In this document: positions 1 to 64,000 of the stretch, piece after piece | How positions within the stretch are numbered: the first letter of the stretch is position 1 | How the letters are laid out: each line of letters starts with the position of its first letter | Source: Agapetus fuscipes | Lineage: Eukaryota > Arthropoda > Insecta > Trichoptera > Glossosomatidae | Assembly: GCA_951799405.1 (NCBI GenBank) | Contig: OX637343.1 | Location: forward strand, 14,486,524 to 14,550,523 | DNA: 64,000 bases | Reading direction: 5' to 3' | Program-made: the position numbers and the translations under genes | Notes under the pieces: model-generated | Seen by the model: the letters and a program-made list of their open reading frames with translations, nothing else | The model's database searches: none | Told to the model about the DNA's origin: nothing

Positions 1-1038
1 AATTTCATTGTAATTTTTCTCTTGTTTTTTAGTTAGGTTTTTATGGCTTGAGATAACTGGATCTGATATTATTAGCATCCAATGCAATATGTCGGTGTTT
101 GTGTCAACTCTCGATGTTTTTCTTGAATGGTCTTTGCGAAGAATTTTATAATTTTTATGGCTTGCTTCAAGTACGTCTTCTGAGAGTTGCTTTAAATACC
201 TTTTTTGGTCGACCACGTTTTTTATCCACTGAAGGGATATTCTTCAAAGTAGATGGTAATTTCTTAAAGATGATCTTTTCAGAAAGCCAATGGCCATGCT
301 TGTTGTTAAAGCGCTGAAGTGTGTATCTGCATTCACGCCATTTTATGAATTTTTTTGCTACGAACACTTTCAGATCATTTTAATCTTGTTTATTAAAAGT
401 TCAGATGAGTCCACAACACTAAACTTGTCCAACAAATACGTAAGTAATCGTTCATTGCACTTAAATGACGAAAAATTAAAAAATATATTATCTCTTAACA
501 ATAAAAAAAGTTCAGATCGTGTCACTTTCAATTCCTGCGGAGCGGGCTCAGAGCGACTACCTGGAAAAAAAAGTATTTTTTAAACAAAGGGGGAATTAGG
601 GGGACTGGATTTTTACATCATTGTTAAGTTTATGTGTTATACTATCTAGAAAACAATGAAATATAGTGGAACTCTATGGAACTTTTTTCTGAAGTCTCTT
701 CATATAAGTGATTTTAAACTTTTATTTCGTTAAAGAAAGGCTTAACGTTAAGCAAAATTTCTACGATAAATATTCAAACTAACATTGAAAATAAGATATC
801 GTTTAATAAACCATACCTGACGCCTCAGTATTCATGTTAAACTTTGCACAATTACTTTTCACAAGGAACATAAAACTCGCGTGTTACTCCGACAAATTTT
901 CGGGTGCAACTAACCTGTCTGAGCGTAGAAAAAATGGACAATGAATAGCGCCGCCTTGCGGGCTATTGTGTAACTATCCAGGATTTTTATTATCTAGATT
1001 AAGTGAATGGTCTAATGAAGCATCCGAAATAATAATTT
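1..1038. other. AT-rich sequence without a recognised gene
   Basis: Only short overlapping open frames occur on both strands and none resembles a known protein. A small GC-richer patch lies at about 940-965. I see no TIR, LTR or SINE here. The left end of DEK-element copy 1 abuts this stretch. Confidence 0.5.
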
Positions 1039-2733
1039 TTAGGTAGGTTCAAGACTTAACGAAATCGTATTTTTGTCGTCGTAATGTTGACTTTGGACCC
1101 TATGTGCAGTGGTCAGGAAAAATGACGTTCCACGGAATTTTCCCCTTAGGGTTTTGCCCGTCATTGCTGGCTGGTGTGGGGGGGGGTGCTTTCCTCTTGG
1201 CGGCCGGCATGGGCGCCTTTCCTTGGCTGGGGGCACCGCTTTGCGTCCCCGGGCGGCCACCGCTCCTAGGCCCCGCTTGCTCGCCGGCGTCAAAGGATCA
1301 GAATCCTTGGTCGTCGGAGCCGCTCTCCTGCTCGGAAGCGAAGTTCTCACTCTCGCTCTCGTCCTCTGACTCGCTGAGTGGCTTCCTGCCGCGCCATGCT
1401 TGGGTCGTCCCTTCTGCTTGCTCTGCTTGGCTGAGCCCCTGCGGGCGGGGGCGCGGCGCCTGCGGGAGGGAGCGCCCCCCTCCCTCACTGACGGGTCAAA
1501 GTCAGAGTCCGCCTCCTGTCCGGAGCCACTCGGGTTGTACGAGCCATCTGAATCCCCTAAATCATCCCTGCTGACTTTGGGTCCCCGCACTTTGATTTCC
1601 GGATCTGTTTCATACTCCTCGTTAGAGTAACCTCTCTTGACAATAGCAGCAGCGGACCTTCTGGGCCTGCCTCCCGTGGCCTCGCCGCGGTCAGTCACCG
1701 GCCTCTCCTTCATCAGCCCCCTGGCGTGCGAGGAGGCCTGCTTTGGCAGCAGCAGGAAGCCCACCACCCTGCTGGCCAGCTCCGTGGGCGCGCCCCTCTT
1801 GTCCAAGCCCAGCTTCTCGCACAGCGTCCGCAGCTGCTTGGGCTCCAGCTTCTGCACCTCCTCCAGCTTGGCCTTGTGCTCAGGCGTGTCCTTCTCAAAC
1901 TCGTAGCCCTTGAACTTCTTTTTGTTGCGCTTGATGAGGTTCGTGCGGCACAACTGATTGTACAGGAACTTGAGGTCCTCCATCTTGAACCTGGAGATGG
2001 CCACCTCCACGTCGGGGATGTGGTCGATGGGGATGCCCCGGCCCGCGGGCACGGGCACCGGCGGCTCCACGGCCTTCTTCTTCTTGGGAGCCTCCTCCAC
2101 GGCCTCCTCCGCCTTCTTCTTGGGCGCGGGCTTCTTCTTCACACTGTTGGCCTTCTTGGCCTTGCCCTTCTTGTCCTTGGCGTCCTCATCCTCCTCCTTG
2201 GCGTCCGTCTCCTCCTTCGCATCCTTGTCAGCCTTCACCTCGGCCGAGTCACTCTTGCCGTTTTCAGCCGACTTGACATCATCTTTGTCATTATTGCTGT
2301 CAGCTGAGTCCTCAGCCTTGAGCTGGCCGTTGTTTTTGGCCTTCAGGTCTCCCTTCCCCAACTTCTGAGATGACTCATCCTCAGTTGACATATCGGCCTT
2401 TTTGTCATCCTGATTATCACTTAATTTTACACTATCAGTGTCCACCGACATTTTTAAGGCTAGGTTTTTAGCCATCTCCTCCTTCCAACCAGCTAGGTCT
2501 TCCCTCAAGCTCTTGAAGTTGGCAGCCATCTTTGTTTTAAACTCTTCCACGGCTCGCTCGCGGTCCCCTCCAGACGCCATGACAAAATATGCCGGGTCTT
2601 CGCCTGACTGTTCCAAGGCCTCCATGAGGCGTGCCTGTAAGGCCGCCTTCCCTCCTGAGGTCTCCAGGTCCCTCTCCAGAAGCTCATTCTTAAGCTCATA
2701 GACTTTGAGGTCCTTGATGTTCACCTTAGCCAT
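1039..2733 (-). CDS. SAP + DEK-domain protein, retrotransposon-borne copy 1
   Basis: Intronless frame read from the ATG at 2731-2733 (MAKVNIKDLK); eight more in-frame codons lie upstream from an ATG at 2757, but the start at 2733 is the one shared with copy 2. Residues about 5-40 fit a SAP DNA-binding domain (ELKNELLERDLETSGGK). An Asp/Glu/Lys-rich linker covers about 100-225. Residues about 229-330 match the DEK core (start IDHIPDVEVAISRFK, then GYEFEKDTPEHK and the second SAP-like fold ending VVGFLLLPK). A basic, Ser/Arg-rich tail follows. DEK family proteins bind DNA and chromatin in the nucleus; that role is inferred here. Homology to copy 2 ends near 1107, so the last ~22 codons come from unrelated flanking DNA. 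The frame is otherwise open, with indels relative to copy 2 only in multiples of three. The coding part is markedly GC-rich in an AT-rich setting, as expected of a processed gene. Confidence 0.8.
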   Translation of the reverse strand: MAKVNIKDLKVYELKNELLERDLETSGGKAALQARLMEALEQSGEDPAYFVMASGGDRERAVEEFKTKMAANFKSLREDLAGWKEEMAKNLALKMSVDTDSVKLSDNQDDKKADMSTEDESSQKLGKGDLKAKNNGQLKAEDSADSNNDKDDVKSAENGKSDSAEVKADKDAKEETDAKEEDEDAKDKKGKAKKANSVKKKPAPKKKAEEAVEEAPKKKKAVEPPVPVPAGRGIPIDHIPDVEVAISRFKMEDLKFLYNQLCRTNLIKRNKKKFKGYEFEKDTPEHKAKLEEVQKLEPKQLRTLCEKLGLDKRGAPTELASRVVGFLLLPKQASSHARGLMKERPVTDRGEATGGRPRRSAAAIVKRGYSNEEYETDPEIKVRGPKVSRDDLGDSDGSYNPSGSGQEADSDFDPSVREGGAPSRRRRAPARRGSAKQSKQKGRPKHGAAGSHSASQRTRARVRTSLPSRRAAPTTKDSDPLTPASKRGLGAVAARGRKAVPPAKERRPCRPPRGKHPPPHQPAMTGKTLRGKFRGTSFFLTTAHRVQSQHYDDKNTISLSLEPT

Positions 2734-3157
2734 TTTTTTTATTTTAACAAACTTCAAAACAAAAATATTTGCAAATTTATTTAATACGGGTTATGAGTTT
2801 TATATATAAAGTTATTTTAAATACGTACTTTAGCAAAATAATAATTTATCTAATTATACTGACGGTAGGTAGGTACCGCCTTTTAATATTTATTTTTAAA
2901 TTTCAAATAATGATATTAGATAATGATTATTTACTTTGCTTCGTCAGATCGGCTAATGAGTATTTACTAATACTAACACAATATTATTAACACGTTATCT
3001 ATCCACACTTCAATCAAATTTTTAGCGGGTAACCACACGATCGTTTTTAATTCAAGTTTAATCAGTTTTATTTAAAACTTTTTTTTTTATTATGTTGTCC
3101 AGATATATTTTTCAATACTTTCAAGCACAGTTTTTACTTGGTACTTGGTTTTAAACT

Positions 3158-3171
3158 TCACACCGACACCA
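3158..3171 (-). other. Primer-binding site candidate of copy 1
   Basis: The minus strand reads TGGTGTCGGTGTGA one base after the CA end of the 5' LTR, identical to copy 2. A TGG start next to the LTR is the usual complement of a tRNA CCA end. I could not assign the tRNA. Confidence 0.6.
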
Positions 3172-3172
3172 C

Positions 3173-3626
3173 TGTTACGTTTTTCCTGGGTTCTTTTAAT
3201 TAAAACACAAGTTCAACACAAGTTAGCCGTACAGTTTATTTACACAGACTTTCTTACAATAGATTTATTATAACAGACTTATTCTAACAGATTTATTTTA
3301 ACACACTTATTTATTTCGCACAGATTACATTTATTTTACACCATATTGGTCGCCCTAGTAACTAGATATTCCACTGTGTGAGTGCTTCGAAAGACTGACT
3401 CCCTTCAGCCGAATGTCACCCTTCTTATAGCGGAACCTAGGGGCCATTCTAGCCTGCCCTAGAAACTTCCACTACCACAGTTGTATAGACGATTCTGGAC
3501 ATATTTATTTCATGAAGAGTCCATTTCCTACCTACACACACACCTTACAATTACAATCGTCTGGGCCAGAACATTCTCTCAAAACACACGTACACCAATA
3601 AACATCTACCAGTGTATTTCGTTACA
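3173..3626 (-). repeat. 5' LTR of DEK element copy 1
   Basis: 454 bp, starting TGTAACG and ending CGTAACA on the minus strand. It matches the copy 2 LTRs with scattered substitutions, for example in the leader next to the TATA-like CTATAAG. It ends directly against a different repeat (about 3650-3838). Confidence 0.85.
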
Positions 3627-3649
3627 ATATTACATGGTTTCCATGGTGA

Positions 3650-3838
3650 TATGTAAATAGATTGAAGACGGAGTAGAGACACGTTGCTTACATAGAAAAT
3701 AACAAAAGCATTTCATATGTCGTGAGCGAGACAGCACTATTAACAATGTATGGTGTCAAAGAGGGTGCATCATGTCGATTGGGACTAAATCACATTCACA
3801 GCCCCTCCATTGAATATACCTCCATGACTAAAACACCG
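3650..3838. repeat. Unclassified repeat, inverted copy at 34745-34950
   Basis: The stretch with the words ATATGTCGTGAGCGAGACAG and ACCATACATTG reappears as its reverse complement near 34760-34945. No coding capacity and no TIR were seen. It flanks the copy 1 LTR and was probably its insertion target. Confidence 0.6.
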
Positions 3839-4117
3839 ACAACTTGAGAGATTTTAATTGCTGTTCAATATTTTACAAATTCTGCGTGGAAATCTTGGCC
3901 TGAATATTTGTGTTAGCTTCACTAAGTGTTTCACTATGTACGGCGTTTGATTAAAATATTTCATCTTATTCAAAGTTAGCGTTATATCGTTTTATAACAG
4001 TTTTTCGTTCGTTTTAAATATGTAGGTTTATTCAAAATTCGTAATTCAATAAATTTATTACACATTAATTCACATTTATTTCATGCTTTCACACTTTTCA
4101 TGATAAGACGTACAACA

Positions 4118-4262
4118 TGTATACATACAAAATAAACCAAGATTTACATGAGCACAAAATTTGCAACTCATGCCGCCTTTTCCTAAAACCGGGAGGGCAT
4201 CGACAAAAGTGAACCATGTTTTTGCAGCATCGGGTGGTCAACCTCATACCAACCTTTTAGTC
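4118..4262 (-). repeat. Degenerate LINE 3'-tail fragment
   Basis: Minus-strand match to the common non-LTR 3' region: the words AAAGTGAACCATG and GGTGGTCAACCTCATACCAACC are recognisable, with many substitutions and a missing tandem-repeat tail. Confidence 0.6.
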
Positions 4263-4974
4263 AGCCAATTTTGATTATTTTTTCGCTTCCAAATAAAATA
4301 AAACTCATTCATTAGATGAATTTTTTTTGTATCTAAAAAAACATTAAATGTTAAAAAAATCGTGGACTAATGACGCAATAAAATACAAGAATTTTTTTTT
4401 TCCTTCATTATGTGCGACATTTTAAAGTGCTGTAATTTGTTTGTAAAACTACTTTCTTATTTTTTAAGATTACAAAACAACTCGCACGAATTATCGTTGT
4501 GTACCTTACCGCAAATTATTTTTTCACACATGGGCATTATGCAACAGAAAACATTTGTTCTTTTTCCGGTATTCTTCAAGAATTGTCTCGAGACAAACCG
4601 CGCTGAATTTGAGCTAAACTCCACTAATGTTTCTTTCACTTTCTCTTCAAATTTTTCCTGTCATTCTTTTGAGTAAACCACACAAGGAAGTGCTAGGAAG
4701 AGTGTGTAGCAGACGCGTGCACTACGTACAGACAAAAACATGTCGTTTATTTTTATTTTTTTGAGCATAAACAGTAAACAAAATAAATTTCCTGCAAAGA
4801 AAATTCATAGGCAAATCAAAAAATAGGCACGCAATTTTCAGAGGTCCATTAAAAACTTTTTTCGCTCTACGTTTTATCTTTAAATATGTATACTAATACT
4901 AAATATACGCGTTTTTGGCACCTCTCCTGGCCACATATCTCGCCTCCCCTAACCATGGCCCGTCCAGTATGGAA
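4263..4974. other. No gene recognised
   Basis: AT-rich. Two short overlapping frames at 4410-4676 (+) and 4457-4639 (-) lack recognisable domains and look like chance frames. Confidence 0.4.
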
Positions 4975-5040
4975 ACCGCTGCCCTAGAGTCTCTGAAATC
5001 TAAGGAGTCTCCCGCACAGGATTAAAAAAAAATTTGCAAC
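4975..5040 (+). repeat. 3' end of tRNA-derived SINE (family 1)
   Basis: The plus strand carries the terminal segment TAAGGAGTCTCCCGCACAGG followed by an A-rich tail, the 3' end seen in reverse at 16190, 19362 and 26092. The tRNA head is missing. Confidence 0.65.
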
Positions 5041-6029
5041 AAAATCTAAAAAAAGAAAAATAAAAGTACTCGGATTCAATACAATTAAATTCAAACAGGG
5101 TTATTCACAACACATTTGATCCATATCTGATCCATAGATCATCGTTTTTTTTTGGAAAATTCACGTTAGGCTTCGGTTGAGCCATGGATTTTCTGTGTGT
5201 GAATAACACCGAAAGTAGTGTAAATTTTCAGCATGCTAATTTCAATGTTTAGAATAATTTAATTTTAATTTATTAATTCATTGACGTGTTCAAGTTTCGG
5301 TCATTAGCAAAATTTCAAGTTGCAACTCAAACGTAGCGTTTCATAAAAAATGTATGTAAATTAAAATAGCGCCTCTGGTGAGTGTTTAATCTTCTATATA
5401 TTTTTTGGGAAAACGCTTTGCTTGAGTTAAGTGTGCAGTTTAATATACTTGAGAAGATGGTAGATGAGCAAAAAATCAGCGACCCTGTGCTAAAAACACA
5501 GCCTGCCTACTCGGTACATAGAATCTCGTACAAAAACGGACGTAAGGCGTTTTGCATGCCAGATGAGAATTAGTTTTGCATTTTTTTTTCATATAAATAT
5601 GCCGTAGTTTATTTAATATGCGATACAAGTAGACATCGGATTTGTATGAATGTATTTAAATATGAACGAATTGTGCATAAAATGTGTTACACGTAAAAAA
5701 AATATTCGGTGATGATTTCTACAATAATTTTCTTTTGGTATTATTTTGTATTTAATGAATTGTAAGCTACTGATTTGAAAACTTTGACATGAATCTCCTA
5801 TTTAAAAATAAATCTGCAATAAAAACTGAAAAATAGTAGTATAATATGTAAGTAAATAGTACGGTCTCTTTGTATGCAATTCACCACCTTATTCTGCCTG
5901 GCCAGAAATAGGTATTAATATCATCAATCAATTAATTATTCATTATTGTATATTTTAATGTATTACTTATCAATAAACACCCAATAACATCTGTTGAACC
6001 AGGATCAAAGTTATAGTCAGATGACCCAA
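5041..6029. other. No gene recognised
   Basis: AT-rich sequence with a 63-codon frame at 5382-5573 that lacks any recognisable motif. No repeat from the families seen elsewhere in the window was found. Confidence 0.4.
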
Positions 6030-6112
6030 GCGAGGATCGAACCAACGTTATTATATTTCAAATACGCTAGATAGAGCAGCCTCTTGATCCCTCGGCCATA
6101 ACACCGGTACTA
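6030..6112 (-). repeat. Class II tRNA-like pseudogene or SINE head
   Basis: On the minus strand GGCCGAGGGATCAAGAGG resembles a Ser/Leu-type box A and GGTTCGATCCTCGC a box B, separated by an extended variable region. The acceptor strands do not pair well, so this is probably a tRNA-derived repeat head and not a working tRNA gene. Confidence 0.45.
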
Positions 6113-7916
6113 GACTTGAAAAAATAATATCCTCCTTCGATAACAGAAATATCTTGTGTGTCCAATAAACATTTTTTTACAATAATTTACTTAACCTTCG
6201 AAAACATCTGAATTTGAGGAAACTTTAATAATACATATTTAATTACTAATTTCAATGAATTTCGGTTTCGAACATTTTTTTCGTCGAACAAACTTTACTC
6301 TTGTATGGGGCTACGGTCCTAGGAAATGCAATGTATTTGCTTGCCTTTTCCCTATCGACCAGACCGTGTGACGTTACAATTGTGTCTATGTCAATTCATG
6401 TGCGGATCTCATTATTCAAGATTATTAAAAATATGCATAAATTCAAAATGTATATCGACGATTAAAAGGAAGTAATAAGCGACGTTTTGGTCAAAAATGA
6501 GTTATAAATGCTATCCTTAAATTTTTCTCTCCCACTCCCATTCCCATTGCTCTACGATGATTTTTGTTGTTGTTTATGCCCAAGCAAACAATTGCGTTTT
6601 CGAAGTATGGTTTTGGTGTAACCTACAAGATTGTAGCCTTTTTTCTCCTAAAGGCGCTGTTGACATAAAAAAAATCGTAAAACCACATTAAAAGGAATGC
6701 CAATAAATGCCTTGATTTTTAAAATTTTAGAGCTGTTTTGATTTTAACGATATGATAAAAAATTAAAAAGGGATAACCATTTTTCTGCAATCTCAAACTT
6801 TAAACTGCTCTCCTGAACAATTTAGTTCATGTCGCTTATGCCTTTTAACCGTCGATATGCACTTTGTCAGTTACTGCATATTTTTGCAAGATGAATACAA
6901 AACTAGCGCCTACTTTTATCCACAATAATTGCACTTGCAGTGATCAATGATTACTCGAACAACTCAGATTTCCAAGGTGGATCAGAATAACATACTGACT
7001 CACAATTAAAGCATTCTACCATTGAGTAATAGCATAGAGAAGCAGAAACTAACTTACTGCATTGATACATACAATCTACCACTTTTGTCTCAGTCCTGTC
7101 AAGCTTTGCAGTTGTGTAGTCATACAAAACATATTTTTACGTGTCAAATTTTTATGATTTTTTGCTTTCTCCATTTTGTGTTTTGACACTCAATTATAAC
7201 ACATGTCATAATGCCTTAAAATAATGCCCTTTTCCTTAAAAAAATGTCAATTTTATCGATCACAAGATTTATACCGCATGCGTCTATGTTCGGACTGCTG
7301 CGGGCATAGTACGCACGCGGCAATGCTGCCACCTTTCTATAAACATTATTACATTCGCATATTTATAACGCGTGTTATCTGTCAACTGGCAGCTATTATT
7401 ATTCACAATCGTACCAACTTTCTAGGAACATTTTTACATTCGCCCAAGTTTATATTCCGTGATCTGTGCGCCCAAGTTTTTTTGTACGCATGGAAATGTA
7501 ACTGTAAAGTTCTTTGTTCTCTTTCTTAGTAATGAGCAATTTAGTGAGTATGTTGAAACAGATAAATGTTATGTTTATTTTCGTTAAAATAATTTCTATT
7601 CCACAGATATCATAAGTCAATGATTATACCTTTATACTCCCAAGTATAAACTAAACAAAAACATTGAAACTTAATCACTCAGTAGAGGCGTAGCTTCAGT
7701 TTACATACATCTTTTTGGTCAACGATATGGTTGATTATAAAGTAATGCTTTGTGCATGGGTTATTGTCTATCTTATCCGCCATCTTGTCGACAACCGGAA
7801 GTGCCTCTCGTTGCCAACAGGTGCGATTCCTAAAACAACGGAAGTCAGGTAAAAAGAACACCGTTTTTATTTTTAAATTCGAGCCCTTTTTTATACCTAT
7901 CTACCTGGGTTTTTAT
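6113..7916. other. No gene recognised
   Basis: Frames at 7224-7529 (+), 7679-7861 (-) and 7752-7982 (+) have no recognisable domain. Composition is uniform and AT-rich. Confidence 0.4.
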
Positions 7917-7925
7917 GGATTCGCT

Positions 7926-9029
7926 CAAGGCCGTACTAGAACTAACAGGCCGTGGCGCGCCCTATCCCCGTTACGAACTTAGTGCTACCACACAATAATA
8001 CAGGGACTTGCCATTCAACTCATACAAGAAATACTTACTTGTAACTGATGATTTCTTATATCTAGATAACTAGTAATTATTTATCTCAAGCAGTCAGACC
8101 TCCAAATACTCCTATATTTACACAGTAATACTGAAAAGAAGTCAATTTTGCCCACATATACTCATAGTAGAAAACAAACAACGATAGAGGTTTCAAATTT
8201 TTAATTTAGTTACAATAATATATATTATGTATAAGTCAAGGAACTAAATTAATAAAAACTCTACAATATGACAAAAAGTAATATAAATAAACCATGGAAA
8301 TAAACACAAATTAAGTCACTACACAAAAGACATCCGAAAACTTCAAAACTAATTTATCAACAGATTGAATTTTTTTCTTTAATGATTAGTTGAAAAAAAA
8401 CTTATTTTTTTTACACTTTACAAAGTTTTTCAAACGCATTTCACGTTTTTGAAACACTTCTTGATAAAGGTATTTTTTCACAGCATGAATTTGCACCAAA
8501 ACATAACACCATTCAACAATATAGCTTTTCGGCATTTGTGTGACGTTCGGACAATTATAGGTTATGAACAAATTGAAAGAAGTTTTTAAGAAAAAACTTA
8601 CAAAAACACATCTAATTGTACACAAATCCATACGCAAAAGTTCCGTGACCCGTTTACTATAATAAAACAGTAATGTTCCATGAAAAATTCAACTTATTGC
8701 AAAAAACACCACAAAAATATGACAAGACGTGTGATTGTAATTTGAATTATTGAGTTATTGTGTGAATTTAGTACTTTCTTAGCAAAATATTGTACTCAAT
8801 ACTTAGAAAAAATGATAAACTGTCAGACGCAGTAAAGTTTTTAGACAATAATATAGTTTTTATATTTTAAACTTATTTTTTAAGATTACAACTTCACTCC
8901 CGAAATGTCAAAAATGGCGACTAAATTGTATCACCGCAGTCGGCCGTTGGCGTTGCGCCGCACTAAGATGGTGACGTAATCATCCAAAATTTCAAACGCT
9001 TCCCGGCCTGTATCTCTAGTATGGCCTTG
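7926..9029. mobile_element. Non-autonomous DNA transposon with 9-bp TSD
   Basis: 1104-bp element bounded by inverted ends: CAAGGCCGTACTAGA on the left and TCTAGTATGGCCTTG on the right, similarity extending inward through CAGGCCG. A perfect 9-bp direct repeat GGATTCGCT flanks it at 7917-7925 and 9030-9038. The interior is AT-rich with no credible transposase; the 83-codon frame at 8386-8637 looks spurious. TSD length suggests a Mutator-like or related superfamily; the assignment is open. Confidence 0.75.
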
Positions 9030-9360
9030 GGATTCGCTTTATTGTGAAAAAATGAAGGTTATTTTGATTTTGTTGTTATTTTATAACTGGATACGTACTT
9101 TATTTATTTTTTGTTATAAGTAAAATCATTATGTATAGACATAATTTGTTTGTGTATAGTTTTGATGTTTGCGTATATTTCTGTATCCGTAAAAAAATGT
9201 AGGAAATAAAGCTATTTCCAGTTTTTTTAAAGTCAAAATGGAAAATCGTTTACCTAAAAAAATCCTAGTAGATATTTCTGGTTTCCGCTTCCTAATTCTA
9301 CTATTTTGGGGCTAAACAATGACTATGACAACATTTTCGCATTAAATGTAACGACAATTG

Positions 9361-9702
9361 AAAGATGTATTTAAAACATGAAAGAAGTATGTAAGGACAG
9401 AAAGAAATGGCGGTTGATCTGTAATGTCGGCGGCTAGGACTAAGGTTCCTTAATAAGAATTTGGTATTCTGTATTTGTTTTGATGGTTATACATATTATT
9501 TGTGATTTAAAAAATGTAATGAACCCCCATGCTGTAGTAAATGGTTCACTTTGCCAATGTCACTCCTGTTTCAGGGAAGGTCGGCAAGGTTTGCACGGTG
9601 TATGTTCATTTGAAATTTGGGTTCTTATGTTGTAGGTTCACATGCGGCATGTAGGTAGAAGCGCGAACTCATACGTATCTGCTTATGAAAATGCATATAA
9701 CG
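9361..9702 (+). repeat. LINE 3' fragment, subfamily A, interrupted
   Basis: Begins within the C-terminal coding end (GAAAGAAGTATGTAAGGACA), continues into the 3' UTR and stops at GTGAATCT, where the opposite-strand LINE at 9703-10755 is inserted. Its tail resumes at 10756. Part of the 3' UTR head is deleted. Confidence 0.75.
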
Positions 9703-10755
9703 TGAATCTAATCTAATCTAATCTAAGGTGCAAAGATATATATCATTTAAGATTTATATTAAAAGCATTCCCACAAGCAGATATGTATAATTTCGCGCTA
9801 ACACATGCCGCATGTGGACCTACAATATAAAAACCCAATCTCAAATGAACATAAGCCTTGCAACTCTTGCCGTCCTTCCCTGAAACAGGGGTGACATTGG
9901 CAAAGTGAACCAATTTTTTACAGTATGGGTGGTCAGCCGCATAACAACCTATAAGTCAAGGAACATACATGACAAATTACATTTTTAAAATCAATAAACA
10001 ACAATATACCTATACATTGACATAAAAAACTAAATCACAAAACCAATTTCACTTTAACAAACCCCAGCCGCCAACATCACAGATCAACCGCCATTTCTTT
10101 CTATCCTTACATACTTCTTTCATTTCCTCCAGAGTCATAACCTTCTTCATACAAGCTCTTCTTTTATTATGACTCTGGATATTCCATTCATTCGCAATTT
10201 CGGATATTTGGTCCATCCATACCTTTCTCGGTCTTCCTCTACCACGACATCCATCTATTCTACCAACATATACTTTCTTCGTCAGTCTTTCCTCATTCAT
10301 TCTCTCCATATGCCCAAACCATCTTAACAAACTTCTTTTAATCTTCACTTTCACACTTTCTCTTGCACCACATTCTTCTCTTACAAAATCATTCCTCACC
10401 CTGTCACTCCGTTTTTTCCCAATCATACTTCTTAGAAAGTCCATTTCAACAGTATGGACTTTACTAATTTCACTTTCATTCACCGTCCAGGCCTCGCTTC
10501 CATACATCAAGGTGGGTAAAAGTATGCCACTGCGTACCGCCAATCGAGCATTTTTTGATATGTTTTGATTTTTGGCGATACAAGCTGTGGCACCCAGTAC
10601 ACACCTGCCCTTCATTACTCTTCTTTCAAATTCACCGGTCATTCTTCCATCTTTTTCAAACATACTTCCCAGGTATACAAACTCATTTACGACATCAACA
10701 TTCATTCCATTAATTTTAAATTCATAATTCATACTTTCATCATCTCTTTCAAAAA
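9703..10755 (-). mobile_element. 5'-truncated LINE, subfamily A
   Basis: Minus-strand non-LTR copy: pentamer tail (TAATC on the plus strand) at 9703-9727, 3' UTR to about 10045, then RT C-terminal coding sequence. Truncated at its 5' end and inserted inside another LINE 3' end. Confidence 0.85.
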
Positions 10756-10771
10756 TCCCCCAAATCCCCAA
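10049..10771 (-). pseudogene. LINE ORF2 C-terminal region (5'-truncated)
   Basis: About 233 codons from FERDDESMNYEFKING to WGLLK* are the C-terminal third of a non-LTR reverse transcriptase, downstream of the RT core. The motif LRWFGHMERMNEERLTKK and the GRGRPRKVWMDQ block are characteristic of the C-terminal region of RTE-like and related LINE proteins. The first few codons at the 5' end come from the junction. The protein sequence appears identical to the matching part of the long frame ending at 50957, so both derive from a recently active source. No RT catalytic residues are present, so it cannot act alone. Confidence 0.85.
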
Positions 10772-10812
10772 TGTTACATATGTATTATCTTTGCAACTTA
10801 GATTAGATTAGA
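10756..10812 (+). repeat. Resumed tail of interrupted LINE
   Basis: Sequence AATGTTACATATG..CTTTGCAAC plus a short GATTA array continues the plus-strand copy that stopped at 9702, showing that the minus-strand LINE split it. Confidence 0.7.
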
Positions 10813-11358
10813 CAATTAGGTATACATTATATGCGAATATATCGCAGAAAACGTGCAGTGAAATTGTTTATAACAAGCAGGTCTCAATGTCATGGTCTTG
10901 GAATAAAAATTTCATTGGATAATTCGCGCTCGGTGTCATGACCCATTTCATTTTATGGCGTTACACAAAAAGAGTGTGTGTGCTTTAAAGGTCATCACAT
11001 TGTCCGTAAAACACGCTAATGGAACAGGAAGACCATCATGGCCATGACCTAGAGATTTGCGAGATTTGCGAGCATATAGCGTTGCAAACTGCAATAGGGT
11101 AATTTCACTTTTATTTTATTTATTTCAAAAATGATATCTAGCGTAGTTTTCCATTTACAGTTCTTTAAAATTCGTGCTTTTTCGATTTCCGGTAAAACAG
11201 GACATTTTTTATGTAGGAGGATGTGACGTTGATGGATCTACTGATCTTCGGAGTGTACCGACGGGATCAGGTAGCCTGCCGGATCCATCTACGTCATTTT
11301 GACGTCACAGCGTAGCTTGCCGGCCGCGCTGCGTTAAAGACGGCAAGAAATGTTGAAA
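10813..11358. other. No gene recognised
   Basis: A pair of words near 10960-11060 (fragments of AAGGTCATCACATTGTCC) recurs loosely near 11700-11770, suggesting an old repeat or the flanks of an insertion. No coding frame. Confidence 0.35.
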
Positions 11359-11641
11359 AACTCTAGCCCTAGCCGCCAGCATTACAGATCAACCGTCATT
11401 TCTTTCTGTCCTTACATACTTCTTTCATTTCCTCCAGAGTCATAACCTTCTTCATCCAAGCTCTCCTTTTATTATGACTCTGGATATTCCATTCATTCGC
11501 AGTTTCGGAAATTTGGCCCATCCATACCTTTCTCGGTCTTCCTCTACCACGACACCCATCTAACCTTGCAACATATACTTTCTTCGTCAGTCTTTCCTCA
11601 TTCATTCTCTCCATAATATGTCCGAACCATCTTAACAAACT
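11359..11641 (-). pseudogene. LINE ORF2 C-terminal fragment
   Basis: Minus-strand frame encoding LRWFGHIMERMNEERLTKK and GRGRPRKVWMGQ, with an extra codon relative to the 10049-10771 copy. It has neither the 3' UTR tail nor the RT core, so it is a fragment truncated at both ends. Confidence 0.75.
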
Positions 11642-11954
11642 GATGGGCTGATTCCCTCATTTCTTTTTACGAATCATTGTGACGTACACAACAAGTCTGT
11701 GCGCTTTGAAGGCCATCGCGTTGTCCACTTGCATGCTAATCGACATAGGAAGTCCGCCAAGGCCGTGACCTAAAGATCAGCAGGCTTGCAGCATTGCAAG
11801 CGGCAATTGTATGTGCTTAATGCACTTATTTAAATACTGATGTGTTTGTATGATGCATAAATCACGTGTCGAATAATTACTGCGGCATGCCAAAGGTAAA
11901 ACACCACACTCCTTGGTACAAGTGTTGCTATGTTTTCTTCTGATTTAAAGTTGA

Positions 11955-12806
11955 AATGGACTTTCTATGAAGTATGATTTGGGAAAAAATGGAGTGGTAG
12001 GGTGAGGAATGATTTCGTTCGAGAAGAATGTGGTGCAAGAAAAATTGTGAAAGTGAAATTAAAATATTTTTTTTAAAGTTTGGCCATATGGAGAGATTTA
12101 ATGAGGAAAGACTGACAAAGATAGTATATTATGTTGCAATAATAGATGGATGTCGTGGCAGAGGAAGGCCGAATTCCTGAAATAGCGAATGAATGGGTTA
12201 TCCAGAGTCATATTAAAGGAGAGCTTGTATGAAGAAAGTTATGACTCTGGATGAAATGAAAGAAGTATGTAAGGACAGAAAGAAATGACGGTTGATGTTG
12301 GCGGTTAGGTCTAGGGTTTTTTGATGTTATACATATTATTATTTTTTTATTTTAAAAATCTGATTTATTGTGTATGTGCCTTGACTGAAAGGTTGGTATG
12401 CGGCTGCCCACCAATCCTGTAAAAAATGTTTCACTATGCAAATATCACCTCTGTTTTAGGGAAGGTCGGCGAGAGTTGAAGGATGTATGTTCATTTTAGA
12501 TTTGTATTGTTTTTATAATGTACCTAAGTCCAGATGCGGCATGTTTAAGCGCGAACTTATACGTGAAAATGGATATAATTTGAATCTTTAATTTCATTTT
12601 ATAATTTTTGGATGAATTCAAAACCAAACACTGTTTATTTTCACTGTAAAATTTATTTAAAAAGATTAAAATCTTTAAACAAATTACTAACGCCTTTTCG
12701 CCCTAGTAGGTCATCATCAGGTATGATTACAGTAAAAGATTTTTAATAAATTTAGTCAATAGGTGAATCTTTAATGTTACATGTCTTTGCAACTTAGATG
12801 AGATAA
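11955..12806 (+). pseudogene. Degenerate LINE 3' copy, split by an insertion
   Basis: Plus-strand remnant of the RT C-terminus (ATGGACTTTCTATGAAGTATG onward) with frameshifts and deletions, then 3' UTR to 12592. A 171-bp insertion at 12593-12763 is flanked by the repeated 12-mer TGAATCTTTAAT; the tail continues to about 12806. Confidence 0.75.
12593..12763 (-). mobile_element. 171-bp insertion with hammerhead-like motif and 12-bp TSD
   Basis: Direct repeats TGAATCTTTAAT at 12581-12592 and 12764-12775 bracket this insertion in a LINE 3' UTR. The minus strand contains CTGATGA, a short CCT/AGG hairpin and CGAAA, arranged like a hammerhead ribozyme core (about 12692-12722). Stem I pairing is weak, so it may be a decayed ribozyme. 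Such cores are known from Penelope-like elements and retrozymes; the family here is not assigned. Confidence 0.55.
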
Positions 12807-13783
12807 GAAAGCACTTCCTTTTGAAGATGATGATAGTAGAATATTGTTTGTTTGGCGAGCCCTGAACCCATGTTAATGATGAAAACAACATATTGAAATC
12901 TGAGTTGACCCATGCTCTACGTGTCCTTGTTTTAACCTTGACTGTGGCATAATTACGTTGAGGCTGGTCATGTACTGGTAAATGTATAGATACAGTATGT
13001 AAATACGTACATAGGTGTTGTACGTCATTTACTAGAATCAATGCATTGCAATTATTCAGGGTTGTCACAAATTGAAACTAAAGTCGTTGATTTTTCTCCT
13101 ATAGCTCAAATCGAGGTTTATACGAGTATGTAGTTCCATATATACGTACTGTTACTAGCGCGCAGAGGGGAAAAAACTCGTATGTAGGTATATTCTCCAA
13201 TGATTTTTAGATAGGACCACTGATACGAAGTTAACTGGTTCTGATCTTTGGAACATTTATAAAATATATAGGACACTTTAGATATGCTTTTCAGGATCGT
13301 TTGCATAATTTTATGAGCCTTTTAAATCATATAATAAATTTATTTACCAGCCTTCGATTGCAGAATATATTATATTTATAAGAACATGTTAAAAAGTATT
13401 TTTAAATTATCCTTTTTACCAATGTATATATATTCGCATGAATGCCATTGACAAACTTGCCACAGAAATAATAGATATCAATGCAAATATGTGCAAGTAT
13501 ATAGATGTCAACTATATTTGCAACTGTCAGCTAAACGCTATTTGTATTATCAATGTCAACGAATGATCTTTGAAGGCGTATTTATCTTCCTTTCCGATAT
13601 TCTCCTTGAGAATGTGTTTCCAATGCTGACTATCTGTCAAGTTGCCACAAACTAACACTTTGATCTTAAAGATTTCAATCGAATATTTACTATGTCTTTT
13701 TGAACTATTTTGATTTATGGGTTTAAAGAATGAAAAACAAGCTAGATAAATATGTTCATACTTGTGCCGTCGTTACTATATAT
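12807..13783. other. No gene recognised
   Basis: AT-rich DNA with short frames (12727-13068 minus, 13118-13306 minus) that show no domain. No repeat of the main families was seen. Confidence 0.4.
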
Positions 13784-14165
13784 TGTTATGTAAATAGTAG
13801 ATTAATATAAGTGTACATCGTAGGTAGCAATAATTATTATAGTGTTATGTAAATAGTAGATTAATATAGGTGTGCATCGTAGGTTGCAATAATTATTATA
13901 GGCTTAAGAAATCTATCAAAGAAATAATCCCTCTGTACTCTCGAAGCTGGTAGAGCGTTCGACAGTGTGCTGGCAAATTGGTCCCTAGAGACTTCTGACT
14001 CTGGGGTATATAAGGCGCAAATTTGGGTGCAGGAGAGGAGATAGATATTCGCCTTTGATTGGAGAACAAGTGTGAGGTGCTGAACTGTGAAATAAATTTA
14101 AGTTGCTAAAAGTGTTAAAAATATATATAAAGTTGTCAAATAAATTAAGTGTAAATAAATATCCA
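13784..14165 (+). repeat. LTR-like sequence with 59-bp tandem duplication
   Basis: Two tandem copies (13784-13842, 13843-13901) begin TGTTATGTAAATAG. Downstream come GGGGTATATAAGGC (TATA-like, about 14005) and several AATAAA signals at 14090-14160. This resembles a U3-R-U5 arrangement, but no CA end or TSD was found, so it may be a truncated LTR. Confidence 0.4.
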
Positions 14166-14280
14166 AAAAGATGACCAGTTTTTTTTGTTTAAAGTCTATC
14201 CGAACAAACATGACCCGAGTGTGTAAGTGGTCGAATCAGTCGTATTTTCCTCAAATATTGATTATGGGGCTCAGATTTTT

Positions 14281-14403
14281 GTTGTGTATGTTCCTTGACT
14301 TATAGGTTGGTATGCGGCTGACCACCCATGCTGTAGAAAATGGTTCACTTTGCCAGTGCGAACTTATAGGTGTCTGCTTATGAGAATGAATGCATATAAT
14401 ACC
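14281..14403 (+). repeat. LINE 3' tail with internal deletion
   Basis: The head TTCCTTGACTTATAGGTTGG and ACCACCCATGCTGTAG are intact, then CTTTGCCAG jumps to TGCGAACTTATAGG, removing about 100 bp of the usual 3' UTR. The tandem tail is missing. Confidence 0.7.
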
Positions 14404-14937
14404 ATCTTCGATACATTTTTCGATAGTAATTGACGCAATGTCTTATATTCGTGGGGAATAGTATTAATTTTCAAATTTGGCAAATAACACTGTGTCCTTC
14501 GGATTTCCTAAACAATTCGTGTACTTTTAACCTAAATTCATAAATTTGCAAAAAAAAAAATGCAGTGTGGGCGTGCATACGATGCATATCAAGACAGTAA
14601 ATAACAAATAATTAATTTAATAACAGTTCGGCAATGCACATTAAAGGAGACGACCGTGATCAAATTATAATTTAATACGTCATCCAAGAAAAAAATACAA
14701 AAAAAATAGATTACTGTAACTTAAAAAAACTTTAAAAAAAGGCGAAAATATTCGAGCCAAAAAAAAAATAATCAAGTGAATTAAAACTTTCACTGTGTGA
14801 ATTTTCACTGTGTGAATACACAAACCCTACAAAATCGAATTAAAACTGTGTTATTTTTTAAAATAAATAAAAAAAACTATGTTATCAGGTTAATATAATC
14901 ATATATTGATGGTAAATAAGTTAGCTGAACATATTTG

Positions 14938-15183
14938 TCTCGTCTTTTAGGTTGGTATGAAGCTGAAAACCCTCACTGTAAAAAATGGTTTACAATGTCA
15001 CCCCTGTTTTATGAAAGTTCAGGCGTGAGCACATGCCGCATGTGAATTTACAGCATAAAATACATAAAAAAAAAACAAACTCAAAATATGTACATACACC
15101 CTGAAAATCTTGCCGAATTTTCTTGAAACAGTGACATCGGCAAAGTGAACCATTTTTTACAATTTACGTTGTAAGTCTCATAT
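14938..15183. repeat. Inverted pair of LINE 3'-UTR fragments
   Basis: A plus-strand head (about 14938-15022) is followed by a minus-strand body (about 15023-15180) ending in AAAGTGAACCATTTTTTACA. The pair could fold back. It abuts the solo LTR at 15184. Confidence 0.65.
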
Positions 15184-15501
15184 TGTTATGATTTTACTTG
15201 GGTTCTTTTCAATTAAACTGCGATTTATTTATTTAAAAGGATTTACTTTGCACAATATACGGTTACACAGTACATCTCTAGCTCTATCGACTTCGTGTCA
15301 CAATGTTTCAAGCCTCCTACTCTCCGCACCATTGTGGCTCGTATATATAGGTACGAAAGAGACGATTCTTGCATGTTCTAGATTATTCCACATACTTCCA
15401 TAATGGATTTTTCGTAACACTTCCAGATTGTTCGACACGCACCACCGTGCTTAGGAGCACGTACCTTGGTACATTTGCACACAAACTTATAGTTCGTAAC
15501 A
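15184..15501 (-). repeat. Solo LTR, 318 bp
   Basis: Starts TGTTATG and ends CGTAACA on the plus strand, flanked on both sides by ATAT (15180-15183, 15502-15505). The minus strand has CTATATATACGAGCC as a TATA-like element and AATAAA-type signals near its end. No internal region follows, as expected after LTR-LTR recombination. Confidence 0.7.
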
Positions 15502-16189
15502 ATATCAAAATCAAGTAGGGATATTTTTTTAATGTAAATTCAAAAAGTGCCTTTTGATTTTTTCGTATTTTATCGATATTAGACGTTTTATTTAAGCATA
15601 TTAATTTAGTATCTGTTTGTATCTATAAATTATTTTGATTCTATTGAAATAAATGTACGATAAGCAGGAAGTTGTCCTCTAAGAAAACTCGTAAGTTCTC
15701 TATACTTAAGGAATTAGAAAATGCAATAATTGTGTATCATTAATTGTAAATTGTCAAAGCAAATAAATATTTACGAAAACACGCAAACCTGATGGTAGGT
15801 AGCGATTTATTTGAAATCAATGTTTGTTATGAAATGCAGGGAAATTATATACCTTCTTCTTTTAGTTTGACTTCTTTCGAAGATTATCATGGCTAGGTGT
15901 CCATAGACCATACTCTAAGGCCCGGTATTTTCAAGTTTATAAAAGTTAACTTTAATGCAGTTTTATTTAAAATTTAGTTAATATTTAACTTACTTAATTT
16001 CGCCAGTACCTAAATGTTTCGATTTACAAAATGGCGGCGTCTTCACTGAGAGCAACTGTTTTTTTTCATTTATGTAAGGATTCATCAAAATTGCCGCAAA
16101 CGGAACATTTTTTGAGTTGCTTTCCAGCCTACTGAAGGTTGGAAATTTAATTTCTATAACTAGTTGTTTGTTTGGAAGCTTTTGAAAGG
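15502..16189. other. No gene; possible outer TIR of a decayed element
   Basis: CCCGGTATTTTCAAGTTTA at about 15923 is mirrored by ACTTGAAAATACCAGG at about 16868, so a decayed foldback element may span 15922-16885 and contain the younger insertions at 16190 and 16606. Confidence 0.35.
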
Positions 16190-16520
16190 CATTTTTTTTT
16201 TAAGAAATCCTGTGCGGGAGACTCCCTAGATTCTAAAGACTCTAGGGGTCTATGACACTTGTTGTAGAACCGCAGAGGTGTACGAGCTTGGTCGTCGCTA
16301 CAAAGCGCCAATACTCAAGCAAGACCCAGTTGCTGTAAGGCTGGATGGACCTTTGGTGACCGGTCATTGGTAAAGGTTTATGAATTTTTCAACCCAGCAA
16401 AGAGCACATTCGAAATATAAATGGTATATTTTTGTGCTCCGCCGAGATCCGAATCCACAACCTTCCATTTACGAGTCCGAAGTGTTGCCACTACGGACTA
16501 CGGACCGGTCCAAGATTGTA
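16190..16520 (-). repeat. tRNA-derived SINE, family 1
   Basis: On the minus strand: tRNA-like head (CCGTAGTCCGTAGTGG and GGTTGTGGATTCGGATC as degenerate A and B boxes) near 16515-16440, unique body, then CCGCACAGGATTTCTT and an A tail (T run at 16191-16201). The family uses pol III type internal promoters and LINE machinery for mobility (general knowledge). Confidence 0.8.
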
Positions 16521-16605
16521 ATTAAAGCATTGTAATTATTTCTAAGATTTTGGAGCGGGGCTTATCATTTCGGGACTTATCGGCTTTAAGTTAACTTGAA
16601 ATGTA

Positions 16606-16838
16606 CCCTTAGTACGAGTTGCAAAACTTGAGAAAAGTTAAGTTTACGGAAAACATTAAAGCGTGATTTCTCCCAAAATCTGCCGTTTTTGTTTCTTACA
16701 CTTTGTGGTCTTACCAAAAGAGTTACAGTGATGAAGAAAATCAAGTTCAAACAAACAAAAACGGCAGATTTTGGGGGAAATCACTCTTTAATAATTGCCG
16801 TAAACTTTACATTACTCAAGTTTTGCAAGAGTATTTTG
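16606..16838. mobile_element. TA-type foldback MITE, CCCTTAGTACGAG family
   Basis: Left end after TA: CCCTTAGTACGAGTTGC; the mirror image of the internal CAAAATCTGCCGTTTTTG lies near 16763. The right terminus is eroded (TTTTGCAAGAGTATTTTG). Three better copies lie at 37266, 46814 and 63498. Confidence 0.75.
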
Positions 16839-16965
16839 AGTTATAGTTAAGTAAAATTAAACTATACTTGAAAATACCAGGTGTTAGTTGATTCTTTTCT
16901 TCGTATGTTAAACTGGTTCAGTTTAATTGATTGTAGAGGCATTAACTTTGTAATCGTTCATCATT

Positions 16966-17040
16966 AATGAAAAAAGAAAAACAGTTTTGTTTTCGATTAC
17001 GTGACGTAATCGAAAACAAAACTGTTTTTCTTTTTTCATT
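16966..17040. repeat. Perfect 37-bp inverted repeat with 1-base spacer
   Basis: Left arm 16966-17002 and right arm 17004-17040 are exact reverse complements around G17003, centre CGATTACGTGACGTAATCG. The 11-mer GGTTCAGTTTA occurs on both sides (16914 and 17041), possibly a target duplication. Transcribed, it would make a perfect hairpin. Confidence 0.85.
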
Positions 17041-17093
17041 GGTTCAGTTTATTTTATTAATTGGTTTTTTCCATTCTACTCCTTGAATAACTA

Positions 17094-17487
17094 TTCCTTG
17101 ACTTAAAGGTTGGTATGAGGCTGACCACCCATACTGTAACACGTAAACAAAAACCTTATTTTTCCATGCCCATTTTTTTATTGACACATGTGAAAATTGC
17201 TAAACATAAAGCAAACTATATTTTTGAGAATAACATATTTTTAGTTTCTAACATCTAGGATCTAAATGATTTCATTAGAGTGTTGCTATTTTTAGATCAT
17301 GTAATAGGTTTTTAAGTATATTTGAACAAATTGTGTACATTCAATAACATGGACGACGCTGAATCCAAAACCAAAATGATGTGACACATTTTTAGCAGGT
17401 TATTTTGCAAATCTAACATTATTTAAGATATTTTAATGTTACGTTTATTGACAAATTATTATTATTATAAATTAATTTGTCATGTAT
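17094..17487 (+). repeat. LINE 3'-UTR head fragment and AT-rich DNA
   Basis: Only the first ~45 bp of the 3' UTR (CCTTGACTTAAAGGTTGG to CATACTGTAA) are present at 17094-17138. The remainder to 17487 is AT-rich with nothing recognisable. Confidence 0.5.
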
Positions 17488-18466
17488 TGTTCTTGACTTA
17501 TAGGTTGTTATGCGGCTGACCACCCATACTATAACAAATTGGTTCACTTTGCCAATGTCACCCCTGTTTCAGGGAAGGACGGCAAGAGTTGCAAGGCTTA
17601 AAATGGACTTTCTAAGAAGTATGATTGGGAAAAAACGGAGTGACAGGGTGAGGAATGATTTTGTAAGAAAAGAATGTGGTGCAAAAGAAAGTGTGAAAGT
17701 GAAGATTAAAAGAAGTTTGTTAAGATGGTTTGGGCATATGGAGAGAATGAATGAGGAAAGACTGACGAAGAAAGTATATGTTGGTAGAATAGATGGATGT
17801 CGTGGTAGAGGAAGACCGAGAAAGGTATGGATGGACCAAATATCCGAAATTGCGAATGAATGGAATATCCAGAGTCATAATAAAAGAAGAGCTTGTATGA
17901 AGAAGGTTATGACTCTGGAGGAAATGAAAGAAGTATGCAAGGATAGAAAGAAATGGCGGTTGATCTGTGATGTTGGCGGCTAGGGTTTGTTAAAGTGAAT
18001 TTGGTTTTATGATTTAGTTTTTTATGTCCATGTATATATTGTTATTTTTATTCTTTGATTTTAAAAAATGTAATTTGTCATGTATGTTCCTTGACTTATA
18101 GGTTGTTATGCGGCTGACCACCCATAATATAAAAATTGGTTCACTTTGCCAATGTCACCCCTGTTTCAGGGAAGGACGGCAAGAGTTGCAAGGCTTATGT
18201 TCATTTGAGATTGGGTTTTTATATTGTAGGTCCACATGCGGCATGTGTTAGCGCGAAATTATACATATCTGCTTGTGGGAATGCATTTAGTATAAATCTT
18301 AAATGATATATATCTTTGCAGCTTAGATTAGATTAGATTAGATTAGATTAGACATGCGGCATGTGTTAGCGCGAAATTATACATATCTGCTTGTGGGAAT
18401 GCATTTAATATAAATCTTAAATGATATATATCTTTGCAGCTTAGATTAGATTAGATTAGATTTATA
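17488..18466 (+). mobile_element. Chimeric LINE copy, subfamily A, duplicated tail
   Basis: A 3'-UTR head (17488-17600) is fused at GGCTTA to the RT C-terminal coding region, which runs into a complete 3' UTR and a GATTA array near 18327-18349. About 110 bp of tail are then repeated, ending in a second array to 18466. Confidence 0.8.
17607..17983 (+). pseudogene. LINE ORF2 C-terminal fragment
   Basis: From MDFLRSMIGKKRSDRVRND to LICDVGG* this is the last ~125 codons of the non-LTR reverse transcriptase, differing at only a couple of residues (KECGAKES) from the copies at 10049 and 50957. The open frame continues upstream to 17510 through the fused 3'-UTR head, which is not genuine coding sequence. 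No catalytic domain remains. Confidence 0.8.
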
Positions 18467-18554
18467 CAAAAATTAAGAACAAATTATAAATATTACGCAT
18501 ATATCAGAATATATTTTTAATAATGATGTTGAGAGAATTTATTTGGTTGGCGCT

Positions 18555-18806
18555 ATTTTTGTGTGCATCACACCTCAAGAGCCCTCAACAAGCTTGGTCG
18601 TCACTATTGAAAACGCCAATTCCCAAGCAAGACGTAGTTTCTGTAAGGCTGGATGGACCTTTGATGACCGGTTTTTGATAATGAAACATGATTTTTTCAT
18701 GTTTGAAAATACAAATGATGTATTTATGTGCTCCGCCGGGACTCGAAACCACGATCTTTCGATTGCGAATCCGAAGCGTTAACCATTAGGCTACGGTCCG
18801 GTCAAT
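18555..18806 (-). repeat. tRNA-derived SINE, family 1, alternative 3' end
   Basis: The tRNA head is well kept on the minus strand (CCGTAGCCTAATGGTTAACG and GGTTTCGAGTCCCGGCGG, 18805-18735). The 3' end differs from other copies: it finishes at GGGCTCTTGAGGTGTGATGC and lacks the GGGAGACTCC segment and A tail. The variants at 43722, 46327 and 57105 share this end. Confidence 0.8.
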
Positions 18807-18853
18807 TTTAATTTACAAGTTTTATTTACTTCTTATTCGCCTTTTTCCGCGGA

Positions 18854-19021
18854 TTCCGCGGAGTCTTGAATTTCTAAATTATCAATATTCCGATTAACCG
18901 ATGATTTTCACCTTTTTTTTTTATCAATTTAATTTTTTTCCGCGGAGTCTTGAATTTCTAAATTATCAATATTCCGATTAACCGATGATTTTCACCTTTT
19001 TTTTTTATCAATTTAATTTTT
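18854..19021. repeat. 84-bp tandem duplication
   Basis: Two consecutive near-identical units starting TTCCGCGGAGTCTTGAATTT at 18854 and 18938, with a T-run length difference. No coding role seen. Confidence 0.8.
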
Positions 19022-19026
19022 TTGTC

Positions 19027-19270
19027 CTGGATGATGATGATGATGGATGATTTCTTTCCTGTGGCGCCATTTAATGGTCCAGGACCATCTCAAGGGCGCC
19101 ATGGCTTCTGGAGAAAAGTAGTGTCTTCAGTTCCTTTCTGAAGGTGGTGGTAGGCTGGTTCGCGCGAACACCGACGGGCAAATTGTTAAATCGACGGGCG
19201 ATCGCTATGAACAAAAATGACCTGCAAACTAAAATGACAGAAGGGTGAGAGAAGGGGGTGAGACGCACTC
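19027..19270 (-). pseudogene. Non-LTR retrotransposon C-terminal fragment (second family)
   Basis: A 65-codon minus-strand frame reads ...ARRFNNLPVGVRANQPTTTF... followed by FRKELKTLLF, the pattern of the RT C-terminus in CR1/Rex/Jockey-like proteins. The end next to it carries ATC repeats (19027-19042). Shorter relatives lie at 27806-27965 and 57665-57812. It is unrelated to the RTE-like LINE that dominates the window. Confidence 0.6.
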
Positions 19271-19361
19271 AATCTTTCGTTTTGAAAATGTAGATCGCTA
19301 TGCTTTCAAACACTTTTTCGAATCTCGTAAAAATTCATTAACTTGATGCCCAAGGTGGTTT

Positions 19362-19795
19362 TTTTTTTTTTTTTTTTTAAGAAATCCTGTGCGGGAGACT
19401 CTCTAGATTCTAAAGACTCTAGGGGTCTATGACACTTGTTGTAGTGCCGCAGAGGTGTACGAGCTTGGTCGTCGCTACAAAGCGCCAATACTCAAGCAAG
19501 ACCCAGTTGCTGTAAGGCTGGATGGACCTTTGGTGACCGGTCATTGGTATAGGCTTATGAATTTTTCAATCCAGCGAAGAGCACATTTGAAATATAAATG
19601 GTATATTTTTGTGCTCCGCCGGGATCCGAATCCACAACCTTTCATTTACGAGTCCGAAGTGTTGCCACTACGGACCGGTCCAAGATGCCAACGACACGCG
19701 GTGTACCTGAGCGGTCACCCATCCATGTACTGTCAGCGCCCAATGTTGTTTAACTTCGGTGATCTATGGGAACCGGTGCTTTCAACATGGTAACG
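19362..19795 (-). repeat. Composite 5S rRNA / tRNA SINE
   Basis: Reading the minus strand: 19795-19685 resembles 5S rRNA (GATCACCGAAGTTAAACAAC, GGGCGCTGACAGTAC, GGATGGGTGACCGCTCAGG, ACACCGCGTGTCGTTGGC), followed by the tRNA-like head of SINE family 1 and its body to the A tail at 19360-19378. The 5S internal control region words are recognisable. This is probably the full-length form of the family; most other copies lack the 5S part. Confidence 0.8.
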
Positions 19796-19954
19796 TCGTT
19801 GACAATATAAAACTAAACACATAAAAAACATTTCACAAATTAATAATTACATTTTAAAATCAATTTTAAGCATTATAATCTATTTGAAATAAAACAGTTC
19901 GAATTCACTTATTCAATTTATTTATTGCCTTAATGTATGTGAAGGAAAAAGAGG

Positions 19955-20400
19955 TAATGAAGGGATAATGTTAATTTGAAATTAGCTTTTATGTACGCAT
20001 TTTGTAAGTAGGAAAGCGGTATGTGTAAGCGTGAACTTCAACGTGTCTGCTTGTGGGAATACCTACACTAAATGTGATTCTTAAATGGTAGTTTATCTTT
20101 GCAATACAGATGGTATATTATAGAGGTTTGCAGAAAATATATGTTAAACTTGTGCATGTGGAAAGAATGAGTATGATAGACTGACAAAATATAAATACAG
20201 AGAGAGTGCGAAAGGAAAAAGAGGAAAAGGGACGACCGAGATATCGAGATATGGAGTGATCAGATTGTGAAAGAATGGGATGTACAAAGCGAGCGTAAAA
20301 GAAGAAAATGCTTGAAAAAGGTGATGGATATGAATGAATTGAAAGAGGTATGTAAGGATAGGAAGAAATGGAGGTAGCTCTGCAGAGGCTCCGGCCATAC
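19955..20400 (+). pseudogene. Diverged LINE remnant, third subfamily
   Basis: Contains a LINE 3'-tail piece (19955-20130) and then a coding remnant whose plus-strand translation keeps GRPRYRDMEWSDQIVKEWD and NELKEVCKDRKKWR*, i.e. the RT C-terminus with clear divergence from subfamilies A and B. The order tail-then-ORF indicates two adjacent pieces. Confidence 0.6.
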
Positions 20401-20752
20401 CTAGCGAAATGACGACAGAGTTGCTGTACAGAATTGACAAAAAAAAAGTATCAATAGTTTTATGAACTACTACTCCATGTTTCCCCACACTATACCCCGT
20501 GTTTTTATGTAAATTTATATTTAATAACAAAGTGAACAATACGTCATATTTTTTTCTGACATCACGCATGAATTTAGGCTCTTGATATGAATGTATGTAT
20601 ATACTTTACACCTTCTTATACCTATATAATATATTTAAAGTATTATTAAACATCTGTGTTTGTTTTACCAAGTAAATATGTACATTATATGTATAAATTT
20701 TTCTAACATATGAAAAACACTTATATTTTACAATTTCAATACCTACAATCGT
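20401..20752. other. No gene recognised
   Basis: AT-rich; the minus-strand frame 20144-20569 overlaps the antisense of the LINE remnant and is a shadow. Confidence 0.45.
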
Positions 20753-20875
20753 CATTTTAGTCGTCCGTTGAGCCAACGCTTTGACAAACTAATGATGCAT
20801 TTGTATGAAGATCTGTCAATCCAAGATGGCCGCAAGTGAACAGCTGATTAGTTTTCATACAAATATTACCAAAAT
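20753..20875. mobile_element. MITE I, one half
   Basis: Left TIR (ATTTTAGTCGTCCGTTGAGC) and core (CTGTCAATCCAAGATGGCCG, AACAGCTGATTAG) of the element seen complete at 22839 and 47838; the right TIR is missing. Confidence 0.7.
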
Positions 20876-21299
20876 TCTTGTATTTTGTAGCATGTAACTA
20901 AAATTAAGTAAGTACCTGATATTCTCAAGTATTAAATTTGAAATAAAAATTCCGTAACTAAACAGTAATATGATAAGGCGCATTTTTATGAGTTTTTCCA
21001 TGTTTTTCCATTAAAAAATAAACTGTTTCTATGAAATGAATAATTTTATTTTTACAATTTAGAAATATATTTTTTACGTTTAACAATAATATTTTTTTAC
21101 TGTTGTATAACATTCCAACCACGTAGAATTAATTTTAAAGGCTTTTTTACACATTTAATTCGTGATCGATTTGAGATTCCTATTTTCCTTTAATTTATTA
21201 TTTTTACCAAAAAATGTTCTCAACGAATTTTGAAAATTCAAAATTTACCTCGGCTAGATGACATCATAGTTTATGGCCCATCTTTAATCTATAATATAA
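20876..21299. other. No gene recognised
   Basis: AT-rich sequence without motif or repeat that I can name. Confidence 0.4.
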
Positions 21300-21715
21300 G
21301 TATTACATTTAAGATTCATATTAAATGCATGCCCATAAACATACACGTATAAGCTCATGGTTACACATGCCGCATGTGAACTTACAGCATAGAAAGCCTT
21401 ATCTCAAATGAACATAAGCCCTGCAACTCTGGTCGACCTTCCCTGAAACAGGGGCGACATTGTCAAAGTGACATCTGATGAAATATGACATAAAAAAGTA
21501 TAGCACGTAGCATTTTTTGCCAATGCCACCCCGGTTTCAGGCAAAAAGCGGCAGGAGTTGCAAGGTTTATGTTCATGTGAGGTTTTGTTTATTTGTATGC
21601 ACGCATGCAGAATGCGTGGGCGCGAACCTACATGTGCCTGTCTGTGGGCATGCATTTAATATGAGCCTTAAATGTTAGCATATCTTTGCAGCTTACATTA
21701 TAGATTATTATAGAT
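21300..21715. repeat. Inverted pair of LINE 3' tails
   Basis: A minus-strand copy (about 21300-21478) and a plus-strand copy (about 21512-21715) face each other over a ~35-bp spacer. The plus copy belongs to a variant with CCACCCCGGTTTCAGG and GGGCGCGAACCTACATGTGC, also seen at 48240. Confidence 0.7.
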
Positions 21716-22838
21716 TTCAGCATATTTTAAAATTTACTTGTATAAAATTGTTTTGAAGTATAATGTATGTTTTGTCTCTAGTGTACTATTTTATTTTGTA
21801 TGGATGACATCACCAGGTCTATGGTGATTAGATTCAAATTCACCATTTAATAAAACACAAGTGCCTTGCAACCCGGCCAAGTGACATCTTATATTTTCCC
21901 GATTTAAATGTGTGAACTCCTTGGTGATCGATATGAAATCCCATATTTTCCTGATTCAGTTCGACTTACAAAAATGTTCTCAATTTGAAAAATAAATTCT
22001 TCCAACAGGCATACCAAGTGTTGCCCACTAAAAATGTTATATGTGGGTAGGTTACATTTTATTCTTCTCGCTCGATATATTTTGTTGTTGCAAAGATTTT
22101 CCAACTTTATAATTTTAATTTCTCAACCAAGAATTTTCGGAGCGCACTGAGTTTCCTCGTCTATTAAAATTAAAATCACCGTTATTATTTGAGAGTATTA
22201 TTGTGGCCCAGAATTATAAAACCATAACCATGGAGAAGTATTTTTTTTTTCATATGGGTAGGTACTATGTGGTTCATATAATATTTTTTAAATACGGTAA
22301 AAATATAAAAATATGCATTCCGATCTTGATGGGTATGTAGGTGTACAACTCATTATTATTTTAACTAAAAAATGAGTTTTTGAATAACGGAATATTTTAG
22401 TCTATGCTTAATTTATGGCATCTTTTAGTTTTTAACATCAAGGTACATTAAATGAGGTCCGCACGTGAATTAACATAGCTAATATTGTGTCGTCATCCAA
22501 CAGGGTTGCTAGAAAAAATGCAAACAAATATTTGGTTATTGGTTGCTAAGGATGGCATTCCCATACAAGAATGACGTTTGCTCGCCGAGAAAAAAGTTCC
22601 AAATTCAAAAATTAAAAAATGTCCACAAAAATAACATAGATAAACAAAAAGTTGTGACGCCATACGACCGAGTTTCTAGAGAAATGGCTAACTAACATTT
22701 TTTTACTGATTCCTAAGGTTCCTAGTTAAATTAAGACTTCCTGTGTTTACCCCCCGAAAGAAAACGAATATGGAACTTCTGTTAGGACTCCATTCATCCT
22801 TTTAGTCCAGCTTAACTCCTAATCATTATCTAACGGAG
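21716..22838. other. No gene recognised
   Basis: AT-rich. The words TTTGCTCGCCGAGAAAAA and CCAAATTCAAA near 22575-22605 recur near 24450-24485, hinting at another old repeat. No coding frame. Confidence 0.4.
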
Positions 22839-23085
22839 CTATTCTTAGACATTTTAGTCGTCCGATGAGCCCACGCTTTGACAAACCAATGATGCATTTG
22901 TATGAAGACCTGTCAATCCAAGATGTCCGCAAGTGAACAGCTGATTAGTCTTCATACAATTATTACCAAAATTCGTTTGGTAAGAATGACCGTGGTGATG
23001 AGACTTCCAGCCCAGGCATCATTATTTTGTCAAAGCGTGGGCTCAACGGACGACCAAAATGTCTCAGAGTAGCACTAAAAGAATA
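22839..23085. mobile_element. MITE I, complete copy
   Basis: Inverted ends: GCTATTCTTAGACATTTTAG on the left, CGACCAAAATGTCTCAGAGT on the right, extending through CCCACGCTTTGACAAA. Inside are the CTGTCAATCCAAGATG core and a part of MITE II (GGTAAGAATGACCGTGGTG). No coding capacity. Confidence 0.75.
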
Positions 23086-23610
23086 GCACCGCAAGTAAAT
23101 AATTTATATTTGTTTTGTTGTTAACGTACTGTCTTTAGTCAGCAATAATTTTTGTTAGGTATTTAAAAAATAATTCATTCCTTTTTTCAAAACTTATTTG
23201 ACACGGCAACATTGTTGTGTTCCAAATTTGAAATTTTGGCGGCCCGCTTCTCCCTTGACGGATGGAGATATAAATCATTAATGGCGTTGCGATATATTTT
23301 TTTAATGCTCAATAATTATTTTCAAAGTGGTCAGGGACTCTTTAATTTATCATCTAATTTAGTGGCACGTTCCAAATATTGATGTTTTTGCTAATTTCGT
23401 GGTTTAATTAGCATTTAAATTGAGTACGGAGCAAACAAACAATGCAACGATATTAATGTCAATATCTGTTGCAACAATGGCCGGCTGAATGCTATTGATT
23501 CACTCTAAAACAATAATAATCTACCTACATTGTGCTAATAAACTGCGTGTTTTCTGAATCTACATAATTGGTATTATGTGAATTGATGAACTTCGTCTTC
23601 TTCTTCATCC
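23086..23610. other. No gene recognised
   Basis: AT-rich, no repeat assigned. Confidence 0.4.
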
Positions 23611-23872
23611 TCAGCCTATCTCAATCCACTCTTGGCCTCCTCCAATCCTCTCCATTCCTGTCTATCGGCTGCTGTATTCAACACCTTCTCTCAGGGTCAG
23701 TCTCCCCTCCACTGTCCCACGCCCTGTATATCCATCCCATCCGGGGATGTGTCACAGGACTCGCATGCAAAAGTTATGTGAGATGCGAGTGGCAGAAGGC
23801 CCTCCCGTGAAGCTACACTTTCCCAAGTGTTTACACAAAGCAAAGGAGGCTCAGAAATCACTGAAAGATTAT
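23611..23872 (+). repeat. Unclassified repeat with conserved frame, long copy
   Basis: The segment about 23684-23866 is nearly identical to the reverse complement of 62587-62769. One frame in both copies reads MCHRTRMQKLCEMRVAEGPP and continues to KLHFPKCLHKAKEAQKSL. The protein is not recognised. The left part (TCTCAATCCACTCTTGGCC) occurs only here. Confidence 0.65.
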
Positions 23873-24261
23873 AGCCGTGAGGGTTTAGGGCTCGATGATT
23901 TTAAATTTACAAACAAAAATGCAAAGTGATTCTGAGAGTCGTGATATATGATTTCCTAAGGCCTAGAATTCGAGATGCTACTACTGAGACTGTTCGGGAG
24001 GTGCTCTCCTGACTAAGTGGCCAACCACCAAGAGGTGGAAAAGAATAAAGAAAAATAAAAATAATGTCGGTATAATTAGACCGACGAGTTCTCGCCATAG
24101 CTGCTGCGTTCAGCCATCCTCTGCCTGCAGTATTCTTGGGGTCTCCCCGCTTGGATCCGGGGTCACCACTGAACGATCCTTTTCGGCCACCTGTCATGGT
24201 CTTGCCTTTCGACGTGACCAGCCCAGCGCTATTTTAAGTAGGCCACTCACTGTATGACATA
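23873..24261. other. Unassigned, GC-richer stretch
   Basis: Includes a minus-strand 96-codon frame (23907-24197) with no convincing domain. The composition (CGGCCACCTGTCATGG, GGATCCGGGGTCACC) differs from its AT-rich surroundings and suggests a retroelement 3' remnant, which I cannot name. Confidence 0.35.
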
Positions 24262-24408
24262 ATATGATAATGGGAGATTAAGTTTTCAACCCAGAAACGA
24301 GTGTTTTTGAAAAATTATATATTTTTCGTGTTCCGCCTGGATTCGAACACACTACCTTCCAATCCGAGTCCAAAGTGTTAACCACTAGACTACGGATCGG
24401 TCAATTGC
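24262..24408 (-). repeat. tRNA-derived SINE family 1, head portion
   Basis: Minus strand: CCGTAGTCTAGTGGTTAACA (box A) and GTGTTCGAATCCAGGCGGAA (box B), then the body to CTGGGTTGAAAA. The 3' end is absent. Confidence 0.75.
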
Positions 24409-24697
24409 GGTTAGTGCTAAGGACGGTAGATAGTCCTAATGAAAGAGTGCTGTTTGTTCGCCGAGAAAAATATTCCAAATTCAAATTTGTTCCGAGTTGA
24501 TAGTTAGAGCTTCTGCTCTCTGAGCGATAGGCGTGGGATAATATAATTTTCTTTTCATGACGATTTTTGAATCACATATATAATTTTTAATTTAAATTCA
24601 GTTTTTACTTTTCGTTGTTTGCTTTTGCCTTTATGGAGTGTGCGCCCCTGAACCACTTATTAGACGTAGGCCTCCTCCAATCGTTTCATAGGTTTGT

Positions 24698-24957
24698 CAT
24701 CTAATCTAATCTAATCTAAGGTGCAAGGATATGTTACATTGGAGATTCACATTACATGCATTCTCACAACCAGACACGTACAAGTTCGCGCTTGCACATG
24801 CCTCATGTGAACCTACAACATAAAAACCAAATCTCAAATGGACATACACCCTGCAACTCTTGCCGTCCTTCCCTGAGACAGGGGTGACACTGGCAAAGTG
24901 AACCATTTTTACAGCATGGGTGGTCAGCCGCATACCAACCTATAAGTCAAGGAACTA
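24698..24957 (-). repeat. LINE 3' tail, subfamily A
   Basis: TAATC pentamers at 24698-24717 followed by the whole 3' UTR to CCTATAAGTCAAGGAAC. The start at the 3'-UTR head is common among the copies here. Confidence 0.85.
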
Positions 24958-25026
24958 TGTCATGTCATGTCAAACTATGTCATGTTCTTAGGAATGTATT
25001 GTTTAAAGAAAAACCGAGTAGATATT

Positions 25027-25560
25027 GTTATGATTTTACTGGGGTTCTCTTTTAATTAAACTGCAATTATTTATTTAAATAGAATTTATATTACACGGCT
25101 TGGTTCACAATTTACAACAATTGATAATCGCTGCTTAGGGGCCGTCCATAAATTACGTCATCGATTTTTGCCGATTTTCGACCCCCCCCCTCCCCCTACA
25201 ATCATCCTATAGTCATTATCTAATGACCCCTCCCCCCTCTTGCTGTACTAATGGATGAGCTTAATAATTAATAATGTTAAATATCTTACATAATATTATG
25301 TATATTTTGTAGAAATTGGTATTTACAAGAACGACGTCACTTTTGGTAGGTACTTGTTCGTCATTTGCCATCATCCGCAGACCAGACTCCCCCCCCTTAA
25401 TTCGAATGACGTAATATATGGACGGCCCCTTATTGGTCTTCGCGGCAAAATGCTTGAAGCGACTAATCTTATGATACTCTTATCAGCAATGCAATTTGGA
25501 TTATATATAAGTCGCGCGTAGAATTTTTTTTTTTCATTATTAATTATTATATTTTTCATT
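25027..25560 (-). repeat. LTR fragment related to the solo LTR, split by a MITE
   Basis: Starts TGTTATGATTTTACTGGGG, as in the solo LTR at 15184, continues with an AAACTGCAATTATTTATTT block and TTATATATAAGTCGCG. The MITE at 25138-25429 interrupts it. The parallel copy at 55990 shows the uninterrupted sequence. Confidence 0.6.
25138..25429. mobile_element. MITE with GGGGCCGTCC ends and TTA duplication
   Basis: Inverted ends GGGGCCGTCCATAAATTACG and GTAATATATGGACGGCCCC, flanked by TTA on each side (25135-25137, 25430-25432). The empty-site counterpart at about 56052-56062 reads CTGCCTATTGG, so the boundary is confirmed by a paralogue. TTA duplication fits PIF/Harbinger-type insertion. Confidence 0.85.
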
Positions 25561-25564
25561 ATTA

Positions 25565-25828
25565 ACGGTTTCTTGACTTACAGGTTGGTATGCGGCTGAC
25601 CACCAATGCTGTAGAAATGGTTCACTTTGCCAATGTCACCCCTGTTTTAAGGAAGGACGGCAAGAGTTGCAGGGTGTATGCCCATTTGAGATTGGTTTTT
25701 ATGTTGTAGGTTCACATGAGGCATGTGCAAGCGCGAACTTGTACGTGTCTAGTTGTGAGAATGCATGTAATGTGAATCTCCAATGTAACATATCTTTGCA
25801 ACTTAGATTAGATCAGATTAGATTTAAA
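25565..25828 (+). repeat. LINE 3' tail, subfamily A
   Basis: Complete 3' UTR from TTCTTGACTTACAGGTTGG to the array TTAGATTAGATCAGATTAG. Confidence 0.85.
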
Positions 25829-26091
25829 TGAACAAAACATCGTTGTATTGAAAACATAATATTGCAGATGATTACGGTTTCTACATCTTCAAACTTATGT
25901 TCAGCTGCATATTATGCCGCGTTTTCCGGGAGAAAGCCTCTGCCATTAGGCGTCTGTGGGACCTAAGAGGTTAACGTCTAAGCTAATGCGGTCGTTGACT
26001 ATTGCAAATACAGCATTTTATTATTCATCCACTGCAAGAGGTTAGATTTCTCTCATATGCAAGTCTAAAGGAAGATGCAGCTGCCAAATGC

Positions 26092-26418
26092 ATTTTTTTT
26101 TTTTAAGAAATTCTGTGCGGGAGACTCCCCAGATTCTAGAGACTCTAGGGTTCTATGACACTTGTTGTAGTGCCGCAGAGGTGTACGAGCTAGGTCGTCG
26201 CTACAAAGTGCCAATTCTCAAGCAAGACCCAGTTGATGTAAGGTTGGATGGAACTTTCAGTGGCCGGTTTTGGTAATGGTTTATGAATTTTTCAACCCAG
26301 CGAAGAGCACATTTGGAACTATAAATGGTATATTTTTGTGCTCCGCCGGGATTCGAATCCACAACCTTCCATTTACGAGACCGAATTGCTGCCACTGGAC
26401 TACGGACCGGTCCAAGAA
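26092..26418 (-). repeat. tRNA-derived SINE, family 1
   Basis: Minus strand: GGTCCGTAGTCCAGTGGCAG (A box), GGTTGTGGATTCGAATCCCG (B box), body, GGGGAGTCTCCCGCACAG, and an A tail (T run at 26093-26104). The 5S head is absent. Confidence 0.85.
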
Positions 26419-26491
26419 TGATGGGTATATATTTTATATTTTTCTATAGTCTACACTCATATCTATACCTCGAGTAAAAAATATTGCGTAA

Positions 26492-26925
26492 ACACCCCTT
26501 ATAATCTGTAATATTTATTACATTTAAAATTTATATTAAATACAGTCCCAAAAGCAGACACGGACAAGTTCGCGCTTAAACTCCTTGACTTATAGGTTGG
26601 TAAAAGGCTGATCTTCCATGCTGTAAAAAATGGTTCACTTTGCCAATGTCACCCCTGTTTCAGGGAATGTCGGCAAGAGTTACAAGGCTTATGTTCATTT
26701 AAGATTGGGTTTTTATATTGTAGGTCCACACTTATACATGTCTGCTTGTGGGAATGCATTTGATATGAGTTTTGAATGTTAATATATCTTTGCAGCTTAG
26801 ATTAAGATTAGATTTAGATGTGAACCGACATTATAAAACCCAATCTCAAATGAACACAAGCCCTACAACTCTTGCCGACCTTTCCTGTAACAGGGGTGAC
26901 ATTGACAGTGGTGAACCGTATTTAC
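26492..26925. repeat. Nested LINE 3' tails
   Basis: A minus-strand copy (26492-26577 and 26816-26920) is split by a plus-strand copy at 26578-26815, which begins CTCCTTGACTTATAGG and ends TTAGATTAAGATTAG. Confidence 0.7.
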
Positions 26926-27235
26926 CAGCATAGATTGTTATTCTTATACTAACATACCTTTTTATTAAAAAAATGGAAAAGCGTTCTAACGTTTGTACGT
27001 ATAAAATTAATCTTACATATTTTTGTTGTAATATAAACTTGATACCTACCATTTGTTTAAATAATATCTAAGGTTTTCCTGCTCATCATAAGAGTCGTGC
27101 TGTAAATTGTAGGAATTAATTTTATTATAATAAATATGATATTTTCACAGAAAATGGTGACGTCAGAATGATGGAAGTATAAAAAAGTCAACTAATCATC
27201 CAACAGACCATTATAATATTTTATCTGTCATAGAC
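26926..27235. other. No gene recognised
   Basis: AT-rich with no assigned repeat. Confidence 0.4.
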
Positions 27236-27475
27236 CGGTCCGTAGTCTAGTGGTTGACACTTCTAATCTAATCTTATCCAAGTTGCAAAGATATGTTACA
27301 TTGGAGATTCACATTACATGCATTCTCACAACCAGACACGTACAAGTTCGCGCTTGCACATGCCTCATGTGAACCTACAACATAAAAAACAAATCTCAAA
27401 TGACACTTCAGACTCGTAAATGGAAGGTTGTGGGTTAGAATCCCGGTGGAGCACAAAAAAAATACTATTTATATT
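27236..27475 (+). repeat. tRNA-derived SINE family 1, split by LINE tail
   Basis: GACCGGTCCGTAGTCTAGTG and TTGACACTTC are followed by a 137-bp insertion, after which ACACTTCAGACTCGTAAATG and the B box region resume at 27402. The 9-mer TGACACTTC is duplicated at 27255-27263 and 27401-27409. Confidence 0.85.
27264..27400 (-). mobile_element. 5'-truncated LINE tail with 9-bp TSD
   Basis: Only the last ~137 bp of the 3' UTR with a TAATC-type tail, inserted in the SINE head. Duplicated target plus 5' truncation are the marks of target-primed reverse transcription. Confidence 0.85.
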
Positions 27476-27529
27476 TAAAGATTGAACATTTTTAAATTAA
27501 GGATTAAAAAATAAAAGCTTTATTTTTAT

Positions 27530-28100
27530 TTTTAGAATGTATGCTCACAAGTAGGCACATGCAAGTTTGTGCTAACACATGCTGTGTGTGCACTCACAAA
27601 ATACACCAAACCTCAAATGAACATAAACCTTAAAACTCCTGCTTAACCGTGTTTTCCTGATAACCAAGGGGAAAAGTGAACCATTTTTTTTACAGTATGA
27701 GGGATCAGCCTAAGTTGCAAAGATATTTTAACATTCAAAACTCACATCAAATGCATACCCACAAACAGACACGTATAAGTTCGCGATTACAAATGCTGAA
27801 TGTGTAATGATGATGATGATGATGAGTTGATGATTTCTTTATAGCACCGTTTCGTGATGTAATCACTCCAAGGGCGCTTGTGCAAATGATGCCAGAAATT
27901 TGCTTGTCTTCAGTGCATTCCAGAACTTTCCATGGTCCTCTAGCTCTCTCACATGATGTCCTTTAAAATTAAAACCAAACCTCAAATGAACATAAACCCT
28001 GCAACTTTTGCCGACCTTCCCTGAAACAGGGTTACATTGGCAAAGTATTTTTTTTTTACAGCATAGATGGTCAGCCTCATACCGACCTATAAGTCTAGGA
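27530..28100 (-). repeat. Two LINE 3' tails, one split by another element
   Basis: A degenerate minus-strand copy (27530-27710) is followed by a second (27711-27805 and 27966-28100). The second is interrupted by the CR1-like fragment at 27806-27965. Confidence 0.65.
27806..27965 (-). repeat. Fragment of the second non-LTR family
   Basis: Begins with ATG/ATC trinucleotides and carries GGGCGCTTGTGCAAATGATG, matching 57665-57812 closely and 19027-19270 loosely. Confidence 0.6.
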
Positions 28101-28154
28101 AGGTTTTTGAGACGAATGCGGATTTGGAGTTTTGCCTGTGTGTACTTTCAATAT

Positions 28155-31100
28155 CGTCGCTGTTCTGACTCAACCTCGTATCTACAAAAACAGTTTTTTA
28201 CAGGAAACAAAAAAAACTATTTTTTTCCACCGTTTCAACTTTATTTAAAGTTTTTAATTTTTTTTAAATTACTGTAGTTTATTTAAAACTCAATAATTAA
28301 GTTAATAATTACCAAATACTGTGGAACATTTAAGTTTTTATAATTTTAGTGAGATACGAGTTTGCAGAATGTATTATTTGCTTTGAGTGATTACTTACGA
28401 GGTTGCTGCATTGAAATTATATAAGTCTTAGATATTTTTAAAAACATTTATTAGTGACCAAGGTATAAAAGATTTCACATAAGAATTTGAAAAATAAAAA
28501 AGTAAAAAAAAATGGTTTTAATATAACAATAAATTTGTTCAATAAAAGAAATCTTGGGTTAAAGTTGATCACCCTTAATCATTTGAATGAACCAAATTAT
28601 CATAAAATGTATGATAATCTCTGTGTATAACATATTTGAGGGATTGTAGATCTCTGAATTTTTTCAGTTTAATTGGTAGTGGCCCCGATAACAAGGGCTT
28701 TACTAATACTTGTTCAGGAACATGGCTTTGACGAGGTGAGAGACATTGCCAATCTTCTTTAAATGACAATTTTAATTGAAGACCGTCAGCAAGACTGTAT
28801 TTTATAGCTCGTATGTCCACAACACAAGGCTCTTCTACTCTAGCTCCAGGTCTTAGAGATTTGTAATAGGTTATATTGGAATAATCTTTAAAGAATTTAT
28901 GGTCAACATACTTGACCTGATACGGCTTATTGATCCTAGATTCCTTTATAATTTGGACATGCAAAATTGGATGGTGCATGTAATTCTTTGTTTTTTTTTT
29001 GCGGGTTTCAATGGTAGCGTGTAAAGAATCGCACTCCATTTGTGTGTGTCCTCTCACGAGGTATTTTTGTAAGGAAGTGACATCATTCCTTAAGGAATAA
29101 TGTAAAAGAGCATTAGACAGTATAATATTACGATTCTGCGCTGCACAACCATCACTAAAAAATACTATCGGTATATTTTTGTTAGTAATATGGTTCTCAA
29201 CGTGATCTAGTATACACGAAGAGAATACGTTGGCATCCATTCCTCCTTCTCCTTCATGCCAAACATAGCAGGTGACGTTTGATGTTACAACATCATAAAT
29301 TGTAAACTGGTGACAAGCCAGTTTCTGTTTTAAATATAAAGATCCTGCAGGTAAGGATGGTACAAGCTGTACAGCTTGAACATCGACGGTAAACATGTTC
29401 TGAAGTCCTGCAATCGCCATTTCCTTGTCCCTTCGTTTTTCATCTCTGGCCAAGTTCTTTTCTGCAATGTGTTGTGCAAAAGCTTCAGAAGCAACAAATC
29501 CTAATGTATGTGAAAAGCATGTGTCGCACTGGTCCTTACGTGGCTGAAATATTCCAAGTTGCATGGCATCGACTTGTTTCCAGAATAAATTGTATCCGCC
29601 TTTCTCCTCAGAAGGTTTATCACTATCAGAAAAATACTTTTCAAATGCTCGGTATACATCTTAAACTGATGTATACGTCATCTCTAAATATTGCTTCGAA
29701 GAGCTCTCTCTGCAATAGTGAGAAGGCAGTTTTGGCAGCTCACTTAAAAAGTATTTGATATGCTCTACCTTCGAAGCCTTCTTTATATTTATGCGGTCAA
29801 CATTTTTAACTTCCGAAATTATACCATGACTGTTTCCTTTTTTTACCCAGTTAAGAACAGTCCACTCTCCTAACGACAAAGTAGACAAAAATATTTGTTT
29901 GCAGACAGGCACTCATGCATTTTAATTTTTTAAATAGTATTTGAAGGTGCTTTCCCGTCGTGATAGTACCTTGTTAGTTTTTCGTTGAACTGGAACTTTT
30001 TCTACCAGTGCGTTTACATATGCTTTTCTTTGTGGCCACGTCATGAACTCCCAGAAGGAATTAAAAATACTCTGCCTTTCACTGTTACTGATAACATCAC
30101 ACTGCCTTAAATGTTTACTACGAGTGCATTTCAAACTATCGCACCTGGGTTTTAAACAACGAGCTTGACGGACTATTTCATTACAAGGTTTTCCTCTGGC
30201 TGCCTTTTTCCTTTCAATACTCTCATACTCATGTCCAATTTCTCTGGCTTTTATTAATTTATTTCGCTTCCAGGCAGCAGGTTTTCCTAAACCTTTTCGT
30301 GCTCGTCTCTTCTCAACTTCAACGTCTTTGCGAGTTTCAATCAATAAACCTGACGCTTCGTCCAGGTAATAAGTTACTGTGCTTTCACCAATGTCGGCAG
30401 TTTCACAGAAATCTTTATCCAAAATTATTTGTCTATTCATCATCAACTCCCGTTCATCAGCTTGTCTTGACGAAGATGCTTGATTCATTAGGGAAAGGCA
30501 CTCAATGGAATCTGGATTATGTGGGATACTCGAATTGTTCAATGCTAGTTGCAATAAACGACTACTTCTTGAATTGTTTCGTTTCATTTTCTGGAGGAAA
30601 AAAAAAGTTCATGGTTAAATTGATTACATGTAGTATAAGTTAAGCGTATATTTTTAAAATATTTCAATTAAAATAATCAAGTTCTCTCAAATTTGCAATT
30701 GAATTTTGATAATATGTGAGGTTAAGTACTGGCTATAATATAGTGAGTTTTTTTACAGAATGCTCTTTAAATATTATGATTAAAACTAAAACAACTTACT
30801 CTATACAATGTATATTCACTATTTAAATAACTTTCACTATGTTTAACGTCAAATTACTATTATAAACAAACAAAATCAACAGTGGATGTTTACAAGACTC
30901 GACCTGTCAGTGTAGATACGAGAATGCTGCGCTAACTTCAGAGTGCTTCAGACACTATTCACACGACAAAACAGATCTCAAACTCGTATCTTGTGATACG
31001 AGTTTGCTGCATTCGACAAACCAGATACGAGTTTGAGTTTTATCAACATAACTAATAAATAATATTTTTAAGGAAGATATGTGTTTGTGCATTAAATGCG

Positions 31101-31181
31101 CAAGAAAAATGCGCAGATGTTCATAATTTAATCTTAAAAATGCAAAAACTGTAGATACGAGGTTGAGTCAGAGCAGCGACG
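28155..31181 (-). mobile_element. 3.0-kb TIR DNA transposon, nearly complete
   Basis: Inverted ends of about 31 bp with one mismatch: left CGTCGCTGTTCTGACTCAAC continuing CTCGTATCTAC, right mirrored and ending GAGCAGCGACG. ATAT flanks both ends (28151-28154, 31182-31185), a likely 4-bp TSD or an extension of the TIR. Subterminal motifs GATACGAG(T/G)TTG recur near 28354, 30908, 30993, 31022 and 31151. The interior holds a transposase-like frame with stops. Confidence 0.8.
28575..30587 (-). pseudogene. Transposase-like protein with three in-frame stops
   Basis: One minus-strand frame runs from ATG at 30587 to 28575, broken by stops at 29922-29924, 29913-29915 and 29661-29663 but without a frameshift. 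The N-terminal part (about 221 codons) is basic and carries a Cys/His-rich stretch (KPRCDSLKCTRSKHLRQCD). The C-terminal part has PRKDQCDTC, FFSDGCAAQNRN and RGHTQMECDSLHATIE, motifs I know from a widespread arthropod protein family found in DNA transposons, with spaced Asp residues suggestive of a DD-type nuclease. The superfamily (Sola-like is one possibility) is not certain. The stops make this copy inactive, although its TIRs could be mobilised in trans. No intron-like GT-AG pair fits the stop-containing gaps. Confidence 0.75.
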
Positions 31182-31185
31182 ATAT

Positions 31186-31882
31186 GTTTTTATTTAATTT
31201 AAATTTTTAGCAGGTAGTCATGTGAAAGGTAAATAAAAAACGCTGTATTCAAAAACTCAAGATGGCATTGCGCTCCATACAACAATACTAATTTCTGATG
31301 TCATCTGCGAAATTCAAATATTTATTTTCAAAAAAAAAATTACGCATTTGGATTTTTTTGCAAGTTGGTACCAACATATAACAAGTAGCACAAACATCGT
31401 TATGGGTCCTAATTTTCAGAATTTTATGAGTATAATAAGATGTAAACAATTTTTTTCTCATCAAGTTTCTAATAAAAGATTTCTATCTTTTGAAATTAAA
31501 GATTATAAATATAAATTAAATAAACGAAGTTTTAATTCAGTTTTATATATTTTTAATTTTTGTCTAGCACTATCGCCTACAAGGCATCATCAAGACCTCA
31601 GGACATCAGGAAAAAATAAAAAAGTGAATTAAAACTTTGTTTATTTAATTAATATATGTACAATGGACTTTCACTGTGTAAACCACCAAACCCTTAAAAA
31701 TATTGAAAGATTATAAATTTAATTCCTTAAAAATCAATGATAAAGGACTGCTTTCTTTTTGGTTTTCTACTCTGACTGTTCATATATGTATAAGACAAAT
31801 TTGACTTCGTTATTCAAGTAAGACAAATTTGCTTCGACATGTATAGTTTTATTGTCGTTATTGTCAGATTTCAGTTTCTACA
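31186..31882. other. AT-rich; possible decayed hammerhead-type repeat
   Basis: No gene seen. At about 31566-31605 the minus strand reads TTGATGATGCCTTGTAGGCG, the same layout as the motif in 12593-12763 but with a changed catalytic core (GATAG for GAAA). Confidence 0.35.
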
Positions 31883-32083
31883 TCCTGTAAAAAATTGTTA
31901 ACTTTACCAACGTCACCCCTGTTTCAGGGAAGGTCGGCAAAAGCGGCAGGGTTTATTTGAGGTTTGGTTTTTATTTGTACACATTCCGCATTTGTAAGAG
32001 CGAACTTACACATAATATGTCTGTTCGCGGGCATGCATTTAATATGAGTTTTGAATGATAATATATCTTTGCAACTTACATTA
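31883..32083 (+). repeat. LINE 3' tail, subfamily B
   Basis: From GTAAAAAATTGTTAACTTTA to GCAACTTACATTA; the tail ATTATAGATT resumes after the MITE at 32261. Confidence 0.75.
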
Positions 32084-32257
32084 TGGGGCTTCCACACGTT
32101 TGCCAACCCATCACAAGTCAAGCGCACAGTGTGTCGTCTAGAACATGCTAGCTGGACAAAATTTTGTCTAATGGACTAATTTTGTCCAGCTAGCATGTTC
32201 TAGATGACACACTGTGCGCTTGACTTGTGATGGGTTGGCAAGCGTGTGGAAGCCCCA
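32084..32257. mobile_element. 174-bp palindromic MITE, TTA duplication
   Basis: Almost perfect inverted repeat over its full length, ends TGGGGCTTCCACACG and its mirror, flanked by TTA at 32081-32083 and 32258-32260. It sits in the tail of a LINE copy. Ends and TSD suit a PIF/Harbinger-type element. Confidence 0.85.
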
Positions 32258-32272
32258 TTATAGATTTTACAG

Positions 32273-32946
32273 ACGATGTTTTTTTTAAGAAAAGGTTCTT
32301 TTCTTCTGAAATGGATCTTTTACAATGCCTACATAACAGCAGGAAATGAAAAAATATATGAGATATATTTTTATTATTAAATCCTATGAGGAAATTTTGA
32401 ATAAAGTTTACTATTGTTAATTTAGAAATATACATATTGTGTCGAATAGTAAAAAGAAAAATCTTTACGAAATTAAATTTGAGAATAAAATTATGGAGAA
32501 TTTTAATTATTGCTCAAGAGATTTAATGAGTAGGTAAGTATGTGGAAGAGTAAATTATTATTTTGATAATAAAAAAATGTTACGAGCGTTTATGTAATAG
32601 GAAATAAAATTAACGTTGAGCAGATGAATCTTTAAAGGTAAACAAATCATTAAAACTCTGACTTGCGCCTATATTTTAATGGTTTTTAATTTAAAATGTG
32701 TGTGTTAGTAATGTTTTCATTTATTTTATGCAAATTATGCTGTATTTAGATTTAGATTTAGATGCAGTCAACTATAATGATGATCTGACTGCAGGTCTTA
32801 TATAATTGAATTGGTCTCATAATTGAATATCTGAATATTGTTTTTCTTTTCTCTTTTTGTTAATTGCACCGCACAATGGTAATGGAGACAGTATCGGAAT
32901 TCCTTGTCTTTTAATTTTTAATTTTTTTATTTAAATTGGTATTCGG
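32273..32946. other. No gene recognised
   Basis: AT-rich with no assigned repeat. The frame at 32190-32435 overlaps the palindrome and is spurious. Confidence 0.4.
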
Positions 32947-33268
32947 CACCTGTCAATAGCTCAGTTGGTAGAGTGCTTGCACTCCTTGCCGCGAGCTTGG
33001 GTTCGAGTCCCTCGGAGGGTGTCAGAAATGATTTCCTGTTTCAGTGTTTATTTCTAACCTTATATAAAATACCGGCAAAGCTTACTCAGAATTCACAAGA
33101 AATGAGTATCAGCCCCCTCGGAAGCTGGGAAACCCCCACTTCAACTGAAGTGGTTGGCGTAAGACCGGCCCCCTTACCTGTAATAATAAATAGGTTCAAC
33201 TCGCCACATGCTATCCCTTCGGTGATAACGCGACAAGAAGTTACACTATATGTGCAGCTTAGTTGCGT
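32947..33268 (+). repeat. tRNA-derived SINE, family 2
   Basis: tRNA-like head with box A TAGCTCAGTTGGTAGAGTGC and box B GGGTTCGAGTCCC, then a ~250-bp body with CCCCACTTCAACTGAAGTGG and GATAACGCGACAAGAAG. Its head differs from SINE family 1. Confidence 0.85.
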
Positions 33269-33397
33269 TTTTTTTGCGTCGCGTTCGACACGCCAAATAC
33301 TTGGCGTGAATTATGAAAAAGTAGCCGAATATGCCGATTACCGAATAGTTATCGAATTAAAGATTTTAAATTATGATTACGGTCTTTAGACATTTTA

Positions 33398-33690
33398 AAG
33401 AATGAAAAAAAAAACGGATTTTACTGACCGTGCTAAAGAGAAGATCGATTTTTTCTACGTTTCGTCGGAGTCATATCCGACGTCCTCAGGAGACGTGTGT
33501 CCTCTATGAGGAGGAATCACGAACTGTTGAGTGTCAACTGTCGAACTTCGAACTGTTAACAGTTCGTGGTTCCTCCTTATAGAGGACACACGTCTCCTGA
33601 GGACGTCGGATATGACTCCGACAAAACGTAGAGAAAATCGTTCTCTCTTTTGCACGGTCAGTAAAATCCGTTTTTTTTTTTTTCATTCTT
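33398..33690. mobile_element. Long foldback MITE with TA duplication
   Basis: Arms of about 130 bp (AAGAATGAAAAAAAAAACGG ... and its mirror) pair nearly throughout, including GACGTCCTCAGGAGACGTGT, around a short loop near 33530-33560. TA flanks both ends. Frames inside it are artefacts of the palindrome. TA duplication fits a Tc1/mariner-type element. Confidence 0.85.
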
Positions 33691-33692
33691 TA

Positions 33693-34404
33693 GTTATCGA
33701 ATATTCGTTTTTATATTCCGTAATATGTGGTTGCAGCAATACATTTTTTTAATGAATATGCTATATTGATTTATTTGTCTGTGGATGGTCACGTATTGCA
33801 CCTCCCCGCGTGACTGCGCTGGAATAAAAGTTAAATTATTATAATTTGCCTACCTGTGTGATAAAATGTGTATCGGGCGTTATCTGGACAATATTATTCG
33901 ATAGTAGGTATCGGTAGACGCGATAGGGAAACGGCTAAAGGTATGTCACGACTTTTTTTTAAAGTCGCATCACGAGTATTACGCGTAATAAAAATATGAT
34001 TACATTTTTTTCATTTTGTTTATAACAAGGTCTGATTGTTCCTCGTGGCAGAATAACAGTAGATAAAGCGGTACATGTATATGTAATAATTAATATTTAC
34101 GCGTGTATTTTTATATCTTTTTGACAAATTGCTGACATTTCAAAGAAAAATCAAAACAAAAATATTTTTTCTTTATTTTTTAACGTTTGAATTTTGTTAT
34201 TCACACTCTGAAAGATAAATATAGATAGCGCAGTTGGTAAAGTGCTTGCATTAAATGTCTATACTTATACATATTAGTATATAAATTAAGTTATAATCTG
34301 AATTAAATTTGAGTCAAAATTGGGCATGCCAACAAAAAGTTTTTTTGTCTTAAATTGTATCGAAAATTTTGGTTAGAAAGTTGTTGAACACTGTCATTAA
34401 TGGC
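33693..34404. other. No gene recognised
   Basis: AT-rich, no assigned repeat. GATAGCGCAGTTGGTAAAGTGC near 34225 looks like a short SINE family 2 head remnant. Confidence 0.4.
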
Positions 34405-34650
34405 TTTGATCTTTGACTTATAAGTTGGTACTTCCATAACTTATGTGTAGGCTGATATGAAGCGGCCCGCTCATACTGCAACAATTGGTCAGAGTCTCTT
34501 TTAACATTGTGCCGCGAAGTGCTTATAAGCTAGAGCGAGAAGAGTGACAGTACTTTGTAACCGATATTGTGCAAAATAAATCTTGTAAAATAAGTCAATC
34601 GTAATTTAATAAATAGAACCCCAATTAAAATCGTATCAACCATCCATACC
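34405..34650 (+). repeat. LINE 3'-UTR head remnant and LTR end fragment
   Basis: 34405-34480 is a degenerate LINE 3'-UTR head. 34490-34645 resembles the end of the solo-LTR family in plus orientation (CTTATAAGCTAGAGCG as TATA-like, AATAAATC, AGAACCCCAATTAAAATCG). Confidence 0.5.
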
Positions 34651-34744
34651 ATATTATTGAACCATCCTTAGCCGCACACGAGAACAGCATTAGCACCTAC
34701 TTTACATTGGGTTTTCTTGCAATCACTAATTTAGTTATTCGACA

Positions 34745-34950
34745 TATCAGCAGGTATGGAGGTAGTATTCAATGGAGGGGCTATGAATGTGATTTAGTAC
34801 CAGTCAACATTATGCACCTGCTTTGACACCATACATTGTTTATAATGCTGTCTCGCTCACGACATATGAAATGCTTTTCTCATTTTCTCTGTAAGCAAAG
34901 TGTCTCTACTCCGTCTTCAATCTATTAATATATCACTATGGAAACCATGA
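34745..34950. repeat. Inverted partner of the repeat at 3650-3838
   Basis: Reverse complement of the earlier stretch, including CTGTCTCGCTCACGACATAT and CTCTACTCCGTCTTCAATCT, with an ACCATGAAATCACCATGG extension. Confidence 0.6.
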
Positions 34951-35399
34951 AATCACCATGGCAACGGAATTTGTTACTAGTGTTGTTGAAAGTATGAAAA
35001 TATCTGATAAATTCCGAATTCAAAAATGTTCCGACCTTATTGTGTACGGGATGATTTTCACAAGTATCTATTACCGCGAGCCTAAAAGCTACATACTTGA
35101 ATAAGCTAGTACCTACATATTTGAACATTACTAGCTCTACAAATTGCTGTCACTTTCGTGGGCAAAATATTTCGACAAATGAAAAATAAACTTTATAAAC
35201 GTAATCATACAAAATAGTTTTTTAAGTGAAATATTAATTCACATTTTTTACAACATTTATTTTCTTTTGTTGGCACGTTTAGAAAATACCCAGCTTGTCA
35301 TTTAAATGTTTTTTTTCTTCCAATTAGTAACACACCTGTTAACAGTTGGATGGTTACCGATAGACTGAATTTGGATTTTTGTATGATGAGTGAAAAAAA
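34951..35399. other. No gene recognised
   Basis: AT-rich; the 67-codon minus-strand frame at 34925-35128 has no domain. Confidence 0.4.
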
Positions 35400-35862
35400 A
35401 CTGAAACTTGTATGAAAAAGGTTATGACTCTGGATGAAATGAAAGAAGCATGCAAAGACAGGAAGAAGTGGCGGCTAATCTGCAATGTTGATTTCTAATG
35501 TTGGTGGATTAATTTGCTACATTTTTTGCAAAGGAAATTTTTGACTTTTTTTGTATAGATTTCTTTGTAAGGTTTTGTTCTTTTTTATATTTAAATGGAA
35601 TTTATTATTCATATTCCTTGACTTACAGGTTAATATGAGGCTGACCTTCCATACTGTAAAAAATGGTTTACTTTGCCAATGTCACCCCTGTTTCAGGGAA
35701 GGTCGGCAAAAGTTGTGGGGCTTATGTTCATTTGAGGTTTGGATTTCATTTGTAAGTACACATTCAGCATTTGTAAGCGCGAACTACACGTGTTGGTTTG
35801 TGGGCATACATCTGAGAGCTTTAATTGAATATATCCTTGCAACTAAGATTATAGATTATAGT
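35400..35862 (+). mobile_element. 5'-truncated LINE, subfamily B
   Basis: Starts in the last ~30 codons of the RT C-terminus (GTTATGACTCTGGATGAAATG), passes a 3' UTR that differs from subfamily A (TTTGCTACATTTTTTGC) and ends in ATTATAGATTATAG, the heptamer tail. Confidence 0.8.
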
Positions 35863-35865
35863 GTC

Positions 35866-36556
35866 TAATCTAATCTAATCTAAGCTGCAAAGATATATAT
35901 CATTTAAAATTTATACTAAATGCATTCCCACAAGCAGATATGTATAATTTCGCGCTAACACATGTCGCATGTGGACCTACAATATAAAAACCCAATCTCA
36001 AATGAACATAAGCCTTGCAACTCTTGCCGTCCTTCCCTGAAACAGGGGTGACATTGGCAAAGTGAACCAATTTTTATATTATGGGTGGTCAGCCGCATAA
36101 CAACCTATAAGTCAAGGAACATACATGACAATTACATTTTTTAAATCAAAGAATAAAAATAACAATATATACATGGACATAAAAAACTAAATCATAAAAC
36201 CAATTTCACTTTAACAAACCCTAGCCGCCAACATCACAGATCAACCGCCGTTTCTTTCTATCCTTGCATACTTCTTTCATTTCTGTGATGTTTTTGGGAT
36301 GTCTATTGTGGATGGGGGATATCAATTAGACGAACAGATGAGTCTTGGTTTCAAATAGATGTATTATTCCATAACAGTGTTTACAAGGCGAGAGACAAAA
36401 CCAGACTGACTAGTGAAGCAATACTAATCTCTACCTACTAATATTATATAACCATAACTCTAATAATATTATATTACAATAATACATTACCTTATATGAT
36501 ATTTACCTACTCTAAATAATCATATAATTATACATTACAATTTCCTCCAGAGTCAT
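35866..36556 (-). mobile_element. LINE, subfamily A, split by solo LTR
   Basis: TAATC array at 35866-35882, full 3' UTR, and the end of the coding region to about 36283; a few more bases of coding sequence (TTTCCTCCAGAGTCATA) follow the LTR at 36541. Confidence 0.8.
36284..36539. repeat. Solo LTR, 256 bp, with 5-bp TSD
   Basis: Starts TGTGATG and ends CATTACA, flanked by ATTTC at 36279-36283 and 36540-36544. The uninterrupted LINE sequence in sister copies (CTTTCATTTCCTCCAGAG) confirms the boundaries. It is not obviously related to the DEK-element LTR. Confidence 0.85.
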
Positions 36557-36627
36557 AGTGGGTTAGCGCATTTCTAATTCTTTCTTTGCTCATAGTGGGT
36601 TAGCGCATTTCTAATTATTTCTTTGCC
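36554..36627. repeat. 37-bp tandem duplication
   Basis: Unit CATAGTGGGTTAGCGCATTT... repeated twice with one or two differences. Confidence 0.75.
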
Positions 36628-36879
36628 CATCCAGTTCTTGTATATTATATCGATGACAGCAGGTGTAGGACGTTTGACATTCGACATGGCGCATTTGATA
36701 TTCGAGGATGTAACGACGATTGCACGACTGATGACAAAGATATCGACTTCCTCTGTCGACGTGACGAAACACCTGCGAATGTGAACTCGATATGCATAAG
36801 ACTGTATAATATAATCATTACAATGATGACGAATCTAGGAATATTTATTCCAAAAATGACGAAAAAAAGTACTAATGAG

Positions 36880-37110
36880 CAGTGGCGAAGGGTGCTATAC
36901 AAGCGGGTTTCCATCGGCTTCCCTTTTAAAATGATGTAACAAAGTAGTTAAAAAATATAGGCACAAAGTAAAAATAAATTCATTTAAAACCAAAAAAACA
37001 ATACGTATTTTTCCCCCATTGAAACCATGCAGTCTACTTTATTATCATTTCTGCCTCATTTTAAACGGGAAACCGATGGAAACTGACTTGTATGGCCCCC
37101 TTCGCCACTG
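36880..37110. mobile_element. hAT-like MITE
   Basis: Ends CAGTGGCGAAGGGTGCTATA and CCCCTTCGCCACTG are inverted, continuing inward through TTTCCATCGG. The CAGTGGCG start is typical of hAT elements. The flanking 8-mers (CTAATGAG, CTATGTAC) match poorly, so the TSD is decayed or the end is misplaced. Confidence 0.65.
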
Positions 37111-37265
37111 CTATGTACATAGTTAGCCAAATCGTGGATTGAAAAAAAAGTATACCAGTGGGCGTAGTATAAAAAATTGCCATGTTGTAGGGGTTGATGG
37201 TTCATTTGTTGTAAAGTCAGTTAAAACTGTGTTTAAATGAATAATAATTCATGTTGTAAACTGTA

Positions 37266-37501
37266 CCCTTAGTACGAGTTGCAAAACTTGAGTAATGTAA
37301 AGTTTACGGCAATTATTAAAGAGTGATTTCTCCCAAAATCTGCCGTTTTTGTTTGTTTGAACTTGATTTTCTTCATCACTGTAACTCTCTTGCTAAGACC
37401 ACAAAGTGTAAGAAACAAAAACGGCAGATTTTGGGAGAAATCACGCTTTAATATTTTCCGTAAACTTTACTTTTCTCAAGTTTTGCAACTCGTACTAAGG
37501 G
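37266..37501. mobile_element. TA-type foldback MITE, CCCTTAGTACGAG family
   Basis: Ends CCCTTAGTACGAGTTGC and GCAACTCGTACTAAGGG mirror each other, as do the internal CAAAATCTGCCGTTTTTG words. TA precedes the left end; the right flank reads AA, probably a mutated TA. Confidence 0.85.
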
Positions 37502-37677
37502 AACTAGTCAAAGAATTACGTTTTTAAACTTAACGATAGCGTTTGCCAAAAAAATGCACAAAATTCTCAAGAGCACCTTTTTGGGTCTCACATTTTTTGT
37601 TAAAATGCTAAGGTAAGATATTACTTTGGTAGCCGTTTGCTGCTGTCGATGGTGAGCATTCTGTAGAGGCAAATCTA

Positions 37678-37888
37678 TAATCTAAGTTGCAAGGATATAT
37701 TCATTCAAAGCTCTCAGATGTATACCCACAAACAAACACGTGTAGTTCGCGCTTACAAATATTGATTGTGTACTTACAAATAAAATCCAAACCTCAAATA
37801 AACATAAGCCCTGCAACTCTTGCCGACATTCCCTGAAACAGGGGTGACATTGGCAAAGTGAACCATTTTTTACAGTATGGGTGGTCAG
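37678..37888 (-). repeat. LINE 3' tail, subfamily B
   Basis: From ATAATCTAAGTTGCAAGGAT to GTATGGGTGGTCAG; truncated at the 3'-UTR head. Confidence 0.8.
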
Positions 37889-37974
37889 AGACAAATAAAA
37901 GTAAGATTATCAGATAATTGTTTTCCAGAAACCATTTCCCAATTTTTACAAAAAAAAGTACAAAAACTCCACGC

Positions 37975-38255
37975 CAACAGCTCGAGTTCGAATCCCACCG
38001 AGGGTGTCACAAATTACTTCCCATTTCGATGTTTATATCAAAACCAAAAATAAAATACTGGCATCGTTTACCACCCTTCACAAGAAATCAGAGCCAGCTT
38101 CCTCGGGAGCTGGAATATCCTTACTTCTACTGAAGTAGTTGGCGTGAGGCTAGCCCTCTTACCCGTAAATAAAATAGGCTCCACTCGCCACATGCGGTCC
38201 CTTCGGAGATAACGCGACAAAAAGTTGCACCATGTGAGTAGCTTAGTCGCTTATG
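37975..38255 (+). repeat. tRNA-derived SINE family 2, head truncated
   Basis: Begins within the B box (GAGTTCGAATCCCACCGAGG) and keeps the body to GATAACGCGACAAAAAGTTG. Confidence 0.8.
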
Positions 38256-38922
38256 ATGAAACATTTTTCTATCATTTTTCCCCTTATCTTTGATGCGGAT
38301 TTTTTGAAAATCGATTCTCTTATCAGAGCTTTACCATCATAAGTAAATATATTTATTGAAATTCATGTATTTATTTCGATATTAAATGACATAAGTAATT
38401 TATTTACCTACTCGTATTTTTTTCGTAAAAATGACAGCCTACGATTATGCATATTTAATACTCAGTATATTTCATTATTATTATTATTATTATTTAGATA
38501 AAATTATAGAAATCTTCCAAAGAAACATATTTCTAGTTATATACGGATATAAAATCAATGCTTTCAATATTAATTTAATTTTGTAAAGAAAATTTCCAGA
38601 AGGATTCTCTGTTCAGTTTTATAATTGCAATAAAAACAGTGTTTTTTTTATATCAGTATACATATTGTTACTTCTTCTACTAATTGTCCCCCTTTATGTA
38701 AAAAAACTCGCTCAGAAAAATTCTTCCATTCTCGAACGACATGAAACATAAACATTTTCAAGGCGAAAAAGCTACCCCTTTTAAAGTTTTTATAACCCTT
38801 TCATTACAGATTGAAGCACTGCATGAAAAATGACAATTGTATTGCCAAAATTAAATATAATAAATAGTATTCGTTAGTTAAATAATAGATAGTTTTATTT
38901 TGTAAATATACATACAGCGTGT
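38256..38922. other. No gene recognised
   Basis: AT-rich with an ATT microsatellite near 38475-38497. Confidence 0.4.
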
Positions 38923-39016
38923 TTACGCGGACTTACATACACGTGTCTGATCGTGGGCGTGCATTAAATAAAAACCTCAAATGTTAATATATCTTTGCGA
39001 CTAAGATTATAGATAG
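38923..39016 (+). repeat. LINE 3' tail end, subfamily B
   Basis: GCGTGCATTAAATAAAAACC to CGACTAAGATTATAGATAG; only the last ~90 bp. Confidence 0.65.
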
Positions 39017-39122
39017 ATTAAAGATAAGTACGCCATAGAAAATAACGAACACCTGTAATGTCAAAATATAATGATGTAAATTGTAAGAAAAAACAGTGAA
39101 TTAATTTTTGCATTTTTTTGTT

Positions 39123-40194
39123 TCAGATTTTGTGTGGAGATTCAGCCAGTGTAAAAAATGCACTATGGATTTAACCTATGCGCTTCCACAGGACAAAATC
39201 GCGCTTGCGGTTGTTATCTGAGGCATTAGCGCGGTGCAAGCTGACAGCCGGACATTTGCGCTGCAAGCCACCAGGCTGCAACTCACATTGCCGCCACTTG
39301 TATTCGAGAAGCCGAGCGGGAAGGACGTCGCTGCCGCTCAGAGCCAAACCCGCGAGAACCGGTTTATTGGGATCACAACGGATCAATAACACATATTTAT
39401 AATACTTGTTGGAAAGTTTTGTGTTATAACAAGATGCCGAGTGCGGATTCATTCAAATTTTGTGTCATTTAAACGAAAAAAACTATTAAATAACAACGTT
39501 AAAATCAACCTAAAAGCATTGAAAAAAAGTGTTTCGCGGTCTCCACCGAATGATTAAAATAGTTTTGTATTGTTTTACGAAAATATAAATTGTTTTGGTG
39601 TATAAAATCAAAATTTAATTTGACTAAAAGAATTCAAAGTTTTTTTTTGTGGATGATTAAAAGATTCTTTGGATACTTGTTAAGTTAAAACCAAGTAATT
39701 AAATGTTTTCTCGTGTTTTTGTTAATTCAACTTTCGTGTTGGCAAATTCGTAGATGTTATACTGAATGTTATTAAATAATAATTAGTACGTTGCCTGTGC
39801 ATTTTTGTGTTTCAATAATAATTTATTAGTCTTATGAAACAATCGAGACTGTTGCTCGTGCCGTAACCTAGATATAAAAATACCGGCTTCCATAGCTGGA
39901 GGAAGTGAGCATTATTCAGTACAAGCTAGTGAACTCGCCTCCGTGAAGGAAAACGAAAACCATGCGTGAGCAGTTAAAGAATCGTGCCAACTCTGAGGGT
40001 AATTAGTGGAATACAAGTGATTTTTAACCACACGAGCCGCTTCAAACGACTGCTTTGATTTATATCATCGAACGGATCTCGTGTGCGTCAATTCTTGGAT
40101 TATATGAATCTGGTTTCTGCCAATTTGATTCCATGAAATGATGTAAACCAGAATGGCCTGTTATTGCGAATGATAGTGCAACAGGTGGTGCGAA
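39123..40194 (+). other. Probable 5' untranslated region of the PTB gene
   Basis: TTTTTTTGTTTCAG at 39113-39125 is a good splice-acceptor pattern, and no transposon family was recognised up to the ATG at 40195. TATAAAA near 39873 and TCAGTAC near 39915 could mark a start site, but they are about 45 bp apart, wider than usual. The GC-rich patch 39180-39360 could be exonic. Extent and promoter are guesses. Confidence 0.35.
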
Positions 40195-41053
40195 ATGGCT
40201 CATAAAACCAATTTAGACGCCCGCCGGGCGAGGAACAACAAAAATGTAAACGGGGAAATAAAAAACCAACAAAATGAAGCTATACAAGATGGAAGAGAGA
40301 AGGATTGCGATGCAGATGCGCCGGTGTGTCCTAATGGAGAATCTAGATTGATTGGTCAGGAAGATAGGGAAGAGGAGATAACGGAAAGATTTGTCGGTGT
40401 AGATGAAACAGATAGAGCGATACCAAACATAAGCAAAGTGCATGTATTGAAGACGAGGAGTTCAAGCGAGCAGAATCTGATGCTGAAAACGTCTTCGTTG
40501 CGGAAAGGCAAATTCTTGAGTTCTTCGTTCCTGTACAATAAAGAGAAGCAAAAAGACTGCGACAAGCTCAATAACAACTCTTGCAGCGAGGAATTCCTCG
40601 ACAATAATCTCAGAAAAGACTTTAAATCTTGCGAGGAGATCACCAGTTTGGAGTACAAAAAGAATCAACTGAACGATGGAGTCAACGAGAAGAATGAAAA
40701 AGATGATGTGCAGAAGGATAACTTTAAAAATACCAACAATTTTAAGAAGAACTCCAATGTGTACAGTGTGTTTCAAGCTAAAACTGTTTTGTCGGAAAGG
40801 AGAAGGTCTTTACCGACCTTGCCGAAACTGATAGGTCAGAAAATCCACGACCACAATGCTAAGACAATATCTAAGAGTGCAGAGTGCCCAGAGTCTTCTC
40901 CTCTGACGAAGGACTTCAAAGTGAGGACGATGAGGACTCTATCCAAGGGTCTTGGCAGGTTGCTGAAGAGGCACAGCAGCATCAACATCAGTGAACCAGA
41001 TCCAGTCTTCAAGGTTGCTTACCTCGGGAACGTGCTGACAGGATGGGCCAAAG
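40195..41053 (+). CDS. First coding exon of a PTB/PID-domain protein, FAM43-like
   Basis: Open frame from ATG at 40195 (context GCGAAATGGCT) for 286 complete codons plus one base. The first ~265 residues are Asn/Lys/Glu/Ser-rich and look disordered. The end, DPVFKVAYLGNVLTGWAKG (about 269-287), is the start of a phosphotyrosine-binding fold of the type seen in FAM43 proteins, where this first strand is followed by a conserved GC-K pattern. The frame meets AAAGGTCAGT at 41050-41059, a strong splice donor, exactly where the domain should continue; the exon would end in phase 1. Translation read past this point is intronic. Such proteins are cytoplasmic adaptors; a specific role is not known to me. 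No second exon was found in the remaining 23 kb. Confidence 0.75.
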
Positions 41054-41619
41054 GTCAGTACATTTTCTATCTAACTACATACTTGTTATGTTTTTTTGAA
41101 AATCTAGATCACACGGCTTTGATAGTATAAAATGAAACTAAATTCCAAGTTTTTTGCTGTGTAACAGTGCACCCTCACCCTGTCATAGACAAGCTGGGAG
41201 AAACGGTTTGGTTATCTAAGTTTGTATGACATATTTTATTTGTATACTTGTACGAAATCAAATAAGGTAAAAAAGGATTTTTTGCCGATGTAATGAGATA
41301 AATGCGTTCTCTTATACATTATTTTATCCTTTTTCTGTTAGACTTTATAAAATATTGAGGTTTTTAAAGAGGTACGAATGAAATCTTAACTTAAAAGTTT
41401 AAAAAAAAACGATGTTATTCACATGCAGCACCATCCAAAGTTTATATGAACTGAATTTTCCATACAAAAAAAAAACGATGAGCCGTGGATAATCTATGTA
41501 TTCATTTTTTTTAAAACAACATTGAAAATAGATTCGAACCGTCTTCGGCACGGATTTTCCAATCTTTGAATATTCTCGACAAACAAACGTAACAAATCCA
41601 TGCAATTTAAGTCCTTAGC
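41054..41619 (+). other. Start of the downstream intron
   Basis: Begins GTCAGT and is AT-rich with no further exon or recognised repeat. Confidence 0.55.
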
Positions 41620-41873
41620 AAACTAATCTAAGTTGCAAAGATATGCAACATTGGAGATTATCATTATATGCATTTTCACGAGCAGACACGTATTAGTTCG
41701 CGCTTAAACATGCCGCATGTGGACTTACAGTATAAAAACTCAAATCTCAAATGAACATACACCCTGCAACTCTTGACGACCTTCCATGACATTGGCAAAG
41801 TGAACCACTTTCTACAGCATGGGTGGTCAGCCGCATACCTACCTATAAGTCAAGGAACATACACAACAAATTA
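41620..41873 (-). repeat. LINE 3' tail, subfamily A
   Basis: From AACTAATCTAAGTTGCAAAG to ACAACAAATTACATTTTTG; part of the CCCTGAAACAGGGG stretch is deleted. Confidence 0.8.
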
Positions 41874-42527
41874 CATTTTTGAAACAAAAACGGAATATCA
41901 GAAAGTCATGTTACGTCACAGCCTTTCCTTCTCTGTCAAATATGCAGACCTCATTTTTATTTATTATTTCAGAAACCCAGAAAGTTCCACATCCAATTAA
42001 TTATTAATCAAATCAACACAATCATACAATTATAAATTGACAGTTATTTCTGTTGTTAGCATTTAATTAACATACCTGTTTTTGGTGGAATTGTAATGTT
42101 ATCGGCGAGAGAAGACATTGGAATGTCTGGTTATATTCCGTGTATTGTTTGCTTTGGGCGGGAAATTAGCTACTTGCCGTGTTGTGGAAAATTTTGTGAG
42201 AATTGTTGACTCGCCGAAGGGGTCCCGGAAGTCGATGGAGCGTGGCTTGAGATAAGAACATGCCGGCCATTTGGGTTCAAACCTTGTGTTTTTGTCAGGT
42301 TTTTGTTATCGCTCAATGATAACAAGAATAACTGGAGTAGGTACTATACAGTAACAATTTATTATCCTTTGTTTGGATTGAGCACGGAGCCATATACAAC
42401 ACGGCTGTCAAAAATAATTTGTATTGTTTTTTTCTGTTATGTTATTGTGCAATAATTTATGGAAAAACACGCGCAATTTATTTTTTCATTGCGAAAAATG
42501 TGCACGCTTCTCATTCTATAATGCATG
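41874..42527. other. No gene recognised
   Basis: AT-rich with no assigned repeat. Confidence 0.4.
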
Positions 42528-42712
42528 ATCTAAGCTGCAAAGATGTGTACAAACATTTAAGGCTCATATTAAATGCATGCCCACTGACAGGTGCCCACAC
42601 ATTCTGCATGTGTGCATTCAATTAAAAAAATAAAAAAACCTCACATGAACATAAACAATCGTCTTTGCCGTCTTTCCCTGAAACCGACGTGGCATTGTCA
42701 AAAGTGAACCGA
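42528..42712 (-). repeat. LINE 3' tail, diverged variant
   Basis: ATGATCTAAGCTGCAAAGAT to AAAGTGAACCGAATTTTGCA; belongs with the 21512 and 48240 variants by its CCCACTGACAGGTGCCC region. Confidence 0.65.
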
Positions 42713-42854
42713 ATTTTGCATACCCTTAAAAGTATAATTTTTAATTGTACCCTAATTTTTTTTATATAAATAAAATAACCGTTCAGTTTATCTTAGCGTG
42801 TTACAAGTGTACAAACAGTGTACAAAATAAACGATACCAGGGCTGAAAGTCTCA

Positions 42855-43549
42855 TCTATAATCTATAATCTAAGTTGCGAGGATATATTCATTCAAAGCT
42901 CTCAGATGTATGCCCACAAACAAACACGTGTAGTTCGCGCTTACAAATGCTGATTGTGTACTTACAAATAAAATCCAAACCTCAAATGAACATAAGCCCT
43001 GCAACTCTTGCCGACATTCCCTGAAACAGGGGTGACATTGGCAAAGTGAACCATTTTTTACAGTATGGGTGGTCAACCTCATACCAACCTATAAGTCAAG
43101 GAATACGAGTGATAAATAACATTTAAGTATAAGAAAACAACAAAACCTTAAAAATAAATCTATACAAATAAAGTCAAAAATGTCTTATGCAAAAAATGTA
43201 GCAAGCTAATAAACCAACATTACAAATCAGCATTGCAGATTAGCCGCCACTTCTTTCTGTCCTTGCATACTTCTTTCATTTCATCCAGAGTCATAACTTT
43301 TGTCATACAAGCTCTCCTTTTATTATGACTCTGGATATCCCATTCACTCGCTATTTCGAAAATTTGATCCATCCATACCTTTCTCGGTCTTCCTCTTCCA
43401 CGACATCCATCAATTCTTGCAGCATATACTTTCTTCGTCAATCTTTCATCACTCATTCTCTCCATGTGCCCGAACCATCTTAACATACTTCTTTTAATCT
43501 TCACTTTCACACTTTCCCTTACACCACATTCTTCTCTTACAAAAACCAC
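42855..43549 (-). mobile_element. 5'-truncated LINE, subfamily B
   Basis: Heptamer tail CTATAATCTATAATC at 42855-42872, 3' UTR to about 43215, and the coding end to 43549. It gives the link between the B-type tail and its own protein. MITE II begins directly at its 5' end. Confidence 0.85.
43220..43549 (-). pseudogene. LINE ORF2 C-terminal fragment, subfamily B
   Basis: About 108 codons from FVREECGVRESVKVK to LICNADL*. It aligns with subfamily A over the RT C-terminus but differs at several residues (SDERLTKKVYAARIDG, IASEWDIQ, MTLDEMKE). The terminal residues NADL replace DVGG. No RT core is present. Confidence 0.8.
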
Positions 43550-43552
43550 GGT

Positions 43553-43715
43553 AAATCTTACCTACCGAATATCGATAATGTTTTAATAAATACCTGTCAA
43601 TCCAAGATGGCCGCATATGAACAGCTGATTATTCTTTATAAAAAAAATACCGATATTCGGTAGGTAAGAATTACCGTGGAGGTGTGACTTCCTGCCCTGG
43701 ATCATCTAATAATAA
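43553..43715. mobile_element. MITE II
   Basis: Inverted repeat CCACGGTAAATCTTACCTAC / GTAGGTAAGAATTACCGTGG around the CTGTCAATCCAAGATGGCCG core. The right side extends to GACTTCCTGCCCTGG, matching the CAGGGCTGGAARTC end of the 60492 copy; the left outer end is missing. Confidence 0.7.
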
Positions 43716-43721
43716 TATTAG

Positions 43722-44092
43722 GTTTTTGTGTGCATCACACCTCAAGAGCCCTCTGCGAGCTCGGTCGTCGCTGTAGAAAGCGCCAATTCTCAAGCAAGAC
43801 CCAGCTGTTGTAAGGTTGAATGGACCTTTCAGTGACCGGTCTTTGGTAAAGGTTTATGAATTTTTCAACTCAGCGAAGAGCAAATTTGAAAACGTAAATG
43901 GTATATTTTCTGTGCTCCGCCGAGATCCGAATCCACAACCTTCCATTTACGAGTCCGAAGTGCTGCCACTGGACTACGAACCGGTCCAAGATGCCAACGA
44001 CACGCTGTGTACCTGAGCGGTAACCCATCCAAGTACTTATCCGCGCCCAATGTTGATCTATGGGAACCGGTGCTTTCAACATGGTAACGTCT
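43722..44092 (-). repeat. Composite 5S rRNA / tRNA SINE, second copy
   Basis: Minus strand: 5S-like head (44092-43990; CCATAGATCAACATTGGGCG, GGATGGGTTACCGCTCAGG, ACACAGCGTGTCGTTGGC) with a deletion relative to the 19362 copy, then tRNA-like part (GTAGTCCAGTGGCAGCACTT, GGTTGTGGATTCGGATCTCG) and the GAGGTGTGATGC-type 3' end. Confidence 0.8.
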
Positions 44093-44551
44093 AGTATGAA
44101 ATGGTATTTTCAATCAATGAACCCTTCTGCTGTGAGCCATGATCTTTCTTTAAATGCTGTAATTATACGAGAAATCAACATCTCTTGAGTTCAACGGCCG
44201 CCATCGCGAAAGATGATGAGTTTGCATTAAAAAAAAATCATTTCAAACGCAATTCTACAATCTGAGAAACTTTCGTTTTCATCTCGAATTAGCCAAAGGT
44301 ACAAAAAGATAATGGCGGCGTGAATCAACGAATCTCCTCTACGTAACTTTCTCGAATATCGCGTCTGCCATTGTTGGGAAGTAAATGTTCGACGTCTACC
44401 GGCTGTTGCCCGCTAAATTACTCTAAAAAAATTGCCAGTAATGATTTCATTAATTATAAACCCCAAGAAAAAAAAGTGCGCTAAAAAATTACGGCAAGAA
44501 TCTGACAAAAATGTACCTCGAACGCAACGCAACTAAACTACACATACAGTG
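44093..44551. other. No gene recognised
   Basis: No assigned repeat. TGAGTTCAACGGCCGCCATC near 44187 resembles other GGCCGCCAT words in MITE cores but is isolated. Confidence 0.35.
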
Positions 44552-45010
44552 TAACGCCCGAAGGGGTCGCATGTGGCGTGTTGCACCTATTTATTTTTAC
44601 TGGTAAGGGCTTACGCCAACCACTTTAGGTTGAAGTGGGAGTATCCCAGCTCTCGAGAGGGCGTAAACCTTGCCAGTGTGCGGCTGACCACCCATACTGT
44701 GAAAAAATGGTTCACTTTGCCAATGTCACCCCTGTCTCAGGGAAGGACGGCAAGAGTTGCAGGGCTTATGTTCATTTGAGATGGATTCTTATGATGTAGG
44801 TACACATGCGGCATGTGTTAGTGCGAAATTATACATGTCTGCTTGTGGGAATGCATTTAATATCTTAAATGGTATACCTATATCCTTGCAGCTTAGATTA
44901 GATTAGATTAGACCGAAACGGGAAATTATTTCTGACACCCTCGGTGGGATTCAAACCCGAGCTCACGGCATGGAATGCAAGCACTCTGCCAAGTGAGCTA
45001 TCGACCGGAC
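44552..45010 (-). repeat. tRNA-derived SINE family 2, split by LINE tail
   Basis: Body at 44552-44682 and head at 44915-45010 (minus strand GATAGCTCACTTGGCAGAGT, GGGTTTGAATCCCACCGAGG). The LINE tail at 44683-44914 separates them. Confidence 0.8.
44683..44914 (+). mobile_element. LINE 3' tail inserted in SINE family 2
   Basis: Starts GCGGCTGACCACCCATACTG and ends with the GATTA array TTAGATTAGATTAGATTAG. Confidence 0.8.
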
Positions 45011-45164
45011 AGTCTTTGTGCAAGAAAATATTTTTGATACGCTTTTGACAATGCCATGTCTGTTTTGAAGAATGGTTGTAAGACTGAAGAGTTTATTATG
45101 TTTAAACATTGAGTTTTCGTGGTGCAAAAGTTAAACATATAGTTTTTCTGCAAACCTCTATTAT

Positions 45165-45417
45165 ATATCATCTGTATTGCAAAGATAAATTTCCATTTTA
45201 GATTCACATTTAGTGTATTAGTAAACAGACACTATAAGTTCACGATAACACAGTCGCATGCGTACTTACAAAACAAAATAAAAGCTAATTTCAAATGAAC
45301 ATTATCCCTTAAACTCTTGATGGCCTTAGCTGAAACAGGATTGACATTGAAAAAGTGAACCGTTTTTTACAGTTTTGGTAGTCAGCGTCGTACCGACCTA
45401 TATTAAGTCAAGGAAGC
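45165..45417 (-). repeat. LINE 3' tail, diverged
   Basis: CATCTGTATTGCAAAGATAA to ATATTAAGTCAAGGAAGCC, similar to the third-subfamily tail at 19955-20130, including the flanking TATAGAGGTTTGCAGAAAA word in reverse. Confidence 0.65.
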
Positions 45418-46083
45418 CTTTAAAATTTTGGGCTTTTACTTTCTTGTGGACCCAAAGGCCTATTTTTTTTAAATCTATTCTGATTCGAATAGGTTAACTT
45501 TTATAAATATCCAGCGTCATAGAAAAAAAAATATCGTTAGAGAAATTTAATGAAAAACATTATTTTATGAAATATCAAAATTTCTCAAGTTTTTTAATGT
45601 TCCATTCTATTTTTTTTTTATAATTTGTTAATATATTTATAAGTGCAGTATAATAAAAATTCGTTTAAAATATGAAAACAAGACAGACTTATGTAAGATT
45701 AAGTAGAAAAAAAACGTACGTAACATACGAGGGATTTGAAGTGTGTACATTTTTACAATTACATAGGTTTTATGCAGTTTCTTGTAAGGAAATCATTTCT
45801 TGTATTTTTTTACGTAATTGAACTGTTTGGAAACGAACGAAACTTCCGAAGTTCCTTTTGGTCAGCGAAGCCAAACATTTTAAATCAAAATCATACGATT
45901 TATATCTCGTTGTGGAAAAGTTGGAAGAAAATAAATGAAATTTCGAATTTCAAGGAGAGTTGTTATGCATTATTGTTAACTTCCCATATATCGTGCGTAG
46001 AATCCAAATTTTGATAACTTATAAGGTGCAAAATGAATAGATGAAAGAAATGATTAATATTATAAAGATTTATTTGATGAGGG
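45418..46083. other. No gene recognised
   Basis: AT-rich; a 92-codon frame at 45736-46014 has no recognisable domain. Confidence 0.4.
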
Positions 46084-46325
46084 TTTTTTTTGTGACCACC
46101 CATACTGCAAAAAATGGTTCACTTTGCCAATGTCACCCCTGTTTCAGGAAAGGACGGCAAGAGTTGCAGGGCTTATGTTCATTTGAGATTGGGTTTTTAT
46201 ATTGTAGGTCCACATGCGGCATGTGTTAGCGAGAAATTATACATGTCTGCTTGTGGGAATGCATTTAATATAAATCTTAAATGATATATATATCTTTGCA
46301 GCTTAGATTAGATTAGATTATATTA
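46084..46325 (+). repeat. LINE 3' tail, subfamily A
   Basis: GACCACCCATACTGCAAAAA to GCTTAGATTAGATTAGATTA; the head is truncated. Confidence 0.8.
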
Positions 46326-46326
46326 G

Positions 46327-46545
46327 ACACCTCAAGGGTCCTCTGCGAGCTTGATCGTCGCAATAAAAAGCGCCAATTCTCAAGAAAGATCTAATTGCTG
46401 TAAGGCTAGAAAGACCTTTGTTACAGATGGGTAATTTTTCAACCAAGCAAACAGCATATTTAAGTATTTTTTGTAGCCCTGCTGGAAATCGAACCAACAA
46501 CCTTTAGATTACGAGTCTGAAGCCACTAGACTACGGATCAGTAGT
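46327..46545 (-). repeat. tRNA-derived SINE, family 1, diverged
   Basis: Minus strand: CTGATCCGTAGTCTAGTGGC and GGTTGGTTCGATTTCCAGCA, body, ending at CCCTTGAGGTG. Confidence 0.7.
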
Positions 46546-46813
46546 GTTGGTATCCATATAACAAACAATCACTGAATCTACTCGCTCTTGATAGGCTTTT
46601 CGGGTCGTCACTTTTCGTTATGAATCTATACCTGAAGCGCTATTCTGCTAAACCCTCACATAAGGCGACGAGATAGCGATTCGTGTCCAAAAATGAGACG
46701 TGCTGTGATTTTTTTTTATCTATGAAGTTCTTTCGCAAGCGCTACCAAGCACCGACTTGGATTGATATCCAAGGTGTAAGGAATTTAGCAGAGTAACGCT
46801 TCTGGTCTCAGTA

Positions 46814-47055
46814 CCCTTAGTACGAGTTGCAAAACTTGAGTAAAGTTAAGTTTACGGAAACTATTAAAGAGTGATTTTCCCCAAAATCTGCCATTTTGGT
46901 TTCTTACACTTCATGGTCTTAGCAAAAGAGTTACAGTGATGAAGAAAATCAAGTTCAAACAAACAAAAACGGCAGATTTTAATGGGAAAACCATTCTTTA
47001 ATACTTTCCGTAAACTCTACTTTAATTAATCAAGTTTTGCAACTCGTACTAAGGG
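46814..47055. mobile_element. TA-type foldback MITE, best copy
   Basis: CCCTTAGTACGAGTTGCAAA at the left and its mirror TTTTGCAACTCGTACTAAGG(G) at the right, TA on both flanks (46812-46813, 47056-47057). Confidence 0.85.
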
Positions 47056-47837
47056 TACTCGTTCTGTGGTCTTCAAGTTATCTAGAAGTTCTTTTATCCT
47101 CTTCTGAATGATGATCGAAGATTCCAAAACTCACTTCAATTCTTGATTTCCCTCATGCACATTGCACATTTATAATAATCTATCAAACATTTTTTTTTTT
47201 GCAAAATAGAATGCAAATCACTCTGTAATGAATAAAGTAGTACCTAATTACTGTAGCGCGTACAGAGTTCAACTCTTGCTCCGAGTTGGAGGCATCGTCT
47301 CGATGTTGATTGCCCTTGGCGATCCCCCTTATCGCTATCGCATCCACAAGTGTCATGACTCTAATTAAAATGGCGACCCACCATGCGCTGCTGTCAAGTT
47401 ATGCTATTTTATCACCGGCAGATCTTCATGCAACCTTTGCTTACTATATTTATAATCTTTAATCTAAGTCGCAAAGGTAAATAAGCATGTCGGGTTTTTT
47501 TTCTCGTATATACTAGAAGTTACTTGTCACGTGTGTTTTTACGCTTCCAAGTGGAAACTTATGTGTACTCTGTAAAAGTTTAACAATAATAATAGTATTA
47601 CTTACTTTACTTACTTACTTAGTCAGCCACTTCTTGTCCACTGCTGGACATAGAACGGCGGTCTGGTATGAGCGAGAGATCGAATGATCTGGAGTATGCA
47701 AGAATGATCCCTTTTGTACCTATATATACGGACTGTAAAGGGCATCAGTGGATTACTACCATCATACTAGAGCCAGATTGTTCTACACACTAGCGTACAA
47801 GTTCAGGCGCGCGTGGGTACTTCAAACCCTTCGAGGG
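47056..47837. other. No gene; traces of LTR-like sequence
   Basis: CTTTTGTACCTATATATACG near 47709 and AGAGCCAGATTGTTCTACAC near 47770 resemble parts of the LTR fragment at 55990-56640. Otherwise unassigned. Confidence 0.35.
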
Positions 47838-48084
47838 GCTATTCTTAGACATTTTAGTCGTTGGTTGAGCCCACGCTTTGACAAACTTATGGTGTCTGCG
47901 CTGGAAGTTTCATCAGCACGGTCATTCTTACCTACCGAATTTTGTAATATTTGTATGAAGACAAATCAGCTGTTAACTTGCGGCCATCTTGGATTGACAG
48001 GTCTTCATACAAATGCATCATTAGTTTGTCGAAGCGTGGGCTCAACGGACGACTAAAATGTCTAAGAATAGCACCGTTAGTTTG
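47838..48084. mobile_element. MITE I, complete copy
   Basis: Ends GCTATTCTTAGACATTTTAG and CTAAAATGTCTAAGAATAGC are mirrored. Internal MITE II piece (CACGGTCATTCTTACCTACC) and the GCGGCCATCTTGGATTGACA core are present, core orientation opposite to the 22839 copy. Confidence 0.8.
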
Positions 48085-48239
48085 TAACCATGTATTTATA
48101 AACATCACAGGTTTTTTCTTCAAGTATGAGAATAGATAATATATACAGATGTAGAATAGAGAAGAAGGAATAGATTCCGAAATGACTTATTATGATTTAT
48201 GAATGTGTGCGGTAGAAACCAGTATATGAGAGTGCTTGA

Positions 48240-48505
48240 CTGATAGGTTGGGCTCCTTGACTGATAGGTTGGTACGAGGCTGACCACCCGTGCTGTAAAA
48301 ATCGGTTCACTTTTGCCAATGCCACCCCGGTTCAGGGAACGGCGGCAGGAGTTGCAAGGTTTATGTCCATGTGAGGTTTTCTTTATTTGTATGCACACAT
48401 GCAGAATGTGTAGGCGCGAACCTACATGTGCCTGTCTGTGGGCATGCATTTCATATGAGCCTTAAATGCTTACATATCCTTGCAGCTTAGATTATAGATT
48501 ATAGA
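48240..48505 (+). repeat. LINE 3' tail, diverged variant
   Basis: CTTGACTGATAGGTTGGTAC to GCAGCTTAGATTATAGATTA. Shares CCACCCCGGTTCAGG and GCGCGAACCTACATGTGC with 21512-21715. Followed by a short RT C-terminal remnant (ATGGTTTGGGTATCTAGAAA) to about 48570. Confidence 0.75.
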
Positions 48506-48577
48506 ACGTACAAAGGAGAACAATAAAATGGTTTGGGTATCTAGAAAGAATGGACTATAAACGAATGATTTAAATCT

Positions 48578-51447
48578 GTTCCTTGACTTATAGGTTGTTA
48601 TGCGGCTGACCACCCATAATATAAAAATTGGTTCACTTTGCCAACGTCACCCCTGTTTCAGGGAAGGACGGCAAGAGTTGCAAGGCTTACATGGGCCTGA
48701 AATATGCAGTGACCACTATCTCTTATGCGCTAAAATAATGATTGGAGAAGTAAGAAAGAAGAAACGTAAGAAGAAAGTAAGAAAGCCAAGAATAAAAGTA
48801 GAAAGTCTGAGTGATGAAAACGTGAAAGTGAAGTATAAATCAGAAATACAAAAAAAGTTAAGTGTGAATGAACTTGAAAAGAATGTGAATGAAAAAGATA
48901 TTGAAAGCATGTGGAAGGATATGAAAGAAAGAATGATTGAATGTGCTCGAAAAGTATGTGGAGAAACGAAAGGTGGAAGATTAAAAGGGGATGCCTGGTG
49001 GAATGCTAAAGTAAAAGAGGCTGTGAAAGTAAAGAAGGAATGTTACAAAAAGTGGCTGAACGACAGGAATGATAGAAAGCTAGAAGATGAATATAAGATA
49101 GCCAAGCGAATGGCGAAGAATGTAGTTTATGAAAGCAAAGCGAATGAACAGAGAAAGATTGATGAAAAAATGAACAGAAGTTTCACCGACAGTAGGAAGG
49201 AATTCTGGAGATGGGTCGGTGCCATTAGGAATAAAGATTCTGCATTGACCACCCCAGGAATCAAAAGTGCTGTCGGTGAGATGGTATGGGAGAATGATGA
49301 AGTATGTAAGAGATGGAAAGAATATTTTGAAGGGATTTTTGGTCGGGGCGAAAGAAATTTGTTTAGAAAAATGACAGAAGAGAATGAATTTAGGATTTTG
49401 AAAGAGGAAATAAAAGTATCTATTGAATGTTTGAAGAATGGAAAGTCTGCTGGGTTTGATGGAATAAATGGTGAAATGTTGAAAGCAGGAGGTGAATGCG
49501 TGATAGATTGGATGTACGAATTATGTAAGCTTTGTGTGAATGCAGGAGTAGTACCGATGGATTGGAGGAAGGCAGTCATTGTTCCCATTTACAAAGGTAA
49601 AGGGGACAAAAAAGACTGTCAGAACTTCAGACCAATCAGTCTACTCAGTATACCAGGAAAAGTCTTCTGTAAGGTGATTATAAAAAATGTGATTCTGACT
49701 ACTAGTGAAAGGATTTCCGATATACAGTCCGGCTTTATGGCCGGTAGAGGCTGTGTTGATCAGATTTTTACTCTACGACAACTTGTTGAAAAACAATTGT
49801 CGGTGAGGCGGAAGCTGTTCACGGCCTTTGTAGATCTGGAAAAGGCTTTTGACTCAGTAGACAGAGGTATGTTATGGGATGTTTTGAAAGCATACGGAGT
49901 GAATGGGGCTCTCCTAGGTGCGGTGCATGCAAACTATGAAAATAGTAAGGCATGTGTTCGTATTGATGGTGAGTATAGTGAGTGGTTTGAAGTTTATAAG
50001 GGTGTGAGGCAAGGATGTGTGATGAGTCCATGGCTATTTAACATAGTCATGGACAAGTGTGTCAGAGATGCTCGACTTAATGATTGTGGATTGACGATAG
50101 GAGAGAGCAAAGTGAGTGTTTTACTGTATGCAGATGATGCAGTTCTTGTTTCTGATTCAGCAGTAGAATTGCAAACAATGCTCTCTAGATTGAATGAAGC
50201 TTTGTTAGGTAACCATCTGAAGTTGAATGCAAGTAAGACGAAAGTATTGATTTTTGAAAGAGATGATGAAAGTATGAATTATGAATTTAAAATTAATGGA
50301 ATGAATGTTGATGTCGTAAATGAGTTTGTATACCTGGGAAGTATGTTTGAAAAAGATGGAAGAATGACCGGTGAATTTGAAAGAAGAGTAATGAAGGGCA
50401 GGTGTGTACTGGGTGCCACAGCTTGTATCGCCAAAAATCAAAACATATCTAAAAATGCTCGATTGGCGGTACGCAGTGGCATACTTTTACCCACCTTGAT
50501 GTATGGAAGCGAGGCCTGGACGGTGAATGAAAGTGAAATTAGTAAAGTCCATACTGTTGAAATGGACTTTCTAAGAAGTATGATTGGGAAAAAACGGAGT
50601 GACAGGGTGAGGAATGATTTTGTAAGAGAAGAATGTGGTGCAAGAGAAAGTGTGAAAGTGAAGATTAAAAGAAGTTTGTTAAGATGGTTTGGGCATATGG
50701 AGAGAATGAATGAGGAAAGACTGACGAAGAAAGTATATGTTGGTAGAATAGATGGATGTCGTGGTAGAGGAAGACCGAGAAAGGTATGGATGGACCAAAT
50801 ATCCGAAATTGCGAATGAATGGAATATCCAGAGTCATAATAAAAGAAGAGCTTGTATGAAGAAGGTTATGACTCTGGAGGAAATGAAAGAAGTATGTAAG
50901 GATAGAAAGAAATGGCGGTTGATCTGTGATGTTGGCGGCTGGGGTTTGTTAAAGTAAAATTGGTTTTGTGATTTGGTTTTTTATGTCAATGTATATATTG
51001 TTATTTTATTGATTTTAAAAATGTAATTTGTCATGTATGTTCCTTGACTTATAGGTTGTTATGCGGCTGACCACCCATACTGTAAAAAAAATTGGTTCAC
51101 TTTGCCAATGTCACCCCTGTTTCAGGGAAGGACGGCAAGAGTTGCAAGGCTTATGTTCATTTGAGATTGGGTTTTTATATTGTAGGTCCACATGCGGCAT
51201 GTGTTAGCGCGAAATTATACATATCTGCTTGTGGGAATGCATTTAATATAAATCTTAAATGATATATATCTTTGCAGCTTAGATTAGATTAGATTAGATT
51301 AGATGTGCATTTGAGATTGGGTTTTTATATTGTAGGTCCACATGCGGCATGTGTTAGCGCGAAATTATACATATCTGCTTGTGGGAATGCATTTAGTATA
51401 AATCTTAATTGATATATATCTTTGCAGCTTAGATTAGATTAGATTAG
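48578..51447 (+). mobile_element. Longest LINE copy, subfamily A, 5'-truncated and chimeric
   Basis: A 3'-UTR head (48578-48689) is joined at GGCTTA to the end of the endonuclease coding region, followed by the RT gene to 50957, a complete 3' UTR, a GATTA array (about 51278-51304) and a ~145-bp duplicate of the tail to 51447. Confidence 0.85.
48691..50957 (+). CDS. Non-LTR retrotransposon reverse transcriptase (RTE-like), endonuclease deleted
   Basis: Continuous frame of about 755 codons ending WGLLK* at 50957. It begins with the last motif of an AP-type endonuclease (CSDHYLLC), so nearly all of that domain is missing. The reverse transcriptase follows: NGKSAGFDGINGEML, the D412 block FVDLEKAFDSVD, GVRQGCVMSPWLFN, and the catalytic Y510-A-D512-D513 (numbers from the ATG at 48600), then LNASKTKVL. 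The C-terminus has LRWFGHMERM and GRGRPRKVWMDQ. The protein would reverse-transcribe its own RNA at a nicked target. Upstream codons 48600-48690 come from the fused 3'-UTR and are not genuine. Without the endonuclease this copy is probably not autonomous, but the RT core has no visible lesion. Clade assignment (RTE-like) rests on tail type and C-terminal motifs. Confidence 0.85.
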
Positions 51448-51868
51448 ATAAAGAGTTTACAAAGAGAATGTCAAAGGTAAGCGTGGAAAAAAAAGACCGA
51501 GGAATGAATGGATTGATCAAATGACTGTATTCTGCAGAGTGAGAAGAGAGAAGGGCATGCATGAAGAGAGTGATGAATATCGGAAAAAATATCCAAGGAC
51601 AGAACAAAGTGGAGACGCATCTGCGGAGATGCTGGCCACTTGGTGGCTGAATACAAGTAAAAGAGCATAGGCTAGTTCTTCTTCCAAGAAAAAACCTAAA
51701 CTGCGTATAAACAAAGATCTCACAAATTGAAGTAAAATTTTGGTATCTATCAACGTTGGACGCGCACCAAAAATGTTTTCAACAACTGAATCTAATTTAC
51801 TCGTATTGCCAAATTATTCCTTCGGCTAGTTCTAATTAACAAACATTTTGCAACCTCATTATATATAT
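51448..51868 (+). pseudogene. LINE coding remnant and unassigned DNA
   Basis: 51465-51640 keeps a decayed RT C-terminus (plus-strand GKRGKKRPRNEWIDQM). The remainder to the LTR boundary is AT-rich and ends in the ATATAT run next to the LTR. Confidence 0.55.
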
Positions 51869-52324
51869 TGTTACGTTTTTCCTTAGGGTTCTTTAAATTA
51901 AAACACAAGTTTAACACAAGTTAGCCATACAGTTTATTTACACAGACTTTCTTACAATAGATTTATTTTAACAGACTTATTCTAACAGATTTATTTTAAC
52001 ACACTTATTTATTTCGTACAGATTACATTTATTTTACACCATATTGGTCGCCCTAGCAACTAGATATTCCTCTGTGTGAGTGCTCCGAAAGACTGACTCC
52101 CTTCAGCCGAATGTCGCCCTTCTTATAGCGGAACCTAGGGGCCATTCTAGCCTGCCCTAGAAAGTTCCACTACCACAGTTGTATAGACGATTCTGGACAT
52201 ATTTATTTCATGAAGAGTCCATTTCCTACCTACATACACACCTTACAATTACAATCGTCTGGGCCAGAACATTCTCTCAAAACACACGTACACCAATAAA
52301 CATCTACCAGTGTATTTCGTTACA
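51869..52324 (-). repeat. 3' LTR of DEK element copy 2
   Basis: 456 bp, near-identical to 54393-54847. Minus strand starts TGTAACGAAATACACTGG. Confidence 0.9.
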
Positions 52325-54040
52325 TTATCCCCCCCTTAGGCTGTTCCGCCCCGGAACAGTCTTTTCTTTAAGAAGGTACGGGCAGTTTGACCCACAGTTG
52401 CATCTAGTGGTCAGGAAAAATGACGTTCCACGGAATTTTCCCCTTAGGGTTTTGCCCGTCATTGCTGGCTGGTGTGGGGGGGGGTGCTTTCCTCTTGGCG
52501 GCCGGCATGGGCACCTTTCCTTGGTTGGGGGCGCCGCCTTGCGTCCCCGGTCGGCCACCGCTCCTCGGCTCCGCTTGCTCGCCGGCTCCTGCGTCAAAGG
52601 ATCAGAATCCTTGGTCGTCGGAGCCGCTCTCCTGCTCGGAAACGGAGTTCTCACTCTCGGTCTCGTCATCTGACTCGCTGGGTTGCTTCCTGCCGCGCCA
52701 TGCTTGGGTCGTCCCTTCTGCTTGCTCTGCTTGGCTGAGCCCCTGCGGGCGGGGGCGCGGCGCCTGCGGGAGGGAGCGCCCCCCTCCCCCACTGACGGGT
52801 CAAAGTCAGAGTCCGCCTCCTGTCCGGAGCCACTCGGGTTGAACGAGCCATCTGAATCCCCTAATTCATCCCTGCTGACTTTGGGTCCCCGCACTTTGGT
52901 TTCCGGATCTGTTTCATACTCCTCGTTAGAGTAATCTCTCTTGACAATAGCAGCAGCGGACCTTCTGGGCCTGCCTCCCGTGGCCTCGCCGCGGTCAGTC
53001 ACCGGCCTCTCCTTCATCAGCCCCCTGGCGTGCGAGGAGGCCTGCTTTGGCAGCAACAGGAAGCCCACCACCCTGCTGGCCAGCTCCGTGGGCGCGCCCC
53101 TCTTGTCCAAGCCTAGCTTCTCGCACAGCGTCCGCAGCTGCTTGGGCTCCAGCTTCTGCACCTCCTCCAGCTTGGCCTTGTGCTCAGGCGTGTCCTTCTC
53201 AAACTCGTAGCCCTTGAACTTCTTTTTGTTGCGCTTGATCTTGATGAGGTTCGTGCGGCACAATTGATTGTACAGGAACTTGAGGTCCTCCATCTTGAAC
53301 CTGGAGATGGCCACCTCCACGTCGGGGATGTGGTCGATGGGGATGCCCCGGCCCGCGGGCACGGGCACCGGCGGCTCCACGGCCTTCTTCTTCTTGGGCG
53401 CCTCCTCCACGGCCTCCTCCGCCTTCTTCTTGGGCGCGGGCTTCTTCTTCACACTGTTGGCCTTCTTGGCCTTCTTCTTGTCCTTGGCGTCCTCATCCTC
53501 CTCCTTGGCGTCCGTCTCCTCCTTTGCATCCTTGTCAGCCTTCACCTCGGCCGAGTCACTCTTGCCGTTTTCAGCCGACTTGACATCATCTTTTTCATCT
53601 TTGCTGTCAGCTGCGTCCTCAGCCTTGAGCTGGCCGTTGTTTTTGGCCTTCAGGTCTCCCTTCCCCAACTTCTGAGACGACTCATCCTCAGTTGACATAT
53701 CGGCCTTTTTGTCATCCTGATTATCACTTAATTTTACACTATCAGTGTCCACCGACATTTTTAAGGCTAGGTTTTTAGCCCTCTCCTCCTTCCAACCAGC
53801 TAGGTCTTCCCTCAAGCTCTTGAAGTTGGCAGCCATCTTTGTTTTAAACTCTTCCACGGCTCGCTCGCGGTCCCCTCCAGACGCCATGACAAAATATGCC
53901 GGGTCTTCGCCTGACTGTTCCAAGGCCTCCATGAGGCGTGCTTGTAAGGCCGCCTTCCCTCCTGAGGTCTCCAGGTCCCTCTCCAGAAGCTCATTCTTAA
54001 GCTCATAGGCTTTGAGGTCCTTGATGTTCACCTTAGCCAT
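52325..54040 (-). CDS. SAP + DEK-domain protein borne by LTR element, copy 2
   Basis: Intronless 571-codon frame from ATG at 54038-54040 to TAA at 52325-52327, which abuts the 3' LTR. Residues 5-40: SAP domain (LKAYELKNELLERDLETSGG). 41-95: helical segment with WKEE. 100-225: acidic and Lys-rich linker (EEDEDAKDKKK, PAPKKKAEEA). 229-332: DEK homology (IPIDHIPDVEVAISRF, then KGYEFEKDTPEHK and LCEKLGLDKRGAPTELASRV). 355-450: basic Ser/Arg-rich tail. About 520-571: shared with the retrotransposon 3' end, reading through the polypurine tract (SLRGG*). Vertebrate DEK is about 375 residues, so this protein is longer at both ends. DEK proteins bind and supercoil DNA and act in chromatin; the function here is inferred. 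The N-terminal SAP part may come from the parental gag, making a gag-host fusion. Compared with copy 1 it has in-frame insertions near residues 268 (IK) and about 475 (QE) and a one-codon deletion near 190. Confidence 0.85.
   Translation of the reverse strand: MAKVNIKDLKAYELKNELLERDLETSGGKAALQARLMEALEQSGEDPAYFVMASGGDRERAVEEFKTKMAANFKSLREDLAGWKEERAKNLALKMSVDTDSVKLSDNQDDKKADMSTEDESSQKLGKGDLKAKNNGQLKAEDAADSKDEKDDVKSAENGKSDSAEVKADKDAKEETDAKEEDEDAKDKKKAKKANSVKKKPAPKKKAEEAVEEAPKKKKAVEPPVPVPAGRGIPIDHIPDVEVAISRFKMEDLKFLYNQLCRTNLIKIKRNKKKFKGYEFEKDTPEHKAKLEEVQKLEPKQLRTLCEKLGLDKRGAPTELASRVVGFLLLPKQASSHARGLMKERPVTDRGEATGGRPRRSAAAIVKRDYSNEEYETDPETKVRGPKVSRDELGDSDGSFNPSGSGQEADSDFDPSVGEGGAPSRRRRAPARRGSAKQSKQKGRPKHGAAGSNPASQMTRPRVRTPFPSRRAAPTTKDSDPLTQEPASKRSRGAVADRGRKAAPPTKERCPCRPPRGKHPPPHQPAMTGKTLRGKFRGTSFFLTTRCNCGSNCPYLLKEKTVPGRNSLRGG
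52328..52337 (-). other. Polypurine tract
   Basis: Minus strand AAGGGGGGGA lies three bases before the TG of the 3' LTR, the expected place for plus-strand priming. The stop codon of the DEK frame lies between tract and LTR. Confidence 0.8.
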
Positions 54041-54377
54041 TTTTTTTATTTTAACAAAAATTTAAATTTACTTCAAAACAAATTATTTTACAAAAAAAAT
54101 ATTTTTAAATTTCAAATAATGATATTAGATAATGATTATTTACTTTGCTTCGTCAGATCGGCTAGCTTTACTAACACTAGCACAATATTATTAACACGTT
54201 ATCTATGCACACTTCAATCAAATTTTTAGCGGGTAACCACACGATCGTTTTTAATTCAAGTTTAATCAGTTTTATTTAAAACTTTTTTTTTTTTATTCAT
54301 TAGTTTTTATTATGTTGTCCAGAAATATTTTTCAATAGTCTTAAGCACAGATTTCTTTTGGTACTTGGTTTTAAATC

Positions 54378-54391
54378 TCACACCGACACCA
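54378..54391 (-). other. Primer-binding site candidate of copy 2
   Basis: Minus strand TGGTGTCGGTGTGA, one base inside the 5' LTR, identical in copy 1 although surrounding bases differ. The tRNA is not identified. Confidence 0.65.
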
Positions 54392-54392
54392 T

Positions 54393-54847
54393 TGTTACGT
54401 TTTTCCTGGGTTCTTTTAAATTAAAACACAAGTTTAACACAAGTTAGCCATACAGTTTATTTACACAGACTTTCTTACAATAGATTTATTTTAACAGACT
54501 TATTCTAACAGATTTATTTTAACACACTTATTTATTTCGTACAGATTACATTTATTTTACACCATATTGGTCGCCCTAGCAACTAGATATTCCTCTGTGT
54601 GAGTGCTCCGAAAGACTGACTCCCTTCAGCCGAATGTCGCCCTTCTTATAGCGGAACCTAGGGGCCATTCTAGCCTGCCCTAGAAAGTTCCACTACCACA
54701 GTTGTATAGACGATTCTGGACATATTTATTTCATGAAGAGTCCATTTCCTACCTACATACACACCTTACAATTACAATCGTCTGGGCCAGAACATTCTCT
54801 CAAAACACACGTACACCAATAAACATCTACCAGTGTATTTCGTTACA
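54393..54847 (-). repeat. 5' LTR of DEK element copy 2
   Basis: 455 bp, minus strand TGTAACG ... CGTAACA. It contains the TATA-like site, several AATAAA words (for example complement of 54524-54534) and a run of related CTGTTA(A)AATAA units between 54470 and 54530. Confidence 0.9.
54614..54650 (-). promoter_or_regulatory. LTR promoter: TATA and initiator
   Basis: The minus strand has CTATAAGAAGG (TATA core at 54645-54650) and GGGAGTCAGTC with the insect initiator TCAGTC at 54614-54619, about 30 bp downstream. The same pair is in the 3' LTR. It would drive the DEK transcript and sets the U3/R border near 54617. Confidence 0.65.
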
Positions 54848-55384
54848 ATATATTATACCTTTAGGCTTGCAATTATTGTGTAAAATTTTTTTGAAGAAAA
54901 TATGAGTATACCGGTCATTAGTCCAGTGGTACAGAATTATTCTCTTATCGAAAGGCAAGCGGTTCATTTCCAGTAGATGTCGAAATAATGAAATGTTCTT
55001 GATTGGATTTTGATGCTAATGAAAACAAAATCAAGTTTTTTTTGGTTAAGAAGCCTGTGCGGGAGACTCCCTAGATTCAAGAGACTCTAGGAGTCTATGG
55101 CATAGTGCCGCAGAGGTGTTGGTGATGTGGCAGTTATTCTTATCCGGTTGCAGGGCCGTTAGCTGCGCAGTGCTGTGGTGTTTGTTGCGTTGCTTTGTTT
55201 TGAGACACTTAGAGACTGATAGTGGAGTAAAAGAGATTTAAAAGTGGAGTAAAAGAGATTCATCCATCCCTACAGCATATTTAGCACTCAACTGGTTTAA
55301 GGGGTTTTTAAATGTCAAATTTTTTTTTTACATATAATTAAAAAACATAATGCTCCTAAGACTACAGAAAAAAATATCGGTTGG
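54848..55384. other. Mostly unassigned; SINE family 1 3' end
   Basis: 55045-55122 carries GCCTGTGCGGGAGACTCCCT and CATAGTGCCGCAGAGGTGTT, the 3' end of SINE family 1 in minus orientation. The rest shows nothing recognisable. Confidence 0.5.
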
Positions 55385-55702
55385 ATATCTCAGTTGGTAG
55401 AGTGCTTGCATTCCATGCCGTGAGCTCGGGTTCGAATCCCGCCGATGGTGTCAGAAATGATTTCCCGTTTCGGTGTTTATTTAAAACCTCAAAATAAAAT
55501 ACCGGCAAGGTTTACTCAGCCTTCACTGGAAATGAGTACCAGCCCCCCGGGGAGCTGGGTAACCCCCACGTCAAATGAAGTGGTTAGCGTAACGTCGGTC
55601 CCTTACCTGTAATAATAAATAGGTTCCACTCGCCACACACGAAGCCCTTCGGAGATAACGCGGCAAGAAGTTACACAATATGTGTAGCTTAGTTGCGTTT
55701 AA
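55385..55702 (+). repeat. tRNA-derived SINE, family 2
   Basis: Head GATATCTCAGTTGGTAGAGT and GGGTTCGAATCCCGCCGATG, body with TCAAATGAAGTGGTTAGCG, end near TAGCTTAGTTGCGTTTAAAG. Confidence 0.85.
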
Positions 55703-55989
55703 AGGAAGCTGTGCCTTCTCACGCAGTTTTAATACATTTATTTTTTATTGTATATCTGCATTTGTTTTCAGTTTAAAAGAAAATGTATTCTCCTTCTTCT
55801 CTTTAAAGATTTCCTTGTAATATTTCTTACTTGTTAACTTTCAATTAAGCGTGGGCTGTCCTGCAGTACTCGGCTCATCCTGCTGCATACGAGATGCATT
55901 TATTTAAAGTGACCAACGAGGAAACTGCACATTACTGCATCTCACATCATAATATGGTCTCAGTACTCCTCTCATATTTTTTCTTATTA

Positions 55990-56640
55990 TTATTTTAACA
56001 GAATTTATTTTACACGGTTTGGTTCACAATTTAGGTACAACAATTGATAATCCCTGCCTATTGGTCTTCACGACAAAATGCTTGAAGCGACTAATCTACT
56101 TATGCCTTTTTCAGTCCGTATGTCCGGTCGATAGCTCAGGTGGTAGAGTGCTTGCATTCCGTGCCGAAAGCTCGGGTTCGAATCCCACCGAGGGTGTCAG
56201 AAATGATTTCCCGTTTCGGTGTTTATTTCAAACCCCAAAATAAAATACCGGCAAGGTTTACTCAGCCTTCACAAGAAATGAGTACCAGCACTCTCGGGAG
56301 CTGGGAAACCTCCACTTCAACTGAAGTGGTTGGCGTAAGGCCGGCCCCCTTACCTGTAAAAATAACTCGGTTCAACTCGCCACATGCGACCCCTTCGGGG
56401 ATAACGCGGCAAGAAGTTACACTATATGTGTAGCTTAGTTGCGTTTATGTATGGGTACAAAAGAGATCTTTCTCGCATATTCTAGATCAATCTTCAATTT
56501 CCCCTTATCACCAGAATGCCGTTCTATGCACTACTACCACACTATTGTACATGTATAGGTGCGCGTATCTTATTTGATTTCAAAGTTCACTATCACAATC
56601 ACACTAGAACCAGATTGTTCTATACATTATGTATGCATGC
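55990..56640 (-). repeat. LTR fragment split by SINE family 2
   Basis: ACACGGTTTGGTTCACAATT at 56011 matches the LTR fragment at 25027 without its MITE. After the SINE (56120-56447) the LTR seems to continue with GGGTACAAAAGAGATCTTTC and ATTCTAGATC, as in the solo LTR at 15184. Confidence 0.55.
56120..56447 (+). repeat. tRNA-derived SINE, family 2, well preserved
   Basis: GGTCGATAGCTCAGGTGGTA (A box), GGGTTCGAATCCCACCGAGG (B box), body with CCACTTCAACTGAAGTGG, end TAGCTTAGTTGCG. The best full-length copy in the window. Confidence 0.88.
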
Positions 56641-56755
56641 ACATGTAATATTAGGGTTTTCATGTTGTAAGTCCACATGCGGCATGTGTAAGCGCGAACT
56701 TACACGTTTCTGCTTGTGGGAATGCATGCAATATGAGTCTCAATTGCAATTTAAC
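56641..56755 (+). repeat. LINE 3' tail fragment
   Basis: GTAAGTCCACATGCGGCATG to GCAATATGAGTCTCAATTGC, without the tandem array. Confidence 0.65.
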
Positions 56756-57104
56756 TTTAATTTATAGATTCACTTCTAAAAGTATAAGTAACCACGTAGC
56801 AACCACACCATGCATCAGACTTGACAGTAAAACATAGAATAATTTATGTTCTAGCACATTCTCGGTTTATTCAAGAGAAATCGTCGTCCATCTTTGCAAA
56901 AGTGGGTAGCCTGTAGCAGACAGGTCACAGGGTCAATTGGGTGGGAGTGACCTCAAATGGTCATCGTGACCCGGCGGTGACAAATCTAGGGTCATTCGAC
57001 TAATCAAGAAGGAATTTGTAAATCGAATGTTTCAATGTTTGATTGATCATATTCCTTGGTTTCATTTACTCATTATAATATTAGGATTATTTATTTGGTG
57101 AGGG
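56756..57104. other. No gene recognised
   Basis: Unassigned sequence with GGTCACAGGGTCAATTGGG and GGTCATCGTGACCCGG near 56920-56975. Confidence 0.35.
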
Positions 57105-57330
57105 TTTTTTTGTGTGAATCACACCTCAAGAGATCTCTGCGAGTTTTGTCGTTATAGAAAGCGCAAATTCTCAATCAAGACCCATTTGCTGTGAGGCTGG
57201 ATGGACCTTTGGTGACCGGTCTTTGGTAAAGGTATATGAATTGTTCAACTTAACGAAGAGCATATTTGAAAATACAAATGCTAAATTTTTAATGCTCCGT
57301 CGGGATTCGAACCCACGACCTTCTTGTATG
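57105..57330 (-). repeat. tRNA-derived SINE, family 1, head truncated
   Basis: Minus strand: GGTCGTGGGTTCGAATCCCG (B box), body, ending GAGGTGTGATTCACAC. Box A is missing. Confidence 0.75.
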
Positions 57331-57664
57331 AGTGTGTCTGTAGATGTTGAAATAATTATACTTGTATTTGTTCGATGGTGTGAGCATTCGCTCGAATATT
57401 CTAAATAATTATATTCTATCGTGGTCTGGGGTGTGCCAGAATAACCCTTAGACACCTATAAATACAGATCGAGATGCTTTGAAGAGAGACTTGTATCAAA
57501 GCCGTCGAGCTGAATGGTACATCAGTTAACTGTGTTCGAACCAAATGTGAACGAAATATTAAAATAAATCAACCGAACTTTTTATTTAATTGTACCCGAA
57601 AAAACGTATAATATTGTTCTTGTTATGGTTAGCAGAACGTATATGTGTCAGGAGCATATTCGTG
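57331..57664 (+). repeat. Possible LTR-like fragment
   Basis: CCTATAAATACAGATCGAGA (TATA-like, about 57457) is followed about 100 bp later by AAAATAAATC, as in an LTR. No terminal TG/CA pair or TSD was found. Confidence 0.35.
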
Positions 57665-57812
57665 CTTGATGATGATGATGAGTTGATGATTTCTTTATAG
57701 CGCCGTTTCGTGATGTAGTCACTCCAAGGGCGCTGGTGCAGACGATGCCAGAAATTTGCTGGTCTTCAGTGCATTCCGGAACTTTCCATGGTCCTCTACT
57801 TACTTGCAGCTT
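57665..57812 (-). repeat. Fragment of the second non-LTR family
   Basis: ATG-repeat border, then TTTCTTTATAGCGCCGTTTC and CACTCCAAGGGCGCTGGTG, nearly the same as 27806-27965. Confidence 0.65.
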
Positions 57813-58094
57813 AGATTAAAGAGGCCATGTTGTCAGGAGGATTTGCGACCATGACTCATTGATTGCCAAGGTGGGACAGTATGAGGAGATGCAATCAATA
57901 AAGAGGAGTGAATACGCCTGTTTGCATATATTTTACATAGCTAATATATAATTAACCTTAAATTCAATAGGACACTTTGACACTATTCCAATGCCACAAG
58001 ACTAGCTCTTCCAATTTGGATTTCGAATATTCAAAATTCGAATTTTCAAAATCTGGACACGCTTACAAAATTAATTATTATCATCACTGAACAT

Positions 58095-58535
58095 CAGGTT
58101 CCTTGACTCATAGGTTGGTATGAAGCTGACCACACATACTGCAACAATTGATTCACTTTGTCAATGTCACCTCTGTTTGGCCGTCAATGTCAGGCCGGTA
58201 AGAATTGCAGGGCGTATGTTCATTTGAGATTTGGTTTTTATGTTGTAAGTTCATAGGCGGCATTTGTAAACACGAACTTGTTTTAAAATGTAATTTGTTG
58301 TGTACGTTCCTTCACTTATAGGTTGGTATGCGGCTGACCACCCACGCTGTAGAAAATGATTGACTTTGTCCCCCCTGTTCCAGAGAAGGTCGGCAAGAGT
58401 TGCAGGGTGTATGTTCATTTGAGATTTGGGTTTTATTTTGTATGGCATGTTTAAAGCGGGAATTTATACGTGTCTGCTTGTGAAAATGCATATAATGTGA
58501 ATTCCCAATGTTACATATCTTTGCAACTTGGATTA
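58095..58535 (+). repeat. Two LINE 3' tails in tandem orientation
   Basis: A first copy (58095-58280) without tail array is followed by a second (58281-58535) that starts further upstream in the 3' UTR (AAAATGTAATTTGTTGTGTA) and ends TTGGATTAGATTAG. Confidence 0.75.
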
Positions 58536-58585
58536 GATTAGAACTTATCCGTGTTTGCTTGTGGGTATACTTTTAATATGAATCA

Positions 58586-59465
58586 AAAATATGAAAATAT
58601 TGACTGGCACGATCACGGTTTTTGATCAACCGCTGTTTGTCCAACGCCTTCTTCTCCATCTCCATATTCCTAACGCATGACAATGTCTGCCACAGCTGCT
58701 TCCAGAAACTTCCATGTTTGCCTGTGGCTTTGTCAGCAAACTTTTCCATACTCTGTTGGTCCATGTGATCCAGCCAATTTAGTCTGCAAACTCCTATTGA
58801 ATAAACCACATCGATGTTTGAGTTATCAAAATGCGACTTGAATTATCAACTGACATTAATTTCGAATTCAGAAAAAGATATTCGAATTATTGTTAACAGT
58901 ATCTTGTTAATATGCACCATTTTCACCTTTTTACTACAAATAAGAGTTTATCTTTCGAAAGTGTCACATTGTCTTTTAAAAAGGTTAATTAATTTACAAA
59001 AAAAAACTGCTTCGTTATTAGATAAGATACAGTCAACAAAAACATGTACCTACGGTAAGCATTCAACTTATTTTTTAACTACACAGGATTGTTTTGACTA
59101 GACTGGGCCATTGAAATATACATACTTATCGTTTTTTTCTCTAAAATATTCAATTTAAATGTAAAACACATAAATTCTTAGTGAAAGAATACAAACAAAA
59201 TAATGTTTCGTTCAAGCTCGAATGAGCTCTAATTCGAATACTTGAATTTATTTCTCCAATTTATTTCTCTCCTAAATAGAGATGTAGTGTTTTTGTCATA
59301 CAATTGTCCTTCGTTGTTGACTGAGGTCCGATATTTTCGACGATGGCATAGCGACTTCATGCTGAATGAAAAGAACGCACTTATGTCAATTGTGTGGGTA
59401 GTTTTTTTTACCAGTTGCTAGTCACATAAGGCAACATTAAAAATACCGGGCCTTAATTTCTTACT
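58586..59465. other. No gene recognised
   Basis: A 78-codon minus-strand frame (58573-58809) with DHMDQQSMEKFADKATG could be a retroelement remnant; it is not identified. The rest is AT-rich. Confidence 0.35.
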
Positions 59466-59740
59466 TTCTAAAATGTAATTTGTTGTGTATGTTCCTTGAC
59501 TTACAGGTTGGTATGCGGCTGACCACCCATGCTGTAGAAAATCGTTAACTTTGACAATGCTACCCCCGTTGCAGGGAAGGTCGGCAAGAGTTGTAGGGTG
59601 TATGTTCATTTGAGATTTGGGTTTTTATGTTGTAGGTTCACATGTGGCATGTACGAGCGCGAACTTATACGTGTTTGCTTGTGAGAATGCATATAATGCG
59701 AATCTCCAATGTTACATATATTTGCAGCTTACATTAGATT
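59466..59740 (+). repeat. LINE 3' tail, subfamily A
   Basis: AAAATGTAATTTGTTGTGTA to GCAGCTTACATTAGATTAG, complete 3' UTR. Confidence 0.8.
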
Positions 59741-60134
59741 AGTTTAAAGTAATGTGAAGCTTGTGAAATAATTAAATTGCGATTTTCGAATATATTTCAC
59801 TATTCGAAATCCAGATCCTGCCATCGCTTTGCATGGCCGCGTGACCAAAAGTCTTCAATAATGGCATGTGATTACCATTGTCATGGTACACGAATGCCTA
59901 GGTGTAGCATTGGCATTTAATTCGTCCGTCGCACAGGGTGTAATTGTGCACTGACGTCATAGAAGGAGATAATTGCAACTATTGATAGTTGATCATGCAG
60001 CTTTGTTGTCACGCCAAAGAAATTATAATACAATAATTGACGTGAACAATTGCAATGTTTGCTTTATAAGAACGAACACTCTGTAGTTTATTTATTAACT
60101 TAATAATAGTATATCAATCTTCCATAACCTGTTC
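59741..60134. other. No gene recognised
   Basis: AT-rich with no assigned repeat. Confidence 0.4.
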
Positions 60135-60497
60135 GAAGACTTCTAATCTAATCTAAGCTGCAAATATATATATCATTTAAGATTTATATTAAATGCATTA
60201 ACACATGCCGCATGTGGACCTACAATATAAAAACCCAATCTCAAATGAACATAAACCCTGCAACTCTTGCCGTCCTTCCCTGAAACAGGGGTGACATTGG
60301 CAAAGTGAACCATTTTTTTACAGTATGGGTGGTCAGCCGCATACCAACCTATAAGTCAAGGAACATACATGAGAAATTACATTTTTTTAAATCAATAAAT
60401 AATAATATATACATGGACATTAAAAAAAAACTAAATCATAAAACCAATTTCACTTTAATAAACCCTAGCCTCATTACAGATCAACCGCCATTTCTTC
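60135..60497 (-). mobile_element. LINE 3' end, subfamily A
   Basis: CTAATCTAATCTAAGCTGC tail, 3' UTR, and the last codons of the RT gene (complement of CAGATCAACCGCCATTTCTT). Abuts MITE II. Confidence 0.8.
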
Positions 60498-61068
60498 AGG
60501 GCTGGAAATCTCATCACCACGGTATTTCTTACCTACCGAATATCGGTAATATTTGTATGAAGACTCATCAGCTTGTCACTTGCGGCCATCTTGGATTGAC
60601 AGGTCTTCTTAAATATATTACCGATGTTCGGTAGATTAGAATTATCGTGGTAGTACCGACAGAAAGAAATGGCGGTTGATCCGTAGTGTTGGCGGCTAGG
60701 GCTTATTAAATTGGAATTTGTTTTCTGTATTAGTTTTCATGTCCATAGATATTAGTAATTATTGATTTATAAAATGTATTTTGTCGTGAATGTTTCTTGA
60801 CTTATAGGTTGGTATGCGGCTGACCACCCATGCTGTAAAAATGGTCCACTTTGCCAATGTCACCCCTGTCTCAGGGAAGGACGGCAAGAGTTGCAGGGTG
60901 TGTGTCCATTTGAGATTTAGTTTTTATGTTGTAGGTTCACATGCGGCGTGTGCAAGCGTGAACTAGTACCTACGTGTGTGGTTGTGAAAATGCATGTAAT
61001 GTGAATCTCTAAATTAACATATCTTTGCAACTTAGATTAGATTAGATGAGACTTCCAGCCCTGCTGGT
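60492..61068. mobile_element. MITE II, split by a LINE tail
   Basis: Left end CAGGGCTGGAAATCTCATC and right end GATGAGACTTCCAGCCCTG are mirrored. Inside are CACCACGGTATTTCTTACC, the GCGGCCATCTTGGATTGACA core and a mirrored half, then the inserted LINE (60656-61045). CAGGG ends suggest hAT-type; no 8-bp TSD was seen. Confidence 0.7.
60656..61045 (+). mobile_element. LINE 3' end, subfamily A, inside MITE II
   Basis: Starts GACAGAAAGAAATGGCGGTT (end of RT gene), full 3' UTR, tail TTAGATTAGATGAG. Confidence 0.8.
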
Positions 61069-61539
61069 CGATATTATGGTAATATCGAATGTGGTTTAGT
61101 CGATATTTACTGCTAAATTATGGGTTGTTCTTTCTTTTCACATTTTTATGTAGAAGGGACTATAAAATAAGACAAAGAGAAACTTCTGTTGTTGTATTTA
61201 CTTACATTATATTTTATTAACGAATGCGAATTAATTTAATTTAAATTAAATTCAGAGCAGCCATTCTCATACGCTCTTTATATTTTATTCATTGAATTTT
61301 ATAAAAGCGTGAGAACATTTATTTATTTTTCTTTATACAAAAAAGAGTATCGATATTAATAATTAATTTATTTAGTGATTTTATCAGGCGTCGAGTAAAC
61401 AAGCATTGATTATGTTAATTTTTACCACGACATTGAATTTAGCTTTCTTTTTCACTGTTGTAATTTTTTTATTAACAAATACATGATTTTTATTATTTTT
61501 TAACACGTTATTCTTATTTTCTTTAAAGAAACAATCCCA
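61069..61539. other. No gene recognised
   Basis: AT-rich, no assigned repeat. Confidence 0.4.
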
Positions 61540-62240
61540 CCGAGGGTCATCCCCGGCAAGTTTTATTCAGCCTTCATAATAAATCAATACCTTCTCCCTC
61601 GGGAGCAGAGATATCTCTACAATTTATGGAGAAATTAACGCCTCCACATCTGTAATTATCTATAATCTAAGTTGCAAAGATATTTTAACATTTAAATTTT
61701 ATATGAAATGCATGGTCACAAACAAACACGTGGAGTTCGCGCTTACAATTGCTGAATGTGTACTTACAAATAAAATCCAAACCTCTAATGAACATCATCC
61801 CTACAACTTTTGCCAACCTTCCCTGACACAGGGGTGACGTTGGCAAAGTGAACTTTTTTTTTACAGTATGGGTGGTCAGCCTTTTACCAACTTATAAATC
61901 AAGGAAACCATTCGCATCTATAATAATCTATAATCTAAGTTGCAAGGATATATTCATTCAAAGCTCTCAGATGTATGCCCACAAACAAACACGTGTAGTT
62001 CGCGCTTACAAATGCTGATTGTGTACTTACAAATAAAATCCAAACCTCAAATGAACATAAGCCCTGCAACTCTTGCCGACATTCCCTGAAACAGGGGTGA
62101 CATTGGCAAAGTGAACCATTTTTTACAGTATGGGTGGTCAGCCTTTTACCAACCTATAAATCAAGGAAATCATTCCCATTATTGTGAAAATAAATAGGTT
62201 CAATAATTATAACCCTTTTGATTACAAACGTGACAAAAAA
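61540..62240 (+). repeat. SINE family 2 remnant split by two LINE B tails
   Basis: SINE body at about 61540-61654 (CCGGCAAGTTTTATTCAGCC, CTCCCTCGGGAGC) and again at 62187-62240 (AAATAAATAGGTTCAATAAT). Between them lie two minus-strand subfamily B tails, 61655-61910 and 61920-62175; the second is nearly identical to 42855-43100. Confidence 0.7.
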
Positions 62241-62576
62241 GTTCATACTATACATAGATGCATTTTTTAAATAAATAATTATTTTTTAAAATCGTGCTAA
62301 AATTGATGAAGATAATAATAATGATTATTGTTATGTTCACATTTTTAACAAGTTATAATCATCGTTTTAACAACTTAACAGGGCATTTAATGAAGCGGAG
62401 AAATCTCGAGCTCGAGCAATTATGATTGTTCGTCTAATTCGTGTTCGTTGTATGAAGTTTCCCTGGCATAGCGAGCTTTCACATTTCTGGCATATTACGA
62501 AGGTGCATAGAAACTATTAAAATTCCTGTCAAATAGAAAGATAATTTGTTCGCTGTATACAACTGTATACATACGC
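62241..62576. other. No gene recognised
   Basis: AT-rich, no assigned repeat. Confidence 0.4.
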
Positions 62577-62586
62577 TGTATACAAC

Positions 62587-62769
62587 AAGTGATTTCTGAG
62601 CCTCTTTTGCTTTGTGTAAACACTTCGGAAAGTGTAGCTTCACGGGAGGGCCTTCTGCCACTCGCATCTCACATAACTTTTGCATGCGAGTCCTGTGACA
62701 CATCCCCGGATGGGATGGATATACAGGGCGTGGGTCAGTGGAGGGGAGACTGACCCTGAGAGAAGGTGT
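62587..62769 (-). mobile_element. 183-bp repeat with 10-bp TSD
   Basis: Reverse-complement partner of about 23684-23866. TGTATACAAC flanks it at 62577-62586 and 62770-62779, so the 183-bp segment is a unit of insertion. The conserved frame (MCHRTRMQKLCEMRVAEGPP) is open here too. Confidence 0.7.
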
Positions 62770-62799
62770 TGTATACAACTATTTGTTTAAACTTACTTT

Positions 62800-63345
62800 A
62801 TGATCGGTCGGTAGTCATGTGGCAACACTTCAGACTCGTAAATGGAAGGTTGTGGGTTCGAATCCCGGCGAAGCACAAATAAAATACCATTTATGTTTTC
62901 AAACATGCTCTTTGCTGTAATTTAACATTCAAAGATATATAAAAATTCAAAACTCAAATCAAATGCATGCCCACAAACAGACACGTCGTGTAAGTTATGA
63001 ATGTGTACTTACAAGTTAAAACCAAAACTCAAATGAATGACCTTCCCTGAAACAGGGGTGACATTGGCAAAGTGAACCATTTTTTACAGTATGGGTGGTC
63101 AGCCACATACCAACCTATAAGTTAAGGTTGGGTTGAAAAAATTATAAAACCTTTACCAAAGACCCGTCACTAAAGGTCCATCCAGCTTCACAGCAACTGG
63201 GTCTTGCTCGAGTATTGGCGTTTTTGTAGCGACGACCAAGCTCGTAAACACCTCTGCGGCACTAAAACAAGTGTGATAGATCCCTAGAGTCTCTGAAATC
63301 TAAGGAGTCACCCGCACAGAAGTTCTTTAAAAAAAAAAATTCAAA
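62800..63345 (+). repeat. SINE family 1 split by a LINE B tail
   Basis: Head at 62800-62930 (TCGGTAGTCATGTGGCAACA, GGTTGTGGGTTCGAATCCCG); a minus-strand LINE tail at about 62935-63128; then the body (GGTTGAAAAAATTATAAAAC) and 3' end GAGTCACCCGCACAG with A tail to 63340. Confidence 0.8.
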
Positions 63346-63497
63346 AATGTATGCATATTAACAGTGCCTCTAGAAACCTTTTTGGTATTAAAACATTTAT
63401 GGTAAGACGGTTTGAATGAAGAGTTATTTTACTTGGGTACTGTCGCTTTCTTGTTAGGAATGATGTAAAAAAATGCTTGAAATTCAGTTGACCTGTA

Positions 63498-63714
63498 CCC
63501 TTAGTACGAGTTTCAAAACTTGAGTAAAGTAAAGTTTACGGAAAGTATTAAACAGTGATTTTCCCCAAAATCTGCCGTTTTTTTTGGTCTTAGCAAAAGA
63601 GTTACAGTGATGAAAAAAATCAAACAAACAAAAACGGCAGATTTTGTGGAAAACCACTCTTTAATACTTTCCGTAAACTTTAATTTACTCAAGTTTTGCA
63701 ATTCGTATTTAGGG
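63498..63714. mobile_element. TA-type foldback MITE, CCCTTAGTACGAG family
   Basis: CCCTTAGTACGAGTTTCAAA left, TTTTGCAATTCGTATTTAGG(G) right, TA on both flanks. One internal arm has lost about 20 bp. Confidence 0.8.
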
Positions 63715-64000
63715 TAGGATATTCTATTAATTCTGAAGATTAGAAAAGATCTTTTTCGAACAATAAGGCAGCTTATGAAAAATTAACGTAAATATAAGGA
63801 AATATGACTAGGTACTCTATGACATGCCATTCTTAGTAATATTACTCTTATTGTGATAAAGTAAAAATACATAAAGTAATAAAAACAAACTGACTTATGA
63901 AAAAACAGTTTTTCCTTCGTTTCTTTAAATTAATTTGAAAACATTTGATCTTTTCCCCCCATATACGACTAAATTGCACTCATGTGGTTTTGTGACATTT
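63715..64000. other. No gene recognised
   Basis: AT-rich to the window end. Confidence 0.4.

What the first reader, a model, noticed from the sequence alone, without database searches (positions are those of the whole stretch)
51869..54847. An LTR retrotransposon whose only gene is a SAP-DEK chromatin protein
Seen directly: two ~455-bp LTRs with TG...CA ends, PBS candidate TGGTGTCGGTGTGA, polypurine tract AAGGGGGGGA, TATA/initiator pair, and a single 571-codon frame ending at the 3' LTR. Known: DEK is a chromatin-binding protein and its core is clearly recognisable at residues 229-332. Inference: an LTR element captured a processed host gene and lost gag-pol, as transducing retroviruses do, and is mobilised in trans. 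Host-gene capture by insect LTR elements with a retained long frame is rarely reported.
Basis: partly seen in the sequence, partly recalled or inferred. Interest (0 to 1): 0.92.

Follow-up and report, generated by a model that had tools for sequence, protein, structure and literature searches.

The report
Retrotransposon carrying a captured chromatin gene
A mobile element in an insect (probably moth) genome has swallowed an intron-less copy of the host's own chromatin gene DEK, replaced most of its own genes with it, and spread to about 300 places, much as cancer-causing retroviruses once picked up cellular genes.

Summary
The window carries a complete LTR element on the minus strand (51869-54847; LTRs without a mismatch, ATAT target duplication, PBS, PPT) with one 571-codon frame.

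First correction: the SAP domain is not DEK. It matches the N-terminus of the Gag of a Ty3/gypsy family in the same genome. The protein is a mosaic: Gag 1-94, host DEK about 95-524, Pol C-terminus at the end.

Second: no autonomous partner with the same LTR was found (40 of 1090 LTR candidates scored). A related gypsy family is abundant, and two integrations with matching target duplications are gypsy/DEK hybrids, which suggests that the two RNAs meet in one particle.

The parent DEK gene is on the same contig, with introns; nine exons are joined in the element (about 95% identity, dS about 0.11, dN/dS 0.29-0.43); the DEK_C exon is absent. Each fusion junction occurs about 300 times, so one capture was amplified. 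Of 18 DEK loci fetched by LTR likeness, 16 keep the frame open. One copy also holds a whole vig/SERBP1 mRNA inside its 5' LTR, so capture is recent or continuing. The function of the Gag-DEK protein is inferred only.

The parts
51865..51868 (.). target site duplication, left copy (ATAT)
51869..52324 (-). 3' LTR (456 bp, TG...CA)
   Evidence: 0 mismatches to the other LTR in 454 aligned bases
52325..52337 (-). polypurine tract AAGGGGGGG and ATAA; the TAA (52325-52327) is the stop codon of the ORF
   Evidence: PPT+ATAA+LTR start matched at 23 places among the loci held
52325..54040 (-). fusion ORF, 571 codons plus stop: Gag stub, host DEK, Pol tail
52326..52443 (-). Pol C-terminal tail of a gypsy element (74% DNA identity over 120 aligned positions to the partner's pol end)
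52469..53765 (-). captured host DEK mRNA segment: from up to 7 nt before the DEK start codon to the end of host exon 9; DEK_C exon absent
53759..54040 (-). Gag N-terminus: SAP domain and shortened coiled coil (94 codons, the last two read from the DEK 5' leader)
   Evidence: SAP E 8.2e-8; 68% identity over 98 aligned positions to the partner Gag, E 4e-37
54041..54377 (-). 5' untranslated leader between PBS and ORF
54378..54391 (-). primer binding site candidate TGGTGTCGGTGTGA (primer tRNA not identified)
54393..54847 (-). 5' LTR (455 bp)
54848..54851 (.). target site duplication, right copy (ATAT)
1108..3626 (-). second copy of the element in the window: 5' LTR 3173-3626 and most of the fusion ORF; 3' end and 3' LTR missing

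Best explanation
It is a non-autonomous Ty3/gypsy-type LTR retrotransposon that transduced a host gene. Inferred steps: a gypsy RNA and the spliced mRNA of DEK were packaged together, and reverse transcriptase switched template twice, from the pol end into DEK and from just before the DEK start codon back into gag. This replaced capsid, protease, RT and integrase by DEK and left one reading frame, Gag(SAP, coiled coil)-DEK-Pol tail, reaching to the PPT. Shown: the mosaic, the joined exons, the parent gene, one pair of junctions repeated about 300 times, 4-bp duplications at different sites, and hybrids with an abundant gypsy family. Inferred: that this gypsy family supplies particle, RT and integrase in trans, and that the Gag-DEK protein is made and helps the element, for example by holding its RNA or cDNA on chromatin.
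For: Mosaic: SAP N-terminus matches the Gag of the gypsy in L034; DEK part matches host exons; tail matches the pol end. Parent: a DEK_C query has one match in the genome (C11:946574-946732), in a gene of which nine exons align in order to the element, eight blocks at 91.9-96.0% and one at 74.7% with a long gap; most edges carry GT/AG. One origin: 301 and 302 matches for the two junctions at up to 2 mismatches, control 0. Own transposition: identical 4-bp flanks (ATAT, GTAT, ATAC) in 16 of 17 two-LTR copies and in one solo LTR (L030-L032 not examined); 14 of 19 LTR pairs have no mismatch. Partner: 150 of 150 scored copies (1323 candidates) of its capsid-nucleocapsid region at 100% rounded identity without stops. 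Shared particle: L034+L025 has a gypsy 5' LTR, gag, pol, then DEK and a DEK-type 3' LTR, flanked by CTAT/CTAT; L019 has a DEK-LTR/pol-end/gypsy-LTR chimera at its 5' end, flanked by GTAT/GTAT. Further capture: vig mRNA in L023. Frame kept: 75 full-length rows and one copy in two overlapping pieces without stops (best-scoring 76 of 2972 candidates); 16 of 18 DEK loci fetched by LTR likeness.
Against: The partner's LTR and most of its leader are unlike those of the DEK element, so the direct donor was not found. Each hybrid has unlike LTRs, which ordinary reverse transcription should make alike; recombination after integration is possible. One of 17 copies (L011) has unlike flanks. No transcript, protein or new insertion was observed. 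Copies were picked for likeness to this one, so ages and intactness lean young. Uncorrected pN/pS among 18 close copies is 0.59 in DEK and 1.06 in codons 441-520, so selection on the protein is not firmly shown. My splice of the host gene does not give one open frame (two doubtful joints).
Confidence: 0.9

Rival explanations
1. The DEK frame is a passenger. Copies are open only because they are young offspring of a few source copies; nothing selects for the protein, and only LTR, PBS, leader and PPT matter.
For: Nearly identical LTR pairs; uncorrected pN/pS of 0.59-1.06 in the DEK and following codons among 18 close copies; length variants and internal duplications occur (L018, L032); 2 of 18 loci fetched by LTR likeness are broken; an older copy, L033, is split into two frames.
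Against: Today's copies differ from the parent by dS about 0.11, yet the frame stayed open with dN/dS 0.29-0.43 (20 sequences, host branch included). With substitutions alone, 55% of simulated frames stay open at 0.01 changes per site, 16% at 0.03, 5% at 0.055 and 0.35% at 0.11; the element's own share of the divergence is unknown.
Confidence: 0.4
2. The open frame is selected for its length, not its protein: translation up to the 3' LTR shields the RNA from nonsense-mediated decay.
For: The stop codon touches the 3' LTR, as does that of the partner's pol in L023; L015, L017 and L020 change frame in the tail and stop 16-19 codons earlier; part of the C-terminal third is read in another frame than in host DEK, still open.
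Against: dN/dS against the parent is below 0.5, more than length selection alone predicts, though the host branch contributes.
Confidence: 0.25
3. The repeats are segmental duplications of a locus holding a DEK retrocopy flanked by LTRs.
For: None found.
Against: Different flanks, with identical 4-bp duplications in 16 of 17 copies; copies on many contigs.
Confidence: 0.01
4. A LINE made the DEK retrocopy and an LTR element later landed around it.
For: A long reverse transcriptase frame of LINE type (my reading) lies nearby (48594-50957).
Against: The DEK part ends inside the coding region without a poly(A) tail; it is fused in frame to Gag at one end and to a Pol-derived tail at the other, and both junctions occur about 300 times.
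Confidence: 0.03

Closest known systems
Acutely transforming retroviruses (delta-gag-onc type; recalled, not fetched)
   Same: Processed host gene fused in frame to an N-terminal Gag remnant, replicative genes replaced, helper needed.
   Different: No env seen in the partner, whose pol frame runs to the 3' LTR in L023; a germline retrotransposon family of about 300 copies, not a virus.
Bs1 of maize (PMC13317346, passages seen)
   Same: LTR element carrying transduced host gene segments and a hybrid frame.
   Different: According to that review, the Bs1 segments come from three genes and none had a full-length ORF; here one gene supplies nine exons, about 300 copies exist, and parent and gypsy hybrids are in the same genome.
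LTR-mediated retroposition in metazoans (Tan et al. 2016, known here only through passages of PMC5408686; the paper itself is not held)
   Same: Template switching between LTR RNA and host mRNA at short similarities; the vig copy in L023 fits this closely.
   Different: There the products are host retrocopies; here the captured gene became the main content of a multiplying element family.
TRIM elements such as PbTRIM of the harvester ant (PMC3532108, passages seen)
   Same: Non-autonomous LTR element, 4-bp TSD, partner presumed.
   Different: PbTRIM is described there as having a non-coding internal domain; this one has a 571-codon frame.
Ty3/gypsy elements with SAP-domain Gag in insects
   Same: 23 of 48 database relatives of the partner Gag carry Pfam SAP, including proteins of Aromia moschata and Homalodisca liturata.
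   Different: By their listed Pfam domains none of the 48 is a DEK fusion; I did not inspect their sequences.

Membership tests
LTR retrotransposon | Two direct LTRs with TG...CA ends | tested here: met
LTR retrotransposon | Short target site duplication of fixed length at independent sites | tested here: met
   4 bp, 16 of 17 two-LTR copies; L011 fails
LTR retrotransposon | Primer binding site next to the 5' LTR, complementary to a tRNA | tested here: inconclusive
   a TGGTGTC-type sequence directly inside the LTR at 23 places (the pattern asked for TGGTGTC); primer tRNA not identified
LTR retrotransposon | Polypurine tract at the 3' LTR | tested here: met
   AAGGGGGGG at 23 places
Ty3/gypsy (partner) | Gag with CCHC knuckle; Pol order protease, RT, RNase H, integrase | tested here: met
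Ty3/gypsy (DEK element) | Own RT and integrase | tested here: not met
   only a Gag stub and a Pol tail remain; filed as a non-autonomous derivative
Transducing (gag-onc) retroelement | Intron-less host gene fused in frame to Gag, parent present in host | tested here: met
Transducing (gag-onc) retroelement | Helper element that packages and reverse transcribes it | tested here: inconclusive
   two hybrid integrations with TSD; no direct assay
Retrovirus | env gene, infectious particle | tested here: not met
   partner pol frame reaches the 3' LTR in L023, no env there; other copies not looked at, infection not testable
TRIM | Small element without coding capacity | tested here: not met
   571-codon frame
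LINE-made processed pseudogene | Poly(A) tail, longer variable TSD, no LTRs | tested here: not met

The most novel reading that the evidence does not exclude
The Gag-DEK fusion is a working, selected protein of the element: a chromatin factor taken from the host (human DEK is described as essential for heterochromatin integrity and as enhancing HP1 binding, passages of PMC10753498) and put on a Gag SAP/coiled-coil scaffold to hold the element's RNA or cDNA at chromatin or to disturb silencing. The family would thus succeed because of the captured gene, and the same reverse-transcription machinery keeps sampling nuclear and RNA-binding factors such as vig.
Probability: 0.25. Interest if true: 0.93.

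Novelty: new variant of a known kind. Interest (0 to 1): 0.8.

Why it matters
Here donor gene, hybrids with a likely helper, both capture junctions, about 300 amplified copies and a second captured mRNA (vig, 99.6% identical to its parent) lie in one genome. How retroelements acquire cellular genes, and whether a captured gene can drive a transposon's success, become testable with natural copies. A transposon carrying a host heterochromatin factor also bears on the contest between silencing and mobile DNA.

Tried and rejected
Segmental duplication and a LINE-made retrocopy were considered and rejected (see rivals). NCBIfam gave only weak matches far below cut-off. No Pfam DEK model matched the fusion protein; the DEK core was recognised through solved DEK structures. 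ARAGORN found no tRNA in the window, so the primer was not identified. Searching the genome with a whole lepidopteran DEK protein (P0002) did not reveal the parent: 68 of 1041 candidates were scored, 64 without stops; the one best hit that I fetched (L033) is an element copy. The parent was found only with the DEK_C domain. My splice of the host gene gave no single open frame (doubtful joints exon 3/4 and exon 7/8), so dN and dS were taken from exon-wise alignments. My first listing of intact copies missed L009 and L024, because the script asked for an exact string; corrected. An autonomous element with the DEK-type LTR was not found; the LTR search scored only 40 of 1090 candidates, so one may exist. 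Five literature searches aimed at earlier reports of such captures listed no DEK-carrying retrotransposon by title or abstract start; each listed 8-20 of 70-245 matching papers, and most subscription journals are not in the library. Three more searches served background. Passages of PMC11952523 on sORF2 of insect elements were also seen.
Full report
What is there. The element occupies 51869-54847 on the minus strand: LTRs of 456 and 455 bp with TG...CA ends, a PBS candidate one base inside the 5' LTR, a PPT at the 3' LTR, ATAT on both flanks, and a 571-codon frame whose stop codon touches the 3' LTR. The two LTRs show no substitution in 454 aligned bases and 3 gap columns. A second copy, cut off at its 3' end, lies at about 1108-3626.

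The host. The window is part of a 618-Mb assembly of 148 contigs. The five best database relatives of the protein are from moths and butterflies (Scirpophaga, Phthorimaea, Pieris, Eumeta, Danaus), so the host is probably a lepidopteran; the species is not known to me.

The protein is a three-part mosaic. Residues 1-94 hold a SAP domain and match the N-terminus of a Gag in the same genome, 68% over 98 aligned positions, E 4e-37. That Gag (L034, 3240-4520) has SAP, a Retrotrans_gag domain and a CCHC knuckle, and is followed by a protease and, in the adjoining L025, by RT, RNase H and integrase. SAP-Gag proteins also occur elsewhere: 23 of 48 database relatives of this Gag carry Pfam SAP, including Aromia moschata and Homalodisca liturata. 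Residues from about 95 to 524 are host DEK. The end of the ORF (window 52326-52443) matches the end of the gypsy pol at 74% over 120 aligned DNA positions. The database search with the fusion protein scored 7990 candidates and returned 7 hits, each with the Pfam domain PF08766 and none with SAP in the listed domains. Copies L018 and L028 keep a longer Gag coiled coil (153 and 144 residues before the DEK start), so the window copy has a shortened Gag part.

The parent gene. A DEK_C query, absent from the element, gave one place in the genome, C11:946574-946732. Around it lies a DEK gene with introns; nine exons align to the element in order, eight blocks at 91.9-96.0% and one at 74.7% with a long gap. 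The captured stretch starts up to 7 bases before the DEK start codon and ends at the end of exon 9; the DEK_C exon is missing. Against the spliced exons the identity is 95.0% (L012), 94.7% (window) and 94.6% (L018) over about 1280-1300 bases. Over 20 sequences dS is 0.099-0.122, dN 0.032-0.044 and dN/dS 0.29-0.43 (host branch included; L027 truncated, L018 and L032 with internal duplications). Of the internal length changes against my splice, 5 of 8 in L012 and 6 of 9 in the window copy are multiples of three; the others are a 136-base difference at a doubtful joint and a +1/-1 pair. In the C-terminal third the element reads part of an acidic host stretch in another frame, giving arginine-rich sequence. 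My splice is uncertain at two joints.

Copy number and spread. The Gag-DEK junction string has 301 matches (150 forward, 151 reverse, up to 2 mismatches) and the DEK-tail junction 302 (152 + 150); the reversed controls gave 0. The first string lies largely in the host exon as well, so one of the 301 may be the parent. Copies with other junctions would not be seen this way. One pair of junctions at this number means one capture and then amplification. The 40 LTR matches come from the window and 28 other loci; I fetched 20 of the 28. One of these is a solo LTR (L022) and one the hybrid L025 (523 codons of the fusion open); of the remaining 18, which include the chimeric L019 and L023, 16 have the frame open (five of them ending 16-32 codons short in another tail frame) and two are broken (L021, L027). 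Genome-wide, 76 of 2972 candidates were scored: 75 full-length rows and one copy in two overlapping pieces, none with an internal stop. With a host-type DEK query 64 of 68 scored rows had no stop. All these samples favour copies that resemble the query.

Transposition. Sixteen of 17 two-LTR copies have identical 4-bp flanks, ATAT, GTAT or ATAC, in different surroundings; L011 does not (atga/ttac). The solo LTR has atac/atac. L030-L032 were not examined for this. Fourteen of 19 LTR pairs have no mismatch; the most diverged has 7 in 453 (L018).

The partner. The gypsy family with the SAP Gag is abundant: 150 of 150 scored copies (1323 candidates) of its capsid-nucleocapsid region are full length at 100% rounded identity without stops. 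Long open pol frames were seen in L023 and L025. Its LTR is not similar to the DEK-type LTR, so it is a relative of the donor, not the donor itself. Yet two integrations join the families. L034 with L025 is one insertion: gypsy 5' LTR, gag, pol, then at pol position 3091 a jump into the DEK element, ending in a DEK-type 3' LTR; the flanks are CTAT and CTAT. L019 starts with 27 bases of DEK-type LTR, jumps to the gypsy pol end and LTR, then continues with the DEK PBS and gene; flanks GTAT and GTAT. Such structures are expected if both RNAs share a particle and the enzyme changes template; recombination after integration is not excluded. In L023 and L027 DEK elements sit inside gypsy copies, which is nesting, not hybridisation.

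A second captured gene. In L023 the 5' LTR is interrupted by a vig/SERBP1 sequence with complete coding region (Pfam HABP4_PAI-RBP1 E 2.5e-29) and untranslated parts. The parent is at C1:6885079-6886500; the captured stretch, L029 1579-3404, is 99.6% identical in two blocks. Both junctions lie in short similarities between LTR and mRNA: about TTAAAAT(A/T)AATC at the 5' side, AAAGAA at the 3' side. The vig coding region has no introns in the parent, so splicing cannot be judged. The 3' LTR of L023 lacks vig, its 5' LTR lacks the first 11 bases and the left flank shows no duplication, so this is an aberrant product. Two full-length vig places and one partial hit (84%, two stops, C20) were found among 6 candidates.

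How it works. Shown: structure, parent, one origin, amplification, target duplications, hybrids. Inferred: co-packaging, helper enzymes from the gypsy family, and any role of the Gag-DEK protein. The retained Gag start may also hold a packaging signal, as in retroviral vectors (recalled). An open frame after long drift is unlikely without selection (substitutions only: 55% at 0.01 changes per site, 16% at 0.03, 5% at 0.055, 0.35% at 0.11), but the element's own share of the dS of about 0.11 to the parent is unknown, and selection could act on the length of the frame instead of the protein. Among 18 close copies the uncorrected pN/pS is 0.27 in the Gag part, 0.59 in DEK and 1.06 in codons 441-520; the value for the tail (0.66) is distorted by frame changes.

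Compared with what is known. The design is that of a delta-gag-onc transducing retrovirus (recalled), and the nearest described retrotransposon that I found is Bs1 of maize (PMC13317346, passages). LTR-mediated retroposition in animals is described (Tan et al. 2016 as cited in PMC5408686, passages). A survey of lepidopteran retrocopies (PMC11675541, passages) has no occurrence of the word DEK in its main text and attributes retrocopies mainly to non-LTR elements. PbTRIM (PMC3532108, passages) has a non-coding internal domain. I file this as a new variant of a known kind: a transducing, non-autonomous gypsy element at high copy number in an animal.

Noticed in passing
L023 110-2547: A vig/SERBP1 mRNA copy inside a DEK-type 5' LTR, 99.6% identical to its parent at C1:6885079-6886500: a recent second host-gene capture.
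   Followed up: yes
L023 2050-2296: Insert of about 250 bp with inverted ends (MITE-like, by eye) in the 3' untranslated part of the captured vig copy, absent from the parent.
   Followed up: no
L034 3237-4523, L025 3-3236, L023 5168-8838: Abundant Ty3/gypsy family whose Gag starts with a SAP domain and whose Pol (seen to its end in L023) ends in a weak CCCH-like zinc finger match (below Pfam's cut-off) just before the PPT.
   Followed up: partly
window 48594-50957 (+): Long open frame (787 aa) with a reverse transcriptase domain (RVT_1 E 5.7e-35), LINE-like by my reading.
   Followed up: partly
window 19686-19803 (-): 5S rRNA match in Rfam (81 bits), full model length.
   Followed up: no
window 28575-30608 (-): Two adjoining long frames (361 and 228 aa), one with a weak DUF7869 match below cut-off; nature unknown.
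   Followed up: no
L018, L032: DEK elements with in-frame internal duplications of the DEK core (L018) or of the C-terminal part (L032), giving frames of about 687 and 666 codons.
   Followed up: partly
5' LTR inner edges of loci held: The PBS candidate varies between young copies at one or two positions after TGGTGTC (A, C, T or nothing before GGTGTG; CAGTGTG in L015), as if rewritten from the primer tRNA.
   Followed up: no
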